Assembly: GCF_003854935.1 (NCBI RefSeq)
Contig: NZ_CP033970.1
Span: forward strand, 1,612,001-1,676,000
Origin: Cupriavidus pauculus
GTDB taxonomy: Bacteria; Pseudomonadota; Gammaproteobacteria; Burkholderiales; Burkholderiaceae
Length of the DNA stretch: 64,000 nucleotides
Reading direction: 5' to 3'
Shown: positions 1-64,000 of the stretch, one piece after another
Layout: every line of letters begins with the position of its first letter
Numbering within the stretch: the stretch's first letter is position 1
Notes under the pieces: model-generated
Databases searched by the model: none
Told to the model about the DNA's origin: nothing
Seen by the model: the letters and a program-made list of their open reading frames with translations, nothing else
Translations under genes and position numbers: made by a program

Positions 1-656
1 TGACCGGCGCGCAATGCCAGCAGCGACTCGCAATGGCGCACCGCGCTGCTGACCCCGTCCACCACCGGCACGGGTATCTTGCCCTGCAGGGCCCGCGCCA
101 GCCCCGCAAGCGGCGCACCGGCGACAATAATGACGTCGGCACCATCTTCGCGGACTGCCCGCAGGCTCATGTCTTCGAGCGCACGCGTGTGGTCCTGCTG
201 GACACTCCCGATGTCGCGCAACGGCGATTGCAACGATCGGATGCTCGCCAGCCGGGAGGCGAGCCCGTTGGCCGCCACGCACTCCCTGTACCACGCCTCG
301 ATGCGATGGGAGATCGCGATGATGGAAAAGCGCTGGCCGAGCAGGCATGCGCTGGCCAATGCGGCCTCGGTCATGCCCACGACCGGCACGTCGAACAGTT
401 CCTTGATGCCGGCAAGGCCCGGATCACCAAATGCCGCGACGATGAGCCCATCGAAGGTGCCCGCGCGCTCGGCGGCCGCGCACGCCGTGGCGTAGCCGCC
501 CACCAGGGCTTCGAATCGGGTTTCGATATAGGCCACGCCAAAGCTGGCAGTGGCCATGGTCAGGTGCGTGTCGGGCGACGCCGTGCGCTTTGCCTCTGCG
601 TAGATGAGGTCGCTGACGGATTCGCTGATGTTGGGATTGACGATCAGGATATTCAT
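1..656 (-). CDS. Asp/Glu/hydantoin racemase family protein (3' end outside window)
   Basis: Reading leftward from 656 the protein begins MNILIVNPNISES, the usual N-terminus of the hydantoin/aspartate racemase family; it runs off the left edge after about 218 residues. The family uses two cysteines as acid/base pair. Here the first site reads VAAFGDPGL (usually ACFGDPGL) and the second reads VAGAPLAGLA (usually LGCAGMAGLA), so both cysteines appear replaced by alanine. It lies downstream of the hydantoinase in the same operon. An alternative in-frame ATG at 671 lies three bases after the hydantoinase stop (TGA CGC ATG) and would add five residues; the start at 656 fits the family better, and neither start has a clear ribosome-binding site. 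Fold assignment is firm; racemase activity is doubtful. Confidence 0.82.
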   Translation of the reverse strand, partial: MNILIVNPNISESVSDLIYAEAKRTASPDTHLTMATASFGVAYIETRFEALVGGYATACAAAERAGTFDGLIVAAFGDPGLAGIKELFDVPVVGMTEAALASACLLGQRFSIIAISHRIEAWYRECVAANGLASRLASIRSLQSPLRDIGSVQQDHTRALEDMSLRAVREDGADVIIVAGAPLAGLARALQGKIPVPVVDGVSSAVRHCESLLALRAG

Positions 657-674
657 GGCTGCCACTGTCATGCG

Positions 675-2093
675 TCAAAGCTCGGGTTGTCCTGCTTCCA
701 GGAACCGCCCGCGTCCGGCGGTGGGCTCCAGGTACTCGCCATCCCGCACGATCATCTCGCCGCGAGAGAACGTGGTCATGGGCCAGCCCGTGACTTCCGT
801 GCCTTCATAGGGCGTGTAGTCGACGGCATGGTGCAGATTGCGGTTGGTGATGCGCACCTTGCGCTCGGGATCCCACAACACGATGTCCGCGTCGGCGCCG
901 ATGGCGATGGTCCCCTTGCGCGGGTAGAGGCCATAGATTCTTGCCGGCCGGTATGACGTGAGCTCCACGAACTGGTGCAGGGACAGCTTGCCGCGCTGGA
1001 CGCCATCGAACAGCAGCGGCAGCCGCGTCTCGATGCCGGGCACACCGTTGGGGATGTGGTCGAACGGTTGCGGGCCGCCGCCAAGCTTCTTGCCTTGCGG
1101 ATCGTCATAGTTGAAGGGCGCGTGATCCGACGAGAACACGCTGAACACGCCGTTTGCCAGCGCGCGCCAGACGGCGGCCTGGTTCTCGGGATCGCGCGGC
1201 GGCGGGCTGCACACGCACTTGGCACCTTCGTAGCCATCGTCACCGGGCAGGCCCATGTCCTCGGCAGTGAGATAAAGGTATTGCGGGCAGGTCTCCGCCA
1301 GAATCTTCAGTCCCCGGCCCTGCGCCCAGCGAATCTGCTCGATGGCTTCCTTTCCCGACACATGGACGATCAGGATCGGCACGTCGACCAGTTCGGCGAA
1401 CGAGATGGCACGATGGGTGGCTTCGCGTTCCACCACGGCCGGCCGTGCAAGCCCGTGGAAGCGCGGGGCCAGGCGGCCTTCGCCGGTCAGCTTGTCGGTC
1501 AGCCACGAGATGCAGTCGGCGTTCTCGGCATGCACCATCACCAGCGCCTGATTCTCGCGGGCCACGGCCAGGACTTCCAGCATTTCACGGTCGGACAGCT
1601 TCAGGTCGTCGTAGGTCATGTACACCTTGAACGAGCTGTAGCCCTGGCGGATGAGCGCGGGCAATTCCTCGCGCAGGACCGTGGGCGTGGCGTCGGCGAC
1701 GATCAGGTGAAACGCGTAGTCGATCACGGCGCGGCCTTCCGCGCGATGGTGGTAATCGGCCACCGCGGCTTTCAGGGACTGTCCCTTTTCCTGCGCCGCG
1801 AAAGGGATGACGGTGGTCGTCCCCCCGCACACGGCCGCCCGGGTGCCGGTGAAAAAGTCGTCGGCCATGCGCATGCCCTCGGGCATGGGCTGGTCCAGGT
1901 GGCAGTGGCCGTCAACGCCGCCGGGCAGGGCCAGCAGGCCGGTGGCGTCGACTTCCTGCCGCGCGGCGGGCAAGCCGTGGCCAAGTGAAACGATCTTGCC
2001 GCCGCGTACGCCGATGTCGCAGCGGAAGCGATCGGAAGCGGTGACCACGTCCGCATTGCGGATCACGAGGTCGAGATTGTTGTCTGCAGTCAT
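675..2093 (-). CDS. Dihydropyrimidinase / D-hydantoinase
   Basis: A cytoplasmic cyclic amidase of about 472 residues, the usual family length. It opens hydantoin- or dihydropyrimidine-type rings to N-carbamoyl amino acids. Metal-site motifs are all visible: GHCHLDQP (two His), the SFKVYMTYDD segment with the carbamylated lysine, VHAENAD, VHVSGKEA and SSDHAPF with the last metal Asp. GGAGAG lies eight bases before the ATG at 2093; an ATG six bases upstream (2099) is too close to that site. It sits 26 bases after the decarboxylase-like gene and just before the racemase homologue, so all are probably one transcript from the promoter near 4306. No N-carbamoylase is visible; it may lie beyond the left edge. 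Substrate is unknown. Confidence 0.9.
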   Translation of the reverse strand: MTADNNLDLVIRNADVVTASDRFRCDIGVRGGKIVSLGHGLPAARQEVDATGLLALPGGVDGHCHLDQPMPEGMRMADDFFTGTRAAVCGGTTTVIPFAAQEKGQSLKAAVADYHHRAEGRAVIDYAFHLIVADATPTVLREELPALIRQGYSSFKVYMTYDDLKLSDREMLEVLAVARENQALVMVHAENADCISWLTDKLTGEGRLAPRFHGLARPAVVEREATHRAISFAELVDVPILIVHVSGKEAIEQIRWAQGRGLKILAETCPQYLYLTAEDMGLPGDDGYEGAKCVCSPPPRDPENQAAVWRALANGVFSVFSSDHAPFNYDDPQGKKLGGGPQPFDHIPNGVPGIETRLPLLFDGVQRGKLSLHQFVELTSYRPARIYGLYPRKGTIAIGADADIVLWDPERKVRITNRNLHHAVDYTPYEGTEVTGWPMTTFSRGEMIVRDGEYLEPTAGRGRFLEAGQPEL

Positions 2094-2119
2094 GGTCATC
2101 ACTCTCCGGTGCTTCGCGC

Positions 2120-2848
2120 TTAGTGGACTTCCTGGAACAGGCGGCCCCAGCCCTTCACGTCGCGGGTGTCGACACCGGCCAGGCGCAGCGAACTCCAGAC
2201 GACCGTGGAGATCGTGTCGTAGAGCGGGATGCCGGTCTCGGCCTCCAGCTCCTCGGCCAGGTGGGCCGCGTGCAGGTTCGTGCAGAACGTGGTGATGGCC
2301 TGCACGTTTTCCGCGGCAAGTTCGCGCACCATCCGGCGAATGGTGTCTGCTTCGACTTCGGCAAAGCTGTAGTTCACCTGGAGCCCCAGGTGGCGTTCGG
2401 CCGAACAATCGAAGCCGCTGCGCTGGTAGTTGGCCACGATGCGTTCCTGCACGTCGGCCAGGTACGGCGTGGCCAGCCCGAAGCGGCGCGCGCCCGTGAT
2501 CTCCAGGATCTCGTTGAGCGCCAGCACCGAGGTGGTGGCCGGGATGCCCGTGGCTTCCGTGATCTGCCGGCACAGCGCCTGGTCTCGGTCGAAGCCGAGC
2601 CAGCCCGACGAGGTGCCGTTCCAGGCGATGACATCGACGCGGGCGTCGGCCAGCAGCCGGGCCGCCGCCAGGATCTTCTCCAGGTCGAACTGGCCCAGTG
2701 CCTGGTTGCTCAGCGAAATCTCGGTGACCGTGAAGCGCGAGAAATGCGCGCTGACGCCGGGCAGGCCGCTGACCATCGCACTGGTAATGGGCTCCAGCGC
2801 GGTGTTGGACGACGGCGTCAGCATGCCGAGACGGGTTTTCTTGCTCAT
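2120..2848 (-). CDS. Arylmalonate decarboxylase / maleate isomerase-like protein
   Basis: A 242-residue member of the Asp/Glu racemase superfamily, in the branch with maleate cis-trans isomerase and arylmalonate decarboxylase. The N-terminus MSKKTRLGMLTPSSNTALEP is typical of that branch. The C-terminal catalytic cysteine is present in TTFCTNLHAA. The first site reads WNGTSSGW, with Gly where isomerases and racemases have Cys. One cysteine plus Gly is the arrangement known for arylmalonate decarboxylase, which suggests decarboxylation or another one-base reaction rather than isomerisation. It is second in the hydantoinase operon, after the MFS transporter. Family call is good; the reaction is inferred. 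Confidence 0.75.
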   Translation of the reverse strand: MSKKTRLGMLTPSSNTALEPITSAMVSGLPGVSAHFSRFTVTEISLSNQALGQFDLEKILAAARLLADARVDVIAWNGTSSGWLGFDRDQALCRQITEATGIPATTSVLALNEILEITGARRFGLATPYLADVQERIVANYQRSGFDCSAERHLGLQVNYSFAEVEADTIRRMVRELAAENVQAITTFCTNLHAAHLAEELEAETGIPLYDTISTVVWSSLRLAGVDTRDVKGWGRLFQEVH

Positions 2849-2933
2849 GGTGGGTTCTCAGGAGTTGTCGGGCACTGTCTGGGCGCAGTGCCTCAAGTTG
2901 GTGTGGGTCTTGTTGTTCGGGGTGGTCGCTGAA

Positions 2934-4232
2934 TCAGACCGGAAGCTTCTTCTCGTAGTCGATGGCCGTGGATGCCAGCAGCAGCCCGACGCCAGCGGCA
3001 GCAAAGAACATCAGGGCGAGGAAGTACGAGCCCGTGAACTGCACGATCATCCCGACGATGATCGGCACGGTGATGCCGCCGATGTTGCCGCCCAGGTTCA
3101 TCACGCCGCCCAGGAAGCCGATCTTGTTCCGGGTGCCCAGGATCGACGGGATGCACCAGAACAGGCCGCACCAGCGCAGGAAGAACAGCGTGGAGGAGAG
3201 CAGGGCCACCACTGCGACCGGGTTCGTCACATACGCCACGGAGAAGATCGAGACCGTGGCGACCACGGCGGCAATGCCGAACAGCGTGCGCATCACCACG
3301 TTCGGCCGGCCGCCCGCTTCCTTCCACTTGTCGGCAATCCAGCCGCCGATCAGCTCGCCGATGAAGCCGCAGAAGAAGATGATGAAGCTGGCGCCGCCCA
3401 TGGCCTTGATATCGAAGCCATGCACCTTGTTCAGGTAGTTCGGCATCCAGGTCAGCAGCCCGTAGAACACGGTGTTGAAGCACATCCAGCCGATGGCCAT
3501 GCACCAGACCGAGCGGTACTTGAAGAAATCGAGCGACCGGCCCGACAGGTTTGCCGGCTCGGCACGGTTTTCATTGGCCTGGGCTTCCTCGATGTAGCGC
3601 GCTTCCAGCTCGTTGACGCCCGCATGCTCGCGCGGCGAGTTGCGGATGTACCACCATGCCATGGCCCCGGCGATGACGGTGCCCACGCCGGCCACCACGA
3701 AGGCCAGGCGCCACGACCCGAGTGCGGCAATCAGCCACGTAATGATGATGGCGCCCAGTGCCGCGCCCAGCGGGGCGCCGCCGTCCAGCAGCGTCGCGCC
3801 GCGGCCGCGTTCGTTCTGGGTCATCCAGATGGCATTGAGCTTGCCGCCCGCCGGGTAGATCGGCGCTTCGGCGGCGCCCAGGCCCAGGCGGGTCAGCAGC
3901 AGGGACGTGGCGTTGGTGCACACCGCGGCCAGCGCCTGGAACGCGCCCCAGAACACCGTGGCGGACGCAATCACGATGCGCGGCTTGTACTTGTCGGCCA
4001 GCATGCCCCCCGGCACCTGCATGAGGGCATAGGTCCAGAAGAACGAACTCAGGATCAGCCCCTGCATCGCGGGGCTGAGGTCGAACTCCTTGGCGATCAG
4101 TGGCATGGCCACGGACAGCGACGCGCGGTCGATGTAGTTGATGGCGATGAGGAACAGCATCATCAGGAAGATCTTCCAACGGACGCCGCTGCGTGCAGGG
4201 GTCATCGTGGCGGCCTGACTGGTGGGTGGCAT
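2934..4232 (-). CDS. MFS transporter, anion:cation symporter (ACS) type
   Basis: A 432-residue inner-membrane protein with about 12 hydrophobic segments in two halves. The start of the first helix followed by NYIDRASLSVAMP and the GGMLADKYKPR loop are typical of the ACS family, which imports organic anions, including hydantoin-, allantoate- and hexuronate-type compounds. It is the first gene of the leftward operon and most likely imports the substrate handled by the hydantoinase and its neighbours. A good GGAG ribosome-binding site lies upstream of the ATG at 4232. The exact substrate cannot be read from sequence. Confidence 0.88.
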   Translation of the reverse strand: MPPTSQAATMTPARSGVRWKIFLMMLFLIAINYIDRASLSVAMPLIAKEFDLSPAMQGLILSSFFWTYALMQVPGGMLADKYKPRIVIASATVFWGAFQALAAVCTNATSLLLTRLGLGAAEAPIYPAGGKLNAIWMTQNERGRGATLLDGGAPLGAALGAIIITWLIAALGSWRLAFVVAGVGTVIAGAMAWWYIRNSPREHAGVNELEARYIEEAQANENRAEPANLSGRSLDFFKYRSVWCMAIGWMCFNTVFYGLLTWMPNYLNKVHGFDIKAMGGASFIIFFCGFIGELIGGWIADKWKEAGGRPNVVMRTLFGIAAVVATVSIFSVAYVTNPVAVVALLSSTLFFLRWCGLFWCIPSILGTRNKIGFLGGVMNLGGNIGGITVPIIVGMIVQFTGSYFLALMFFAAAGVGLLLASTAIDYEKKLPV

Positions 4233-4305
4233 GACGGGGGTCTCCTTGCTCCTGGGTACTGTGTTGTCTGGATGTTTCGTGTCAGGGTGTCGCGCAACTG
4301 GAGCG

Positions 4306-4334
4306 AGTATAGGATACGTAATCGGTAATTACAA
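4306..4334 (-). promoter_or_regulatory. Sigma-70-like promoter of the hydantoinase operon with overlapping palindrome
   Basis: On the minus strand TTGTAA (4334-4329) and TATACT (4311-4306) are separated by exactly 17 bases, close to consensus. The perfect palindrome GTAATTAC (4325-4332) covers the -35 end, and a further GTAAT lies five bases away in the spacer, so a repressor bound here would block the promoter. The divergent GntR gene begins about 90 bases to the right and is the obvious candidate. This AT-rich patch stands out from its GC-rich surroundings. No start-site data. Confidence 0.6.
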
Positions 4335-4424
4335 CGCCGCTAAGTTATTGAAAAATATAGATATAGAGTAAGCACCAATTCGGTGTGATAGTCTTCCGTC
4401 TGGTGCAGATTCCCCGTTCTGGTG

Positions 4425-5156
4425 ATGTCCGTGACACAAGCGTTACCCAAAACCGCCCGCCTGCGCACGCTGGGCATGGCCGCCGAGATTGCGGCGCGTC
4501 TGCGCACGATGATCCAGGAGGGCGAGTTGCCTCCCGGGGCACGCATCGACGAGAAATCGCTGTGCGACGCCTTCGACGTTTCGAAGACGCCATTGCGCGA
4601 GGCGCTGAAGGTGCTGGTGGCCGAAGGGCTGGTGCTGCACCGGCAGTACATCGGCTATCGCGTGGCGCCGCTGGACCTGGACGAACTGCGGCAGACCTTC
4701 GAAACGCTGCACGGCCTGGAGGCGCATGCGGGCGAACTGGTCGCCAATCGGCTGGGCGATGCCGCGCTGGCAAGAATCGAGCGCAAGCACCAGGCCATGA
4801 TCGACGCCCATGCGGCCGGCAAGCGTACCGACTACTTCCGCATCAACCAGGAAATCCACCAGATGATCGTCGACAGCGTCGGCAACGCCGTGCTGTCGGG
4901 GATCTATGCAACGCTGATGAGCAAGGTGCACCGCGCCCGTGGTGCCGCCAATGCCGACCAGTTGCGGTGGCAGGAGTCTCACGAAGAGCACGACGCCATC
5001 ATGGCGGCGCTACGCGAGCCAGGGCGGCCGCGTCTGGCATCCATCCTCCGCGCGCATTCGGAAAACACCGCAAGGGAAGTGCTGCGCGTGGTCGAACAGA
5101 GCCTGGCCGAGCCCGGCGGCCGCGCCACCCACGTGCGCCGCGGCCGGGAATCCTGA
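4425..5156 (+). CDS. GntR-family transcriptional regulator (FadR/FCD type)
   Basis: A 243-residue regulator with an N-terminal winged helix (about residues 15-80, including FDVSKTPLREALKVL and a wing region) and a C-terminal all-helical FCD ligand domain (HGLEAHAGELVANR, NQEIHQMIVDS, with spaced His for metal or acid binding). It is divergent from the hydantoinase operon and shares its intergenic region, so it probably represses that operon until a substrate or carboxylate product binds. Translation could start at the GTG at 4422 or the adjacent ATG at 4425; the ATG is used here. Confidence 0.88.
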   Translation: MSVTQALPKTARLRTLGMAAEIAARLRTMIQEGELPPGARIDEKSLCDAFDVSKTPLREALKVLVAEGLVLHRQYIGYRVAPLDLDELRQTFETLHGLEAHAGELVANRLGDAALARIERKHQAMIDAHAAGKRTDYFRINQEIHQMIVDSVGNAVLSGIYATLMSKVHRARGAANADQLRWQESHEEHDAIMAALREPGRPRLASILRAHSENTAREVLRVVEQSLAEPGGRATHVRRGRES

Positions 5157-5228
5157 CGGTCCGGGGTCCGTCGGACGAGGGAGTCGCCATTGTCCCGTCC
5201 CATGCACAATTCATTAGCAATCAAATCA

Positions 5229-5258
5229 TTGCATTCCATAACAATTTGGATGTACGAT
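5229..5258 (+). promoter_or_regulatory. Possible sigma-70 promoter of the FAD-dehydrogenase operon
   Basis: TTGCAT (5229-5234) and TACGAT (5253-5258) lie 18 bases apart in an AT-rich patch about 100 bases before the small-subunit start. The surroundings are otherwise very GC-rich. The match is moderate and the call is an inference. Confidence 0.35.
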
Positions 5259-5355
5259 GACCGACCTTTTCCAGCGTGAGACGGGTCCGGGACGTCAATA
5301 GCGGCGCCAAACAGAGATCCGCGTGGGGACAACGCCTGATAACCACGGACCTCAC

Positions 5356-6063
5356 ATGTCTACGCCCCCGTTCTCACGTCGTGCCTTCCTGAAGGCGACC
5401 GCGGTTGCCGTGCCGGTCGCCACCATTCCGCTTCACGATCTCCGCGCCAAGGGCCTGGAGGACGTGCATCTGCAGCACTACCAGCCCGTCTTCTTCAGCG
5501 CGCCCGAGTGGCAGTTCATCCTGGCCGCCTGCGACCGCCTGATCCCGGCCGAAGGGAAGGGGCCGGGCGCGCTGGAAACCAATGTCCCCGTTTTCATCGA
5601 CCAGCAGCTCAAGGGCGGCCTGGGCGACGACATCTACCTGCAGGGCCCGCACAACGTGGCCGCGCCCAAAACGCTGGGCTTCCAGCTGCCGTACGCGCCG
5701 CAGGACGTCTACCGGCGCGGCATCGCGCTGGTGCAGCAGGCGGCCACGGCTCGCCACGGCCAGCCGTTCCACCGCCTGTCGAGCGCCGACCAGGACGCAC
5801 TGCTGACCGCGCTGCAGAAAGACACCATCGACTTCACCGCGCTGGGCGAGAGCAGCCTCAAGGCGTCGCAGTTCTTCTCGCAACTGCTTGGCGATACCAA
5901 GAACGGCTACCTGGCCGATCCGATGTACGGCGGCAACAAGGACATGAAGGCCTGGGTCGCCATTGGCTTCCCCGGCGCGCGCGCCCAGTACATCGAGTGG
6001 GTGGACCAGCACAACGTCCCCTATCCGCTGGGCCCCGTCAGCGTGAGCGGCAAGCGGGCCTGA
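5356..6063 (+). CDS. FAD-dependent gluconate/glucose dehydrogenase, small (gamma) subunit
   Basis: A 235-residue protein beginning MSTPPFSRRAFLKATAVAV, a twin-arginine (Tat) signal. It belongs to the gluconate 2-dehydrogenase subunit 3 family, which carries the signal for Tat export of the whole folded complex and assists assembly of the flavoprotein. The gene order small subunit, GMC flavoprotein, multiheme cytochrome c is the standard one for gluconate 2-dehydrogenase and for the Burkholderia FAD-glucose dehydrogenase. A GTG at 5323 is in frame but would bury the signal, so the ATG at 5356 is chosen. Confidence 0.88.
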   Translation: MSTPPFSRRAFLKATAVAVPVATIPLHDLRAKGLEDVHLQHYQPVFFSAPEWQFILAACDRLIPAEGKGPGALETNVPVFIDQQLKGGLGDDIYLQGPHNVAAPKTLGFQLPYAPQDVYRRGIALVQQAATARHGQPFHRLSSADQDALLTALQKDTIDFTALGESSLKASQFFSQLLGDTKNGYLADPMYGGNKDMKAWVAIGFPGARAQYIEWVDQHNVPYPLGPVSVSGKRA

Positions 6064-6196
6064 GGGCCTGAGCGCTTGATCCCCTGAGCGCGCCAGCCGT
6101 CCGTCCGGCCGCTCCGTCCACTGTCTTTCCCAATTTCCGCGTGAGGCGCACCCGGCCGCGCCGTGGCCCGCTTCACGCCCAGCACAAGCACGTCAT

Positions 6197-7966
6197 ATGC
6201 CCCAGATCACCAACGACGACGTCGACGTCGTCATCGTCGGCCTTGGATGGGCCGGTTCGCTGATGGCCATCGAACTGGCCCAGGCCGGCCTCAAGGTGCG
6301 CGCGCTAGAGCGCGGCCCGGACCGGCCACCCGAGGACTTTGCCTACCCAAAGCCCGCCGACCAGTACGGCTATGCCACGCGCAACAAGGTCTTTGCCACG
6401 CCGCGCGATGCCGCGCTGACCGTACGCTACAAGCAGGACGAGACCGCGCTGCCCACGCGCAAGTGGGGCGCCTTCGCGCCCGGCACCGGCGTGGGCGGGT
6501 CGGGCCTGCACTGGACTGGCGTGCTGATCCGCCCGACGCCCACCGACCTCAAGCTCAAGACCTACGCCGACCAGGCCTACCGGCGCGGCACGCTCGACGC
6601 CGACATGCGCATCAAGGACTTTCCGTTCACGTGGGACGAGATCGAGCCGTACTACGACTTCTTCGACAAGGTCTGCGGCCTGTCTGGCAACACCGGCAAC
6701 CTGCGCGGCCAGATCCAGCCCGGCGGCGACCCGTTCGAAGGCCCGCGCTCGAACCCGTATCCGCTGCCCGCGCTGGAAGACACGCTGAACTGTTCGATGT
6801 TCGCGGAGACGGCGCGCAAGCTGGGCTACCACCCGTTCCCGAACCCGTCGGCCAACGTGTCGCGGGCCTGGACCAACCCGTACGGCGCCCAGCTCGCTCC
6901 GTGCAACTACTGCGGCTACTGCAGCAAGTACCCGTGCCTGAACTACTCGAAGGCGTCGCCGCAGACCACCGTGCTGGATGTGGTCAAGCGCATGCCGAAC
7001 TTCTCGTACCGCGTGAACGCCAACGTGATCCGCGTGGACCTGCACAAGGACCGCAAGACCGCGCGCGGCGTGACCTACATCGACGAGCACGGCAAGGAGG
7101 TGTTCCAGCCGGCAAAGATCGTCGTGCTGTCGAGCTTCCAGTTCGCCAACGTGCGGCTGATGCTGCTGTCGGGCATCGGCAAGCCGTACGACCCGGTGTC
7201 CGAAACCGGCACGGTGGGGCGCAACTACGCGTTCCTGAGCAACGGCGGCGCCACGCTGTTCTTCAAGGACAAGCACTTCAACCCGTTCGCCACGGCCGGC
7301 GCCACGGGCGAGATGTTCAACGACATCTCGCCGGGCAACTTCGACGGCCCGTCGCTGGGCTTCATCGGCGGCGCCAAGATCCATAGCTCGCAGGCAACCG
7401 GCGCGCCCATCGGCACGGCGCTGCCGCCCGGCACGCCAGGCTGGGGCAAGGGCTGGAAGGAGGGCATGGTGGACTGGTACGGCCGCTCGATGAAGATCAG
7501 CATCACGACCACGTGCATGTCGTACCGCGGCCACTACCTGGACCTGGACCCGCGCTACAAGGACCCGTGGGGCCAGCCGCTGCTGCGCATGACGTTCGAC
7601 TGGCGCGAGAACGAGCTGAAGCTCCAGCGCTACCTGCGCGAGATCGTGCTGAAGATTGCAAAGGAGATGAAGCCGGACGTGATGTCGGAGAGCTTCCTGG
7701 CGCTCGATTCGCACTGGGACATCACCAAGTACGTGTCGACCCACAACGTGGGCGGCGCGATCATGGGCATGTCGCCGCGCGACTCGGCGCTGAACCGCTA
7801 CCTGCAGTCGTGGGACGTCCACAACGTCTTCGTGCCCGGCGGCAACGCGTTTCCGCAGAACTTCCAGGCCAATCCCACCGCCACGATCGGCGCCATCACG
7901 CTGATGGCCGCGGACGCCATCAAGAAGCAGTACCTCAAGAACCCGGGACCGCTGGTGCAAGCCTGA
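6197..7966 (+). CDS. FAD-dependent gluconate/glucose dehydrogenase, GMC flavoprotein subunit
   Basis: A 589-residue GMC oxidoreductase. The FAD-binding fold starts at once (VVIVGLGWAGSLMA), the substrate loop GTGVGGSGLHWTG is near residue 95, and the C-terminal catalytic part contains THNVGGAIMG and NPTATIGA. It has no signal of its own and should be exported with the Tat-bearing small subunit. A cysteine run CNYCGYCSKYPC at residues 236-247 gives CxxCxxCx4C, a likely iron-sulfur site; FAD-glucose dehydrogenase of this three-subunit type is known to hold a 3Fe-4S cluster. It oxidises a sugar or aldonate in the periplasm and passes electrons to the cytochrome. Gluconate, glucose or another polyol all remain possible substrates. 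Confidence 0.87.
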   Translation: MPQITNDDVDVVIVGLGWAGSLMAIELAQAGLKVRALERGPDRPPEDFAYPKPADQYGYATRNKVFATPRDAALTVRYKQDETALPTRKWGAFAPGTGVGGSGLHWTGVLIRPTPTDLKLKTYADQAYRRGTLDADMRIKDFPFTWDEIEPYYDFFDKVCGLSGNTGNLRGQIQPGGDPFEGPRSNPYPLPALEDTLNCSMFAETARKLGYHPFPNPSANVSRAWTNPYGAQLAPCNYCGYCSKYPCLNYSKASPQTTVLDVVKRMPNFSYRVNANVIRVDLHKDRKTARGVTYIDEHGKEVFQPAKIVVLSSFQFANVRLMLLSGIGKPYDPVSETGTVGRNYAFLSNGGATLFFKDKHFNPFATAGATGEMFNDISPGNFDGPSLGFIGGAKIHSSQATGAPIGTALPPGTPGWGKGWKEGMVDWYGRSMKISITTTCMSYRGHYLDLDPRYKDPWGQPLLRMTFDWRENELKLQRYLREIVLKIAKEMKPDVMSESFLALDSHWDITKYVSTHNVGGAIMGMSPRDSALNRYLQSWDVHNVFVPGGNAFPQNFQANPTATIGAITLMAADAIKKQYLKNPGPLVQA

Positions 7967-7977
7967 CCGAGACGACC

Positions 7978-9258
7978 ATGACCCTTTTCCGTTCCCTCTT
8001 CAATGCCGCCGCGACCGCCGCGGCCATGGCCGCCACGTTAGGCGCGGCGTCGTCGGCGCTGGCCGCCTCGGACCCGGCGCTGATCCAGCGCGGCGCCTAC
8101 CTGGCCCGCGTGGGCGACTGCATGGCCTGCCACAGCGCGCCGGGCAAGCCCGCGTACAGCGGCGGCCTGCCCATCGACAGCGGCCACGGCATCATCTACG
8201 CCACCAACATCACGCCCGACCGCCAGCATGGCATCGGCCAGTACACCGAGAAGCAGTTTGCCGACGCGGTGCGCAAGGGCGTGCGCGCCGATGGCCAGCA
8301 CCTGTACCCGGCCATGCCGTACCCGAACTACCGCAAGGTGACGGACGCGGACATCCACGCGCTCTACGCATTCTTCATGGAAGGCGTGGCGCCCAGCAGC
8401 GCGCAGCCGCCCCAGACCAGCATGGACTTTCCGTTCAACCTGCGCTGGGGCATGGCGGTGTGGAACTACGTGTTCACGTCGGACAAGCCGTTCCAGCCGC
8501 GCGCGGCCTGGACCGACCAGGTCAAGCTCGGCGCCTACCTGGTGGAAGGGCTGGGCCACTGCAGCAGCTGCCACACGCCGCGCGGCATCGCCATGAACGA
8601 GAAGGCCGATTCCAGCGCCGACGCGCAGTACCTGGCCGGCGGCGATCTGAACGGCTGGCCCGTGCCGTCGCTGCGCGGCATGCCGCACTGGACCGACCAG
8701 GACATCGTCGACTACCTGCTGACCGGCCGCAACCGCACGGCGGCCGTGGCGGGCGAGATGACGGCCGTGGTCGAGCACAGCACCTCGCATATGCGTCCGG
8801 TGGACCTGTCCGCGATTGCGGCCTACCTGAAGAGCCTGCCGCCGGTGCCGGCCGCGTCCGCCGCCGTGAAGCCGCAGGGCGCCGACGCCACGATCCGCAA
8901 GCTGACCGCGGCCAGGAACCTGACGCTGGGCGAGCGGCTGTATCTCGACAACTGCGCGGCCTGCCACTTCGTGACGGGCAAGGGCGCCGAGCGCGTGTTC
9001 CCGCGCGTGGACGGCGCCACCGTCGTCAACGCCGACAGTCCGACCGCGCTGGTCAACGTGATCCTGGCCGGCGCGCGCACGCCGTCCACGGCCAAGGCGC
9101 CGTCGATCCTGGTGATGCCGGGTTTTGCCCATCGGATGAACGATGCCGAAGTGGCCGAGCTGGCCACGTTCCTGCGGCAGGGATGGAGCAACCACGCGGC
9201 GCCCGTCACCGAGCGCAATGTGAAGGCCGTGCGCACGTCGCTGACGCCGGCGCACTGA
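7978..9258 (+). CDS. Tri-heme cytochrome c subunit of the FAD dehydrogenase
   Basis: A 426-residue exported protein with an N-terminal Sec signal ending near ALAAS (residue 30). Three heme c sites are visible: CMACH (residues 48-52), CSSCH and CAACH, spaced as in the cytochrome subunit of gluconate/alcohol dehydrogenases. It starts 11 bases after the flavoprotein stop, so the three genes are one operon. It should pass electrons from the flavoprotein to ubiquinone at the outer face of the inner membrane. Confidence 0.9.
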   Translation: MTLFRSLFNAAATAAAMAATLGAASSALAASDPALIQRGAYLARVGDCMACHSAPGKPAYSGGLPIDSGHGIIYATNITPDRQHGIGQYTEKQFADAVRKGVRADGQHLYPAMPYPNYRKVTDADIHALYAFFMEGVAPSSAQPPQTSMDFPFNLRWGMAVWNYVFTSDKPFQPRAAWTDQVKLGAYLVEGLGHCSSCHTPRGIAMNEKADSSADAQYLAGGDLNGWPVPSLRGMPHWTDQDIVDYLLTGRNRTAAVAGEMTAVVEHSTSHMRPVDLSAIAAYLKSLPPVPAASAAVKPQGADATIRKLTAARNLTLGERLYLDNCAACHFVTGKGAERVFPRVDGATVVNADSPTALVNVILAGARTPSTAKAPSILVMPGFAHRMNDAEVAELATFLRQGWSNHAAPVTERNVKAVRTSLTPAH

Positions 9259-9288
9259 GCGCCCGGCCAGCGCAGGCTGGCGGCGCGT

Positions 9289-9966
9289 TCAGCCGTTGCC
9301 GACCTTGCCGCCCCGGGTCCGGGCCTTGCGCTCGGGCACCAGCGGGATGGCATGCATGCCTTCCAGCCAGGACAGCGCATCGACGTACGACAGGAACTGT
9401 TCGAGATAGCCGGGCGAGACCTCGCGCATCAGCGACAGCGCGCGGTGCACCAGATGGTTGGTGTTCAGCGGCCCGGCGTTGTCGGGCACGTGCGCCTGCG
9501 ACTGGCGCAGTTGCCGCTCGACGCTGACACGCGCCCAGGTGTCGCGGAAGTAGTCGGCCAGCGCTGGCTCGGCGGCCGCGCCGCGGGGGAGGGTGTTCGA
9601 CGGGGTCGGTGACGTAGGCGCCGTGGGCGCCGTTGGCGATGCAGTGGGCGGGCAGGTGTCGACGTCCGCGCCGCGCGCCAGTCGCGCCGTCAGCGCCGCG
9701 AGGTCCGCCAGCGCGCCCGTGGGCGAGGGCGATGCCTCGCATACGGAAGCTTCGCCGGCCGCGTCCCGCTCGATCGCCTCTCCGTAAGCCGCCACCAGCG
9801 CCGCCAGCCGCGCGTCGAGCCACCGCCGTGCTTCGCCGTCGAAGCCAGCCGCGCGTCGCGCCATCGCGTCGATCAGGCAGAAGCGCACCGGGTCCGCGCG
9901 GTCGGCGCCGGACAGCCGCCAGGCATCCAGCCGGGCGCGCGGATCGGGCTGGGCGTCCTCATGCAT
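9289..9966 (-). CDS. DUF2894-like protein, last gene of the ZorAB-like motor operon
   Basis: A 225-residue soluble protein of unknown function; I recognise it as DUF2894 mainly from its place in this conserved betaproteobacterial gene set. It has an Ala-rich N-terminal half with RRWLDARLAALVAAYG, a Pro/Thr/Ser-rich linker around residues 120-140 (TASPTAPTAPTSPTPS), and a conserved-looking C-terminal half (YFRDTWARVSVERQLRQS, LVHRALSLM, FLSYVDALSWLEGM). The ATG at 9966 overlaps the end of the OmpA-like gene by eight bases, indicating translational coupling. No signal peptide or membrane segment is seen, so it is probably cytoplasmic and may act with the tail of the channel protein. Confidence 0.72.
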   Translation of the reverse strand: MHEDAQPDPRARLDAWRLSGADRADPVRFCLIDAMARRAAGFDGEARRWLDARLAALVAAYGEAIERDAAGEASVCEASPSPTGALADLAALTARLARGADVDTCPPTASPTAPTAPTSPTPSNTLPRGAAAEPALADYFRDTWARVSVERQLRQSQAHVPDNAGPLNTNHLVHRALSLMREVSPGYLEQFLSYVDALSWLEGMHAIPLVPERKARTRGGKVGNG

Positions 9967-10606
9967 GCGGCTTCTGGCCCCCGGCCGACACGCGCGGCAC
10001 CGGCGCGATTTCCACGCGCCGATTCTTGGCGCGGCTTTCTTCGGTGGCATTGGGCGCCACCGGCTGCTGCGCCCCAAACGCGGCGGAGAAGATCGACACC
10101 GGCGGCACGCCCGCATCGATCAGCGCGCGCGTCACGGTCAGCGCGCGCTGCGCCGACAGCTCCAGGTTGTCGGCAAAGCGGCGGTTGCCTTCGCGCACCT
10201 GCCGGTCGTCGGTAAAGCCGCTGACCATCAGAATTTCATCGCGCGCACCCAGGTAAGCCGACAGCGGCGCCGCCAGGCTTTTGAGCAGCGCCTGGCCCTC
10301 TGGCTGCAACTGGTCGGAGTTCACCGCGAACAGCACGTTGCCGCTGATGCCGATCCGGCCGTCCTTGAGCGTGACGCGGCCCGCCGCCAGCGGCCCGGCC
10401 AGCGCCTGCTCCAGCGTCTGGCGCCGCTGCAGTTCTTCCTGCCGCTGCTTCACTTCCTTTTCCAGCCGTGCCGACAGCTCCATCTGCACGCCAATCACGC
10501 CCAGCAGCACCAGCACGAAGGCGCCGAGCATGACCGACATCAGGTCGCCAAACACCGCCCAGGCCGGGACGGTGGTCTCCACGCCGGCGTCGTGATCGTC
10601 CGTCAT
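9959..10606 (-). CDS. MotB/ZorB-like OmpA-family protein
   Basis: A 215-residue inner-membrane protein with a short cytoplasmic start, one membrane helix (about residues 17-40) and a periplasmic OmpA domain (about 90-205; VSGFTDDRQV, NLELSAQRALTVTRALIDAG, RAKNRRVEI). An Asp at residue 21 (FGDLMSVML) starts the helix, in the place of the essential proton-carrying Asp of MotB and ZorB. The plug-like stretch EKEVKQRQEELQRRQ follows. Together with the upstream MotA/ExbB-like gene, with which it overlaps by four bases (ATGA), it forms a stator-type pair anchored to peptidoglycan. Confidence 0.85.
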   Translation of the reverse strand: MTDDHDAGVETTVPAWAVFGDLMSVMLGAFVLVLLGVIGVQMELSARLEKEVKQRQEELQRRQTLEQALAGPLAAGRVTLKDGRIGISGNVLFAVNSDQLQPEGQALLKSLAAPLSAYLGARDEILMVSGFTDDRQVREGNRRFADNLELSAQRALTVTRALIDAGVPPVSIFSAAFGAQQPVAPNATEESRAKNRRVEIAPVPRVSAGGQKPHA

Positions 10607-12996
10607 GCGGCTTCGGCGCCAGCCTGCCGGGCGGCGAACTGCTGCAGGTTTTCCAGGATCTGCTTCTGCGACAGCATGCTCAGGTCCACCACCTCGCGCG
10701 CCTGGGCCACGTAGTAGGCCAGTTGCTCGTCGCTGCGCGCCATCGACTTGTCGAGCGCGGCCTCGATGCGCGCCAGGTGCTCGGCCAGCTTGTCGTTCGA
10801 CGCGCTGAACATCTGCACCGCCATGCCGAAGGCTTCGCCCAGGCTTGCCACTTCCACCGCGCTGCCCGTGATGCGGGCGGCGATGCCGTCGAGCTTGCCG
10901 GTTTCCTGCGCCACCTGCTCGGTGAAGCGCGTGCCCACCCGGTCCAGCAGGTCGGCCGTGGTGGTGACCAGCCCGTCCACCGCCGCGCGCTGCTCGGTCG
11001 ACGCGTGGTTCACGGCGTCCAGCAGCGTGCCGAGCGTTTCCAGCAGCCGGCCGCGTTCTTCCAGCATCGCGTTGTCGCGCGCCATGCCGTCGGTCAGTTT
11101 CTGGCGCAGCTCGGCGATGACCTCGGCGGCCGCCTTGGGCGCTTCGGTGGCGATCTGCGCCAGGCGGGCGACCTCGGCAATCGTGTCGCTGGCCTGCTGC
11201 TGCGTGTGCGTGGCGATTTCGCGCGCGGTGTCGGCCAGCGCGTCATGGAGTGCGCGCTGCTGCCCGGCCGACGCCGTGCTCGCGGCCTGCCATTCGTCGC
11301 GCATCGTGGCGGCCATGGTGGCCAGCGTGTCCTGCCAGGCCGTCAGGCGCTGGGCGTCGCGCGCGGCCAGATCGGCCTGCAGCGACGCGGCAGCCTGCAG
11401 CAGGTGGTCGATCTCGGCCAGCGTGCCCGTGGCATGGGCCTGCGCGTGCGTGGCGATGTCGCGGGCGCTTTGCGACAGCGCGTCGCGCACGGCCCGCTGG
11501 TCGGCGGCCGATTGGGCGCTGGCGGCCTGCCATTGCTCGCGCATCGTGCTCGCCATGGCGGCCAGCGCCTCTTGCCACGCCGCAAGACGGGCCGCGTCGC
11601 GGCTGTCCAGCGTCGACTGGCGAGCCGTCTCCTGCGCGGCCAGTTGCGCGTGGAGGTCGGCATGGGACTGGCGAACCGTGCCGGCGAAGTCGGTGGCCTG
11701 CGCGGCAAAGGCGGCGGCGTGCTGCGAGAACGCCGACGATGCGTCGGTCATGGCCGCGCGGTTGGCGCTGGCCAGCGAGGTGCCGGTATCGGCCAGGCGT
11801 GACAGCGCCGCATCCCAGGTGCGCGCCGCGTCGGCCGTGGCCGTGTCCAGGCGGGCGCCGATGCCATCGACCAGCGCCGCCGAGCGCTGCGCGAAGGTCT
11901 CGCCGAAGCCGTCCAGCGTCGCGCGCAGGTCGGCCGCGAGCGCGCCATTGGCCTGCCGATGGTCGGCCAGGGACGCGCGCCAGGTATCGACCACGGCGGC
12001 CGTGGTGGATTCGAAGCGGGCGGCGGTGCCGTCCAGATGCTGCTGCACGGTCAGCGTGATCGCGTCGCGCAGCGCGGATGCCTCGCGGGCGAGGCCGGCC
12101 ATGGTCGTATCGACGGCGGGCTGGATCGCGGCGCTGGCTGCCCGGGCGCTGTCGGCAATGCCGTCCTTGAGCGACGCGCCGACGGTCTCGGCCAGCCGCG
12201 CGTAGGCGGCGTCGGTGCGGGCGTGGAACGCGTCCTGGCCGTCCGCCAGCCGCTGGCCCAGCGCCTCGTGCTGGCTGGCCAGCGTGGTCGCCATCGTGTC
12301 GAGCCGGTCGACCAGGGCCGGCATCAGCTTGGCCTGCCGTTGCAGCAGCGCAAACACCGCGTCGTGCTGGTGATGGCGCGAGAACCCGCGCAGCGTGGTG
12401 ACAAGCTGTTCGTCGAGCAGTTGCGCCGCCTGCACACGCTCGCGGCGCGCCATCGTCGACAGCAGCCCGAGCATGGCCGACGTGGCCACGCCCGCCACCG
12501 ACGTGCCGAACGCAAAGCCCAGCCCCTTGACCGGCGCCGCCAGCGACGCGCGGATGGCCTGCAGGTCGGCGGCGCCTTCGAGCGCCACGCCGGTGCTGCG
12601 CAGCGTACCGACCATGCCGAGGAACGTGCCGAGCATGCCCAGCAGCACCAGCAGCCCGACGAGGTAAGGCGTCATGGCCGGGCCGGGCAGCGCCACGCGC
12701 TCGCCTTCCACGCGCAGGCGCACCGCGTTGCGCAGGCTCGGGTGCAGGCGATCCAGCCATGCCCCGAGGCTGGCCGGCGGCGTCGAGAGCGCGGCGATGG
12801 CGGCGGTCAGCGTCGGCGTGGCCTGCCGGTAGCGATGCAGTTCCAGCGCGCCGCCGACATAGAAGCCGCCGATCAGCAGCGTGACGGCTAGCGCCAGCGC
12901 ATTCGTGCCCGCGTAGCCGGCGCCAACCCAGCCGACAACGGCAAGGCCGGCCAGGAAGACGACGGGGGCGGCGAGGGAGGTGAGGTGTCTGTTCAT
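10603..12996 (-). CDS. DUF802 protein: MotA/ExbB/ZorA-like channel with a very long helical tail
   Basis: A 797-residue protein. Hydrophobic segments lie at about residues 8-27, 32-52, 109-132 and 157-182. The third contains LLGMLGTFLGMVGTL, the ExbB/TolQ/MotA/ZorA-type pore helix motif; the fourth reads GLGFAFGTSVAGVATSAML, also typical. The remaining 600 or so residues are an Ala/Gln/Asp/Arg-rich helical tail with repeating segments such as LAAMASTMREQWQAAS and LATMAATMRDEWQAAS, likely a long coiled coil in the cytoplasm. The architecture (channel domain, long tail, OmpA partner next door) is that of ZorA. It starts nine bases after DUF3348 and overlaps the OmpA gene by four. Confidence 0.82.
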   Translation of the reverse strand: MNRHLTSLAAPVVFLAGLAVVGWVGAGYAGTNALALAVTLLIGGFYVGGALELHRYRQATPTLTAAIAALSTPPASLGAWLDRLHPSLRNAVRLRVEGERVALPGPAMTPYLVGLLVLLGMLGTFLGMVGTLRSTGVALEGAADLQAIRASLAAPVKGLGFAFGTSVAGVATSAMLGLLSTMARRERVQAAQLLDEQLVTTLRGFSRHHQHDAVFALLQRQAKLMPALVDRLDTMATTLASQHEALGQRLADGQDAFHARTDAAYARLAETVGASLKDGIADSARAASAAIQPAVDTTMAGLAREASALRDAITLTVQQHLDGTAARFESTTAAVVDTWRASLADHRQANGALAADLRATLDGFGETFAQRSAALVDGIGARLDTATADAARTWDAALSRLADTGTSLASANRAAMTDASSAFSQHAAAFAAQATDFAGTVRQSHADLHAQLAAQETARQSTLDSRDAARLAAWQEALAAMASTMREQWQAASAQSAADQRAVRDALSQSARDIATHAQAHATGTLAEIDHLLQAAASLQADLAARDAQRLTAWQDTLATMAATMRDEWQAASTASAGQQRALHDALADTAREIATHTQQQASDTIAEVARLAQIATEAPKAAAEVIAELRQKLTDGMARDNAMLEERGRLLETLGTLLDAVNHASTEQRAAVDGLVTTTADLLDRVGTRFTEQVAQETGKLDGIAARITGSAVEVASLGEAFGMAVQMFSASNDKLAEHLARIEAALDKSMARSDEQLAYYVAQAREVVDLSMLSQKQILENLQQFAARQAGAEAA

Positions 12997-13005
12997 GTCG
13001 GTCGG

Positions 13006-13689
13006 TCAGGTATCGCGCAGGGCCGCGAGCAGCGCTTCCACCGGCTGGAAGCGAATTTCCAGCTCGGCCAGCAGCACGCTCTGCATGTCCGTGCGAAATA
13101 CGTTGAGCCACGCGCCCTCCGCGGCGCGCAGCCTTGTGAAATGCGGTTCCAGCAGCCCCGGCACGGCGGCAAGCACGGCCTGCTCGCGCGCGCCCAGCAC
13201 CTGTTCCATGACGGTGTCGAGCATCGCCAGCCGGCCCGCCTGCGGCGTGCGCGCGGCCAGCGACGTGCGCAGCCGCGCCCGCAGGCCGCCGATCTCGCGC
13301 TCCATCTGCTGCTGCAGCGCCACGTAGCGCTGGCGATGGTCGGCAAAGTCGGATTCGGCCGCGTCAGGCGCCGCCAGGCGCGCCGGCACCCTGCGGCGGC
13401 TGTCCGACGCGGCGCCTTGCCCCGTGATGGCGGCGGTCAGCGTCGCGCGTACGTGCCGGCCGGCCGCCTCGCCCGCCAGGCCGCGCGCGGCGGGCGCTCC
13501 GGACGCCACTTCGGGCGGGCTGCCGTTCAGCGCGGCGGACAGCGCGATGGCATCGGTCCAGCCCAGCCAGCGGCTGATCTCCGCCGACAGCGACGGCGCG
13601 GCGCCGGGGGCCCCGGCGTCGGTCAGGCGCGCCAGCAGGCGCACCAGTTTCGGGCCGCTGAGGCCCGTGCGCTGTGGCACTTGCGTCAT
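13006..13689 (-). CDS. DUF3348 protein, first gene of the ZorAB-like motor operon
   Basis: A 227-residue soluble protein. The N-terminus MTQVPQRTGLSGPKLVRLL is typical of the betaproteobacterial DUF3348 family. The rest is mostly helical, including RQRYVALQQQMEREIGGLRARLR and a C-terminal FRTDMQSVLLAELEIRFQPV. No signal or membrane segment. It is followed nine bases later by the channel gene, so it is the promoter-proximal member of the four-gene operon. The ATG at 13689 is chosen because upstream codons read into the intergenic region shared with the metQ-like gene. Function unknown; a cytoplasmic partner of the motor tail is a guess. Confidence 0.78.
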   Translation of the reverse strand: MTQVPQRTGLSGPKLVRLLARLTDAGAPGAAPSLSAEISRWLGWTDAIALSAALNGSPPEVASGAPAARGLAGEAAGRHVRATLTAAITGQGAASDSRRRVPARLAAPDAAESDFADHRQRYVALQQQMEREIGGLRARLRTSLAARTPQAGRLAMLDTVMEQVLGAREQAVLAAVPGLLEPHFTRLRAAEGAWLNVFRTDMQSVLLAELEIRFQPVEALLAALRDT

Positions 13690-13835
13690 GTCGCCAGAAT
13701 CGGAAAAAGCGGGGAGTTTACACGGTTGCGGGCCCGCTGGCGCCCCCTCGGCACCCGGAACATTGCGGTAAGCTTGCGCCTCGGCCGCACCTACCCGGTG
13801 CGCCGCTCCTCGATTCCCAGGAAAAAACAAGACCT

Positions 13836-14648
13836 ATGAAGATGCTCTCGATCACGAAGACCCTGGCCGCCGCTACCGTGGCGCTGGGTGTGATGGCTGC
13901 CGGCAACGCGGCGGCCCAGGAACAGACGATGCGCCTTGGCACCGTCAGCGGCCCCGACGCCGAAGTCTGGCAGGTGGTGCAGAAGGTGGCCAAGAAAAAC
14001 GGCCTGAACGTCAAGATCGTCGAATTCAACGATTACGTGCAGCCGAACGCCGCGCTGGACGCCGGCGACCTGGACGCCAACAGCTTCCAGCACCAGCCGT
14101 ACCTCGACAGCCAGATCAAGCAGCGCGGCTACAAGATGGTCAGCGTCGGCTACACGTACATCTCGCCGCTGGGCATCTACTCGAAGAGCCTGAAGTCGCC
14201 CAAGGACCTGCAGCCGGGCGCCAAGGTTGCCGTGCCCAACGATCCGTCGAACGAAAACCGCGCGCTGCTGCTGCTGGCCGCCCAGGGCGTCATCAAGCTC
14301 AAGCCCGGCGTCGGCACGAATGGCGTGAACGCCACGCCGCTCGACATCGCCGAGAATCCCAAGAAGATCAAGATCGTCGAACTCGACGCCGCCCAACTGG
14401 CCCGTGCGCTGCCCGACGTGGCCGCCGCCGTGATCAACACGAACTACGCGCTGGCCGCCGGCCTGCAGCCGACGACGAACGCCATCGCGCTGGAAGACAT
14501 CCGCAGCCCGTACGCCAACGTCATCGTCGTGCGCACGCAGGACAAGGACAAGCCGTGGGTCAAGAAGCTCGTGGCCGCCTACCAGTCCGAGGAAGTACGC
14601 CAGTTCATGAAGACGCAGTTCAAGGGCGCGATGGTGCCGTCGTTCTGA
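13836..14648 (+). CDS. MetQ/NlpA-family periplasmic binding protein
   Basis: A 270-residue solute-binding protein for D/L-methionine-type ABC importers. Family motifs are clear: VEFNDYVQPNAALDAGDLDANSFQH near the ligand site, YISPLGIYS, VAVPNDPSNENRAL and INTNYAL. The signal peptide ends near GNAAAQE and shows no lipobox cysteine, whereas most MetQ proteins are lipoproteins, so this one is probably free in the periplasm. No metN or metI gene lies nearby; it must serve a transporter encoded elsewhere. A hairpin terminator follows. Confidence 0.88.
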   Translation: MKMLSITKTLAAATVALGVMAAGNAAAQEQTMRLGTVSGPDAEVWQVVQKVAKKNGLNVKIVEFNDYVQPNAALDAGDLDANSFQHQPYLDSQIKQRGYKMVSVGYTYISPLGIYSKSLKSPKDLQPGAKVAVPNDPSNENRALLLLAAQGVIKLKPGVGTNGVNATPLDIAENPKKIKIVELDAAQLARALPDVAAAVINTNYALAAGLQPTTNAIALEDIRSPYANVIVVRTQDKDKPWVKKLVAAYQSEEVRQFMKTQFKGAMVPSF

Positions 14649-14676
14649 GCGACGTTTCACGCCCGCCCCGCGACGC

Positions 14677-14711
14677 GGCAGCCCCGGCTTCGGCCGGCGC
14701 TGCCGTTTTTG
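14677..14711 (+). terminator. Rho-independent terminator after the metQ-like gene
   Basis: CGGCAGC (14677-14683) pairs with GCTGCCG (14700-14706), with an inner CCGGC/GCCGG stem closed by a TTCG tetraloop, and a T run follows at once. It lies 28 bases after the stop codon. Confidence 0.8.
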
Positions 14712-14801
14712 CATCTATGGATAGTTGAATTGGTTCGTTCCCGCCGGCGGACGGCGGCGCTAAGGTATGCCGATCGCCCCTTGCGCATCGGAGAATCGCC
14801 C

Positions 14802-15365
14802 GTGTCCACGCCCTTGAAAGTCGTCGCCGTCAACGGCAGCGCCCATCGACCCTCGCGCACGCTGGTGCTGGTGCAGGCGCTGCTGGCCGAGCTGTCGCAG
14901 CGGCTCGTGCTCGATACCCAGGTCGTGGACCTCAGCGAGATTGCCCGCCCGCTCGGTGGCGCGCTGACGCGCCAGGAGCTGCCCGCCGACATCGAGGTCC
15001 AACTGGCGGCCATCGAATCGGCCGACCTGCTGATCGCGGCCGCGCCGGTCTATCGCGGATCGTTCCCGGGCCACTTCAAGCATCTGTTCGACCTGGTCGG
15101 CATGGATGCGCTGGCCAGCAAGCCGGTGCTGCTGGCCGCCACCGGCGGCAGCGACCGCCACGCGCTGGTGCTGGAACACCAGTTGCGGCCGCTGTTCAGC
15201 TTCCTGCAGGCGCTGACGCTGCCGATCGGCGTCTACACATCGACCGGCGACTTCGACGGCCACGAGATCGGCAACGGCGCGCTGGCCGAACGGATCAAGC
15301 TGGCAGCGGAACGCGCCGCGCCGTTGTTTCCGGGCGCGGCCAGGCCGTTGCGGCGGGTGGCTTGA
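14802..15365 (+). CDS. NAD(P)H-dependent FMN reductase (SsuE/MsuE-like)
   Basis: A 187-residue flavodoxin-fold reductase that supplies reduced FMN to two-component monooxygenases such as alkanesulfonate or methanesulfonate monooxygenase. The FMN phosphate loop NGSAHRPSRTL, the APVYRGSFPGHFKHLFD segment and LLAATGGSDRHALVLEHQLRPLFSFL are characteristic. The start is a GTG at 14802 with GGAGA twelve bases upstream; upstream frame residues do not resemble the family. No monooxygenase or sulfonate transporter lies next to it. It could also serve as a quinone or azo reductase. Confidence 0.82.
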   Translation: MSTPLKVVAVNGSAHRPSRTLVLVQALLAELSQRLVLDTQVVDLSEIARPLGGALTRQELPADIEVQLAAIESADLLIAAAPVYRGSFPGHFKHLFDLVGMDALASKPVLLAATGGSDRHALVLEHQLRPLFSFLQALTLPIGVYTSTGDFDGHEIGNGALAERIKLAAERAAPLFPGAARPLRRVA

Positions 15366-15397
15366 CCCTGCGCTCTACCACCCCGCACGGCGGATTC

Positions 15398-16867
15398 TTA
15401 CCCCGCCACCGCCGCCGGCGGCCGGCTGCCCACCCAATCCCGCACCTTTTCATAAGCCGCCGCCAGCCGCAGCACGCTCAGGTCGTCGCGGGGACGGCCG
15501 ATCAGTTGCATGCCCATCGGCAGGCCGACGGCGTTGAAGCCGACCGGCACGCTGATCACGGGGCAGCCCGACAGCGTCCATGCCACGACCACCTCCATCC
15601 AGCGGTGGTAGGTATCCATCGGCCGCCCGGCGATCGATCTGGGCCAGTGCTGCGTGACGTCGAACGGAAAGACCTGCGCGGTTGGCACGGCGATGTAGTC
15701 GAACTGCTGGAACGTGCGCTGCAGCGCCTGGTGCCACGCACTGCGCTGCACGCTCGCCGCATACAGCTCACCGGCCGTCTGCCCCAGCGAGCCCTCGATC
15801 TCCCAGATCGCTTCCGGCTTGAGCTGCGCGCGCGTGGCCGGGTTCGTGTAGAGGGCCATGCGCGCGTTGCCGGTCAGGAAGTGGCGATGCACCAGCCAGG
15901 TCTGCCAGATCTTCTCGGGCGGGTAGGGCGGTGCGATGGCATCCACCTGCACGCCGAAATCGGGGAAGAACCGCAGCGCCTGTTCGCAGAGCTGCAGGAT
16001 GCCGTCTTCCATCGGCAGGTAGCCGGCCCAGTCGCCCAGCCACGCCACCCGCTTGCCGGTCAGGTCGACATCGAGCGCCGCGCGCACGTTGGCTGGCGAC
16101 AGCGTCGCCAGCACCGGGTCCGCCGGCAGGGCCTGCGGCGTGCGGTCGTCGGGGCCGGACTGGGTGCCTAGCAGCAGCGCCAGGTCCTCCACCGTGCGCG
16201 CCATCGGGCCCTCGCAGCCCAGTTGCGGCAGGAACAGTTCGGGCGTCGGACCGTAGGGCACGCGACCCATCGACGGCCGGAAGCCGAACACGTTGCAGAA
16301 CCCGGCCGGATTGCGCAGCGACCCGCCAAAGTCGCTGCCATCGGCCACCGGCAGCATCCGCAACGCCAGCGCCGCCGCCGCGCCACCACTGCTGCCGCCG
16401 GCCGAGCGCGTCGGATCGTAGGGGTTGCGCGTCGGCCCATAGACCGGGTTGAACGTGTGCGACCCCAGCCCGAACTCGGGCGTGTTGGTCTTGCCGATCA
16501 GGATCGCGCCGGCCTGCCGCACGCGCTCCACCACGACGGAATCGGTGGCCGGCACGTTGTCGCGGAAGATCGGCGACCCATAGGTCGTACGGATGCCGCG
16601 CGTCATCGCCAGATCCTTCGGCGCCTGCGGCATGCCGTGCATCCATCCCGCCGATTCCCCGCGCGCCAGCGCCGCATCGGCCGCGCGGGCCTCGGCCAGC
16701 AGTCCCGCCTCGTCCTGCAACGCGACAATGGCATTCGCCCCCGGATTCACGGCCGCAATATGCGCCAGATAGGCTTGCATCACGTCCTCGCACGACACCT
16801 GCCGCGCGTGAATGGCCTGGGAGAGCTGCCGGGCGGACAGCATGACGATGGGGGAGGGGGTGGTCAT
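15398..16867 (-). CDS. Amidase (amidase signature family)
   Basis: A 489-residue cytoplasmic amidase. The Ser-cisSer-Lys triad is visible as Lys84 (QAPKDLAMTRG), Ser159 in SAGGSSGG and Ser183 in GSDFGGSLRNPA, with the spacing usual for GatA-like enzymes. It is not GatA itself because no gatB/gatC partner is present, and the C-terminal half resembles general amidases (VPVGFNAVGLPMGMQLIG). It lies 59 bases after fghA on the same strand and may be read from the frmA promoter. The ATG at 16867 is used; a TTG nine bases upstream is in frame. Substrate unknown. Confidence 0.85.
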   Translation of the reverse strand: MTTPSPIVMLSARQLSQAIHARQVSCEDVMQAYLAHIAAVNPGANAIVALQDEAGLLAEARAADAALARGESAGWMHGMPQAPKDLAMTRGIRTTYGSPIFRDNVPATDSVVVERVRQAGAILIGKTNTPEFGLGSHTFNPVYGPTRNPYDPTRSAGGSSGGAAAALALRMLPVADGSDFGGSLRNPAGFCNVFGFRPSMGRVPYGPTPELFLPQLGCEGPMARTVEDLALLLGTQSGPDDRTPQALPADPVLATLSPANVRAALDVDLTGKRVAWLGDWAGYLPMEDGILQLCEQALRFFPDFGVQVDAIAPPYPPEKIWQTWLVHRHFLTGNARMALYTNPATRAQLKPEAIWEIEGSLGQTAGELYAASVQRSAWHQALQRTFQQFDYIAVPTAQVFPFDVTQHWPRSIAGRPMDTYHRWMEVVVAWTLSGCPVISVPVGFNAVGLPMGMQLIGRPRDDLSVLRLAAAYEKVRDWVGSRPPAAVAG

Positions 16868-16926
16868 TGGCGACAAGCCTCTATTGCGGGCACGGGGAAG
16901 CGCGGCGGCGCCCCCTCAGCCCTGTC

Positions 16927-17775
16927 TCAAAGCCGCTCAACATGGTGCCGCACATGGTCGGCGATGAACGTGCTGATGAAGTAGTACCCGTGGTCGTAGC
17001 CCGCGTGGCGGCGCAGGGTCAGGGGTTGGCCCACGCTGGCGCAGGCGGCCTCGAAGGCTTCGGGGTAGAGCTGCTCGGCCAGGAATTTGTCGGCCAGGCC
17101 CTGGTCGATGAGGATGCCGGACGGGAACGGGGCCGAGGGCTGGGCGGCCATCAGTGCGGTGGCGTCGTGCTGGGCCCAGCGGGTGCGGTCATCGCCCAGG
17201 TAGCCGGTGAATGCCTTGACGCCCCACGGGCATTGCGACGGCGCCGCGATTGGCGCGAAGGCCGAGACCGAGCGGAAGCGTTGCGGGTAGCGCTGCGCCA
17301 GCGTCAGCGCCCCGTGGCCGCCCATTGAATGGCCGAAGATGCCCACGCGGGCAGGGTCGGCCGGCAGGTCGCTGGTGACCAGGTGGAACAGCTCGTCGGC
17401 CACGTAGCTTTCCATGCGCCAGTGCATGCGCCACGGTGCTTCCACCGCATCGACGTAGAAGCCGGCCCCGACGCCGAAGTCCCATGCGTCGGCCTCGCCC
17501 GGCACGTGGGCGCCGCGCGGGCTGGTATCCGGTGCCACCAGGATCAGGCCGTGCTCGGCGGCGTGGCGCTGGGCGCCGGCCTTGATCGCGAACGTTTCCT
17601 CGGTGCAGGTCAGCCCGGCCAGGTAGAACAGCGCCGGCAGGCGGCCGGCATCGGCGGCCAGCGCCTGCGGCGGCAGGTAGACCGAGAACCGCATCGGCAG
17701 GCCGATGGCCGCCGACTGGTGCTGGTAGAAGCGCTGCACGCCTCCGTGGCAGCCGTGTTCGCTCAGCAGTTCCAT
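16927..17775 (-). CDS. fghA: S-formylglutathione hydrolase
   Basis: A 282-residue esterase-D-type hydrolase that cleaves S-formylglutathione to formate and glutathione, the second step of glutathione-dependent formaldehyde oxidation. Triad residues are Ser150 (GHSMGG), Asp224 (LIDQGLADKF) and His262 (YDHGYYF); the LAGLTCTEETF segment with its Cys near the active site is conserved. It starts ten bases after frmA, the gene for the preceding step. Confidence 0.95.
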   Translation of the reverse strand: MELLSEHGCHGGVQRFYQHQSAAIGLPMRFSVYLPPQALAADAGRLPALFYLAGLTCTEETFAIKAGAQRHAAEHGLILVAPDTSPRGAHVPGEADAWDFGVGAGFYVDAVEAPWRMHWRMESYVADELFHLVTSDLPADPARVGIFGHSMGGHGALTLAQRYPQRFRSVSAFAPIAAPSQCPWGVKAFTGYLGDDRTRWAQHDATALMAAQPSAPFPSGILIDQGLADKFLAEQLYPEAFEAACASVGQPLTLRRHAGYDHGYYFISTFIADHVRHHVERL

Positions 17776-17785
17776 GGGCCCGTCC

Positions 17786-18892
<1,107 letters not shown>

Positions 18893-18989
18893 GGGGCAAC
18901 TCCTGTGCAGATGGATGGGGCGGCCAGCGGCGCGCCGACAGGCCAAGACTATACGGCCATCGGCACGCTGCGGCCAGACAGGTGAGCGA

Positions 18990-20354
18990 TTATCGGCTGC
19001 CCGTCGACTGGCGGGCGAGTCCCGCCGGGGCTGGCGCGGCAGCGGAAAGCTGGCCCGCGTGCCGGCGCCCGAGCCACCAGCCCAGTGCGGCCCAGCCCAG
19101 CGCCAGCAGCGCGCCGGCCAGCGGCACGGTGGCCGGGTGGCCGGAGAGCGCGTCGATGGCCGTCTTGACCCACGCGCTGACCGCATCGCCGGCGCGGTAG
19201 ACGGCGGTGTCGATCACGTTTTTGGCCTTGTACTTGGTCTCGGGGTCGACCACGGTGAACAGCATCTCGCGGCCTGGCCGCAGCATCGCGTATTCGCCCA
19301 CGCGGCGCAGGATCATCACGCCGGCCAGCACGCCGAACGTCGGCCAGATCGCCAGCAGCACGAAGCCCCCGGCCACGGCCAGCGGCACCAGCGTCAGCAG
19401 CGCCGCCACGCCATGGCGCCGCGCCACGCGGCCCGAGAAGAACACCTGCACGAGGATGGTCAGCGCCTGCACCGTGGCGTCCAGCGCGCTGAACACCTGC
19501 GTCTGCTGTTGGCGCGACGGGAACGCCTCGGCCACCAGCCGCGCCTGCTCGAAATACAGGAACGTGCTGGCCGTGGCCAGCAGGATCACGAACAGGCCGA
19601 TGCCGAGCAGATAGCGCGACCGTGCCACCAGCACCAGTCCCGCCCAGAGCCCGCCGCCCACGGGCTGGGAAGGGTCGGGTCCCGGCGCGGCGTCGCTGGC
19701 GCCATGCGCACCGGGGGCGCCGGCGCCGTGCCGCCTGCGCCAGCGGAACAGGAAACCCGCGCCGGGCAGCGTGGCGGCCAGCAGCGCCGCCGACAGCAGC
19801 ATCAGCCCGGTCAGCCCGATGCTGGCGACCAGCCATCCGCCCAGTACCGGCCCCGCCAGCCCGCCCGCGCTGGCGCCGGCCGCGATCAGCGCGAACAGCC
19901 GCCGCGCCTGCTCGGGCCGGAACACGTCGGCCATCAGGCTCCACGCCACCGAGACCACGAACAGGTTGAACACCGACAGCCAGACGTAGAACACGCGCGC
20001 CAGCCACACGCTGTCCGGCATGGCGCGCGTGGCAAGGGCGAACGCCAGCAGGTTGGCGATGAAGAACGCATAGACCCACGGCACGAAGCGCCGCCGTGGC
20101 AGCCATTTGCAGCAGGCGCCGTAGAACGGGATGGCCACCAGCATGACCACGAACGTGGCCGTGAACAGCCACTGCAGGTTCTTCACGCCGCCGGCGATGC
20201 CCATCGTCTCGCGCACGGGGCGCAGCATGAAATAGCTGGCGAACAGGCAGAAGAAGAACAGGAAGGCGCCCGCCACGGCCGGCATCTCGCCCGCGCGCAC
20301 GCCCAGCAGGCGGCCGGTGCGCGGGGCGTCGGGCAGTGGATCGTGGGCGTCCAT
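18990..20354 (-). CDS. MFS-type transporter of the ADP/ATP-carrier-like family
   Basis: A 454-residue membrane protein with about 12 helices. Its first loop [16 protein letters not shown] and the [13 protein letters not shown] segment mark it as one of the bacterial MFS proteins related to nucleotide (ATP/ADP) carriers, not a drug exporter. Another motif is [21 protein letters not shown] (shown here as two joined parts of one loop), also typical of that group. It starts ten bases after the aldo/keto reductase stop, so the two are one operon. The ATG at 20354 is used. In free-living bacteria the substrate of these proteins is not known. Confidence 0.75.
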
Positions 20355-20364
20355 CGGCGGCCCG

Positions 20365-21288
20365 CTACGCCAGCGCGGCGGCAATGCGCGCGCGCTCGCG
20401 CGTGTCCGGCATGCGGCCGAACGCGGCGCCCAGGTTGTCGGCCATGTTCTTCGGCTTCGACGTGGCCGGGATGGCGGCCGTGACGGCGGGATGGCTGACG
20501 ATGAACTTCAGGAAGAGCTGGCCCCACGAGTTGCAGTCGATCTCGCCGGCCCAGTCGGGCACCGGCTTGCCGCGCACGGCCGCGAACAGCCGGCCGTCCT
20601 GGAACGGGCGGTTGACCAGCACGGCCACGCCGCGTTCCTCGCACAGCGGCAGCAGCGTCTTCTCGGCGTTGCGCTCGGCCAGCGAGTAGTTAACCTGCAG
20701 AAAGTCGATCTTCTCGCTGCGCAGGATCTGCGCGAGCTGGTCGTGGGCGTCGTCGCGGTAGTGGGTGATGCCGATATAGCGCGTCTTGCCCTGTTCCTTG
20801 AGCTGCCGCAGGATGCGCAGGTTGTCGCGCCAGTCGATCAGGTTGTGCACCTGCAGCAAATCCACGCTGTCCGAGCGCAGGTCCACGCGCGATTCCGTGA
20901 ACTGGGCCACGGTGCCGGACGCGCTCGACGATACCTTGGTTGCCAGGAACACCTTGCCGCGCGCGTTGGCGGCCTGGAGCAGGTCGCCGGTCACGGTCTC
21001 GGCGTTGCCGTAGCTGGGCGCGGTATCCACCACGGCGCGCGGAATGCGCTGCAGCAGCATGGTCATGACCTCCGTCAACGGCGCGCGGTCGTCGCTACCC
21101 TTGCCCACGTTGAACGTGTCCGCCGTGCCCATGCCGATCACCGGCAACTGCTCGGTGGTGCCCGGGATCTTGCGGCGCATTGGCGCGTCCACGGTGGCGG
21201 CCTGGGCGCTGGCGGCCAGGGCCTGGCCGGCCGGGCAAGCGGCAAGCGTGGCGGTGATACCCAGAAAGGTGCGTCGGTCGATCGGCAT
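20365..21288 (-). CDS. Aldo/keto reductase with Tat-like signal
   Basis: A 307-residue TIM-barrel oxidoreductase. The N-terminus MPIDRRTFLGITATLAAC looks like a twin-arginine signal followed by an Ala-rich cleavage region near ALAAS. Catalytic elements are DTAPSYGNAE (Asp/Tyr), FLATKVSS (Lys) and LLQVHNL (His). The later segment YIGITHYRDDAH and IPATSKPKNMADNL resemble the NADPH site. A Tat signal on an NADPH enzyme is unusual but known for this subfamily. It is cotranscribed with the downstream MFS gene and divergent from livH. Confidence 0.82.
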   Translation of the reverse strand: MPIDRRTFLGITATLAACPAGQALAASAQAATVDAPMRRKIPGTTEQLPVIGMGTADTFNVGKGSDDRAPLTEVMTMLLQRIPRAVVDTAPSYGNAETVTGDLLQAANARGKVFLATKVSSSASGTVAQFTESRVDLRSDSVDLLQVHNLIDWRDNLRILRQLKEQGKTRYIGITHYRDDAHDQLAQILRSEKIDFLQVNYSLAERNAEKTLLPLCEERGVAVLVNRPFQDGRLFAAVRGKPVPDWAGEIDCNSWGQLFLKFIVSHPAVTAAIPATSKPKNMADNLGAAFGRMPDTRERARIAAALA

Positions 21289-21466
21289 GGCAATCCTTCG
21301 GCGGTCGGGTCCAGAGGACCTTAGCGCGAGCGCGGGGCGATGTAAACCGGACCGTACGGGGCCGCAGCGCCGGGCGGGGCCGCCGCGCGGGTCCGGCCCG
21401 ATTGCAAAAAAGCGGCGCCCACTGAACAATCGGCGGCGGCCACCCACCCATGGAGAGGAACCGATC

Positions 21467-22336
21467 GTGATATCGAGCTTGCCCGGCGTGCTGTTCGACG
21501 GCGTGACATACGGCAGCCTGCTGTTCCTGATCAGCATCGGCCTGTCGGTGACGATGGGCCTGATGAACTTCGTCAACCTTGCCCACGGCGCGTTTGCCAT
21601 GCTGGGCGGCTACGTGTCCGTGGTGGCGATGAACCGCGCGGGCGTGCCGTTCCTGGCTGCGCTGCCGGTGGCGTTCGTGGCCGCCGCGCTGGCCGGCTGG
21701 CTGCTGGAGCGCACGCTCTACCGCCGGCTCTACCGCGCCAGTCATCTCGACCAGGTGTTGTTTTCCATCGGCCTGACGTTCATGGCGATGGCCGGCGCCA
21801 CGTGGCTGTTCGGCCCCGGCCAGCAGCCCGTGACGCTGCCGGCGTTCCTGATCGGCCAGGTGCGGGTGGCCGGGCTGGACCTGGGCGCCTACCGGCTGTT
21901 CCTGCTGGCCGTGGTCGTGGTCATCACGCTGGCGCTGGGCTGGCTGGTGGCCCGCACGCGCTTTGGCGCGCAGGTGCGGGCGGCCGTGGACAACCAGCAG
22001 GCCGCCAGCGGGCTGGGCATCGACGTGGACCGCGTGTTCAGCCTGACCTTCGCGCTGGGGTCCGGGCTGGCCGGGCTGGGCGGCGGGCTTGGCATCGACG
22101 TGCTGGGGCTGGACCCCACGTTCCCGCTCAAGTACATGGTGTACTTCCTGCTGGTGGTGGCCGTGGGCGGCGCGGGCAGCATCCGCGGATCGCTGGTGGC
22201 GGCGATGGTGCTGGGCGTGGCCGACGTGGCCGGCAAATACTACGTGCCCGCCGTGGGCGCGTTCGTGATCTACGCGATGATGGTGCTGCTGCTGGTGGCG
22301 TTTCCGGCCGGCCTGTACGGGAGGCGCCCGGCATGA
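21467..22336 (+). CDS. Branched-chain-type ABC transporter permease (LivH-like)
   Basis: A 289-residue inner-membrane permease. FDGVTYGSLLFLISIGLSVTMGLMNFVNLAHGAF shown in short: the NLAHGAFAMLGGY motif is the LivH hallmark, and GGAGSIRGSLVAAM is the conserved coupling region near the C-terminus. The start is a GTG at 21467 preceded by GGAGAGGAA; the open frame upstream is not family-like. First gene of livHMGF, with the next gene overlapping by four bases. It imports amides, amino acids or related acids depending on the binding protein; the gene at 26509 is the likely partner. Confidence 0.9.
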   Translation: MISSLPGVLFDGVTYGSLLFLISIGLSVTMGLMNFVNLAHGAFAMLGGYVSVVAMNRAGVPFLAALPVAFVAAALAGWLLERTLYRRLYRASHLDQVLFSIGLTFMAMAGATWLFGPGQQPVTLPAFLIGQVRVAGLDLGAYRLFLLAVVVVITLALGWLVARTRFGAQVRAAVDNQQAASGLGIDVDRVFSLTFALGSGLAGLGGGLGIDVLGLDPTFPLKYMVYFLLVVAVGGAGSIRGSLVAAMVLGVADVAGKYYVPAVGAFVIYAMMVLLLVAFPAGLYGRRPA

Positions 22337-23334
22337 CGCGCGTGACGTCTTCCCATCGCCTGCCCGACGCCCGCTGGCATGCGGCCGAGATCGTGTTCTG
22401 GCTGGTGCCGGTGGCGGCATTCTTCGCGCTGCCCGGCTACCTGATCCTGGGCAGCCAGATCCTGATTGTCGGCCTGTTCGCGCTGTCGCTGGATCTGATC
22501 CTCGGCTACGCGGGCATCGTCTCGCTGGGCCATGCGGCGTTCTTCGGGCTGGGCGCCTACACGGCCGGCCTGCTCGGCGCGCATGGCTGGGGCGAGCCGG
22601 TGTCCGGGCTGCTGGCCGCCGCTGGCGTGGCGGCGTTCGCGGGCTGGCTGTGCAGCTTCCTGGTGGTGCGCGGCGGCGACCTTACGCGCCTGATGGTGAC
22701 GCTCGGCATCGGCTTGATGCTGTTCGAGGCCGCCAACAAGGCGGCTTTCGTGACCGGCGGCGTGGACGGGCTGTCGGGCGTGACGATGCAGCCGCTGCTG
22801 GGCCTGTTCGAATTCGACCTGTTCGGCAAGACCGCTTACGTGTACAGCCTGGTGGTGCTGTTCCTGCTGTTCGTGCTGGTGCGGCGCATCGTGGCGTCGC
22901 CGTTCGGGCTGTCGCTGCGCGGCGTGCGCGAAGGCGCGCGGCGGATGCCGGCGCTGGGCGCCAACGTGCCGCAGCGGCTGCGCGCGGTATTCACGGTGTC
23001 GGCGGCCATCGCGGGCGTGGCGGGCGGGCTGCTGGCGCAGACCACGCAGTTCGTCGGCATGGACGTGCTGGGCTTTCCGCGCTCGGCCGAACTGCTGGTG
23101 ATGCTGGTGCTGGGCGGCACGGGCCGGCTCTACGGCGCGTTGGTGGGCGCCGCGCTGTTCATGATCGCGCAGGACGTGCTGGCCGGCATCAACCCGGTGT
23201 ACTGGCAATTCTGGATCGGGCTGCTGCTGGTGCTGATCGTGCTGTTCGCGCGGGGCGGCGTGATGGGGGCGGTGGACGCGTGGACGTCGCGCCGCCGTGC
23301 ACGGGCCGCGCTGGAACAGGAGGCCGACGCATGA
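22333..23334 (+). CDS. Branched-chain-type ABC transporter permease (LivM-like)
   Basis: A 333-residue permease with the LivM pattern: LSLDLILGYAGIVSLGHAA near residue 50 and GVREGARRMPALG in the cytoplasmic coupling loop, followed by LLVMLVLGGTGRLYGALVGA. The ATG overlaps the livH stop (ATGA) and its own stop overlaps livG in the same way, so the four genes are tightly coupled in translation. Confidence 0.9.
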   Translation: MTRVTSSHRLPDARWHAAEIVFWLVPVAAFFALPGYLILGSQILIVGLFALSLDLILGYAGIVSLGHAAFFGLGAYTAGLLGAHGWGEPVSGLLAAAGVAAFAGWLCSFLVVRGGDLTRLMVTLGIGLMLFEAANKAAFVTGGVDGLSGVTMQPLLGLFEFDLFGKTAYVYSLVVLFLLFVLVRRIVASPFGLSLRGVREGARRMPALGANVPQRLRAVFTVSAAIAGVAGGLLAQTTQFVGMDVLGFPRSAELLVMLVLGGTGRLYGALVGAALFMIAQDVLAGINPVYWQFWIGLLLVLIVLFARGGVMGAVDAWTSRRRARAALEQEADA

Positions 23335-24075
23335 CCGCCGCGCTGCGCACCGAGGGGCTGTGCAAGTCCTGGGGCGGCTTTGCCGCCAATACCGATATCT
23401 CGCTGCATTTCGCGCCGGGCGCGCGCCATGCGCTGATCGGCCCGAACGGGGCCGGCAAGACCACGTTCATCAACCTGCTGACCGGCGCCTTGCCGCCCAC
23501 GGCCGGCCGCATCTGGCTGGGCGGCCGCGATATCACGGGCCTGCCGCAGCACGCGCGCGTGGGGCTGGGCATGACGCGCACGTTCCAGATCAACACGCTG
23601 TTCCCCGGGCTGACGGTGCTCGAATCAGTGGTGCTGGCCGTGGCCGAGCGCACCGGCGCGGCGCGGATCTGGGCCCGCACGGTGGCGTCGCAGGCCGCCC
23701 TGGTTGACGAGGCCATGGCGCTGCTGGCGCTGCTGCGCCTGGACCGCGATGCCGATACCGAGACCCGCCAGCTCCCGTACGGCAAGCAGCGGCTGCTGGA
23801 GATGGCGCTGGCGCTGGCCACGCGGCCGTCGATCCTGCTGCTCGACGAGCCCGCTGCCGGCATCCCGGCCGGCGAGAGCGCCGAACTGTTCGCGGTGATT
23901 GCCGCGCTGCCGCGCGACATCACGATCCTGTTCATCGAGCACGACATGGACCTGGTTTTCCGCTTTGCCGAGCGGATCACGGTGCTGGTGGGCGGCCGCG
24001 TGCTGACCGAAGGCACCCCGGCCGAGATTGCCGCCGATACGCGTGTGCGCGAGGTCTACCTGGGGGAGGCCGCCC

Positions 24076-24083
<8 letters not shown>
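23331..24083 (+). CDS. Branched-chain-type ABC transporter ATPase (LivG-like)
   Basis: A 250-residue ATPase. Walker A is GPNGAGKTTF, the signature helix begins RQLPYGKQRLLEMALALA (LivG-type variant), Walker B is ILLLDEPAAGI and the switch His is in FIEHDMDLVF. The C-terminal GTPAEIAADTRVREVYLGE tail is the LivG hallmark. It overlaps livF by eight bases. Confidence 0.92.
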
Positions 24084-24783
<700 letters not shown>

Positions 24784-24795
24784 GGCAGTGGCGCG

Positions 24796-25125
24796 CTAGG
24801 GCGGCAGGCTGCTGTAGAAGGCCGCAAGGTTGGCGATGTCGGCGTCCGACAGCGGCTTGGCCATCATCGTCATCATCTCGTCCTTGCGCGCGCCGGTCTT
24901 GTAGTCCTTGAGCGCCTTGGCCAGGTAGGCCTCGACCTGGCCGGCCAGATGGGGCGCCTCGGGCAGCTTTGACTTGCCGTCCAGGCCATGGCACGCCTGG
25001 CACTGCATGGCCTTGGCCCGGCCGGCCTTGGCGTCGGCGGCCAGCGCGGGCGGGCACAACGCCGCCGCCAGCAGCAGGAGCGCGGCGGCGCGCAAGGTGG
25101 GGTGCCTGACGAGCGGACCGGTCAT
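24796..25125 (-). CDS. Small class I cytochrome c
   Basis: A 109-residue exported mono-heme cytochrome. A Sec signal ends near ALAAD (residue 30), the heme site is CQACH near residue 42, and MMTMMAKPLSDADIANLAAFYSSL supplies the axial Met and the C-terminal helix. Its ATG overlaps the stop of the sorbosone-dehydrogenase-like gene (ATGA), so the two are cotranslated and it is the likely electron acceptor of that enzyme. Confidence 0.9.
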   Translation of the reverse strand: MTGPLVRHPTLRAAALLLLAAALCPPALAADAKAGRAKAMQCQACHGLDGKSKLPEAPHLAGQVEAYLAKALKDYKTGARKDEMMTMMAKPLSDADIANLAAFYSSLPP

Positions 25126-26381
25126 TTCGCGCCCGAGTACGAGATGCGGTAGATGGCGCCGGCGTAGTCGTCCGATACCAGCAGCGAGCCGTCCTGCAGC
25201 TGCTGCACGTCCACGGGGCGGCCGATGTACTCGCCGTTCGGCGTCAGCCAGCCTTCGGCAAAGACCTCGGTCTCGCCGGCGCTGCCATCGGGCTTGACGG
25301 CCGTGTAGACGATGCGCGCGCCGATGGGCTTGGTGCGGTTCCACGACCCGTGCTCGGCCGCGAACACGCCGCCCTGGTACTTGGCCGGGAACATCTTGCC
25401 GGTGTAGAACGACATGCCCAGGTCGGCCGCGTGGGCGGCGTATTCCACCACCGGGAAGACCGCGTCCTTGGGCGGCTCCTGGTCCTTGTACTCGACGGTG
25501 CGGACCTTGCCGCCGCCGTACCACGGGAAGCCGAAGTTCTGGCCGGCCTTGGTGGCGCGGTTCAGCTCGCCGGGCGGCTGGTCGTCGCCCATGCCGTCCA
25601 CCTGGTTGTCGGTGAACCACAGGGTCTTGTCGGCCGGATTGAAGTCGAGCCCCACGGAATTGCGCACGCCCAGCGCGTAGTTTTCGCGGTTCTTGCCGTC
25701 CTGGCCCACCCGGATGATGCCGGCGATGCCGTTCTTGTTCAGCGCGGCCAGCTTGTCCTTCGGCGGGACGTTCCAGGGCTGGCCCAGCGCGATGTAGATC
25801 TTGCCGTCGGGGCCCACGCGGCACGCCCGCGCGCCGTGGTTGAAGCTCTCGAATTCGGCCGGGATCAGCTTGCCCTGCGGCACCACCACGGCGGCGGCCA
25901 CGTCCGGGCCGCCTTCGCCAAAGAACTGCGCGGCCGGAAAGCCGAGCACGCGGTTTTGCTCGACGACGTAGAGGATGCCGTCGGGCGAGAAGCACACGCC
26001 GTTGGGCACCTTGAACGTGATGGCGCTGGCAAACTGGACCACGTCGTCGGCCACGCGGCGCTTGGTGCGGTCCGTCACCTGCCAGACGCGGTTCTTGCGG
26101 GTGCCGACGAACACCACGCCGGTGGATGGCTCGACGGCCATGTGGCGCGCCTCGGGCACCACGGCGAACAGTTCGATCTTGAAGCCTTGCGGCAGCTTGA
26201 TGGTCTTCAGGTTCTCGCGCAGGGCGTCGGCCTTCTTGCCGTCCTGGGCGATCTTCTCGGCGGGCGCGGCCCCGGTCTGCTTGAAGTTCTGGAGCTTCTG
26301 CAGGTTGTCGGCAGGGGCTGCGAGGAGGGGTGATGCGGCCACGACCAACGACGCGGCCATGGCGATGGCTGAGCTCTTCAT
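25122..26381 (-). CDS. PQQ-type sugar dehydrogenase (L-sorbosone dehydrogenase-like beta-propeller)
   Basis: A 419-residue periplasmic protein: Sec signal (MKSSAIAMAASLVVAAS, cleavage after AAPA), then a six-bladed propeller of the soluble glucose/sorbosone dehydrogenase family (PNGVCFSPDGILYVVE, GVRNSVGLDFNP, LWFTDNQVDGMGDDQPPGE, AEHGSWNRTKPIG, SDDYAGAIYRI). The family oxidises aldoses using PQQ, though many members have no proven substrate. GGAGA lies before the ATG at 26381. It is coupled to the cytochrome c gene. It stands between the transport operon and its binding protein. Confidence 0.85.
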   Translation of the reverse strand: MKSSAIAMAASLVVAASPLLAAPADNLQKLQNFKQTGAAPAEKIAQDGKKADALRENLKTIKLPQGFKIELFAVVPEARHMAVEPSTGVVFVGTRKNRVWQVTDRTKRRVADDVVQFASAITFKVPNGVCFSPDGILYVVEQNRVLGFPAAQFFGEGGPDVAAAVVVPQGKLIPAEFESFNHGARACRVGPDGKIYIALGQPWNVPPKDKLAALNKNGIAGIIRVGQDGKNRENYALGVRNSVGLDFNPADKTLWFTDNQVDGMGDDQPPGELNRATKAGQNFGFPWYGGGKVRTVEYKDQEPPKDAVFPVVEYAAHAADLGMSFYTGKMFPAKYQGGVFAAEHGSWNRTKPIGARIVYTAVKPDGSAGETEVFAEGWLTPNGEYIGRPVDVQQLQDGSLLVSDDYAGAIYRISYSGAK

Positions 26382-26508
26382 CGTGATGTCTCCGGAGTTC
26401 TTGTGTGGCGGCCCGGGCAGGCGCCGCCAGACAAGGGTAGGACAGCTTTTGCGCCAAGGGAAATGCACAATCCCGAGATCGCGATGAAAGATTTCGATGG
26501 CCGGGCGG

Positions 26509-27690
26509 CTACTTGCCGGAATCCTTCACGTCCGCGAACTTGTCGAACTCGACGTTGAACAGCTCGCCGTTGACCTTTTCGACCTTGCGGATATAGACGG
26601 TCTGGATCACATCGCGCGTGGCCGGGTCGATCGTGATGGCCCCGCGCGGGCTCTGCAGCTTCATGCCCTTGAGCGCGCCCAGGAACTTGTCGCCGTCGGT
26701 GGCGCCGCCGGTCTTCTTCAGCGCCTCGGCAATGGCGGCCATGCCGTCGTAGGCGGCCACGGCCATGAAGTTGGGCCGCCCGGCGCCCGGGTTGGCCTCG
26801 GCAAACGCCTTCAGGAACGCCTTGTTCTCCTTTGAATCATGCGCGGCCGAATAGTGGAACGACGTGATCACGCCCAGCGTGGCGTCGCCCATGGCCGGCA
26901 GCACGTGGTCGTCGGTCAGGTCGCCGGTGGCAATCACGCGGATGCCGGCGTCGGCCAGCCCGCGTTCGCGGAAGCCCTTCATGAACGCCACGCCCTGCTC
27001 GCCCGCGGGCAGAAACAGAAACACCGCTTCTGGACGGGCGTCCTTGATGCGCTGGATGAATGGCGCGAACTCGGGGTTGCGCAGCGGCACGCGGATCGAT
27101 TCCACGATCTGGCCGCCGCCGCCCAGGAAATTGGTCTTGAACGCGGTCTCGGCGTCGATGCCGGGCGCGTAGTCGGCCACCAGCGTCACCACCTTGCGGA
27201 TGTTGTTGCGCACCGCCCAGGTGGCCATCGGCGCCGAGATCTGCGGTAGCGTCATCGACACGCGGGCGATGTAGCTGGACTTGGTCGTGATGACCGACGA
27301 GGCCGCGTTGAAGATCACCATCGGCTTCCTGGCCTGCTCGGCAATCGGCGCCACGGCCAGCGCCTCGGGCGTCAGGCCGAAGCCGGCCAGGATGTCCACC
27401 TTGTCGCGCACCACCAGTTCCTGCGCCAGCCGCTTGGCCACCTCGGGCACCGGGCCTGTGGTGTCCTTGACGATGATCTGGAGCTTGCGGCCCGCCACCG
27501 TGTCGCCGTGGAGCTTCTGCCACGCCTTGATGCCCCCTTCCATCTGCTTGCCGTAGTCGGCAAAGCTGCCCGAGAACGGCGCGATCAGGCCGATCTTGAC
27601 CGGGTCGGCGGCGCGGGACAGCGGGACATGCGCAAGGACGGCAAGGGCGCCGCACGCCAGCATGGCGCGCCGCAGCAGACTGAACGTCAT
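26509..27690 (-). CDS. Branched-chain-type ABC transporter substrate-binding protein
   Basis: A 393-residue periplasmic binding protein of the LivJ-like type I fold. A Sec signal ends at SRAAD; the mature N-terminus PVKIGLIAPFSGSFADYGK and IIVKDTTGPVPEVAKRLAQEL are characteristic, as is NFMAVAAYDGMAAIAEAL. It is most likely the receptor for livHMGF, although it is on the other strand with the cytochrome and propeller genes in between. GGGAG precedes the ATG at 27690. Ligand unknown. Confidence 0.9.
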   Translation of the reverse strand: MTFSLLRRAMLACGALAVLAHVPLSRAADPVKIGLIAPFSGSFADYGKQMEGGIKAWQKLHGDTVAGRKLQIIVKDTTGPVPEVAKRLAQELVVRDKVDILAGFGLTPEALAVAPIAEQARKPMVIFNAASSVITTKSSYIARVSMTLPQISAPMATWAVRNNIRKVVTLVADYAPGIDAETAFKTNFLGGGGQIVESIRVPLRNPEFAPFIQRIKDARPEAVFLFLPAGEQGVAFMKGFRERGLADAGIRVIATGDLTDDHVLPAMGDATLGVITSFHYSAAHDSKENKAFLKAFAEANPGAGRPNFMAVAAYDGMAAIAEALKKTGGATDGDKFLGALKGMKLQSPRGAITIDPATRDVIQTVYIRKVEKVNGELFNVEFDKFADVKDSGK

Positions 27691-27823
27691 GGAAGGTCTC
27701 CCGTGAAAGTGCAGCATCGGGCGGCTGCATCGATCAGGGAGTGTAGAGGCGCGGGCGGTTTTGTGCCAGTCGGGGAATGTTGTACGGCGGTGGGTGCCGC
27801 TACGCCGACCGGGATGGTTGGCT

Positions 27824-27944
27824 CCCCTCTCCGGCATTGCGGGAGAGGGGTCGGGGGTGAGGGCGTTGAGGTTCAAATTGCCGGCAGTCGCATCTTGGGA
27901 CGCCGGCCCTCACCCCCAGCCCCTCTCCCGCGGGCGGGAGAGGG
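27824..27944. repeat. Nested inverted-repeat (REP/MITE-like) element
   Basis: Two 26-base arms (27839-27864 and 27906-27931) are inverted copies with about one two-base difference. Each end also forms its own hairpin: 27824-27832 with 27842-27850 (CCCCTCTCC/GGAGAGGGG) and 27921-27930 with 27935-27944 (CCCTCTCCCG/CGGGAGAGGG). Such CCCTCTCCC-type repeats are scattered in many proteobacterial genomes. It lies between the gntP stop and the binding-protein start and may also act as a bidirectional terminator or mRNA end stabiliser. Confidence 0.75.
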
Positions 27945-27954
27945 AGCGAGGGCT

Positions 27955-29313
27955 TCAGACCACGGTCGCCAGGGCCAGCGTGAACAGCAGGGCCACCACG
28001 GAGATGATCGTCTCCGCCACGGACCAGGTCTTGAACGTCTGGGCGACGGTCATGTTGAAGTATTCCTTGACCAGCCAGAAGCCGCCGTCGTTGACGTGGG
28101 ACAGGATCAGCGAGCCGGCGCCCGTGGTCAGCACCAGCAGTTCGGGGCGGGTGCCCGGCACGCTGGCGGCGATCGGGGCGACGATGCCGGCAGCCGTGGT
28201 CATGGCAACCGTGGCCGAGCCGGTGGCGATGCGGATCATCACGGCCACGAGCCAGCCCAGCACCAGCACTGACACGTTGGCGTGCGTGGCCACGTCGACG
28301 ATGGCCGTGGAGATGCCCGAGTCGCGCAGGATGCGGCCAAAGCCGCCGCCGGCGCCCACCACCAGCGTGATGATCGCGGTCGGCGCCACGCACTCGTTGG
28401 TGAACTTCAGGATCATGTCGCGGTTGAAGCCGCGCGCCTTGCCGAACGTGTAGAAGCTGAACAGCGTGGCGATCAGCAGCGCCATCACCGAGTTGCCAAT
28501 CAGCTTCAGGAAGTCGTTGGCGAACGTCTTGGGCGTGGTGATCAGATCCGCCCAGCTACCGATCAGCATCAGGAACACCGGCAGCAGGATGGTGAGCACC
28601 GTGATGCCGAAGCCCGGCAGGTTGCCCGACTTGGCCGAATCGGCTTCCTCGGTCAGTTGCTCGGCCAGCGGGTTCACGGCCGGCAGCTTCACGTGCCGGT
28701 CGATCAGCTTGGCGAACAGCGGGCCGGCGATGACGGCCGTGGGAATGCCCACGATCAGCGCGTACAGGATGGTGCGGCCCATGTCGGCGCCGTACGCCTG
28801 CACGGCCAGCAGCGCGGCCGGGTGCGGCGGGATCAGGCCGTGCACGACGGACAGGCCGCACACCATGGGAATGCCCACCAGGATCATCGACGTGTTCGTG
28901 CGCTTGGCGACGTTGAACGCGATGGGGATCAGCAGCACGAAGCCGACCTCGAAGAACACCGGCAGGCCGACGATGAACGCGATGACCACCATGGCCCAGT
29001 GCACGTTCTTTTCGCCGAAGAAGTTGATCAGCGTGAGCGCGATGCGCTCGGCGCCGCCCGATTCGGCCATCATCTTGCCGAGCATCGTGCCCAGCCCGAT
29101 GACCAGTGCGATATGGCCCAGCGTGCCGCCCACGCCGGCCTCGAACGACTTCACGATGTCGCCCATCGGCATGCCCACGGCAAAGCCCAGGGCCACCGAG
29201 ACCACCACCAGCGTGATGAACGGATTCAGTTTGTACTTGGCGATCAGGATCACCAGCGCGATCACGGCGATCAGCGCGTAAATCAAGAGCGTGGTTCCGG
29301 TTACGGCACCCAT
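27955..29313 (-). CDS. gntP: GntP-family aldonate/gluconate:H+ symporter
   Basis: A 452-residue inner-membrane permease with a dozen or more helices. The GntP hallmarks VVHGLIPPHPAALLAVQAYGAD (short form VHGLIPPHPAAL), LPVFFEVGFVLLIPI and VGAGGGFGRILRDSGIS are present. The family imports gluconate and related sugar acids. It is the last gene of the leftward arm of the RpiR divergon; with KDG kinase and KDPG aldolase on the other arm, an aldonate or 2-amino-aldonate is the expected cargo. Confidence 0.88.
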   Translation of the reverse strand: MGAVTGTTLLIYALIAVIALVILIAKYKLNPFITLVVVSVALGFAVGMPMGDIVKSFEAGVGGTLGHIALVIGLGTMLGKMMAESGGAERIALTLINFFGEKNVHWAMVVIAFIVGLPVFFEVGFVLLIPIAFNVAKRTNTSMILVGIPMVCGLSVVHGLIPPHPAALLAVQAYGADMGRTILYALIVGIPTAVIAGPLFAKLIDRHVKLPAVNPLAEQLTEEADSAKSGNLPGFGITVLTILLPVFLMLIGSWADLITTPKTFANDFLKLIGNSVMALLIATLFSFYTFGKARGFNRDMILKFTNECVAPTAIITLVVGAGGGFGRILRDSGISTAIVDVATHANVSVLVLGWLVAVMIRIATGSATVAMTTAAGIVAPIAASVPGTRPELLVLTTGAGSLILSHVNDGGFWLVKEYFNMTVAQTFKTWSVAETIISVVALLFTLALATVV

Positions 29314-29469
29314 GTCTCGTCTCCTTGTGGCGGGCGCCGGCCTGACGGACGGTCCGCTTCCGCTATGAAAAAAGCCGCAATCTGCGTACGCGGCGGGTGA
29401 ATGAAATCGTGATGTGGCCGGCTGGCTCGCCGGCGGCGCGCTCGGTGGCGCTGGGGGGCTACGTGGCGC

Positions 29470-29856
29470 TCAGGGGCGCTTGTAGGCGATGCAGTCCACC
29501 TCGACCTTGCAGTCCACCACCATGCTCGACTGCACGCAGGCACGGGCGGGCGGATTGGCGCCGAAGTATTCCTTGAAGATCTTGTTGAACGACGGGAAGT
29601 CGCGGGCGTCGTCCAGCCAGACGCCGCAGCGCACCACGTGTTCGGGGCCGTAGCCGGCTTCGGCCAGGATGGCCAGCACGTTGCGGATGGCCTGGTGGGT
29701 CTGGGTGACGATGTTGCCCTCGACGACCTCGCCGTCGACCATCGGCACCTGGCCCGACACGTAGAGCCAGCCGTCGGCCTGCACGGCGCGCGCGAAGGGC
29801 ATGTGCGAGCCACCCTGGCCCGTGCCGCCTTCGACGCCAAATCGCTTGATGTCCAT
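29470..29856 (-). CDS. RidA-family enamine/imine deaminase
   Basis: A 128-residue cytoplasmic protein of the RidA/YjgF family, which hydrolyses reactive 2-aminoacrylate-type enamines and imines released by PLP-dependent lyases. The catalytic Arg105 (PPARACVQSSMVVD) falls at the standard position, and YVSGQVPMVDGEVV and VRCGVWLDDARDF are conserved. Its position between the deacylase and permease, opposite a PLP ammonia-lyase, suggests it clears the enamine intermediate of that enzyme. Confidence 0.9.
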   Translation of the reverse strand: MDIKRFGVEGGTGQGGSHMPFARAVQADGWLYVSGQVPMVDGEVVEGNIVTQTHQAIRNVLAILAEAGYGPEHVVRCGVWLDDARDFPSFNKIFKEYFGANPPARACVQSSMVVDCKVEVDCIAYKRP

Positions 29857-29886
29857 GAAAACTCCTGTTTCTCGGATGCTTGGGAA

Positions 29887-31356
29887 TTAGGGATGGGACG
29901 CGGCCGCGCCGCCGCGCGCCAGGAAGCGTCCGGCGCGCACGCCGGTGGCGGCGCGCTGCTGCCAGGTCAGCTCGCCGTTGACCCAGACCGCGGCAATGCC
30001 TTCGGCCGGCTGCATCGGGTCCGTGAAGCTGGCCGCGTCGCGGATGGTGGCCGCGTCGAACAGCACGAGGTCTGCCCAGTAGCCTTCGCGCACAAAGCCG
30101 CGCTCGCGCAGGCCGAAGCGCTCGGCCGACAGGCCCGTCATCTTGTTGACGGCCACCGCCAGCGGAAACAGCTCGCGGTCGCGGGCGTAGTGGCCCAGCA
30201 CGCGCGGAAACGCGCCCCACAGGCGCGGATGGGGCAGGGGGTCGTTGGGCAGGCCGTCGGACCCCACCACGGTGGCCGGATGGCTCAGGATGCGGTCCAC
30301 GTCGGCGTCTTCCATGCAGTGGTAGACCGCGCCGGCCGGCTGCAGGCGCCGCGCCGCTTCCATCATGTCCACCTGCCATTCGGCGGCGATGTCGGCCAGC
30401 AGCCGGCCGCCCATGGCGGGATGCGGTTCAGACCACGTCACCTGGATGTCGAAATCGCTGGTCACCTGCTTCAGGTCCAGCGTCGACGAACTGGCCGTGT
30501 ACGGATAGCAGTCGCAGCCCACGGGCTGCCAGCGCTGCGCGGCTTCGAGCGATTGCAGCACCTCGCCGCTGCGGCCCCAGTTGGGCACGCCGGCGCATTT
30601 CAGGTGCGAGATGACCACGGGCACGCGGGCATGGCGGCCGATGCGGTACGCCTCGTCCATCGCATCGAGAATCTCGGCAAATTCGCTGCGCAGGTGGGTG
30701 GCGTAGAGCGCGCCGGCATCGGCCAGCGGCTCGGCCAGCGCCAGCACTTCCTCGGTGGGGGCGCTGAAGGCGTTGGCGTAGGCCAGCCCGGTGGACAGCC
30801 CCAGCGCGCCGTGCGCGAGCGCTTCTTCCAGCTGGGTGCGCATGGCGGCAATCTCGTCGGCCGTGGCGGCGCGGTCGAAGCGGTCCATGTGGTTGCTGCG
30901 CAGCGCCGTGTGGCCCACCAGCGCGGCCACGTTGACCGATGGCTGTGCCGCGTTCACGGCATCGGCGTAGCTGCGGAAATCGGGGTAGCGGAAGGCGTCG
31001 GCGCGGCCCAGCAGGTTCATCGGGTCGGGCGGGTCGCCGGCCAGCGTCACCGGCGCGGCGCTGATGCCGCAGTTGCCGACGATCACTGTGGTCACGCCCT
31101 GCGAGATCTTCGGCGTCATGGCCGGGTCGCGCACGACGTTGGTGTCGTCGTGGGTGTGCACATCGATAAAGCCGGGCGAAAGCACCAGGCCGTGGCCTTC
31201 CACCACGTGCGACGCGGTGTCGGGGTCGATGGTGCCGGCGTCGTCGATGCGGGCGATGCGGCCGTCGCGGATGCCGACGTCGGCCATGCGGGCCGCGGCG
31301 CCCGAGCCGTCGAGCAGCATCACGGCGCGGATCAGGGTATCGAACAGGTGTGGCAT
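29887..31356 (-). CDS. N-acyl-D-amino-acid deacylase (D-aminoacylase)
   Basis: A 489-residue zinc amidohydrolase that removes acyl groups from N-acyl-D-amino acids. Metal ligands match the characterised Alcaligenes enzyme in position: His67 and His69 (IDVHTHDD), Cys96 (VGNCGISAAP), His221 (YATHLRSEF), His250 (VISHLKCAG) and the Asp in VVGSDGLPND. The start MPHLFDTLIR at 31356 lies two bases after the rpiR stop. In this cluster it could deacylate an N-acetyl-2-amino-aldonate, which has the D configuration at C2; ordinary N-acyl-D-amino acids are the alternative. Confidence 0.9.
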   Translation of the reverse strand: MPHLFDTLIRAVMLLDGSGAAARMADVGIRDGRIARIDDAGTIDPDTASHVVEGHGLVLSPGFIDVHTHDDTNVVRDPAMTPKISQGVTTVIVGNCGISAAPVTLAGDPPDPMNLLGRADAFRYPDFRSYADAVNAAQPSVNVAALVGHTALRSNHMDRFDRAATADEIAAMRTQLEEALAHGALGLSTGLAYANAFSAPTEEVLALAEPLADAGALYATHLRSEFAEILDAMDEAYRIGRHARVPVVISHLKCAGVPNWGRSGEVLQSLEAAQRWQPVGCDCYPYTASSSTLDLKQVTSDFDIQVTWSEPHPAMGGRLLADIAAEWQVDMMEAARRLQPAGAVYHCMEDADVDRILSHPATVVGSDGLPNDPLPHPRLWGAFPRVLGHYARDRELFPLAVAVNKMTGLSAERFGLRERGFVREGYWADLVLFDAATIRDAASFTDPMQPAEGIAAVWVNGELTWQQRAATGVRAGRFLARGGAAASHP

Positions 31357-31358
31357 GG

Positions 31359-32264
31359 TCAGTCTCCCAGCGGCTGGCGGCTGTCCGGGCCGTCGCTGTC
31401 CTGGCTGACGCCGCGATGGGCGTCGAGCACGTATTTCAGGCGGCGCAGCTTTTCCTTGCTCTGGTCCTGCTGGAGCATGGCGCACTGCGTGGCGAGCACG
31501 TCCACCACCAGCAGCATCGCGTAGCGCGACGCCGACGGCTTGAAGATGAAATCAGTTTCCAGCGTGCGCACGGGCAGCAGCACGTCGGCGCGGGCCGCCA
31601 GCGGCGACCCCAGCGCGGTCACGGCGATCAGCCGGGCGCCGTACTCGCGTGCGATGTCGCAGCTCGCCAGCATCTCGGGCACGTTGCCGCTGGTGGAAAA
31701 CGCCAGCACCACGTCGTCGCGCGACAGCGTGGCCGCCACCATCTTCTGCAGCACCGCGTCGTGATAGGTCGCCACGGGCGCGCCAAGCCGCGCCAGCCGG
31801 TAGCGCGCCTCGTCCGCCATGAACGTCGAGCCGCCGCCCATGCCAAAAGCGTAGACCATGCGTGCGTCGACCAACAGCCGGGCCGCCTGGGCGATGCGCT
31901 CGGGGTCGATCAGCTTGCGGTTGACTTCCAGCGTGTTCAGTACGTCGGTATGGATGCGTTCGGCCAGCGCCGCGGGCGAGTCGGCATCGGCCGGGGCCGG
32001 CACGGGCTGGAGAAAGCGGGTGCCGACCGCCGTGGCCTGGGCCAGGCGCAGCTTCAGGTCGCGCACGTCGCGGCAGCCGATGGCCTTGGCAAAGCGGGTG
32101 ACGCTGGCTTCGCTCACGGCCGCCTTGCGCGCCAGTTCGTTGATGCTGGCGGCCGCCGCGCCGGCCAGATCCTCAAGAATCACCTGCGCCACTTTTTGCT
32201 CGGCCAGGCGCAGCGACGGGCCGCGCTCGGCGATGCGGGTCAGGATGTCGAAGGGCGCGGTCAT
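31359..32264 (-). CDS. RpiR-family transcriptional regulator
   Basis: A 301-residue regulator: N-terminal HTH_6 domain (about residues 1-75; SINELARKAAVSEASVTRFAKAIG) and C-terminal SIS phosphosugar-binding domain (about 120-270; FGMGGGSTFMADEARYRL, VLAFSTSGNVPEML). It heads the leftward operon and is divergent from the ammonia-lyase/kdgK/eda operon, so it very likely controls both arms through the shared 134-base region. HexR, a relative, senses KDPG; a KDG-phosphate-type effector would make sense here. The ATG at 32264 is chosen; an upstream GTG at 32312 is in frame. Confidence 0.9.
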   Translation of the reverse strand: MTAPFDILTRIAERGPSLRLAEQKVAQVILEDLAGAAAASINELARKAAVSEASVTRFAKAIGCRDVRDLKLRLAQATAVGTRFLQPVPAPADADSPAALAERIHTDVLNTLEVNRKLIDPERIAQAARLLVDARMVYAFGMGGGSTFMADEARYRLARLGAPVATYHDAVLQKMVAATLSRDDVVLAFSTSGNVPEMLASCDIAREYGARLIAVTALGSPLAARADVLLPVRTLETDFIFKPSASRYAMLLVVDVLATQCAMLQQDQSKEKLRRLKYVLDAHRGVSQDSDGPDSRQPLGD

Positions 32265-32335
32265 GGCGGGCGTGGGCAGGCTGGCGGGCCGGAACGGCAC
32301 TCCGCCCGGCACGGCATGTTACTTTCTAACAAGGA

Positions 32336-32353
32336 TGAAATATCGTAGTTTCA
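32336..32353. promoter_or_regulatory. Candidate RpiR operator
   Basis: TGAAA (32336-32340) and TTTCA (32349-32353) form an inverted repeat with an 8-base spacer in an AT-rich patch midway between the divergent rpiR and ammonia-lyase genes. RpiR-family regulators commonly bind such repeats. Assignment is by position and symmetry only. Confidence 0.5.
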
Positions 32354-32398
32354 AGGCTATGATTACGTCAATCGAATTTTTACAGGGTGATGTCAGCC

Positions 32399-33667
32399 AT
32401 GCGTGAAATAAAGTACCAGACCGGAATGATCGATCCGCTGAACAAGGCTCTGGGCCGTCTGGACGCGCCGCTGACCCCCGCCGAGGCCGGCCAGACCGGC
32501 TGGCAACTGCTGCAGGAAGAATTGAGCCTGCCGGCCGCCGTGCTCTACGAAGACAAGCTCGTTCACAACCTCCAGTGGATGCGGAAGTTCATGGGTGCCT
32601 ATGACGTGCAGCTTGCGCCGCATGGCAAGACGACGATGGCGCCCAAGCTGTTCGCCCGCCAACTGGCGGAGGGCGCGTGGGGCATCACGCTGGCAACGGC
32701 CCAGCAGACGGCCGCCGCCGCCGCGCACGGCGTCAAGCGGGTGCTGATGGCCAACCAGCTGGTGGGCCGCCGCAACATGGAAATCGTGGCCGATCTGCTG
32801 CGCGACCCCGGCTTCGAGTTCTTCACGCTGGTCGATTCGGCCGCGCTGGTCGACCAGCTGGGCGCTTTCTTCCAGGCGCGCGGTCAGTCTCTGCAAGTGT
32901 TGCTGGAACTGGGCGTGGAAGGCGGCCGCACCGGCGTGCGCGACGCGGCGCAGCAGGCCGAGGTGCTGGCGGCGCTGTCGCGCTGGCCCGACGCGCTGTC
33001 GCTGGCCGGTGTGGAGGTCTACGAGGGCGTGCTGCAGCAGGAGGCCGATATCCGCCACTTCCTGCAGCGCACCGTGGCCGTCACGCGTGAACTGGCGGCG
33101 GCCGGCCGCTTCGGGCGCAGCCCCGTGGTGATGTCCGGCGCGGGGTCGGCGTGGTACGACGTGGTGGCAGAGGAGTTCGCGCGGACCGACATCGGCGCGC
33201 CCATCGACATCGTGCTGCGCCCCGGCTGCTACCTGACCCACGACGTGGGCATCTACCGCGCCGCCCAGGAGCGCATCCTGGCCAGCAACCCGGTGGCACA
33301 GAAGATGCGCGAGGGGCTGTTGCCGGCGCTGCAGCTCTGGGCCTACGTGCAGTCGATCCCGGAGCCGCGGCGCGCCATCATCGGCATGGGCAAGCGCGAC
33401 GCCGCGTTCGACGCGGGCATGCCGCTGCCCGCGCAGATCTATCGCCCCGGTACGGCCGCCCCGGTGCCGGTGCCGACGGCCTGGCAGGTGACCGGCATGA
33501 TGGACCAGCACGCGTACCTGGAAATCGGCGCTGGCGATGATATTCGTGTCGGCGATATGATTGCCTTCGATATCTCGCATCCCTGCCTGACGTTCGACAA
33601 GTGGCGCCACATCCCCGTGCTGGACAGCCAGTTGCGCGTCATCGACATCGTGCAGACCTTCTTCTGA
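32399..33667 (+). CDS. PLP/zinc amino acid deaminase, D-serine dehydratase/D-threonine aldolase fold (candidate D-glucosaminate ammonia-lyase)
   Basis: A 422-residue fold-type III PLP enzyme. PLP lysine is Lys77 in LAPHGKTTMAPKLF. The C-terminal metal site is His394 and Cys396 in SHPCLTFDKW, as in D-serine dehydratase. VVMSGAGSAWYDVV and VLRPGCYLTHDVG are further family segments. It would remove ammonia from a D-2-amino-3-hydroxy acid. Because the KDG kinase starts 21 bases downstream and KDPG aldolase follows, the best fit is D-glucosaminate (2-amino-2-deoxygluconate) to 2-keto-3-deoxygluconate; D-serine or D-threonine deamination remains possible. ATG 32399 is used; an ATG at 32390 sits too close to the AGGG site. 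Confidence 0.85.
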   Translation: MREIKYQTGMIDPLNKALGRLDAPLTPAEAGQTGWQLLQEELSLPAAVLYEDKLVHNLQWMRKFMGAYDVQLAPHGKTTMAPKLFARQLAEGAWGITLATAQQTAAAAAHGVKRVLMANQLVGRRNMEIVADLLRDPGFEFFTLVDSAALVDQLGAFFQARGQSLQVLLELGVEGGRTGVRDAAQQAEVLAALSRWPDALSLAGVEVYEGVLQQEADIRHFLQRTVAVTRELAAAGRFGRSPVVMSGAGSAWYDVVAEEFARTDIGAPIDIVLRPGCYLTHDVGIYRAAQERILASNPVAQKMREGLLPALQLWAYVQSIPEPRRAIIGMGKRDAAFDAGMPLPAQIYRPGTAAPVPVPTAWQVTGMMDQHAYLEIGAGDDIRVGDMIAFDISHPCLTFDKWRHIPVLDSQLRVIDIVQTFF

Positions 33668-33688
33668 CCCACAGAGAGGCACGCCTTC

Positions 33689-34624
33689 ATGAGTATCGAC
33701 ATCCTTGCCTATGGCGAGCCGCTGGTGGAGTTCAACCAGCAACCCGACGACCCCAGCCGCTACCTGCAGGGCTTTGGCGGCGACACGTCCAACTTTGCGA
33801 TCGCGGCGGCCCGCCAGGGCGCGAGCGCCGGCTACATCGGCGCCGTGGGGGCCGACAGCTTCGGCGAGCGCCTGCTGGCGCTCTGGACCCAGGAGCGCGT
33901 GGATACGCGCCACGTCAGCGTGAACGCGGCGGCGCCCACGGGCGTCTACTTCGTGTCCCACGACAGCCACGGCCACCGCTTCGACTACCTGCGCGCGGGC
34001 TCGGCGGCCAGCCGCTACCACCACGAGCAACTGCCGCTGGCGGCCATCGCGCAGGCGCGCTACCTGCACCTGTCGGGCATCAGCCTGGCCATTAGCACAT
34101 CGGCCTGCGACGCCGGGCTGGCGGCGATGGAACACGCGCGCAAGGCGGGCGTGCAGGTGTCACTGGACACCAACCTGCGGCTGCGGCTGTGGTCGCTGGC
34201 GCGGGCGCGCGGCATCATGCGCGAGGCGTTCTCGCTGACCGACGTCTGCCTGCCGAGCTGGGACGACATCACCGTGCTGACCGGCCTGGACGACCGCGAC
34301 GCCATCGTCGACCACCTGCTGGCCTGCGGCGTGAAGATCGTCGCGCTGAAGCTGGGCGAGGAGGGCAGCTACGTGGCCACGCCCGAGGCGCGCTCGCTGG
34401 TGGCGCCGTACCCGGTGCGGCCGCTCGATGCCACGGGCGCGGGCGACTGCTTTGGCGGCAGCTTCATCGCCCGGCTGGCGGCCGGCGACGACCCGTTCGA
34501 GGCGGCCCGCTATGCCAACGTGGCGGCGGCGCTGTCCACCACGGGCTACGGCGCCGTGGCGCCGATTCCCTCGGCCGAGGCCGTGCTGGCCCGGCTGGAG
34601 CGCAGCGTGTCGGTCATCGCCTGA
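33689..34624 (+). CDS. kdgK: 2-dehydro-3-deoxygluconokinase (PfkB family)
   Basis: A 311-residue PfkB-type kinase that phosphorylates 2-keto-3-deoxygluconate (KDG) at O6. FGGDTSNFAIAAARQGA near the start, DYLRAGSAASRY (a KDG-kinase-specific segment) and the anion-hole motif DATGAGDCFGG with catalytic Asp253 are visible. It lies between the ammonia-lyase and eda with 21-base gaps on both sides. Confidence 0.9.
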   Translation: MSIDILAYGEPLVEFNQQPDDPSRYLQGFGGDTSNFAIAAARQGASAGYIGAVGADSFGERLLALWTQERVDTRHVSVNAAAPTGVYFVSHDSHGHRFDYLRAGSAASRYHHEQLPLAAIAQARYLHLSGISLAISTSACDAGLAAMEHARKAGVQVSLDTNLRLRLWSLARARGIMREAFSLTDVCLPSWDDITVLTGLDDRDAIVDHLLACGVKIVALKLGEEGSYVATPEARSLVAPYPVRPLDATGAGDCFGGSFIARLAAGDDPFEAARYANVAAALSTTGYGAVAPIPSAEAVLARLERSVSVIA

Positions 34625-34645
34625 GACCGGCCGTCACACAGCACC

Positions 34646-35308
34646 ATGAACCTACCGAATACTGTCATGCAAATCCAACCTTCCCCGCTGATCGAACGCC
34701 TGACCCACGTGCCGGTGATTCCGGTGCTCGAATACCACTCGGTCGACGACGCGCTGCATATCAGCGAGGCGCTGGTCGAAGGCGGCCTGCCGATGCTGGA
34801 AATCACGCTGCGCACGCCGGTGGCGCTGCAGGCCATGGAAGCCGTGGCCAAGGCGCTGCCGCAAGCCGTGGTCGGCGCCGGCACGGTGCTGAGCGTGGAC
34901 CAGCTTCACGCCGTGCGCGACGCCGGCGCGCAGTTCGCCGTGTCGCCGGGCCTGACGCAGACGCTGGCCGATGGCGCCCAGGGCGCCGGCATCGCGCTGC
35001 TGCCGGGCGTGGCCACGGCCAGCGAGGCGATGTTCGCGCTGGAATGCGGGTTCTCGTTCCTAAAGTTCTTCCCGGCCGAGGCGGCGGGCGGCGTGCCGAT
35101 GCTGAAGTCGCTGCACGGACCTTTGTCGCAACTGAAGTTCTGCCCCACCGGCGGCATCGACCTGGCCAAGGCGGCCACGTACCTGGCGCTGCCCAACGTG
35201 GTCTGTGTCGGCGGCTCGTGGGTGGTGCCCAAGGACGCCGTGGCCGCCAAGGACTGGGCGCGCATCCGCACGCTGGCCCAGCAGGCCGCGCAACTTGGCA
35301 AGTCCTGA
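34646..35308 (+). CDS. eda: 2-dehydro-3-deoxy-6-phosphogluconate aldolase
   Basis: A 220-residue class I aldolase that splits KDPG to pyruvate and glyceraldehyde-3-phosphate. Schiff-base Lys140 is in FSFLKFFPAE, Glu52 and Arg56 in LEITLRTP, and the phosphate-binding CPTGGID segment follows. An ATG at 34667 would remove seven residues and is an alternative start. Last gene of the rightward operon, followed by a terminator. Confidence 0.94.
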   Translation: MNLPNTVMQIQPSPLIERLTHVPVIPVLEYHSVDDALHISEALVEGGLPMLEITLRTPVALQAMEAVAKALPQAVVGAGTVLSVDQLHAVRDAGAQFAVSPGLTQTLADGAQGAGIALLPGVATASEAMFALECGFSFLKFFPAEAAGGVPMLKSLHGPLSQLKFCPTGGIDLAKAATYLALPNVVCVGGSWVVPKDAVAAKDWARIRTLAQQAAQLGKS

Positions 35309-35387
35309 CAAGCAGAACAGGGTAGGGCGGTAAGACTTACAACGGCAGTCCGAATGACACGCCGGATGGAAAGCCCGCCAGATGAAA

Positions 35388-35415
35388 AAAGGGCGCCGCG
35401 AGGCGCCCTTTCTTG
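35388..35415. terminator. Bidirectional hairpin terminator between eda and the lipoprotein gene
   Basis: GGGCGCC (35391-35397) pairs with GGCGCCC (35402-35408) around a GCGA loop, flanked by A on the left and TTTCTT on the right, so it can stop transcription from either side. Confidence 0.82.
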
Positions 35416-35472
35416 TTGCCGCCGGGGCTGGAATGCCCCCGGGCGACGCAAATCGTTCTTCCTGCTTCCGCC

Positions 35473-35604
35473 TTACTTCGACTTCTCGGCGGTGTTCTCC
35501 AGCTTCTGTCCGCCCTTCTGGACGTCCTGTCCGAGACCGGACATCGTGTTGCAGCCAGCCAGCAGCGAGGCAACCAGTACACACCAGATCCATCCTTTTT
35601 TCAT
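35473..35604 (-). CDS. Entericidin A/B-like small lipoprotein
   Basis: A 43-residue protein. It has a basic start (MKKGWIW), a hydrophobic core, and the lipobox LLAGC with Cys18 as lipidation site; the mature part is only 26 residues (NTMSGLGQDVQKGGQKLEN, then TAEKSK). The GQDVQKGGQKLEN pattern is the entericidin family hallmark. Entericidins of E. coli are an antidote/toxin lipoprotein pair acting at stationary phase; here only one gene is seen. GGAGC precedes the start. Confidence 0.85.
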   Translation of the reverse strand: MKKGWIWCVLVASLLAGCNTMSGLGQDVQKGGQKLENTAEKSK

Positions 35605-35748
35605 CAGCGGCTCCTTTCAGGGATAGTAGGAAGTGGGCACATTTTATCGTCGCCCTGACGGCCGTTGATGCAGGATGTGTGCCAATTTGTAATTAGGAAA
35701 GTGTCTGACAGACGGCGTCCGATGGCCCGGTGTTGAACCCCGGCCGCG

Positions 35749-37086
35749 TCACCGTTTGAGCAACTGGCGCGCCCGTGCCGCGATGGCCGGGTGGGTCTGC
35801 TGGAGCCAGGCGGCAGGGAAGGGCTGCGCCAGCAGGAAACCCTGCACGGTGTCGCACCCCCAGGCGCGCACCACGTCGAGCTGCGCGGCGGTCTCCACGC
35901 CCTTGGCGCAGACGGCCACGCCGCGGGCCTTGGCGTATGCGCACGCGCGCTGCAGATTGGCGGCCATGCCGGCCGGCTGGGCGGCGTGGCCGAGGTGACG
36001 GGCGTCCAGCGTGACCATGTCGGGTTGGACGCGGGCCAGCGCGGCGTGGCTGGCGGGCGAATCGGTAAAGTCGGCCAGCGCGATGCCCACGCCGCCGTCG
36101 CGCAGGCGCGCGGCCTTGTCGGTGGCCTCCGCGCTGTCGGGCACGATGTCGACCGGCACTTCCACGCAAAGCTGGCCGGGCGCCACGTCCAGCGACGCGA
36201 TGGCGCGGCGCAGCATGGCGATCGTGTCGTCGGCCTGCATCTGCGAACTGGTGGCCAGCAGCGTGAATTGCAGCGGCCCCAGCGCGCTGGCGTCGCGCAG
36301 CAGCGGCAGCACGTGCTGGAGCGTCCAGCCACCGATGGCGTTCATCATCCCGAGCGCTTCGGCGGCGGGCAGGAAGTCTTGCGGCGCCACGCGGCCCAGC
36401 ACCGGATGCTGCCAGCGCAGCCGGACCGTATAGGCCGTGATCGCACCGGTGCCCAGGCAGGCGCGGGGCTGGAGTTGCAGACTTAGTTCGCCACGGTCGA
36501 TGGCGCTGGGCAGGGCGGCCAGCAGCGTTGCCATGCGCGGCGCCGGGGGCCGGCTGGCCGAGCCGATGCCGGCGCCGCCGCGCCGGTTGACCTGCAGCAT
36601 CGCGTCGAACGCCTGTTGCAGCAGTCGCTCCGTCCCGGTGTCGGGCTGGTCGACGGCGCTGCCGATGCTGCTGGACAGGAACAGTTCGAACTTGTCGACG
36701 AGGAACGGCCCGGCAAGCGCCTGGGAAATGGCCTCGCTGAGCGCGCGGGCGTCGTCGGACCCTTCTGACAGCACGCAGGCCACGCCCAGATCGGCCGGAC
36801 CCAGCCATTGCACGGCCACCGGCATCGACGCCACCGAGGTGGCGCGCCGCTTGACCTCGGCGCGCAGCAGTTGCGCGCGGGCCGGGCCGATGGTGTCGCA
36901 GGCGTGCGAGAAGCGGTCGAGCCGGATGACGAGCACGGCCAGCAGGTGGGCCGGGCTGAAGTGCGCGCGGTGTTCTTCCAGGGCGGCCAGAAACGCCACC
37001 GGCTGGAGCGCGGCGGAAGGCGCGTCGGCAGGCGACCCACTGCCACCGACGCCCGGAGGTGGCGTGCCGTTGGTGTCAGGATCCAT
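35749..37086 (-). CDS. Degenerate GGDEF-EAL signalling protein
   Basis: A 445-residue cytoplasmic protein with a worn GGDEF-like region (about 35-175; the catalytic site reads FELFLSSSIGSA, no GGDEF) and an EAL-type domain (about 195-440). The EAL motif reads TAYTVRLRW, DDFGTG reads ADFTDS, the KxD lysine reads TLD, and AEGVE reads AKGVE; only a few Mg/c-di-GMP residues such as the late Gln (TVQGF) remain. It should not hydrolyse c-di-GMP and may act as a binding or interaction protein. An in-frame TTG precedes the ATG at 37086. Single gene, no clear partner. Confidence 0.82.
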   Translation of the reverse strand: MDPDTNGTPPPGVGGSGSPADAPSAALQPVAFLAALEEHRAHFSPAHLLAVLVIRLDRFSHACDTIGPARAQLLRAEVKRRATSVASMPVAVQWLGPADLGVACVLSEGSDDARALSEAISQALAGPFLVDKFELFLSSSIGSAVDQPDTGTERLLQQAFDAMLQVNRRGGAGIGSASRPPAPRMATLLAALPSAIDRGELSLQLQPRACLGTGAITAYTVRLRWQHPVLGRVAPQDFLPAAEALGMMNAIGGWTLQHVLPLLRDASALGPLQFTLLATSSQMQADDTIAMLRRAIASLDVAPGQLCVEVPVDIVPDSAEATDKAARLRDGGVGIALADFTDSPASHAALARVQPDMVTLDARHLGHAAQPAGMAANLQRACAYAKARGVAVCAKGVETAAQLDVVRAWGCDTVQGFLLAQPFPAAWLQQTHPAIAARARQLLKR

Positions 37087-37416
37087 CAATTACCCGTGCT
37101 GGCAGCAAATTCATGTGCAATGGCCGCCCGCGATACCCGGACTGCATTCCCGTTCATACGTATGCCGACGCGCTCTGCTGGCGCGATTCGGCTGTTGCGA
37201 CGCTACTACGTAGTACTACGTAGCCTTGGTGCGTATAGGTCAGATCATACGGCAGCCTGCGCAGAATTCGTCAAACGACTATGCCTGCGTGGCGTCCTCG
37301 TCGCTCGCTTTTTGATGGCAAACAACGGTGGTGCAGGTCGGCCCGCCAACGTCTTGACCTTGGCACCGAATCAGCGATAAACGCGCCAGGTTTTGCCGTC
37401 CGCCTGCCCAATAGAA
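37087..37416. other. Intergenic region between the EAL gene and the CorC terminator
   Basis: About 330 bases with no credible gene. It holds an AT-richer patch, the perfect palindrome at 37206-37223 and presumably the promoter of the EAL gene near 37090-37230. The remaining short open frames show no recognisable protein. Confidence 0.5.
37206..37223. promoter_or_regulatory. Perfect 18-base palindrome
   Basis: CTACGTAGTACTACGTAG is its own reverse complement and consists of two CTACGTAG-type halves around GTAC. It lies about 120 bases upstream of the EAL-protein start. Its perfection and isolation suggest a dimeric regulator site; no regulator is assigned. Confidence 0.55.
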
Positions 37417-37439
37417 AACGGGCGCCTGGGGCGCCCGTT
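37417..37439 (-). terminator. Rho-independent terminator of the CorC/HlyC gene
   Basis: AACGGGCGCC and GGCGCCCGTT form a 10-base stem with a three-base loop; on the minus strand a T run follows. It lies about 50 bases beyond the stop of the gene at 37490. Confidence 0.82.
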
Positions 37440-37489
37440 CCTGGGGTCCTGCCGGGTCCAGCCGGTTGCCCGGCCAGCGTGCCGGGCGG

Positions 37490-38803
37490 TCAGCCCGTGG
37501 TCTCGGCCTCTGGGCCGTCATCCGGCGGCACGCGCGACGCCAGCACCTTGTCGATCCGCTTGCCGTCCATGTCGATGATCTCGAACTTCCAGTCGGCCCA
37601 CTGCACGGTGTCGGCCGTCTGCGGCAGGCGGCCCAGCAACAGCAGCAGCATGCCGGACAGCGTGTGGTAGCGCTCCTTGTCTTCCTCGGGCACGGCGCGC
37701 AGGCCGGTGCGGTCCTTGAGTTCGGGGATCGGGATCAGGCCGTCGAGCAGCCACGAGCCGTCGTCGCGCTGGACGGCCCATTCCTCGCCAGCCGTCTCGG
37801 TCTTGAACTCGCCGGTGATGGCTTCGATCAGGTCCTGCAGCGTCACCAGGCCCAGCACTTCGCCGTATTCGTCGATGACAAAGGCGATCTGGCCGCCCGA
37901 GGCCCGGAAGTTCTCCAGCAGTTCCATGCCGGTCACGCTTTCCGGCACGAACACGGCCGCCTGCAGCACGGCCGTCAGGTCGGCCTTCTCGCCACGCAGC
38001 CGGCGCGCCAGCAACTGGCGGGCGCTGACCACGCCCAGGATGTCGTGCATGCCGCCGCGCACGACCGGGAACCGCGAGTGATCGGATTCCTCGATGCGGC
38101 GCAGGTTTTCTTCCTCGGTCAGTTCGACGTCCAGGTAGGCCACGTCGCCGCGCGGCACCATCAGCGAGGCAAGCTGGCGGTCGTCCAGCCGGAACACGTT
38201 GCGGACCATGGTGTGCTCGTGGCGCTCGATCACGCCGGCCTCGGAGCCTTCCACCAGCAGCGCGTGGATTTCTTCCTCGGTCACGGCGGGGCCACGGTCG
38301 GACTTCACGCCCAGCAGGCGCAGCACCAGTTGCGTGGAGCCGGACAGCAGCTTGACGAAGGGCTTGGACGCGGTGGCCAGGATGGAAATCGGGCGCGCCA
38401 CCAGGCGGGCGATGGTTTCCGGCGCCAGTTGCCCCAGCCGCTTGGGCACCAGCTCGCCGAGCACGATCGAGAAATAGGTCAGGCCGGCCACGACGATGGC
38501 GGTGGCCATGTAGCCGGCCGTCGTCGCCGAAATGCCAAAGCCCTGGAGCCAGACGGCCAGCGGTGACGCCAGCGTCGATTCGCCGACCACACCGTTCAGC
38601 ACGCCGATCGACGTGATGCCGATCTGTACCGTGGACAGGAAGCGCGTCGGGTCTTCGCCGAGTTTTACCGCTTCCATGGCGCCGCGGTCGCCCGCTTCGA
38701 TCTGGCGCTGGAGCCGGGCCTTGCGGGCCGTGACCAGCGCGATTTCGGACATGGCGAACAGGCCGTTCAACAGGATCAGCGCCAGCAGTATGGCTATTTC
38801 CAT
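37490..38803 (-). CDS. CNNM/CBS/CorC_HlyC-domain membrane protein
   Basis: A 437-residue inner-membrane protein: N-terminal CNNM (DUF21) domain of about 190 residues with four hydrophobic segments (LLALILLNGLFAMSEIALV; YFSIVLGELVPKRLG), a CBS pair (about 205-335; LMVPRGDVAYLD, FVIDEYGEVLGLVTLQDLIEAI) and a C-terminal CorC_HlyC domain (DGSWLLDGLIPIPEL, TLSGMLLLLLGRLP). Relatives function in Mg2+ or Co2+ transport and resistance; the old name hemolysin is misleading. A terminator follows. Confidence 0.88.
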   Translation of the reverse strand: MEIAILLALILLNGLFAMSEIALVTARKARLQRQIEAGDRGAMEAVKLGEDPTRFLSTVQIGITSIGVLNGVVGESTLASPLAVWLQGFGISATTAGYMATAIVVAGLTYFSIVLGELVPKRLGQLAPETIARLVARPISILATASKPFVKLLSGSTQLVLRLLGVKSDRGPAVTEEEIHALLVEGSEAGVIERHEHTMVRNVFRLDDRQLASLMVPRGDVAYLDVELTEEENLRRIEESDHSRFPVVRGGMHDILGVVSARQLLARRLRGEKADLTAVLQAAVFVPESVTGMELLENFRASGGQIAFVIDEYGEVLGLVTLQDLIEAITGEFKTETAGEEWAVQRDDGSWLLDGLIPIPELKDRTGLRAVPEEDKERYHTLSGMLLLLLGRLPQTADTVQWADWKFEIIDMDGKRIDKVLASRVPPDDGPEAETTG

Positions 38804-38891
38804 CAGGGTGCGCGCCCTGTGCGCGCAGGAATTGAAAAATCAGAGCATACCATCCGCATGTGACGCCGCCTGCCATGTGGTGACGTTGGCG

Positions 38892-39284
38892 TCACCTGTT
38901 GCGGGGTGCACGATCCGGGCCGGCGTCTGCGTTTTGCCCGGGCCAGGGCTGCACGTCCCGCGCGATGGCTGGCCCGGCCGCGTCCCGGGCGGCGTGCAGC
39001 GCATAGGCGGCTTCCAGCTCCATCCAGTACTCGGCCGACGTGCCGAAATAGCGCGCCAGCCGGATCGCGGTCTCGGGCGACATCGCGCGCTTTTGCCACA
39101 GGATGCCTTCGATGCGTGTCACCGGTACACGCAGGGCCAGCGCCAGCGCGCTGGTGGACAGCGCGGCGGGCACCATGAACTCGTACAGCAGCACGTCGCC
39201 GGGGGCCGGGGGCGGGTCGGCCATGGCGCGCGGCGCCGCCTCTTGTGGAACGTGGCTGGATGGATCGGGCAGGTTTTCGCTCAT
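38892..39284 (-). CDS. Orphan HigA-like addiction module antitoxin (XRE)
   Basis: A 130-residue protein whose central part (about residues 28-97) is the HigA-type HTH domain: PGDVLLYEFMVPAALSTSALA, then VPVTRIEGILWQKRAMSPETAIRL and YFGTSAEYWMELEAAYAL. N- and C-terminal extensions are Pro/Ala-rich. No HigB/RelE-like toxin gene is found on either side, so it appears to be a solitary regulator or the relic of a toxin-antitoxin pair. ATG 39284 follows the family start; longer in-frame starts read into non-family sequence. Confidence 0.78.
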   Translation of the reverse strand: MSENLPDPSSHVPQEAAPRAMADPPPAPGDVLLYEFMVPAALSTSALALALRVPVTRIEGILWQKRAMSPETAIRLARYFGTSAEYWMELEAAYALHAARDAAGPAIARDVQPWPGQNADAGPDRAPRNR

Positions 39285-39448
39285 GGCTGGCACTGGCTCG
39301 CTGGTGGGTTGGGAATGACCCCAGCTTAGGCGTGGCGGACTGGGTCGGAAATGCGACGAATCTGAAAACCGGCGCCTCGCGGAGCGATGGTCGGGAATGG
39401 CGGTCATTACCTGGGAGGTAGTCGTGGCGGCGCGGCAGCTGTGCTGTA

Positions 39449-40345
39449 ATGCACCGCATGGACACCCTGACGCCCGGCTCCGAAGCCGCCATCGACTTTC
39501 CCGGACTCCTGCGCTACTGGCGCGCCCGGCGCGGCTATAGCCAGCTGGCGCTGTCGCTGGCGGCGGGGGTGTCGCAGCGCCATATCAGCTTCCTGGAATC
39601 GGGGCGGGCGCGGCCGAGCCGCGAGATGGTGCTGGCGCTGGCCGAGCGGCTGGGCGTGCCGCTGCGGCAGCGCAACCGGCTGCTGCTGGCCAGCGGCTAT
39701 GCGCCCGCTTACAGCGAAAACACGCTGGCGGCGCCCGCGATGCAGATGGTGCGGCAGGCCATCTCGCTGATCCTGGCCAAGCAGGAACCGTATCCGGCCG
39801 TGGTGCTGGACCGCTTCTGGCACCTCGTCGACGCGAACGATGCCTACCGGCGCATGCTGGCCCAACTGCTCGGCAGCCCCGAGCCGGCGGCGGGGGGCGA
39901 GGAGGGCGCGCGGCTCAATCTGATGCTGGCCGTGTTCGACCCGGACGGGCTCTGGCCGATGATCGAGAACGCCCGGCAGGTGGGCCACTACCTGCTGCGG
40001 CGCGTCTGGCAGGAACTGCAGGTGCAGGCGCACGACCAGACCGCGCGGGATATCCTGGGCCGCATCGCCGCCTGGCATCCGGACATGGTCGACGCCGGCG
40101 GCCTGGTGATCGGCGACGACGATCCGGCCGAAGGTCCGCTGCCGCCGGTGCTGCCCGTGGTGGTGCGCTCGGGCGATTTCCGGGCCTCGCTGTTCTCCAC
40201 GCTGACCACGCTCGGCAACCCGCAGGACATCACGCTCCAGGAGCTGCGGATCGAGTGTTTCTATCCGGCCGACGATGCGACCCGGCAGTTGTTCGAGGCG
40301 CTGGCAGCCGGTCCGGCCGACGCGAAAACCCCTTCGGCGTCGTAG
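39449..40345 (+). CDS. XRE-family regulator with MmyB-like ligand domain
   Basis: A 298-residue regulator: HTH_XRE domain (about residues 18-75; YSQLALSLAAGVSQRHISFLE) and a C-terminal MmyB-like PAS-type domain (about 105-285; VVLDRFWHLVDANDAYRRML, LQELRIECFYPADDATRQLFE). Such proteins are single-gene transcription factors thought to bind a small ligand, perhaps a fatty acid. The ATG at 39458 (MDTLTPG) is an equally good start. No adjacent target gene is obvious. Confidence 0.83.
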   Translation: MHRMDTLTPGSEAAIDFPGLLRYWRARRGYSQLALSLAAGVSQRHISFLESGRARPSREMVLALAERLGVPLRQRNRLLLASGYAPAYSENTLAAPAMQMVRQAISLILAKQEPYPAVVLDRFWHLVDANDAYRRMLAQLLGSPEPAAGGEEGARLNLMLAVFDPDGLWPMIENARQVGHYLLRRVWQELQVQAHDQTARDILGRIAAWHPDMVDAGGLVIGDDDPAEGPLPPVLPVVVRSGDFRASLFSTLTTLGNPQDITLQELRIECFYPADDATRQLFEALAAGPADAKTPSAS

Positions 40346-40419
40346 TTCCGCCAGAAAAGCACAGTCGTGCTACCATCGCCCGGCCGTCGCGGCCCCCAAT
40401 GCCGCGGCGGCATCGTTAC

Positions 40420-40572
40420 GTCTTCAGGGCGGGGTGAAAGTCCCCACCGGCGGTATGCGGCCACTGTGCAGAACAGGGTGCCGCGAGCCCGCGAGCGCCC
40501 GCACATCGTGCGGGGTCAGCAGACCTGGTGAGAAGCCAGGGCCGACGGTCATAGTCCGGATGAAAGAAGATG
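40420..40572 (+). promoter_or_regulatory. FMN riboswitch (RFN element)
   Basis: The conserved RFN blocks are all visible in order: TCTTCAGGGCGGGGTGAAAG, then CCCCACCGGCGGTA, AGCCCGCGAGCGC, GGTCAGCAGACCTGGTGAGA, and CCGACGGTCATAGTCCGGAT followed by GAAAGAAGA. It lies about 130 bases before ribB. FMN binding should turn off ribB; the sequence 40575-40690 has GC-rich hairpins but no clear U-run terminator, so control may be at translation. Confidence 0.95.
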
Positions 40573-40700
40573 GGCGGCAACCGCGTGGCAGGCCCACGCG
40601 CGAGGCGGCGCTGGCCGTTCGCGCGGGCGCCAGCATGGCGCGGGGCCGCCAATCGTTCCCCTGAAACGCCCATGGAAACTTGATTCGGAGCGTTTCACTC

Positions 40701-41387
40701 ATGCTGACCCTCAACCCCAGCCATACCCCCGAACCGGCCGCAGGCGAGCTTGCCGTGGCCGATGCCGATCCGCGTCCGCTTGCCGTGCGCATCGCCCAGG
40801 CGCTGGACGCCATGCGCGACGGCCGCCCCGTCGTGCTGCTGGACGACGACGACCGCGAGAACGAGGCCGACCTGATCCTGGCCGCCGAGCGGCTCACGCA
40901 GGCCAACATGGCGATGATGATCCGCGAATGCAGCGGCATCGTCTGCCTGTGCCTGACCGCGGACAAGGTGCGCCAACTGGGCCTGCGCCCGATGGTCGAG
41001 CACAACCGCAGCCAGTACGGCACCGCGTTTACGGTGTCGATCGAGGCGCGCGAGGGCGTGACCACCGGCGTCAGCGCCGCCGACCGCATCACGACGATCC
41101 GCGCCGCCATCGCCGACGATGCCGGCACCGACGCCGTGGTCAGCCCGGGGCACGTGTTCCCGCTGGTGGCCGTCGATGGGGGTGTGCTGGCTCGCCGCGG
41201 GCATACCGAGGGCTCGGTGGAGCTGGCGCGCATGGCCGGATTGTCGCCGGCGGCGGTGCTGTGCGAGCTGATGAATCCCGATGGCACGATGGCGCGCCGG
41301 CCCGAGGCGCTGGCCTTCGCCGAGATGTACCAGTTGCCGGTGCTGACGATTGCCGACCTCGTCGCGTGGCGCGAGTCGCAGGGCTGA
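40701..41387 (+). CDS. ribB: 3,4-dihydroxy-2-butanone 4-phosphate synthase
   Basis: A 228-residue riboflavin-pathway enzyme that converts ribulose-5-phosphate to 3,4-dihydroxybutanone-4-phosphate and formate. The acidic metal loop [16 protein letters not shown] and the later [17 protein letters not shown] are diagnostic. The domain stands alone, without the GTP cyclohydrolase II part of RibBA. The ATG at 40701 follows GGAGCG; a TTG at 40680 is in frame but less likely. Controlled by the FMN riboswitch just upstream. Confidence 0.95.
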
Positions 41388-41534
41388 TCCTGCGCAACGT
41401 CTGCGTGATTAAGCGCGCCTTGAGGCCATGCGGTATGGTCCGGGCGCGCTTTTTCACGTGTGCCGGGCTGTCGCGATGGCTGCGGGCTGTGCGAGAATGC
41501 GCGGGCTCTTCCCGTCCTTATGAGGGTTCTCCCG

Positions 41535-42104
41535 ATGTTTTTCCGCATGCTCGCACGCACGGCCCTGTTCGCCGGCGCGTGTCTCAGTCTCGCGGCGCAC
41601 GCCGAATCGAACGGTGCGCCGCCCTTCAATAACGCCAGCGTCCGTCCGGCCGCAGCCAGTGCGCTGTACCAGTGCCAGGGGCCAAATGGCGGCACCGTGT
41701 TCCGCGCGACGCCGCGCGAAGGTCGCACGCTCGTGGCATCGCCCGATCCCGGCGCGCCGGACCCGCAGCGCTGGTTGCCGCTGATGGGGCCGAACGGGGT
41801 GATTTCCTATCTGGACCAGTCGTCGATTCGCCGGCGCGGCAGCGAGGTGGGCGTGGCACTGGTCCACAACGCGCCGCCGGGCGTGATCAAGACGACCAGC
41901 GGGGAGATGATCCGCTCGTCGCTGAAGCGGATGGTGCTGAACTGCGCGACGTCGATGTACGCGGTGGTCGAGCAGACGCTCTATGCCAAGCGCTACGCGC
42001 GCGGCGAGTCGCTCTATACGATCCGCGGCCCGCAGGCCGGGATGCCGCAACCGGCGGCGTCGGGTACGCTGGCGGGCGATCTCGTGTCCCGCCTGTGCCA
42101 CTGA
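41535..42104 (+). CDS. Exported protein with surface-adhesin-E-like domain
   Basis: A 189-residue protein with a Sec signal (MFFRMLARTALFAGACLSLAA, cut here: LFAGACLSLAAHAES). The mature part contains SSLKRMVLNCATSMYAV and TLAGDLVSRLC; the spacing of these two Cys and the ending resemble the surface-adhesin protein E family of small secreted proteins. GAGGG lies eight bases before the ATG at 41535; an ATG at 41520 is in frame. Function unknown. Confidence 0.6.
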   Translation: MFFRMLARTALFAGACLSLAAHAESNGAPPFNNASVRPAAASALYQCQGPNGGTVFRATPREGRTLVASPDPGAPDPQRWLPLMGPNGVISYLDQSSIRRRGSEVGVALVHNAPPGVIKTTSGEMIRSSLKRMVLNCATSMYAVVEQTLYAKRYARGESLYTIRGPQAGMPQPAASGTLAGDLVSRLCH

Positions 42105-42149
42105 GCGTGGCAGGCCGCTGACCGGCGGCCAGCGGCGCATCGCCCGGCC

Positions 42150-42551
42150 TTACTCGGCCACGTGGGCGGCCTTCCAGGTGCCGTTCGGCTGCTTGCAGAA
42201 CCAGCCCGACCACGCCTCGGTGGCGCTGCCGCGCTTCAGTTCCGACTTGAGACGGCGGCAGGTGCGGCCGGCGTCGGTCTTCGTGGCGACCGGCTCGATC
42301 GTGCCGTCGACGGCCTGGCGGCGGTTCTCGGCCGGGTAGTGCCAGGTCACGGTCTTGTTGTCTTCCGTATCGTTCAGCGCCGTGCGCACCGATTTCTGCA
42401 GCGACGCCGCTTCCTTCTTGGTCAGCGTGCCGACGATGCTGCCGGACAGGTACGTCTCGAAATAGGCGAAGGCGGGCTGCATCGTGCCCATCAGCAGTGC
42501 GCAGCCAAGGCCGGCCGCTACCGCCATGCGGGTTTGTCGCGAAGTGCGCAT
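42150..42551 (-). CDS. RT0821/Lpp0805-like surface antigen family protein
   Basis: A 133-residue exported protein: Sec signal ending at QPAFAY, then VRTALNDTEDNKTVTWHYP, TCRRLKSELK and GWFCKQPNGTWKAAH. The late pattern of W, Cys-Arg and Cys followed by an aromatic ending is that of the RT0821/Lpp0805 (17 kDa-type outer membrane antigen) domain. No lipobox or glycine-zipper part is present. Convergent with the preceding adhesin-like gene; function unknown. Confidence 0.65.
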   Translation of the reverse strand: MRTSRQTRMAVAAGLGCALLMGTMQPAFAYFETYLSGSIVGTLTKKEAASLQKSVRTALNDTEDNKTVTWHYPAENRRQAVDGTIEPVATKTDAGRTCRRLKSELKRGSATEAWSGWFCKQPNGTWKAAHVAE

Positions 42552-43038
42552 GTCAGATCCTCTCGGGTGGGAAATGTCGAACACGGGAGCGATTGTAAGC
42601 GCGCGGTGTGCGTTCCGGTGCATCGGAGTGCACCAGCGGACGGGGCGGCCCGCCGCGCGTTCCAACCGGCCTGGCCCCCGACGTCCACCATCGCCTCGCT
42701 GGTCCGCCGGCATGATCTATTCTTGTCTTCAGCCGTACAGGGCACACGGGGAGCGGCTTTCAGCCCACTGGCGAGACATTTTGTTGCAAACGTTGCGGCG
42801 CCGAAACGTGACTTTTAAGTCTCGAATTGTTAAGGTTTCGCATCGCATTGCAACAATCCTGACTAACGTCCGGCGCCGACGCGCCGATGCGCCGGGGTCG
42901 CTACCCGGTCGCCGCGTCTGATGCACCGCACGCTGGTCCGTCTTTTGCTGTATTCACCCGTTGAAGTTTCCTGACGAATCCCGCGGCGGCTGCCTCGTCC
43001 GGCCGCCTGCATCCCCAATAACCCTTCTCACGGCCTTC
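42552..43038. other. Intergenic region upstream of opgG
   Basis: About 490 bases with no credible gene. An AT-richer patch (42780-42870) contains likely promoter material for opgGH, and the left end holds the promoter of the surface-antigen gene. No terminator, repeat or RNA element was recognised. Confidence 0.45.
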
Positions 43039-44628
43039 ATGACCGCACATCCGACGTCGTTCCGCCCGCTCCCATGCCCGACCGCCGCGCCCCCGCGTCG
43101 CTTATCCGGCAGGATGTCCGGGCTGGGACGATGGATCGGCGGCGGCATGCTGGCCGTGCTGGCGCTGACGGCCCACGCGTTCGATTTCGAGACCGTGGCC
43201 GCCCGCGCGCGGCAACTGTCGGCGTCGCCGTACAAGCCGCCCAAGGCGCAGGAACTGCCGCGCGAGCTGAAGGAACTGACGTACGAACGCTACCGCGAGA
43301 TCGAATACAAGCCCGAGCGCTTTGCCTGGCGCGGCGCGCGGCTGCCGTTCGAGATCTCGTTCTTCCACGAGGGCATGGTGTTCGACCAGCCGGTGAAGAT
43401 CAACGAGGTGGTCAACAACAGCGTGCGCGAGTTCCGCTTCGATCCCGCCGCGTTCAACTACGGCTCGCACCGCGTGGATCCGGCCAAGCTCAAGGGGCTG
43501 GGATTCGCCGGCTTCCGGCTGATGTACCCGCTGAACCAGGGCAAGCGCAAGGACGAACTGGCGTCGTTCCTGGGCGCCAGCTACTTCCGCGCGGTGGGCA
43601 AGGACCAGTGGTACGGCCTGTCCGCGCGCGGCCTGGCCGTGGACACGGCGCTGAACTCGGGCGAGGAATTCCCGCGCTTCACCGAATTCTGGATCGAGCG
43701 CCCGGCCGCCAACGACAAGCAACTGACGATCTACGCGCTGATGGATTCGCGCCGCATGAGCGGCGCCTACCGCTTCGTCATCAAGCCCGGCAACGAGACG
43801 GTGATGGAAGTGAAGTCGCGTCTGTTCCTGCGCGAGCACGTGACCAAGCTGGGCCTGGCGCCGCTGACCAGCATGTACCTGTTCGGCGAGAACCAGCCGT
43901 CGGGCAGCCCGGACTTCCGCCCCGAGATTCACGATTCCGACGGCCTGTCGGTCCAGCTTGGCACCGGCGAATGGATCTGGCGCCCGCTGGTCAATCCCAA
44001 GCGGCTGCTGGTCACGTCGTTCGCGGCAACCAACCCGCAGGGCTTTGGCCTGATGCAGCGCGACCGCAGCTTCGACAACTACCAGGAAATCGGTAGCTGG
44101 TACGAGCGCCGGCCGAGCGGCTGGGTGGAGCCCAAGGGCAACTGGGGCTCGGGCCGCGTGGAACTGGTGCAGATTCCCACGCCGGACGAGACCAACGACA
44201 ACGTGGTGGCGTACTGGGTGCCGGACAGCCCGCCCAAGCCCAGGCAGGCGTTCGACTACGAGTACCGGCTGAAATGGCAGAAGGACGGCGAGAACCTGCC
44301 GCCGCTGTCGTGGATCACGCAGACGCGCCGCGGCCAGGGCCTGACGCGCAAGCCCGACGACACCAGCTTCTCGCTGGTAGTGGATTTCGAAGGACCGGTG
44401 TTCAAGAAGCTGCCCGAGGAGGCGCGCCTGGACCCGGTGGTATCGGCAGACGCCAACGGCGAACTGCTCAAGACGACGGTCCAGCGCAACGAGGCCACCG
44501 GTGGCTGGCGCATGACGATGTTCATGCGGCGCAAGGACGAGAACAAGCCGGTTGAGTTGCGCGGCTATCTTCGCAACGGCAATACAACCCTATCCGAGAC
44601 ATGGAGCTACATCTTACCCCCAGGCTGA
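43039..44628 (+). CDS. opgG: Periplasmic glucan biosynthesis protein OpgG
   Basis: A 529-residue periplasmic protein needed for osmoregulated periplasmic glucan (OPG) synthesis, thought to branch or process the beta-glucan made by OpgH. After a long N-region and signal (WIGGGMLAVLALTAHA) the mature chain starts FDFETVAARARQLSASPY and contains RFAWRGARLPFEISFFHEG and FGENQPSGSPDFRPEIHDSD. ATG 43039 gives a typical length; ATG 43114 (MSGLGRWIGG) is an alternative that puts the signal at the very start. It overlaps opgH by 28 bases. Confidence 0.94.
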   Translation: MTAHPTSFRPLPCPTAAPPRRLSGRMSGLGRWIGGGMLAVLALTAHAFDFETVAARARQLSASPYKPPKAQELPRELKELTYERYREIEYKPERFAWRGARLPFEISFFHEGMVFDQPVKINEVVNNSVREFRFDPAAFNYGSHRVDPAKLKGLGFAGFRLMYPLNQGKRKDELASFLGASYFRAVGKDQWYGLSARGLAVDTALNSGEEFPRFTEFWIERPAANDKQLTIYALMDSRRMSGAYRFVIKPGNETVMEVKSRLFLREHVTKLGLAPLTSMYLFGENQPSGSPDFRPEIHDSDGLSVQLGTGEWIWRPLVNPKRLLVTSFAATNPQGFGLMQRDRSFDNYQEIGSWYERRPSGWVEPKGNWGSGRVELVQIPTPDETNDNVVAYWVPDSPPKPRQAFDYEYRLKWQKDGENLPPLSWITQTRRGQGLTRKPDDTSFSLVVDFEGPVFKKLPEEARLDPVVSADANGELLKTTVQRNEATGGWRMTMFMRRKDENKPVELRGYLRNGNTTLSETWSYILPPG

Positions 44629-47207
44629 AGCAGCGCCCGGCCCAGGCGGCGGCAGCATGCCAGCGCTATGTCGATCGCCTGCCGGCTTCGCCCGAACTGC
44701 GTAGCGAACTGCTGGCCGATACGCCGAAGCCGCTGATGTCCAGCGTGCCCGCCGACGGTATCGAGGTGCCATCGGCCATGATCGAATTGCAGGCGCGCCT
44801 GGCTGGCCGCGACCCGAAGGACAAGGAAGCCACCGATTTGAATGCCGTCAACGCCCCGGGCGGGGCAACCTACGCATCGGTGGGTCGTCGCTTCGCGATG
44901 GCCTATGGCAATCCGCAGGTGGACGGCGAGCCGTTGCTGAAGCGGCACGAAGACGGCACGGTGCGCGTGCACACGGGGCCGGAACCCGAGCGTGCGTCGA
45001 TGGTGCCGCGCCAGTGGCCGCCGCACATCATCTGGGGCGGCATCCGCAACGCCTGGCGCCGCATGCTGGGCCGCCCGCCTGTGCCCGAGACGTGGGACAC
45101 CGTGCACGACGGCCCCGACGCCGAGGGCAAGTGGCACCCGGCGGGCTCGCACCGCCGCTGGTTCCTGCTGTTCCTGGTGGTCGTGCAGACCATCATGGCC
45201 ACCTATTTCATGGCCAAGGTGCTGCCGTACCATGGCGCCGATCCGCTGGAAGTGGCCATCCTGTCGCTGTTCGCGATCCTGTTCTCGTGGGTGTCGGCCG
45301 GCTTCTGGACGGCCATGATGGGCTTCCTGGTCCTGTTCAAGGGCGGCGACAAGCACCTGATCTCGCGCAGCGCGGCCAGCGACGCGCCGATCGATCCGTC
45401 GGCGCGCACCGCGATCATCATGCCGATCTGCAACGAGGACGTGACGCGCGTCTTCGCCGGGCTGCGCGCCACGTACGAATCGCTGGAGCGCGCCGGCGAA
45501 CTGCAGCATTTCGACTTCTTCGTGCTGTCGGACAGCGGCAATCCCGACCTGCGCACGGCCGAGCACGACGCCTGGATCGAGCTGTGCCGGGCCGTGGGCG
45601 GCTTCGGCCGCATCTTCTACCGCTGGCGCCGCCACCGCGTGAAGCGCAAGACCGGCAACGTGGCCGACTTCTGCCGCCGCTGGGGCAGCAAGTACCGCTA
45701 CATGATCGTGCTGGACGCCGACAGCGTGATGAGCGGCGACTGCCTGGCCACGCTGACGCGGCTGATGGAAGCCAACCCGGGCGCCGGCATCATCCAGACC
45801 GCGCCGCTGGCCGTGGGCCGCGACACGCTCTACGCCCGCGTGCAGCAGTTTTCCACGCGCGTCTACGGGCCGCTGTTCACGGCAGGGCTGCACTACTGGC
45901 AGCTTGGCGAGTCGCACTACTGGGGCCACAACGCCATCATCCGCATCAAGCCGTTCATGGAGCATTGCGGGCTGGCGCCGCTGCCGGGCAAGGGGCCGCT
46001 GTCGGGCGAAATCCTGTCGCACGACTTTGTCGAGGCCGCGATGATGCGCCGGGCGGGGTGGGGCGTGTGGATTGCCTATGACCTGCCGGGCTCGTTCGAG
46101 GAACTGCCGCCGAACCTGCTGGACGAGGTGAAGCGCGACCGCCGCTGGTGCCAGGGCAACCTGATGAACTTCCGGCTGTGGATGAAGCAGGGCTTTCACG
46201 CGGTGCATCGTGCGGTGTTCCTGACCGGCATCATGGCCTACGTGTCGGCGCCGCTCTGGTTCCTGTTCCTGCTGCTGTCCACGGCCGCGCTGGCCAAGCA
46301 TGCGCTGGTGCCGCCCGAGTACTTCACCAAGCCGTACCAGTTGTTCCCGACCTGGCCCGAATGGCATCCGGAGAAGGCGCTGGCGCTGTTCTCGGCCACG
46401 GCCACGCTGCTGTTCCTGCCCAAGCTGGCCAGCGTGATCCTGCTGCTCAAGGACGCCAGGCAGTACGGCGGCGTGGTGCGGCTGTTCCTCAGCATGCTGA
46501 TCGAGATGACGCTGTCGGCGCTGCTGGCGCCCACGCGCATGCTGTTCCATACCAAGTTCGTGCTGGCGGCCTACAGCGGCTGGGGCATTTCGTGGAAATC
46601 GCCGCCGCGCGAGGACGCCGAGACCACCTGGGGCGAGGCGTTTGCCCGCCACGGCTGGCACACGGTGCTGGGGCTGGTGTGGGGCGCGGGCGTGTATTGG
46701 CTGAGCCCGGGCTTCATCTGGTGGCTGCTGCCGATCGTCGGCTCGCTGGCGTTGTCGATCCCGCTGTCGGTGATGCTGTCGCGCGTGTCGCTGGGCCGCG
46801 CCGCGCGTCGCGCCGGCCTGTTCATGATCCCCGAGGAAACGATGGTGCCGCGCGAGATCGTCGAGACCCAGCAGCACGTGGAAAGCGCACCGGAGACGCC
46901 GCGCTTTGTCGACGCGGTGGTGGACCCGGTGACCAACGCGCTGATGTGCGCCACCGGCACGGCCCGCACGGTCATGCCCGAGCCGGCGCGGCTGCAGCAC
47001 GCCTCGCTGGTGCAGCACGCGCTGACCCACGGCCCGGGTTCGCTGTCGCCGGCGCAGAAGCACATTCTGCTGGGCGACCCGCTGGCGCTGTCCAAGCTGC
47101 ACGAGCTGGTCTGGGGCTCGCCGCTGGCGGACGCGGCCTGGAAGGAAACCCGTGTGCTGATGCGCCGCGCGCCCAACGTGTTGCCGCTGCGGCCACGGAC
47201 GGCTTGA
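44601..47207 (+). CDS. opgH: Glucans biosynthesis glucosyltransferase OpgH
   Basis: An 868-residue inner-membrane GT2 glucosyltransferase that polymerises glucose from UDP-glucose and exports the OPG backbone. Membrane segments flank a cytoplasmic catalytic domain (about 265-510) with IIMPICNED, the FVLDADSVMSGD metal site (IVLDADS), LSHDFVEAAMMRRAG and the processive motif RDRRWCQGN. The N-terminal 140 residues are cytoplasmic. Its start lies inside the end of opgG (28-base overlap), so translation is coupled. A terminator follows. Confidence 0.95.
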   Translation: MELHLTPRLKQRPAQAAAACQRYVDRLPASPELRSELLADTPKPLMSSVPADGIEVPSAMIELQARLAGRDPKDKEATDLNAVNAPGGATYASVGRRFAMAYGNPQVDGEPLLKRHEDGTVRVHTGPEPERASMVPRQWPPHIIWGGIRNAWRRMLGRPPVPETWDTVHDGPDAEGKWHPAGSHRRWFLLFLVVVQTIMATYFMAKVLPYHGADPLEVAILSLFAILFSWVSAGFWTAMMGFLVLFKGGDKHLISRSAASDAPIDPSARTAIIMPICNEDVTRVFAGLRATYESLERAGELQHFDFFVLSDSGNPDLRTAEHDAWIELCRAVGGFGRIFYRWRRHRVKRKTGNVADFCRRWGSKYRYMIVLDADSVMSGDCLATLTRLMEANPGAGIIQTAPLAVGRDTLYARVQQFSTRVYGPLFTAGLHYWQLGESHYWGHNAIIRIKPFMEHCGLAPLPGKGPLSGEILSHDFVEAAMMRRAGWGVWIAYDLPGSFEELPPNLLDEVKRDRRWCQGNLMNFRLWMKQGFHAVHRAVFLTGIMAYVSAPLWFLFLLLSTAALAKHALVPPEYFTKPYQLFPTWPEWHPEKALALFSATATLLFLPKLASVILLLKDARQYGGVVRLFLSMLIEMTLSALLAPTRMLFHTKFVLAAYSGWGISWKSPPREDAETTWGEAFARHGWHTVLGLVWGAGVYWLSPGFIWWLLPIVGSLALSIPLSVMLSRVSLGRAARRAGLFMIPEETMVPREIVETQQHVESAPETPRFVDAVVDPVTNALMCATGTARTVMPEPARLQHASLVQHALTHGPGSLSPAQKHILLGDPLALSKLHELVWGSPLADAAWKETRVLMRRAPNVLPLRPRTA

Positions 47208-47226
47208 ATCGGTTGGCGGGATGAGA

Positions 47227-47258
47227 AACGGCAGGCCTCGGGCCTGCCGTTTTTTTTG
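47227..47258 (+). terminator. Rho-independent terminator of opgGH
   Basis: AACGGCAGGCC (47227-47237) pairs with GGCCTGCCGTT (47241-47251) around a TCG loop, followed by a run of eight T. Confidence 0.9.
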
Positions 47259-47304
47259 TCTTCGTTCTGGGGCGCACGTGGCGGTCATAGCCCCGTTTTA
47301 AACG

Positions 47305-47886
47305 CTACCGCAGGGCCGAGACGCAGATTGGGGCGTTGATGTACACGTCGCCCACGCGGCGTTCGCCGCGGTCGTTGCGGGTCATGTAGCGGAACATCAT
47401 GCTGACGCCGATCTTGGTCAGGATTTCCACGTCGCGGTTGGCGCAGATGTTGCGCTGGAGCGGCGCGGCGTAGTTCACCTCGAAGCTGGCGAGGTCGAGC
47501 ATCGGGCCGCGGTAGTTCGTCAGTTCGAGCTGGAAGAGGACATGCTTGCCGGGGATGGACTGGCAGCGGCGCAGGCGCGTCTCGCCGTCGATCTCGATGG
47601 GCAGGGCGTCGTTCAACTGGCGGCAGGCGCGCGCCAGTACGCTGTCCGGACGGTTGGTGCTGCGCAGCAGTTCGGGCACGCCGGCCCCGCCGGTGTTCTG
47701 GCCGGTGGCGGCGCCCTTGAGCATGCGTGACAGGGCATCGGCTTCGTCGACCGCCACGGGCGCGGAGGACGGTGCCGAAGCCATGGCGGACGGCCTGCCG
47801 GGCGCGGCTCCTGCGGGCAGCGGCGGCAAGGCTGCCAGTGCAGCCAGGCTCAGCGAAACAATAAACGGAGTTTGTCGTATGGTCAT
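47305..47886 (-). CDS. Exported protein of unknown function
   Basis: A 193-residue protein with a clear Sec signal (SLSLAALAALPPLPAGAAPG) and a Pro/Ala/Ser-rich region after it. The conserved-looking part (about 85-193) holds four Cys (ARACRQLND, RRCQSIPG, NICANRDVE, APICVSALR) that could form two disulfides, and ends TRNDRGERRVGDVYINAPIC. I do not recognise the family. Convergent with opgGH and divergent from the Bcr/CflA gene. Confidence 0.65.
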   Translation of the reverse strand: MTIRQTPFIVSLSLAALAALPPLPAGAAPGRPSAMASAPSSAPVAVDEADALSRMLKGAATGQNTGGAGVPELLRSTNRPDSVLARACRQLNDALPIEIDGETRLRRCQSIPGKHVLFQLELTNYRGPMLDLASFEVNYAAPLQRNICANRDVEILTKIGVSMMFRYMTRNDRGERRVGDVYINAPICVSALR

Positions 47887-48148
47887 GCAGGATAACGTTG
47901 CCGGGGACGGGTCCCGTGATCCGTCTCCCGCGATGCGTCTGACTGCGTGGTCGGCAATACATCTGTCCCGACAGGCAGGCATTGTACCCTCCACCTTGGT
48001 GCACGTGAAAGCCGCGCCACCCGCAATGCCGCACCCGGCGCCGGTCTGCGGCGGATTTTCCACGCTACTTCCGGCGACTTGACGCGCGCGCCGCCACGCG
48101 CTTGCGCGCTATGCAACAATTGCGCCTTGGCCAACCGGAACCCCCTTC

Positions 48149-49363
48149 ATGACGTCCTCCGCCAGCGCGCAAGCCAATGCGCGCTTTCCGCTGTGGCTGC
48201 TGATCTGCGCATCGCTGACCGCCATCGCCCCGCTGTCCATCGACATGTACCTGCCCAGCTTTCCGGCGCTGGCGGCCGATCTCCATACCGATATCGGGCG
48301 CGTGCAGCTCACGCTGGGCACGTTCCTGGTTGGCCTGGCGATCGGGCAGGCGTTCTACGGCCCGGTGAGCGACCGGTACGGCCGCAAGGCGCCGCTCTAT
48401 GCGGGCCTGACGATCTATGGCGTGGCGGCCGCGGGGTGCGCGCTGGCGTCGACGGTGGAGTCGCTGATGTTCTGGCGCTTCCTGCAGGCGCTTGGCGGGT
48501 GCACCGGGCTGGTGGTGTCGCGCGCAGTGATCCGCGACCGGCTGGAGGCGCGTGAGTCCGCGCGGGCGTTCTCTTCGCTGATGCTGGTGATGGGGCTGGC
48601 GCCGATCCTGGCGCCGCTGATCGGCGGCGCGGTGCTGGCCGCCACGGGCTGGCGCGCGATCTTCTGGATCCACTGCGGCGCGGCCGTGTTGCTGCTGTGG
48701 CTGATCCACGCGCGCATGGAGGAATCGCTGGACCCGCAGCGCCGCCGCACGCTCCATCCGGGCACCGTGCTGCGCGGCTACGGGGAACTGCTGCGCGACC
48801 GCGAGTTCCTGGGCTATTCGCTGGCAGCGGGTTGCGTGCAGGGCGGCATGTTCGCCTACATCGCGGGCTCGCCGTTCGTGCTGATCGAACTGCATGGCAT
48901 CGATCCCTCCCACTACGGCTTTGTGTTCGGTGCCAACGCCTTTGGCCTGATCGCGATGTCGCAGGTCAACGCGCGGCTGGTGCGCGCCCGGGCGCTGGAC
49001 GACGTGCTGCGCGTGGCGCTGCTGGCGCCCTGCGTGGCCGGGCTGACGCTGGCGGCGGCTACGCTGCTGGGCGTGGCCACGCTACCGGTGCTGCTGTGCT
49101 GCTTCTTCGTGTTCCTGGCCGGGCTGGGCTGCATCACGCCCAACGCGTCGGCGCTGGCGCTGGCGCATCAGAGCCATCGCGCCGGCACGGCGTCCGCGTT
49201 GATGGGCACGCTCCAGTTCGGCTTTGGCACGCTGGCCGGCGCCGCCGTCAGCGTCTGGCACGACGGCACGGCGCTGCCGCTGGCCGTGGTGATGGCGATC
49301 TGCGGCAGCGGCGCGGTGCTGCTGCGGCTGTACGGCCACGCGGGCATGCGCCAGCCGGGCTGA
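48149..49363 (+). CDS. Bcr/CflA-family multidrug efflux MFS transporter
   Basis: A 404-residue, 12-helix drug:H+ antiporter. SIDMYLPSFPALAADLH in helix 1, motif A GPVSDRYGRKAPLYAGL and the VVSRAVIRDRLEARESARAFS segment are the Bcr/CflA marks. Relatives export bicyclomycin, sulfonamides, florfenicol or cysteine. Monocistronic; its stop faces the mechanosensitive channel gene. Confidence 0.9.
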   Translation: MTSSASAQANARFPLWLLICASLTAIAPLSIDMYLPSFPALAADLHTDIGRVQLTLGTFLVGLAIGQAFYGPVSDRYGRKAPLYAGLTIYGVAAAGCALASTVESLMFWRFLQALGGCTGLVVSRAVIRDRLEARESARAFSSLMLVMGLAPILAPLIGGAVLAATGWRAIFWIHCGAAVLLLWLIHARMEESLDPQRRRTLHPGTVLRGYGELLRDREFLGYSLAAGCVQGGMFAYIAGSPFVLIELHGIDPSHYGFVFGANAFGLIAMSQVNARLVRARALDDVLRVALLAPCVAGLTLAAATLLGVATLPVLLCCFFVFLAGLGCITPNASALALAHQSHRAGTASALMGTLQFGFGTLAGAAVSVWHDGTALPLAVVMAICGSGAVLLRLYGHAGMRQPG

Positions 49364-49372
49364 CGGCCCGCG

Positions 49373-50233
49373 TCACGCGGCCTGGTTGGCCGGCTGGGCC
49401 AGCGGCATGGCCGGCGCGTTCTGCATGACCACCATCTGCGCCGGCATGGGCGCGGCAAAACCGGCGGCGCCGAAGCTGTCGCGGATCGTGCGGTTGGTGT
49501 CGAAGTAGACCTGCCAGTAGTGGTCGTTGTGGCAGTACGGGCGGACGGCCAGCACCGGGCCCACCAGCGTGAATTCCAGGATCTCGACGTCGACGGGCGG
49601 GTCGGCCAGCACGTTCGGGATCGCGGCCACCTTTTCCTTGAGCAGCGCCACGGCGGCGGCCGCATCGGTGGTGCCGGCCAGCTGGGCCTTCAGCTCCACG
49701 CGCCGGAACGGGTTCGCGGTGAAGTTCTGGATGGTGTCGCCAAATATCTTGTTGTTGCCGATGACGGTCAGCACGTTGTCCGGCGTGTCGAGCGTGGTGG
49801 CAAACAGGCCGATCTCGCGCACGGTGCCGGTCACGCCGCCCACGGTCACGAAATCGCCCACCTTGAACGGCCGCAGTACCACCAGGAAGGCTCCGGCCGC
49901 AAAGTTGGCCATCAGCCCGGACCACGCCATGCCGATGGCGACGCCGGCCGCGGCAATCAGCGCGGCGAATGTGGTGGTCTGGATGCCGAAATAGCCGAGG
50001 ATGCCGATGACCAGCACCACGTTCAGCGTGACGGTGACAATCGAACCGACGTAGCGCAGCAGCGTCGGGTCCACGCTCTGCTTGGCCAGCGACCCCTGCA
50101 CCATGCGCACCACGAAGTGGATCAGCCATCGGCCGACCACCCAGAAGGCCAGCGCGGCCAGGACCTTCACGCCGAAAATGGTGGCGTAGCCGTAAATGAT
50201 GTCGCGGATGCTTTCGAGCGAGGTGGTATCCAT
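49373..50233 (-). CDS. mscS: Small-conductance mechanosensitive channel (MscS type)
   Basis: A 286-residue channel: three membrane helices in the first 125 residues, with the Gly/Ala-rich pore helix GVAIGMAWSGLMANFAAGAF, then the beta domain (RPFKVGDFVTVGGVTGTVREIGL, GNNKIFGDTIQNFT) and alpha/beta C-terminus. It opens under membrane tension during osmotic downshock. The ATG at 50233 is used; an in-frame GTG lies six bases upstream. The C-terminal 35 residues are Ala/Pro/Met-rich. Confidence 0.9.
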   Translation of the reverse strand: MDTTSLESIRDIIYGYATIFGVKVLAALAFWVVGRWLIHFVVRMVQGSLAKQSVDPTLLRYVGSIVTVTLNVVLVIGILGYFGIQTTTFAALIAAAGVAIGMAWSGLMANFAAGAFLVVLRPFKVGDFVTVGGVTGTVREIGLFATTLDTPDNVLTVIGNNKIFGDTIQNFTANPFRRVELKAQLAGTTDAAAAVALLKEKVAAIPNVLADPPVDVEILEFTLVGPVLAVRPYCHNDHYWQVYFDTNRTIRDSFGAAGFAAPMPAQMVVMQNAPAMPLAQPANQAA

Positions 50234-50404
50234 GGACACACTCCTTGGTGATCGGGGCAGGAAAAACCAGGGACAGCAATATGGCGCGCGCTGTCGGTCA
50301 AGTCAGCACCACCTGCCGGTGTCGGCGAACGGCAAAAAGCCAAGGGCATTATTGGGCGCGCCACTTCGAAAGTTCAAGACAATCTTTTTTGGGCGCCAAG
50401 TAAA

Positions 50405-50429
50405 AAAGGCCGGAGATTTTCCGGCCTTT
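50405..50429 (-). terminator. Rho-independent terminator of amt
   Basis: AAAGGCCGGA (50405-50414) pairs with TCCGGCCTTT (50420-50429), five-base loop, with a T run on the minus strand (A run on the plus strand at 50402-50407). It lies 30 bases beyond the amt stop. Confidence 0.82.
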
Positions 50430-50458
50430 CTTGCGGGTAAATGACGCGAATGTGTCGA

Positions 50459-51661
50459 TTACCAGTTCGTCTCGCGTTCCGGCGTGGCGGAAATACGATG
50501 CAGCGTCAGATCGGCGCCGTTGAACTCTTCTTCAGCATCCAGCCGGATGCCCACCAGCTTCTTGAGCGCGCCGTAGACCACCGTGCCGCCGACCAGCGCC
50601 ACCACGATGCCCAGCAGCGTGCCGGCCAACTGCGCCCCCAGCGATACGCCGCCCATGCCGCCCAGCATCCGCGTGCCGAAGATGCCCGCGGCAATGCCGC
50701 CCCAGGCGCCGCACAGGCCGTGCAGCGGCCAGACGCCCAGCACGTCGTCGATGTGCCACTTGTTCTGTGCCAGCGTAAACAGATGGACGAACAGCAGGCC
50801 CGCCACCGCGCCGGTCACCAGCGCGCCGAGCGGATGCATGATGTCCGAGCCGGCGCAGACCGCCACCAGGCCGGCCAGCGGGCCGTTGTACGAGAAGCCC
50901 GGATCGTTGCGCCCGGCCGCCCACGCGGCCAGCGTGCCGCCCACCATCGCCATCAGTGAGTTGATCGCCACGAGGCCGCTGATCTTGTCGATGGTCTGGG
51001 CGCTCATCACGTTGAAGCCGAACCAGCCCACCGCCAGCACCCAGGCGCCCAGGGCCAGGAACGGGATGTTCGACGGCGGATGGGCGCTGATGCGGCCGTC
51101 CTTCTGATAGCGGCCGCGCCGGGCGCCCAGCAGCAGCACGGCGGGCAGCGCAATCCAGCCGCCCACTGCGTGCACGACCACCGAGCCGGCAAAGTCGTGG
51201 AACGGCGCGCCGGCCACGGCGGTGAGCCAGTCCTGCACGCCCAGCCGGTTGTTCCAGACGATGCCCTCGAAGAACGGGTAGACGAAACCCACCAGCACGA
51301 ACGTGGCAATCAGTTGCGGATTAAAACGCGACCGCTCGGCAATACCGCCCGAGATAATCGCCGGGATGGCCGCGGCAAAGGTGGCCAGAAAGAAGAATTT
51401 CACGAGTTCGTGGCCATTCTTTTCGGCCAGCGTCTCGGCGCCGGAGAAAAACTGGACCCCGTAGGCGATCGTATAACCGATGAAAAAATAGGCCAGGGTG
51501 GAAACGGCGAAATCCACGAGGATTTTCACCAGCGCATTGACCTGGTTTTTCTTGCGGACGGTGCCCAGTTCCAGGAAAGCGAAGCCTGCATGCATCGCCA
51601 GCACCATGATCGCGCCCAGCAGGATGAACAAGGCATCCGTGCCTGTCTTCAGGTTGTCCAT
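50459..51661 (-). CDS. amt: Ammonium transporter
   Basis: A 400-residue Amt channel with about 11 helices. The conserved Asp and first pore His are in HDFAGSVVVHAVGG, the second pore His in WPLHGLCGAWGG, and FAFLELGTVRKKN and GGIAERSRF are family marks. It conducts ammonium into the cell under nitrogen limitation. Unlike the common arrangement, no glnK/glnB gene is adjacent. A sigma-54 promoter lies 34-49 bases upstream of its start. Confidence 0.95.
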   Translation of the reverse strand: MDNLKTGTDALFILLGAIMVLAMHAGFAFLELGTVRKKNQVNALVKILVDFAVSTLAYFFIGYTIAYGVQFFSGAETLAEKNGHELVKFFFLATFAAAIPAIISGGIAERSRFNPQLIATFVLVGFVYPFFEGIVWNNRLGVQDWLTAVAGAPFHDFAGSVVVHAVGGWIALPAVLLLGARRGRYQKDGRISAHPPSNIPFLALGAWVLAVGWFGFNVMSAQTIDKISGLVAINSLMAMVGGTLAAWAAGRNDPGFSYNGPLAGLVAVCAGSDIMHPLGALVTGAVAGLLFVHLFTLAQNKWHIDDVLGVWPLHGLCGAWGGIAAGIFGTRMLGGMGGVSLGAQLAGTLLGIVVALVGGTVVYGALKKLVGIRLDAEEEFNGADLTLHRISATPERETNW

Positions 51662-51694
51662 CGTTACCCCATGCTCAAAATGGGAGCACGAGTA

Positions 51695-51710
51695 AGCAAT
51701 TAACGTTCCA
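51695..51710 (-). promoter_or_regulatory. Sigma-54 (RpoN) promoter of amt
   Basis: On the minus strand the sequence reads TGGAACGTTAATTGCT, one base from the consensus TGGCACG-N4-TTGCW, with GG and GC exactly ten bases apart. Transcription should start near 51685, giving a leader of about 24 bases before the amt ATG. This places amt under RpoN and an enhancer-binding protein, most likely NtrC. Confidence 0.82.
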
Positions 51711-52213
51711 GTTCAGGGCGCAGAACGGGGAATCCCGCGCCAAATCAGGGCGCGACGCACCGGCGCGGCGTTTAGCTGCCAGCCAGCCAAAATTGAGTGA
51801 CGCACGGTAACGGGGCGGCATGCGCCAAATCGACGCGCCGGATTGGGAGCGCCGGTTCCGAATTGGTGCATCGGCAGGTTTTGCACCCGGATCGGGCATG
51901 AATAAGTGGGCGCGATTCGTGTCGGGATAATGCAGGAAAATTGCCGTAGCCGTCGCTTTGGGCGCAATATTCTGTCCGGTCCGCAAAGTGCGCCGTCCGA
52001 TACGTCCTGTTCCGGAAAAGTGACGTGCCGATTCGTGAAACAGAGGGGTAAAACGCCCGCTAAGTCTTGTCGCAGAACGATTTGCGGCAGTTTCCGTTGC
52101 ATCGGTGCCACTGGGGATTGCTCAAGCCGTAAAGGGCAGATTAGACTGCGCCGATCGGACTTTTGCCGACTGGCATAAGTCCGGTGACGACGACCAAACA
52201 AGGGAAATCAGCC
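51711..52213. other. Intergenic region between amt and the HU gene
   Basis: About 500 bases with no credible gene. Seen here: GGTGCA (51865-51870) and TGCACC (51882-51887), two NtrC-like half-sites but facing outward; a possible HU promoter TTGCTC (52118) with TTAGAC (52141) 17 bases apart; and a 7-base inverted repeat CGGACTT/AAGTCCG (52156-52162 and 52177-52183) in the HU leader. A Cys/Arg-rich open frame of about 90 codons (51906-52178) does not look like a protein. Confidence 0.45.
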
Positions 52214-52495
52214 ATGAATAAAGGTGAACTGGTATCGGCCATCGCCGCGGAAGCAGAACTCAGCAATGCCGCCGCCGAGCGCGCGCTGAACGCTGCGCTG
52301 GACAGTATCAAGAAGGCAGTGGCCAAGGGTGACTCCGTCACGCTGGTGGGTTTTGGCAGCTTCAGCTCGGGCAAGCGCGCAGCCCGTACCGGTCGCAACC
52401 CGCGCACCGGCGAAACGATCAAGATCCCGGCCGCCAAGACGGTAAAGTTCTCCGCCGGCCAAGGCTTCAAGGACGCCGTGAACAAGAAGAAGTAA
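52214..52495 (+). CDS. HU-family DNA-binding protein
   Basis: A 93-residue nucleoid protein. [21 protein letters not shown] starts the helical dimer part, [21 protein letters not shown] covers the beta arm with the conserved RNP tip, and [19 protein letters not shown] closes the fold. ATG 52214 is the family start; an in-frame start at 52163 only adds leader sequence. Monocistronic, followed by a terminator. Confidence 0.95.
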
Positions 52496-52522
52496 GCGCA
52501 TCTCGTTCCTGAGAAGCACAGA

Positions 52523-52549
52523 AAGCGGCCTGCGCGGCCGCTTTTCTAT
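52523..52549 (+). terminator. Rho-independent terminator of the HU gene
   Basis: AAGCGGCC (52523-52530) pairs with GGCCGCTT (52536-52543) around TGCGC, followed by TTCTATTTG. Confidence 0.8.
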
Positions 52550-52674
52550 TTGTTGGCCACCATTTTCCCCGCCTTTCTCGTCGCACCGCCGAAATCGCCG
52601 CGCCCGGGTATGCCATTGCCCGGCCCACCGGGTTACACTGCCCGCGCCTCAGGCTCGATTCTGGATTTTTTGCG

Positions 52675-53163
52675 ATGAATGATCTGTCTCACCAGTTGTC
52701 CATGACCGTGCTGATGACGCCCGACATGGCCAATTTCTCCGGCAATGTCCACGGCGGCACCATCCTCAAGTACCTCGACATGGTGGCGTACGCCTGCGCC
52801 AGCCGCTATGCCGGCCGGTATGTCGTCACGCTGTCGGTGGACCAGGTGGTCTTCCGCCAGCCCATCCACGTGGGCGAACTCGTGACGTTCCTGGCGGCCG
52901 TGAACTTCACCGGCCGCAGTTCGATGGAAATCGGCATCAAGGTGGTGACCGAGAACATCCGCAGCAAGGTGGTGCGCCATACCAACAGCTGCTATTTCAC
53001 GATGGTGGCGGTGGACGACAACGGCACGCCGGCCGAGGTGCCGCCGCTGCAGCCGCGCGACGAGGTGGAGCGCCAGCGCTTTGAGGCCGCCCGCCAGCGC
53101 CGCGCGCTGCGCCAGGAAATGGAGCGCCGCCACGACGAGATCAAGGGGGCGACGGCCGAATGA
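52675..53163 (+). CDS. Acyl-CoA thioesterase (hotdog, YciA/BFIT type)
   Basis: A 162-residue hotdog-fold thioesterase. [22 protein letters not shown] holds the catalytic-type N-x-x-G-x-x-x-GG-x-x-x-x-x-D pattern, [17 protein letters not shown] and the basic C-terminal tail are also typical. It hydrolyses acyl-CoAs, probably as a hexamer in the cytosol. Its stop overlaps the creA start by four bases (ATGA). Confidence 0.88.
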
Positions 53164-53636
53164 CGTCCACTGCATCGCGATGCGCGCTGGCCCTGGGCCT
53201 GGCCGCGCTGGCCACGGCCGCCGCAGCCGAGGAAATCGGCAGCGTATCGACCCATTTCCGCGTCACGGGGTCCGACAAGGTCGTCATCGAAGCCTACGAC
53301 GACCCGGCCGTGGACGGCGTGACGTGCTACGTGTCGCGGGCGCGCACCGGCGGCATCAAGGGCTCGCTCGGCATGGCCGAGGACCCGGCCGAGGCGTCGA
53401 TTGCCTGCCGCCAGGTGGGTCCCATCGCGTTCAAGGGGCCGGTGAAGCAGCAGGAGGACGTGTTCTCCGAACGCATGTCGGTGCTCTTCAAGACGCTGCA
53501 CGTGGTGCGCGCCGTGGATCGCAAGCGCAACACGCTGGTCTACCTGACCTACTCGGACCGGATCGTCAGCGGCAGCCCCCAGAACGCCGTGACCGCCGTG
53601 CCGGTGCCGGCCGCCACGCCCATCCCGGTCAAGTAG
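53160..53636 (+). CDS. creA: CreA-family periplasmic protein
   Basis: A 158-residue exported protein: Sec signal ending at AAAAEE, then [21 protein letters not shown] and [37 protein letters not shown] (key parts [15 protein letters not shown] and IACRQVGPI), the CreA signature with two Cys. Molecular function is unknown. Translation is coupled to the thioesterase through an ATGA overlap. Confidence 0.92.
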
Positions 53637-53657
53637 GCGCCGGCGTCTGCTGGCCCC

Positions 53658-55430
53658 TCAGGCCGCCTCGAACAGCTTGCGCAGGTTCGACTTCAGGATC
53701 TTGCCGTTCGGATTGCGCGGCAGCATGTCCTGCATGACGATGATCCGCACGGGCACCTTGAACGCGGCAAGCTGCTGGCGCACGAAGTCCTGCAGCTCGG
53801 CCTCGGTGGCCATGGCGCCGGGCTTCAGGCTGACCACCGCGCCGGGCTCCTCGCCCAGCGTGCGGTGCGCAATGCCGACCACGGCCGCGTCCATGACGGC
53901 CGGGTGCGCGTACAGCGCGCTTTCCACCTCGATGCAATAGATGTTCTCGCCGCCGCGGATCAGCATGTCCTTCATGCGGTCGACGATGTAGAGAAAGCCT
54001 TCCGCGTCCAGCCGCGCCACGTCGCCCGTGTGCAGCCAGCCGTCGACGAATGTCCTGGCCGTGGCCTCCGGCTTGTTCCAGTAGCTGTGCACGACGTTGG
54101 CGCCGCGCACCATCAGCTCGCCTATCTCGCCCGGCGGCAGCGCGTTGCCAAAGCCATCGTCGATCTTCATCTCGCCGATGGGCAGGGCCGGGCCGCTGCT
54201 GTCGGGCCGGTGGATGTATTCCTCGGCGCTGTGGCTCGTGAACGTGGCCGACGTCTCGGTCATGCCCCAGCCAATGCCGGGCGCCGCGTGGGGGAACGTC
54301 TCGTGGATGCGGCGGACCAGTTCCGGCGATGCGGGCGCGCCGCCGTAATGCATGTTTTCCAGCGACGACAGGTCGAATTCGGCCCGCTGTGGATGCTCGA
54401 TGATCTGCCACGCGATAGTCGGCACGCCGCCGGCCGACGTGCAGCGTTCGCGTTCGATCAGCGCCATGGCGCGCAGCGTGTCCCAGCGGTACTGCAGCAC
54501 GATCTTGCCGCCGTTGGCCAGCGCGCCGTTCAGCACGGACATGCAGCCGGTGACGTGGAAGAACGGCACGGCCAGCAGCGCGGCCTTCTGCGGCGCGTCG
54601 GGGTTGGGCTCCGGCACCGGCTCGCCGCGCCGCAGCAGGTTGCGCAGCGGGCTGAACTGGGCGCAGACCGCCACCGTGCAGGCGTTGCGATGGGTGCCGA
54701 CGGCGCCCTTGGGCTTGCCCGTGGTGCCGGACGTGTAGAAGATCGTCGCGTCGTCCTCGGGGTCCAGCGGCACCTGCGGCAGCGATTGCGACGGCAGCGC
54801 GGGCCAGTCCGGCGACGCGCCGATCACGCTGGACAGCGCCACGATGCGCGGGTCGTCGAACGTGGCGCCGTCCGGTGCGCGCGACACGTACACGCGCGCC
54901 AGCGCCGGGCAGTCGCGCAGGTGCGGCAGGATGCGGTCCAGCCGCTCATGGTCGACGATGGCGACGCGGCTGCCCGAATCGGTCAGCCCGTACTCCAGTT
55001 CCGGGCCGGTCCACCACGCATTGAGCGGGGTGACGATGGCGCCGGCCAGCAGCCCCGCGTAGAACGCCACGGGCCATTCGGGCAGGTTGCGCATTGCCAC
55101 GGCCACGCGGTCGCCCTTGCGCACGCCGTCGCGCACCAACTGGTGCGCCAGCTCGGTGGCGGCCAGCGCGAACGCGCGGTAGCTCACGCGCTCGTCCTCG
55201 TAGACGACGAAGGTGCGCTCGCCCCACGCCGCGGCCACCAGGAACAGGTCGCGCAGCGTGGGCGGCGCGTTCTTCCAGACCGTGGTGGGAATGCCGCGGA
55301 TCACGCGCGTCTCGGTCTCGAACGGCGCGCCGGGGGCTGTCAGCCGGGCGTGCGCGTCGGCCAGGGACATGGCCGGCCATTGCGGGCCGGCCGGCGAGGG
55401 TTGCTGCGGTTGCTGCGGATGCTGGGACAT
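53658..55430 (-). CDS. AMP-dependent acyl-CoA synthetase/ligase
   Basis: A 590-residue class I adenylate-forming enzyme that activates a carboxylic acid to acyl-AMP and then acyl-CoA. The P-loop-like motif is IFYTSGTTGKPKGAVG, the A5 motif GWGMTETSATF, the hinge region DGWLHTGDVARLDAEGFLYI, and the catalytic lysine is in NPNGKILKSNL. The acid is not clear; medium/long-chain or aromatic acids are possible. It follows the SDR gene by 24 bases on the same strand, so the two are probably one operon. Confidence 0.88.
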   Translation of the reverse strand: MSQHPQQPQQPSPAGPQWPAMSLADAHARLTAPGAPFETETRVIRGIPTTVWKNAPPTLRDLFLVAAAWGERTFVVYEDERVSYRAFALAATELAHQLVRDGVRKGDRVAVAMRNLPEWPVAFYAGLLAGAIVTPLNAWWTGPELEYGLTDSGSRVAIVDHERLDRILPHLRDCPALARVYVSRAPDGATFDDPRIVALSSVIGASPDWPALPSQSLPQVPLDPEDDATIFYTSGTTGKPKGAVGTHRNACTVAVCAQFSPLRNLLRRGEPVPEPNPDAPQKAALLAVPFFHVTGCMSVLNGALANGGKIVLQYRWDTLRAMALIERERCTSAGGVPTIAWQIIEHPQRAEFDLSSLENMHYGGAPASPELVRRIHETFPHAAPGIGWGMTETSATFTSHSAEEYIHRPDSSGPALPIGEMKIDDGFGNALPPGEIGELMVRGANVVHSYWNKPEATARTFVDGWLHTGDVARLDAEGFLYIVDRMKDMLIRGGENIYCIEVESALYAHPAVMDAAVVGIAHRTLGEEPGAVVSLKPGAMATEAELQDFVRQQLAAFKVPVRIIVMQDMLPRNPNGKILKSNLRKLFEAA

Positions 55431-55454
55431 GCAGGGCCTCCCGCGCAGGTTGGA

Positions 55455-56219
55455 CTAGATCGTGACGCCGCCGTCCACCACCATGGCCTGGCCGGTCATG
55501 AACGTGCTGGCCGCCGACGCCAGGAAGCACGCCGCGCCGGCAATCTCCACCGGCTCGCCGATGCGGCGCAGCGGCGCGTTCTCGGTGGACTGCTTGTAGC
55601 GCACCGGGTCGTCCCACAGCGCCTTGGCAAAGTCGGTCTTGATCAGCCCCGGGGCGATGCAGTTCACGCGCACGTTGTGCGGCCCGAACTCCACGGCCAG
55701 GTTGCGCGCCAGCTGGAAATCGGCGGCCTTGGAGACGTTGTAGACGCCAATCGTGGGCGACCCGCGCAGGCCGCCGATCGACGACACGATGATGATCGAA
55801 CCCTCCTTGCGCTCGATCATCTGCGGCGCCACCATCTGGATCAGCCAGTGGTTCGAGATCACGTTGTTGTCCAGCACCTTGCGGAACTGCTCGTCCGACA
55901 CGCCGCTCATCGGCCCGTAGTAGGGGTTGGACGCGGCATTGCAGACCAGCACGTCCACCTTGCCGAAGGTGCGGTTGGCCTCGTCCACCAGGTGCTGGAG
56001 CGCCTCTTTCGACGAGATATTGGCCGCCACGGCCAGCGCGGTGCCGGCGCCGTGCTGCGCGTTGATGGCATCGGCCACTTCCTGGCACGCCTCGATCTTG
56101 CGCGACGAGATGACGACCTTGGCGCCCTGGACGGCCATTTGCTCGGCGATGGCGCGGCCGATACCGCGCGAGGATCCGGTGATGACGGCAACCTTGCCCG
56201 ACAGATCGAACAACGACAT
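55455..56219 (-). CDS. Short-chain dehydrogenase/reductase (SDR)
   Basis: A 254-residue classical SDR. NAD(P) motif TGSSRGIGRAIA, NAAS (CNAASNPYYG), catalytic Ser in IIIVSSIGG and YxxxK in VYNVSKAADF. Related to 3-hydroxyacyl-CoA or 3-oxoacyl reductases and DHRS4-like enzymes. Together with the downstream acyl-CoA ligase it suggests oxidation of an acid after CoA activation. Confidence 0.9.
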   Translation of the reverse strand: MSLFDLSGKVAVITGSSRGIGRAIAEQMAVQGAKVVISSRKIEACQEVADAINAQHGAGTALAVAANISSKEALQHLVDEANRTFGKVDVLVCNAASNPYYGPMSGVSDEQFRKVLDNNVISNHWLIQMVAPQMIERKEGSIIIVSSIGGLRGSPTIGVYNVSKAADFQLARNLAVEFGPHNVRVNCIAPGLIKTDFAKALWDDPVRYKQSTENAPLRRIGEPVEIAGAACFLASAASTFMTGQAMVVDGGVTI

Positions 56220-56410
56220 GGGATGTCTCCTGAAAGGATGGCCGGCGGTACGTGCCGCCGGCCGGAATCGTGGATTGGCCGGGACATTATGGGCAGCCGC
56301 ACCCCCTCAGTCCACAGCCGGGCCGGCCCGCCGGGGCCGGTATCAGCAAACTTTCTGCCGGCAATTCACGCGATGCATGGCGCGTGCCGCAGCGCGGAAT
56401 CGGGCGGGCG

Positions 56411-57316
56411 TCAGGATGCCGCCAGCACCGCCGGCAGCCGGGCGGCCAGCGCGGCACGCAGCGCGTCGTCCAGGTGGATGCCGAAGCGGCCGGCCAGCAC
56501 GTCGATGGTCTCGTCGGCACTGGCCAGCACCGTGCGGCGCACCGCGCCGCCGGGCGGGCGCTCGGTCAGCGTGGCGTTGCCAAGGGCCAGCCGCGTGCCG
56601 TCCGCCTCCGTGCGGGCGGCGATCAGCGTGCGCGTGAAGTGGCTGTCCGGATGCGTCGACACGAACCAGTTGCGCGCCACGTAGTCGATCCGGGGCTGCG
56701 GGGTCAGGTCGAACCGGTACAGCACGCGCCACGTGTCTGCATCGTCAGCGTCTCCGGCGTCCGGATCGCGTACCGCAAGGTCGTAGCAATGAAAGCCGGT
56801 GCCAGCGGCATCGGCTGGGGGCGGGCGCAGCCGGTACGGCGACGCAACGCCGCCCGCGGGCGGGATCGGCAGCGACAGCGGCAGCGCGCGGTCCGGCGTG
56901 GGCCCGCCAAAGCCGACGTCCGCCACGTAGCTCTCGTGCGCCACCTCCACGCGCAGCAGCATGTGCGAGAGCCCGGTCGGCCGTTCGTCGGGCACGTTCC
57001 AGCGCACGCGCGCCGCCAGCGGCACGGCCGTGTAGCCCAGCGACTTCAGCCCGGCGCAGAACAGCGTGTTCAGTTCGAAACAGTAGCCGCCGCGGCTCTG
57101 GCGCACGAGCTTGTCGAACACGGCGGGCGGCTCGATGTCGACGCGCCAGCCCACCAGCGGCGTCAGGTTCTCGAATGGCAGGTGCGCCAGGTGGGCGGCG
57201 ATCAGTGCGTCCAGCGTGGCCAGCGTCGGCGGCGGCACGGCGTGGATGCCGATGCGCCGCAGCCAGGCATCGCGCTGGTCGGCGGAGAGGGCGGGTATTT
57301 CGTCGATGGCACGCAT
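56411..57316 (-). CDS. nat: Arylamine N-acetyltransferase
   Basis: A 301-residue cytosolic enzyme that moves acetyl from acetyl-CoA to arylamines and hydrazines. The Cys-His-Asp triad is Cys79 (SRGGYCFELN), His118 (GLSHMLLRV) and Asp133 (VADVGFG). HLAHLPFENLTPL near the start is also characteristic. The length slightly exceeds the usual 275-285 residues owing to an acidic insert (DPDAGDADDADTW). ATG 57316 is used; longer in-frame starts are not family-like. Confidence 0.9.
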   Translation of the reverse strand: MRAIDEIPALSADQRDAWLRRIGIHAVPPPTLATLDALIAAHLAHLPFENLTPLVGWRVDIEPPAVFDKLVRQSRGGYCFELNTLFCAGLKSLGYTAVPLAARVRWNVPDERPTGLSHMLLRVEVAHESYVADVGFGGPTPDRALPLSLPIPPAGGVASPYRLRPPPADAAGTGFHCYDLAVRDPDAGDADDADTWRVLYRFDLTPQPRIDYVARNWFVSTHPDSHFTRTLIAARTEADGTRLALGNATLTERPPGGAVRRTVLASADETIDVLAGRFGIHLDDALRAALAARLPAVLAAS

Positions 57317-57505
57317 GGCGGCTTTGGGGTGATTTAGTGGGGCGGCTCGAATGGCGGGGAAGTCCTCTTCCCGAGCGCGCGGTGTCTCACTAATATAAAT
57401 CCACATCAAAACCGGGTTGGCGGCGTGGTTTCGCGGCATCGCGGCATCGCGCGGCGGCCCTGGGAAAACAGGCCGGAACACCGGCCATCCACCGGAGACG
57501 TCCCC

Positions 57506-58003
57506 GTGAAAACCCTGATCGATCATCTTGCCCAGTACGCCGCGTACCACCGCGATGCGCGCAACGTATTCACCCATTTCATCGGTATCCCGATGATCGT
57601 GCTGGCGGTGACCGCGCTGCTCGGGCGGCCGGTCATGCCGCTGGGCGACGGCGCGCTGTTCGTGACGCCGGCCATCGTCGTGTACGTGCTGGCGTGCCTG
57701 TTCTACCTGCGGCTGTCGTTCGGCTTTGGCGTGGCGATGGCCGCGATCCTGGCCGTGTTCGTCTGGGCCGGGGCCTGCATTGCCGCGTTTTCCACGCCGG
57801 CCTGGCTGGCCACGGGCATCGGCCTGTTCGTGGCCGGATGGGTCATCCAGTTCGTCGGCCACTACTTCGAAGGACGCAAGCCGGCCTTTGTCGACGACAT
57901 CATGGGCCTGCTCGTGGGCCCGCTTTTCCTGGTGGCGGAGACCGCTTTCGCGCTGGGCCTGGCGCGTGGCACGCGCGATGCGGTGGCCGCGCACGCGCAC
58001 TGA
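57506..58003 (+). CDS. DUF962/Mpo1-like membrane protein
   Basis: A 165-residue protein with about four membrane helices. AAYHRDARNVFTHFIGIP near the start and IQFVGHYFEGRKPAFVDD near the end contain the spaced His residues of the Mpo1/YGL010w family; the yeast member is a metal-dependent dioxygenase of fatty-acid alpha-oxidation, and bacterial members are uncharacterised. The start is a GTG at 57506 with GGAGA eight bases upstream. Confidence 0.82.
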   Translation: MKTLIDHLAQYAAYHRDARNVFTHFIGIPMIVLAVTALLGRPVMPLGDGALFVTPAIVVYVLACLFYLRLSFGFGVAMAAILAVFVWAGACIAAFSTPAWLATGIGLFVAGWVIQFVGHYFEGRKPAFVDDIMGLLVGPLFLVAETAFALGLARGTRDAVAAHAH

Positions 58004-58274
58004 ACACGCCCGTTCCGGACGCGTGCGGCGCGTGGGCGAAGCGCGAAAGTGGGGGGACGTGGCGCTTCGCAGCGTTGGTGCTGACGCAAACCAGCGACAA
58101 AACCCGGGGTTTTCACTTGGTTTGACCTGCCGCATGTGAGAAAACCCCTTTACTTCTGGCGGTTTCCGCTATGATTCAGTGCGTGCCGGCCAGCACGAAT
58201 CGCCATGCAGCGATGCTTGCAACGTGCGGGCGAATCGGCCGGGACTTCAATCTTCAACTCTCGTACATCCAGAT

Positions 58275-58736
58275 ATGGCGACCAAAGCGAAACCGACCGC
58301 GAAGACTGCAACCAAGCCTGCTGCCAAGAAGGCCGCAGCAACCAAGGCACCCGTGAAGGCTGCCGCTAAGAAGGCCGCCGCTCCGGCCAAGAAGGCTGCG
58401 CCGGCTGCCACGCCGACCATGAAGCCGCTGAAGGACACCTTCAACAAGTCGAGCCTGGTCGCTCACCTGGTAGCGCAAACCCAGCTCGAAGCCAAGGCCG
58501 TGAAGTCGGTGCTGGCCCATCTCGAAAACACCATCGTCAGCGCGCTGAACAAGAAGGGCGCCGGCGAATTCACGCTGCCGGGCCTGCTGAAGGTGACCGC
58601 CCAGCAAGTGCCGGCCAAGAAGAAGCGCTTCGGCAAGGACCCGTTCACCGGTGAAGAGCGTTGGTTCCCGGCCAAGCCGGCCAGCGTCAAGGTCAAGGTC
58701 CGTCCGCTGAAGAAGCTGAAGGACGCCGCGGCCTGA
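58275..58736 (+). CDS. HU-like protein with a histone H1-like N-terminal tail
   Basis: A 153-residue protein. Residues 1-48 are almost only Ala, Lys, Pro and Thr (repeats like KAAAPAKKAAPAATP), resembling a eukaryotic H1 tail. Residues 50-150 form an HU/IHF-type fold: FNKSSLVAHLVAQTQLEAKAV, then GEFTLPGLLKVTAQQVPAKKKR and KPASVKVKVRPLKKLKDA. The tail is N-terminal, opposite to mycobacterial HupB. The second HU-type gene in the window. A possible -10 TATGAT lies at 58170-58175. Terminator follows. Confidence 0.9.
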   Translation: MATKAKPTAKTATKPAAKKAAATKAPVKAAAKKAAAPAKKAAPAATPTMKPLKDTFNKSSLVAHLVAQTQLEAKAVKSVLAHLENTIVSALNKKGAGEFTLPGLLKVTAQQVPAKKKRFGKDPFTGEERWFPAKPASVKVKVRPLKKLKDAAA

Positions 58737-58796
58737 TAGCCCGATCCCTTTGGAAGTCGCCTGCCCGATACCGGCCCGCCGGTACCGGGTGGCTTG

Positions 58797-58829
58797 AAAC
58801 CCCACGTTCGCGAGAGCGTGGGGTTTTTT
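58797..58829 (+). terminator. Rho-independent terminator of the tailed HU gene
   Basis: CCCCACG (58800-58806) pairs with CGTGGGG (58817-58823), with flanking AAA/TTT extending the stem and a T run of six. Confidence 0.88.
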
Positions 58830-58844
58830 GTTGGGCCGGGCGGC

Positions 58845-59837
58845 TCAGTACGCCTTGAAGTTGGCCGCCACGCGCTGGCGCAGGAAATCGCCGGCCGTGA
58901 TGGGCGGATACCGCTTCGCCGGCCCCTCGATCCGCGCGTCGCGGTTGGCCTGGCAGAAGAACGCGAGGCTGTAGCGCGGCCCCATGTACTCGCCCGGCGC
59001 GGGGTTGCGCACGCGGTGGAAGTTCGACGGTAGCTGGTCGTCGCTCCAGCGCATCAGCATGTCGCCGATGTTGCAGGTGATCACGTCCTCGTCGGGCGGG
59101 ATCGGCGTCCACGCCTGCGCGTCCATCTCCTTGCCCGGACACACCTGCAGGCCGCCCTGGCCCTGGCGCTGGAACAGCAGCGTCAGGCAGTCGAAATCGG
59201 TATGGGCGCCCGCCCGCCACAGGTCGAGCTTGTCCTGGGCTTCGGCCGGGATCGCGTAGTAGTGCAGCAGCCGCAGCGTGCTCTGGTAGTCGGGCGCGGC
59301 CGGGTCGTGCGCGCGCGTGAAGAATTCGCTGTCGAAGCCGAGCCGGTCGGCAAAGCAGGACAGCACCTTCATGCCGACGTGCCAGCACTGCCGCTCGAAG
59401 GCCAGCATCGTCGCCCGGAAGCCGGCCAGTTCATCCTCAGACGGCCACAGCGCCGCCATGTGCGGGCGCGTGATCTGGTACGACTCCTTCTGGTCCGGCG
59501 TGCCCGTGGACGGCCGCACCTGCGCGCGCGATTCCCAGCCGGCGTTGTTGGCCTTCTGCAGCGGATACCTGGCCTTGACGGGCTCCGGCAGCGCGAAGAA
59601 GCGCTCGGTCATCGCAAACGCCTCGCGCACGGCGGCCAGGTCGATGCCGTGGTTGTCGATCTGGAAGAAGCCGATGTCGGTGGCCGCCTGCCAGAGCTGG
59701 TCGGCGATCACCGCCTTGCGGCGCGCGAAGTCGGACAGGTCGATGCGCCGGATCTCGCGCGCGTCGGTCTCGCGGCCGTGCGCGCCCATGCGCGCTTCGC
59801 GGTCCAGTTCGTGGAGGGGGAGGGTGGTGTCGATCAT
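58845..59837 (-). CDS. Isopenicillin N synthase-like 2-oxoglutarate/Fe(II) oxygenase
   Basis: A 330-residue oxygenase. The N-terminal DIOX_N part contains IGFFQIDNHGID and FFALPEPVKARY. The iron facial triad is GAHTDFDCLTLL (His, Asp) and NFHRVRNP (His), and PRYSLAFF supplies the RxS motif for 2-oxoglutarate or substrate carboxylate. These enzymes hydroxylate or desaturate small molecules; the substrate here is unknown. Single gene on the minus strand between the HU terminator and kdgD. Confidence 0.88.
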   Translation of the reverse strand: MIDTTLPLHELDREARMGAHGRETDAREIRRIDLSDFARRKAVIADQLWQAATDIGFFQIDNHGIDLAAVREAFAMTERFFALPEPVKARYPLQKANNAGWESRAQVRPSTGTPDQKESYQITRPHMAALWPSEDELAGFRATMLAFERQCWHVGMKVLSCFADRLGFDSEFFTRAHDPAAPDYQSTLRLLHYYAIPAEAQDKLDLWRAGAHTDFDCLTLLFQRQGQGGLQVCPGKEMDAQAWTPIPPDEDVITCNIGDMLMRWSDDQLPSNFHRVRNPAPGEYMGPRYSLAFFCQANRDARIEGPAKRYPPITAGDFLRQRVAANFKAY

Positions 59838-60106
59838 GTCGTTCCGGGGTTCAGGAAAGGTGAACGGGCCGGCCGACGGCGGAGGCAGGGCCCGGCAGGG
59901 CTCTCGATCTCCGGCGCTCGGCGCGGACAATCAAGAGCAATTTCCTGCCGCCCAGCCAGGGGAGGGGGCGGTTGAACGCTTCTACTCTTCGGTGCGGGGT
60001 ACAGCAGGTTTCGGGCCAGCCCGGACACGCTCGCACGTATCGTCAAAGCGCCAGAATGGCGCACGCGCGCCCGCTGGCGGGGCAGGTCGCGCAGCGGCGG
60101 GGCATG
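59838..60106. other. Intergenic region upstream of the oxygenase
   Basis: About 270 bases without a credible gene. It should carry the oxygenase promoter on the minus strand; no clear -35/-10 pair or repeat was recognised. Confidence 0.4.
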
Positions 60107-60134
60107 AAAAAGCCGACCCGAAGGTCGGCTTTTG
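60107..60134 (-). terminator. Rho-independent terminator of kdgD
   Basis: AGCCGACC (60111-60118) pairs with GGTCGGCT (60123-60130) around CGAA; on the minus strand the loop is TTCG and a T run follows. It lies about 20 bases beyond the kdgD stop. Confidence 0.85.
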
Positions 60135-60152
60135 GCGGTAGCGCAGTCCGGC

Positions 60153-61067
60153 TTATTGCGAACCGAGCTTCTTGATCAGGACGTCCAGCTTGCCCATTTC
60201 TTCCTCGGTCAGGTCGGTCAGCGGCGCGCGCACGGGTCCGGCATCGTGGCCCACCAGCTTGGCGCCGGCCTTGACGATCGACACGGCGTAGCCATGCTTG
60301 CGGTTGCGGATGTCCAGGTACGGCAGGAAGAAGTCGTCGATCAGGCGGCCGATCGTGGCTTCGTCGTTGGCGGCCACGGCACGGTAGAACTCCATCGCGG
60401 TCTTCGGGATGAAGTTGAACACGGCCGACGAGTACACCGGCACGCCCAGCGCCTTGTAGGCGGCGGCGTAGACTTCGGCGGTGGGCAGGCCGCCCAGGTA
60501 GGCCAGGCGGTCGCCGAGCTTGCGGCGCACGCGCACCATGGCCTCGATGTCACCCACGCCGTCCTTGAAGCCGATCAGGTTCGGGCACTTGTCGACAACC
60601 TTGGCCAGCAGCTCGGCGCCGATGCGCGAGTTGGCACGGTTGTAGACGATCACGCCGCACTTGGTGGCCTTGCAGACCTCTTCGATGTGGTTGGCGATGC
60701 CATCTTCGCTGGCTTCCGTCAAGTAGTGCGGCATCAGCAGGATGCCGTGGGCGCCCAGGCGCTCGGCTTCCTTGGCGTATTCGATGGCCACGCGGGTCGG
60801 GCCGCCGGCGCCGGCCAGGATGGGCACCTTGCCACGGCAGGTTTCCACCGCGGTGCGGATCACGTTCGAATAGTCCTGCTGCGTCAGCGAGAAGAATTCA
60901 CCGGTGCCGCCAGCGGCGAACAGGGCCGAGGCGCCGTACGGGGCCAGCCATTCCAGTCGGGCGGCGTAGGTGTCGGCGCGGAAGTTGCCTTGCGCGTCAA
61001 AGTCGGTGATGGGAAACGAGAGCAGGCCTTCCGAGATAATCTGCTTCAGTTCTTGCGGTGTAGTCAT
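60153..61067 (-). CDS. kdgD: 5-dehydro-4-deoxyglucarate dehydratase
   Basis: A 304-residue member of the dihydrodipicolinate synthase superfamily. It decarboxylates and dehydrates 5-dehydro-4-deoxy-D-glucarate to 2-oxoglutarate semialdehyde in the glucarate/galactarate route. The Schiff-base Lys168 is in [10 protein letters not shown], the active-site Tyr142 in IVYNRANSR and the GxxGE-type loop in [12 protein letters not shown]. Length and these segments separate it from DapA. Divergent from the transporter and garD, which supply its substrate. Confidence 0.93.
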
Positions 61068-61501
61068 GTCGCTCTTCCTGGTCGCCACATGGCGAATGGT
61101 GGGTTGGGTGTGGAACAAGGCCGGTGCCTGTACTCGTTCCATCGTTGTGATGTTTCGAGATAAGTCATCGTACAACTAACCCTGGGGCCGTGCAAGCGGT
61201 ACGGCGCCAACCAAGGGAAAACCCCGGTACCTGGCAGACATTCGGGTGGCGTTTCGGGTGTCTGGGTAGGGACGAACAGGGCGATGACGGCGTGCATTAA
61301 ATCCCCGCAAACCCGCAAGCTGATTGAAAGGTCGGCGCTTCAGCCGATGCACCGGAAGACGGCGCCGTGCACCACGTCAGGGTAAACGCGCACTGTGGTG
61401 GAAGGAACCGCGTCTCTATAATTCTGGTCGTACGACGACATATCACACGCCGGTCCCGACGCATTCCCGCATCCTGGTCCGCCGGCTGTGCGGAGACCCA
61501 G
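61068..61501. other. Divergent regulatory region of the galactarate genes
   Basis: About 430 bases with no gene. It carries two related decamers: ATCGTACAAC at 61167-61176 near kdgD and GTCGTACGAC at 61427-61436 near the transporter. The GTCGTACGAC copy is a perfect palindrome. No regulator gene lies between the two operons. Confidence 0.6.
61417..61436 (+). promoter_or_regulatory. -10 box and overlapping palindromic operator of the transporter-garD operon
   Basis: TATAAT (61417-61422) is a perfect -10 hexamer; the expected start site near 61429 falls inside the palindrome GTCGTACGAC (61427-61436). No good -35 is visible 17 bases upstream. A repressor on the palindrome, for example of the FadR/GntR type that reads TCGTACGA-like cores, would block initiation. 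A second, imperfect copy at 61167-61176 could serve kdgD. Confidence 0.6.
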
Positions 61502-62866
61502 ATGAACGTAACACCCACCACCAGCGCCGCCGCCTCGGGCGCCCGCCGCACCAACGTCCGCTACTGGATTCTCGCCCTGATCTTCATCGTGACGACGATC
61601 AACTACGCGGATCGTGCCACGCTGTCCATCACCGGCCCCGCCATGCGCGAGGAGTTCGGCTTCTCGGCCGTGCAGATGGGCTATATCTTCTCGGCCTTCA
61701 GCTGGGCCTATGTGATGGCGCAGATCCCGGGCGGCTGGCTGCTCGACCGCTTCGGCGCGCGCCGCATCTACGCGTTCAGCATCTTCCTGTGGTCGTTCTT
61801 CACGCTGCTGCAGGGCTGGATTGGCGTGTTTGCCAGCATCGGGCAGGCCATCAGCGTGCTGTTTGCGCTGCGCTTTGCCGTGGGGCTGGCCGAATCGCCG
61901 GCGTTCCCGGCCAACGCCAAGGTGGTGGCAAGCTGGTTCCCGACCGCCGAGCGCGGCACGGCATCGGCCATCTTCAACGCCGCGCAGTACTTTGCCGCCG
62001 TGGTCTTCACGCCGCTGATGGCCTGGATCGTCCATAGCTGGGGCTGGCACCACGTCTACCTGTGGATGGGCATCATGGGCATGCTGCTGGCGCTGGTCTG
62101 GCTCAAGGTCATGCGCAGCCCGGCCACGCACCCCGGTGTGAACCAGGCCGAACTCGAGCACATCACGCAGGGCGGCGGCCTGATCCACATGGGCGAGGGC
62201 GACGAGGCCAGCAAGGCCGGCAAGGCCGCCAACCCGGCCGGCTGGTTCTACGCGCGGCAGCTGCTGACCAACCGCATGCTGGCCGGCGTGTACCTGGGCC
62301 AGTACTGCATCAACGTGCTGACGTACTTCTTCCTCACGTGGTTCCCGGTGTACCTGGTGCAGGCGCGCGGCATGTCGATCCTGAAGGCCGGCTTCGTGGC
62401 GTCGCTGCCGGCCATCTGCGGGTTCCTGGGCGGCGTGCTGGGCGGCGTGATCTCGGACACGCTGCTGCGCCGCGGCCATTCGCTGACCGTGGCCCGCAAG
62501 GTGCCGATCGTGGCCGGCATGCTGCTGTCGGTGTCGATGGTGGCCTGCAACTACGTGGACGCCGAGTGGCTGGTGGTCGGCATCATGGCGCTGGCGTTCT
62601 TCGGCAAGGGCATCGGCGCGCTGGGCTGGGCCGTGGTGGCCGATACGGCGCCCAAGGAAGTGATCGGCCTGGCCGGCAGCATCTTCAACACCTTCGGCAA
62701 CATCGCCGGCATCGTGACGCCGATCGTGATCGGCTATATCCTGAGCGCCACGGGCTCGTTCAACGGCGCGCTGGTCTTCGTGGGCATCAACGCCCTGGTT
62801 ACCGTGCTGAGCTACCTGGTGATCGTCAAGGACATCCGGCGCGTCGAACTGAAGCACCCCCAATAA
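61502..62866 (+). CDS. D-glucarate/D-galactarate MFS transporter
   Basis: A 454-residue ACS-family transporter with 12 helices. [15 protein letters not shown] in helix 1, [14 protein letters not shown] in the first loop and [21 protein letters not shown] in helix 4 are the GudP/GarP marks. Adjacent garD and divergent kdgD point to galactarate or glucarate as cargo. GGAGA precedes the ATG at 61502. garD starts 14 bases after its stop. Confidence 0.9.
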
Positions 62867-62880
62867 AAGGAATCCCCATC

Positions 62881-64000
62881 ATGTCGGACCTGTCGGTACA
62901 GAACGCCCAGGCCGCGGAGCAGCGTCCGCCGCTGTACATCCGCATCCATCCCAACGACAACGTCGCCATCGTGGCCAACGACGGCGGCCTGCCGGCCGGC
63001 ACCGTGTTCCCGTGCGGGCTGACGCTCGTGGAGCGCGTGCCGCAGGGCCACAAGGTGGCGCTGGTCGACCTGAAGAAGGGCGACGCGGTGACGCGCTACG
63101 ACGTGACCATCGGCTACGCGCTGCAGGACCTGCCGCGCGGCAGCTGGGTCAACGAGCGCACCATCGAGATGCCGGTGGCGCCCGGCCTGACCGACCTGCC
63201 GGTGGGCACCCGCCTGCCCGCGCCGCTGCCGCCGCTGGAGGGCTATACGTTCGAGGGCTTCCGCAATCCGGACGGCTCGGTGGGCACCCGCAACATCCTG
63301 GCGATCACGCAGACCGTGCAGTGCGTGGCCGGCGTGGTGGACCACGCGGTCCGGCGCATCAAGGCCGAACTGCTGCCGAAGTACCCGAACGTGGACGACG
63401 TGATCGGGCTGGAGCACACCTACGGCTGCGGCGTGGCCATCGACGCGCCCGATGCCGTGGTGCCGATCCGCACGCTGCGCAACATCGCGCTGAACCCGAA
63501 CTTCGGCGGCACCGCCATGATGGTGAGCCTGGGCTGCGAGAAGCTGCAGCCGGACCGCCTGATGCCGCCTGGCACGATCCCGATCCAGACCGGCGCCGGG
63601 GAGGTGCAGGTGGGCGTGGTCTGCCTGCAGGACGACAAGCACGTGGGCTTCGGGTCGATGATCGACTCGATCGTGGAGATGGCGATCCCGCACCTGGAGG
63701 CGCTGAACGCGCGCCAGCGCGAGACTGTGCCGGTGTCCGAGCTGGTCGTGGGCGTGCAGTGCGGCGGCAGCGATGCGTTCTCGGGCGTGACGGCCAACCC
63801 GGCCGTCGGCTTTGCCACCGACCTGCTGGTGCGCGCCGGCGCCACCGTGATGTTCTCCGAGGTGACCGAGGTGCGCGACGGCATCGACCAGTTGACCTCG
63901 CGCGCCGCCACCCCCGAGGTGGCCGAGGCGATGATCCGCGAGATGGACTGGTACGACCGCTACCTGGACCGCGGGCGCGTGGACCGCAGCGCCAACACCA
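62881..64000 (+). CDS. garD: Galactarate dehydratase (3' end outside window)
   Basis: The first 373 residues are present; the gene runs off the right edge. It dehydrates D-galactarate to 5-dehydro-4-deoxy-glucarate, the kdgD substrate. An N-terminal SAF domain ([21 protein letters not shown], short form [13 protein letters not shown]) is followed by the UxaA/GarD catalytic part: [30 protein letters not shown] and [20 protein letters not shown] with Cys residues of the iron site. Start ATG 62881 follows AAAGGAA. A 2-oxoglutarate semialdehyde dehydrogenase would complete the route and may lie to the right. Confidence 0.93.

Follow-up and report, generated by a model that had tools for sequence, protein, structure and literature searches.

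The operon studied here pairs a long-tailed MotA-like protein with a MotB-like protein and two soluble partners, and it raises the question of whether such a motor serves phage defence or the cell envelope. It lies in a 64,000-nucleotide stretch of Cupriavidus pauculus DNA, which we call the window. We consider it probable that the operon encodes a wall-anchored, ion-driven motor with a modular shaft that signals to a conserved tip and helical partners and is used against phage. Its features are as follows.

13006..13689, minus strand: DUF3348 protein, first gene, 227 aa (Pfam PF11828, 7.6e-81; PADLOC PDLC00658, 6.5e-81)
10603..12996, minus strand: ZorA3 (DUF802 protein, 797 aa), MotA/ExbB/TolQ-like motor subunit with a long cytoplasmic tail (PADLOC PDLC00650)
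11091..11590, minus strand, borders approximate: two recognisable 80-residue modules of the ZorA3 tail, from about residue 470 (landmarks 470/550 and 488/568)
10606..11145, minus strand: conserved tip of the ZorA3 tail, its last 180 residues (mean pairwise identity 0.70)
9959..10606, minus strand: ZorB3 (215 aa), MotB-like, with Asp21 in the N-terminal helix and an OmpA peptidoglycan-binding domain (PADLOC PDLC00651, 5.4e-113; PF00691, 5.6e-19)
9289..9966, minus strand: DUF2894 protein, last gene, 225 aa (PF11445, 7.4e-60; PADLOC PDLC00652, 4.2e-73)

The four genes are tightly packed on the minus strand, with a 9-base gap between DUF3348 and ZorA, a 4-base overlap of ZorA and ZorB, and an 8-base overlap of ZorB and DUF2894. 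The first-pass annotation had placed this overlapping or near-touching operon, flanked by the soluble DUF3348 and DUF2894 proteins, at 13689–9289, and these coordinates hold. For DUF2894, the mechanical list of open reading frames uses an upstream ATG at 10116; we take the gene as 9966–9289. The order DUF3348-ZorA-ZorB-DUF2894 on one strand recurs without exception in 40 loci taken from other genomes. Of 80 named loci, 76 show it; the remaining four are incomplete as extracted, three of these lying on short contigs or at the end of a contig. The arrangement is thus more than chance. At two loci, L126 (genome G513) and L131 (G617), the N-terminal part of ZorA is missing from the expected frame beside DUF3348, to which the spacing is a 451-base gap and a 131-base overlap, respectively; frameshift, divergence, or assembly error could each account for this.

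To which class does the operon belong? Judged by sequence, it is almost certainly a member of Zorya type III. All four proteins match the type III models of the PADLOC library of defence proteins, and the ZorA3 model PDLC00650 recognizes the window ZorA with 1159.8 bits (E=0). Together with the ZorB3 match, this bears out the earlier proposal of a ZorAB-type motor, for which a search with ZorA and ZorB profiles had been suggested. PF05650 (DUF802) matches ZorA3 in two stretches (2.1e-21), and ZorB also passes the cut-off of NCBIfam PRK09040, an unnamed equivalog family. According to the available excerpt of Payne et al (2021; PMC8565338), the name “Zorya type III” stands for ZorAB with DUF3348 and DUF2894 on either side, 6,401 such systems were counted, and the type III operon of Stenotrophomonas nitritireducens lowers phage plating in E. 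coli. The suggestion of an undescribed defence system is thereby ruled out, since all four genes belong to a published type for which phage protection has been shown with another bacterium's copy. The names of the accessory proteins are reversed between sources: DUF3348 is ZorF and DUF2894 is ZorG in the excerpted text of the 2021 paper (PMC8565338), and ZorG3 and ZorF3, respectively, in PADLOC-DB 2.0.0 (models PDLC00652–00658).

With published type III, the operon shares the four families and the gene order seen in every complete locus compared. Nothing in it speaks for exclusion; the modular tail and near-core distribution described below characterise type III across this group of bacteria, not the window copy alone. 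With types I (ZorABCD) and II (ZorABE), it shares the ZorA/ZorB core, as reflected in weak matches to the ZorA1 and ZorA2 models and clear ones to ZorB1 models. In contrast to these types, the four operon genes match neither ZorC (EH_signature) nor ZorD, which argues against type I, and show no ZorE/HNH match, which argues against type II (Pfam and PADLOC searches). The ZorC family is also without a match in the window's own genome. As the annotation had proposed, no nuclease is recognised within the operon by Pfam, PADLOC, or NCBIfam searches.

The motor core carries the expected residues. The pore motif quoted for the DUF802 protein is present, Asp21 of ZorB is an aspartate in 128 of 128 distinct relatives, and the OmpA motif is conserved. 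The pore motif, the ion-carrying aspartate, and the OmpA peptidoglycan domain are shared with the flagellar MotAB stator, which differs from the Zorya operon in that the latter has a long tail and partner genes. Among the 25 of 40 matches listed, the NCBIfam cut-offs for flagellar MotB and MotD are unreached (e.g., 82.9 bits for the MotD model versus 283). In profile searches of solved structures, the ZorA motor region matches the 696-residue chain 8vvn (E 3.6e-6), which by its length and name is very probably the type I ZorA of Shewanella. For ZorB, MotB domains are the best solved match, the MotB periplasmic domain 3khn (6.9e-18) ranking above 8qyd (4.8e-5), and this order counts against a defensive Zorya motor.

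What distinguishes the ZorA protein is its tail, which comprises 597 residues after residue 200 and thus agrees with the estimate of about 600. The internal repeats that had been noted in it are confirmed by a self-match score of 248, compared with a maximum of 65 over 50 shuffles of the same tail. The best offset is 80 residues, with 65% identity across 40 residues and an identity of 0.55 across 80 residues at this offset. Tandem Repeats Finder reports no repeat here at the DNA level, so the copies have diverged: In the window ZorA, two 80-residue modules can still be recognised. By arithmetic, the tail would measure about 90 nm if drawn out as a straight helix, and one module 12 nm.

Across relatives, the tail varies widely. 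ZorA was obtained from 135 of 141 sources, yielding 128 distinct proteins, of which 127 have at least 600 residues and 126 entered the final module test; L272 was left out of the latter because 54 consecutive residues of its ZorA are unknown. Among the proteins that reach 600 residues, length spans 601–1,229 residues, whereas component size is well conserved within types I and II, as stated in the available part of PMC11890865; as a length control, the ZorA1 model run over 396 genomes returns a heterogeneous family whose open frames measure 653–1,695 aa. In self-comparisons of the 127 proteins, the most frequent best offsets are 87 residues (36 proteins), 55 (32, mostly weak), 131 (11), 80 (9), and 62 (7). 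Tryptophan landmarks reveal steps of exactly 87 residues in ZorA3 of 698, 785, 872, 959, and 1,220 residues, and in the window's clade the lengths rise in 80-residue steps (711, 791, 871, and 1,031).

These module lengths lie close to whole helix turns. The hydrophobic residues of ZorA3 tails recur with a periodicity peak of 3.63 residues (3.66 for the repeat part, 3.58 for the final 270 residues, and 3.61 for the window tail). With the helix period fixed at this 3.63 from the hydrophobicity scan, 85 of the 126 proteins yield modules of 19 distinct lengths, and these give a mean cosine of 0.82, a value reached by none of 20,000 random sets. Because the helix is amphipathic, detection by self-identity may on its own be biased towards whole turns, hence the importance of stricter identity thresholds: At 70% identity, 66 of 126 proteins give a cosine of 0.90, and at 80%, 53 of 126 give 0.92, again with 0 of 20,000 random sets in each case. 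When the period is instead fitted to 29 unit lengths with L272 included, the resultant is 0.55 at 3.634 and is reached by 2 of 5,000 random sets; short offsets in this version stem mostly from L272. All of these lengths come from related proteins with start codons picked by rule, and repeats may be miscounted in short-read assemblies. Both ends of ZorA are constant by comparison. Among 121 distinct operons of 135, the mean pairwise identity of the last 180 residues is as high as that of the motor (0.70 versus 0.68 for the first 300 residues), with values of 0.74 for ZorB, 0.53 for DUF3348, and 0.45 for DUF2894. Thus, the length of the ZorA shaft seems to evolve by modules of whole helix turns, with motor and tip conserved.

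The modules may quite plausibly, if just short of probably, be functionless in themselves, being chance duplications that are tolerated when the coiled coil stays in phase. A continuous coiled coil requires in-phase insertions in any case, module lengths are lineage-specific (87, 80, 131, 62, 149, and others), and the same-species records compared (three, two, and two records) have equal lengths. Such a neutral origin sits less easily with a roughly twofold variation in length between two conserved ends, and with the fact that several of the ZorA3 of 711, 791, and 871 residues come from relatives with common flanking genes and differ by exactly 80 residues. Both observations are compatible with a selected setting and with neutral drift alike and do not decide between them.

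The two partner proteins are predicted to be helical. AlphaFold2 models DUF3348 as all-helical (pLDDT 81, pTM 0.76) and DUF2894 as helical segments joined by a poorly predicted, disordered linker (pLDDT 75, pTM 0.41), and fold comparison of both models returns generic helical bundles. Family and profile searches recognise no effector domain in either protein, which counts against defence by this motor, and no catalytic site is obvious. At 95% conservation, DUF2894 is left without any acidic or histidine residue and DUF3348 with D158, E169, and E209 and no histidine. The helical models and the lack of a catalytic-type conserved set argue for, and do not prove, adaptors rather than metal-dependent nucleases.

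In the mechanism that we favour, five ZorA and two ZorB subunits would assemble in the inner membrane into a rotary motor powered by ion flow, with the OmpA domain of ZorB gripping the peptidoglycan and Asp21 carrying the ion. An entering phage would disturb the wall and so unlock the motor, which may then turn the ZorA tail; the latter would act as a shaft of bundled helices, made up in part of tandem modules. The conserved tip would recruit or activate the helical DUF3348 and DUF2894 proteins, presumably docked there, and these would then block infection. Several steps are drawn by analogy: Phage protection is known from the S. nitritireducens operon, and the available text of PMC11890865 describes, for types I and II, a 5:2 ZorAB assembly, a need for ion flow, peptidoglycan binding, and the tail, and a wall-sensing model. 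That the window copy defends its own host is likewise something we infer. For this mechanism speak the type III model matches, the invariant Asp21, the OmpA motif, the 8vvn match, a tip as conserved as the motor, and the whole-turn modules.

The last two observations also bear on a rival, rather unlikely scheme, in which DUF3348 and DUF2894 would only gate ZorAB, and ZorAB would kill or stop the infected cell by passing ions, rotation and tail docking being unneeded. A proposal that the two proteins regulate ZorAB is contained in the excerpt of PMC8565338, and the missing catalytic-type residues in both partners fit it. Such gating would, however, leave the long tail, its conserved tip, and the whole-turn modules without a role.

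The distribution of the operon also bears on this defensive motor. In the genus, DUF3348 is found in 52 of 61 genomes and in 48 of the 55 of good quality, with one copy per carrier except for one gene in two pieces, and a ZorA3 search returns the 52 carriers plus one marginal match in an incomplete genome. The named loci nearest to the window operon are from Cupriavidus; C. metallidurans CH34 carries a type III operon, and PMC12645576 reports a predicted Zorya system, its type unspecified, in C. necator H16. The good-quality genomes without it number seven, three of which form one clade, so the operon is not essential. In the family, it occurs in 138 of 201 genomes and 11 of 24 genera; 14 of 17 listed non-carriers outside the genus (43 further non-carriers exist) have genomes of at most 2.6 Mb. 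Beyond the family, its occurrence is patchy, with 23 of 299 genomes in the order (22 above cut-off), 25 of 396 in the phylum (24 above cut-off), and 53 of 150 in another family of the class. Type III thus looks like a long-term resident of the genus, and this near-core distribution, unlike that of a typical acquired defence system, counts against the defensive motor.

The type I marker ZorC is present in 5 of 61 genus genomes (5 of the 55 of good quality). Four of these (G007, G015, G036, and G055) also carry type III and one (G035) does not, so types I and III are not mutually exclusive. No ZorA3 relatives were found in viral contigs by a pattern-based scan or among 50,697 phage records by tblastn with the ZorA3 motor region; ZorC is likewise without a phage match, so the phage search does not set the two types apart. 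Among 72,556 plasmid records, DUF3348 is carried by 27, on replicons of 366 kb–3.5 Mb, of which seven are typed mobilizable and none conjugative. ZorC occurs on 24 plasmid records of 41–907 kb, six mobilizable and three conjugative.

We read the descent of the operon as mainly vertical with some transfer. In 29 genomes, tree distances of the operon correlate with those of rpoB (Pearson 0.77) about as do those of gyrB (0.78), and the operon shares 13 of 26 splits with rpoB, compared with 16 of 26 for gyrB. Transfer is indicated by the strong splits, since 8 of 18 in the operon conflict with a strong rpoB split versus 3 of 20 in gyrB; against gyrB, the operon gives a Pearson value of 0.65, again with 8 of 18 strong splits in conflict. 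This gyrB control covers 29 of 30 genomes, G025 having been dropped because its gyrB is split in two between contig ends and the locus retrieved was the lower-scoring second match. In a larger tree of 49 of the 52 carriers, from which G043 (gene in two pieces) as well as G005 and G052 (partial rpoB) were dropped, the correlation of the operon with rpoB is 0.80, reached by 0 of 2,000 permutations; 13 of 46 splits are shared, and 13 of 24 strong operon splits clash with a strong rpoB split. In the window's genome, the operon lies on contig 3 (1.9 Mb) and rpoB and gyrB on contig 2; the relatives G047 and G008 have rpoB and the operon on one contig.

The surroundings of the operon are common to some close clades, and on its upstream side the window shares about 1.4 kb with genome G037. 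When the ten genes flanking the window operon are sought around the operon in 40 other loci, three isolated matches are all that appears. This pattern, with flanks common mainly to close relatives and isolated matches elsewhere, led us to reject both a single fixed locus and random insertion. Among the ten flanking genes, no defence gene is found apart from one weak match, a GntR-like regulator, and this absence of defence neighbours counts against the defensive motor.

Near-core residence keeps alive a role in the envelope, the second alternative offered in the annotation and a possibility that we hold as doubtful. In Burkholderiaceae, the motor would then mainly sense or respond to wall or envelope damage, and the protection conferred by a cloned operon would follow incidentally from wall sensing or from overexpression. 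Single-copy carriage in most good genomes of the genus, presence in much of the family, an operon tree mostly congruent with rpoB, plasmid matches confined to large replicons of which none is typed conjugative, and ten flanking genes with a single weak defence match all point this way. So does a knockdown study in Burkholderia cenocepacia K56-2, in whose available text (PMC12584637) Zorya III is one of the predicted systems and silencing of predicted defence genes has no detected effect on one phage; the authors offer several possible reasons for the null result, which equally counts against the defensive motor. Yet the same source reports transcriptional changes upon infection in the leading one or two genes of both Zorya I and Zorya III, and a type III operon does protect E. 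coli from phage (PMC8565338, in excerpt). Loss from seven good genomes, patchiness outside the family, and the excess of strong splits in conflict with rpoB over the gyrB control further weigh against a resident envelope function.

Taken furthest, the observations would allow a combined picture that we offer tentatively and think improbable as a whole. In it, Zorya type III would be a wall-anchored rotary machine that is resident in Burkholderiaceae and passed on largely by vertical descent, as opposed to a mobile immune cassette. Its ZorA tail would be a modular torque shaft, its length evolving in whole-turn modules of about 12–13 nm with helical phase, motor, and tip fixed, and phage defence would be one output of a standing envelope sensor.

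The system itself is already known, so the find as such is ordinary; the resident pattern and the modular shaft are the unusual part and give it value. The open-licence PMC literature searched holds no account of a core-operon status or a modular tail of type III; most subscription papers fall outside this scope, so novelty is unproven. Should type III be a near-core resident, surveys of Burkholderiaceae that treat it as acquired defence would mislead, and its native role needs a test in the host. Moreover, the ZorA tails found in nature, differing as they do by whole modules, provide a ready set for distinguishing a rigid, in-phase rotating shaft from a merely long tether, a question that remains from the type I and II structures.

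Two further gene sets in the window were assigned by eye. At 2934–9258, a putative MFS transporter and a GntR-like regulator adjoin three genes (small subunit, GMC flavoprotein, and cytochrome c) that we take to resemble a membrane-bound sugar-acid dehydrogenase; this set is convergent with the DUF2894 gene and ends 31 bases from it. At 16927–18895 on the minus strand, a putative S-formylglutathione hydrolase gene adjoins one for a class III alcohol dehydrogenase, presumably a formaldehyde-detoxification pair.
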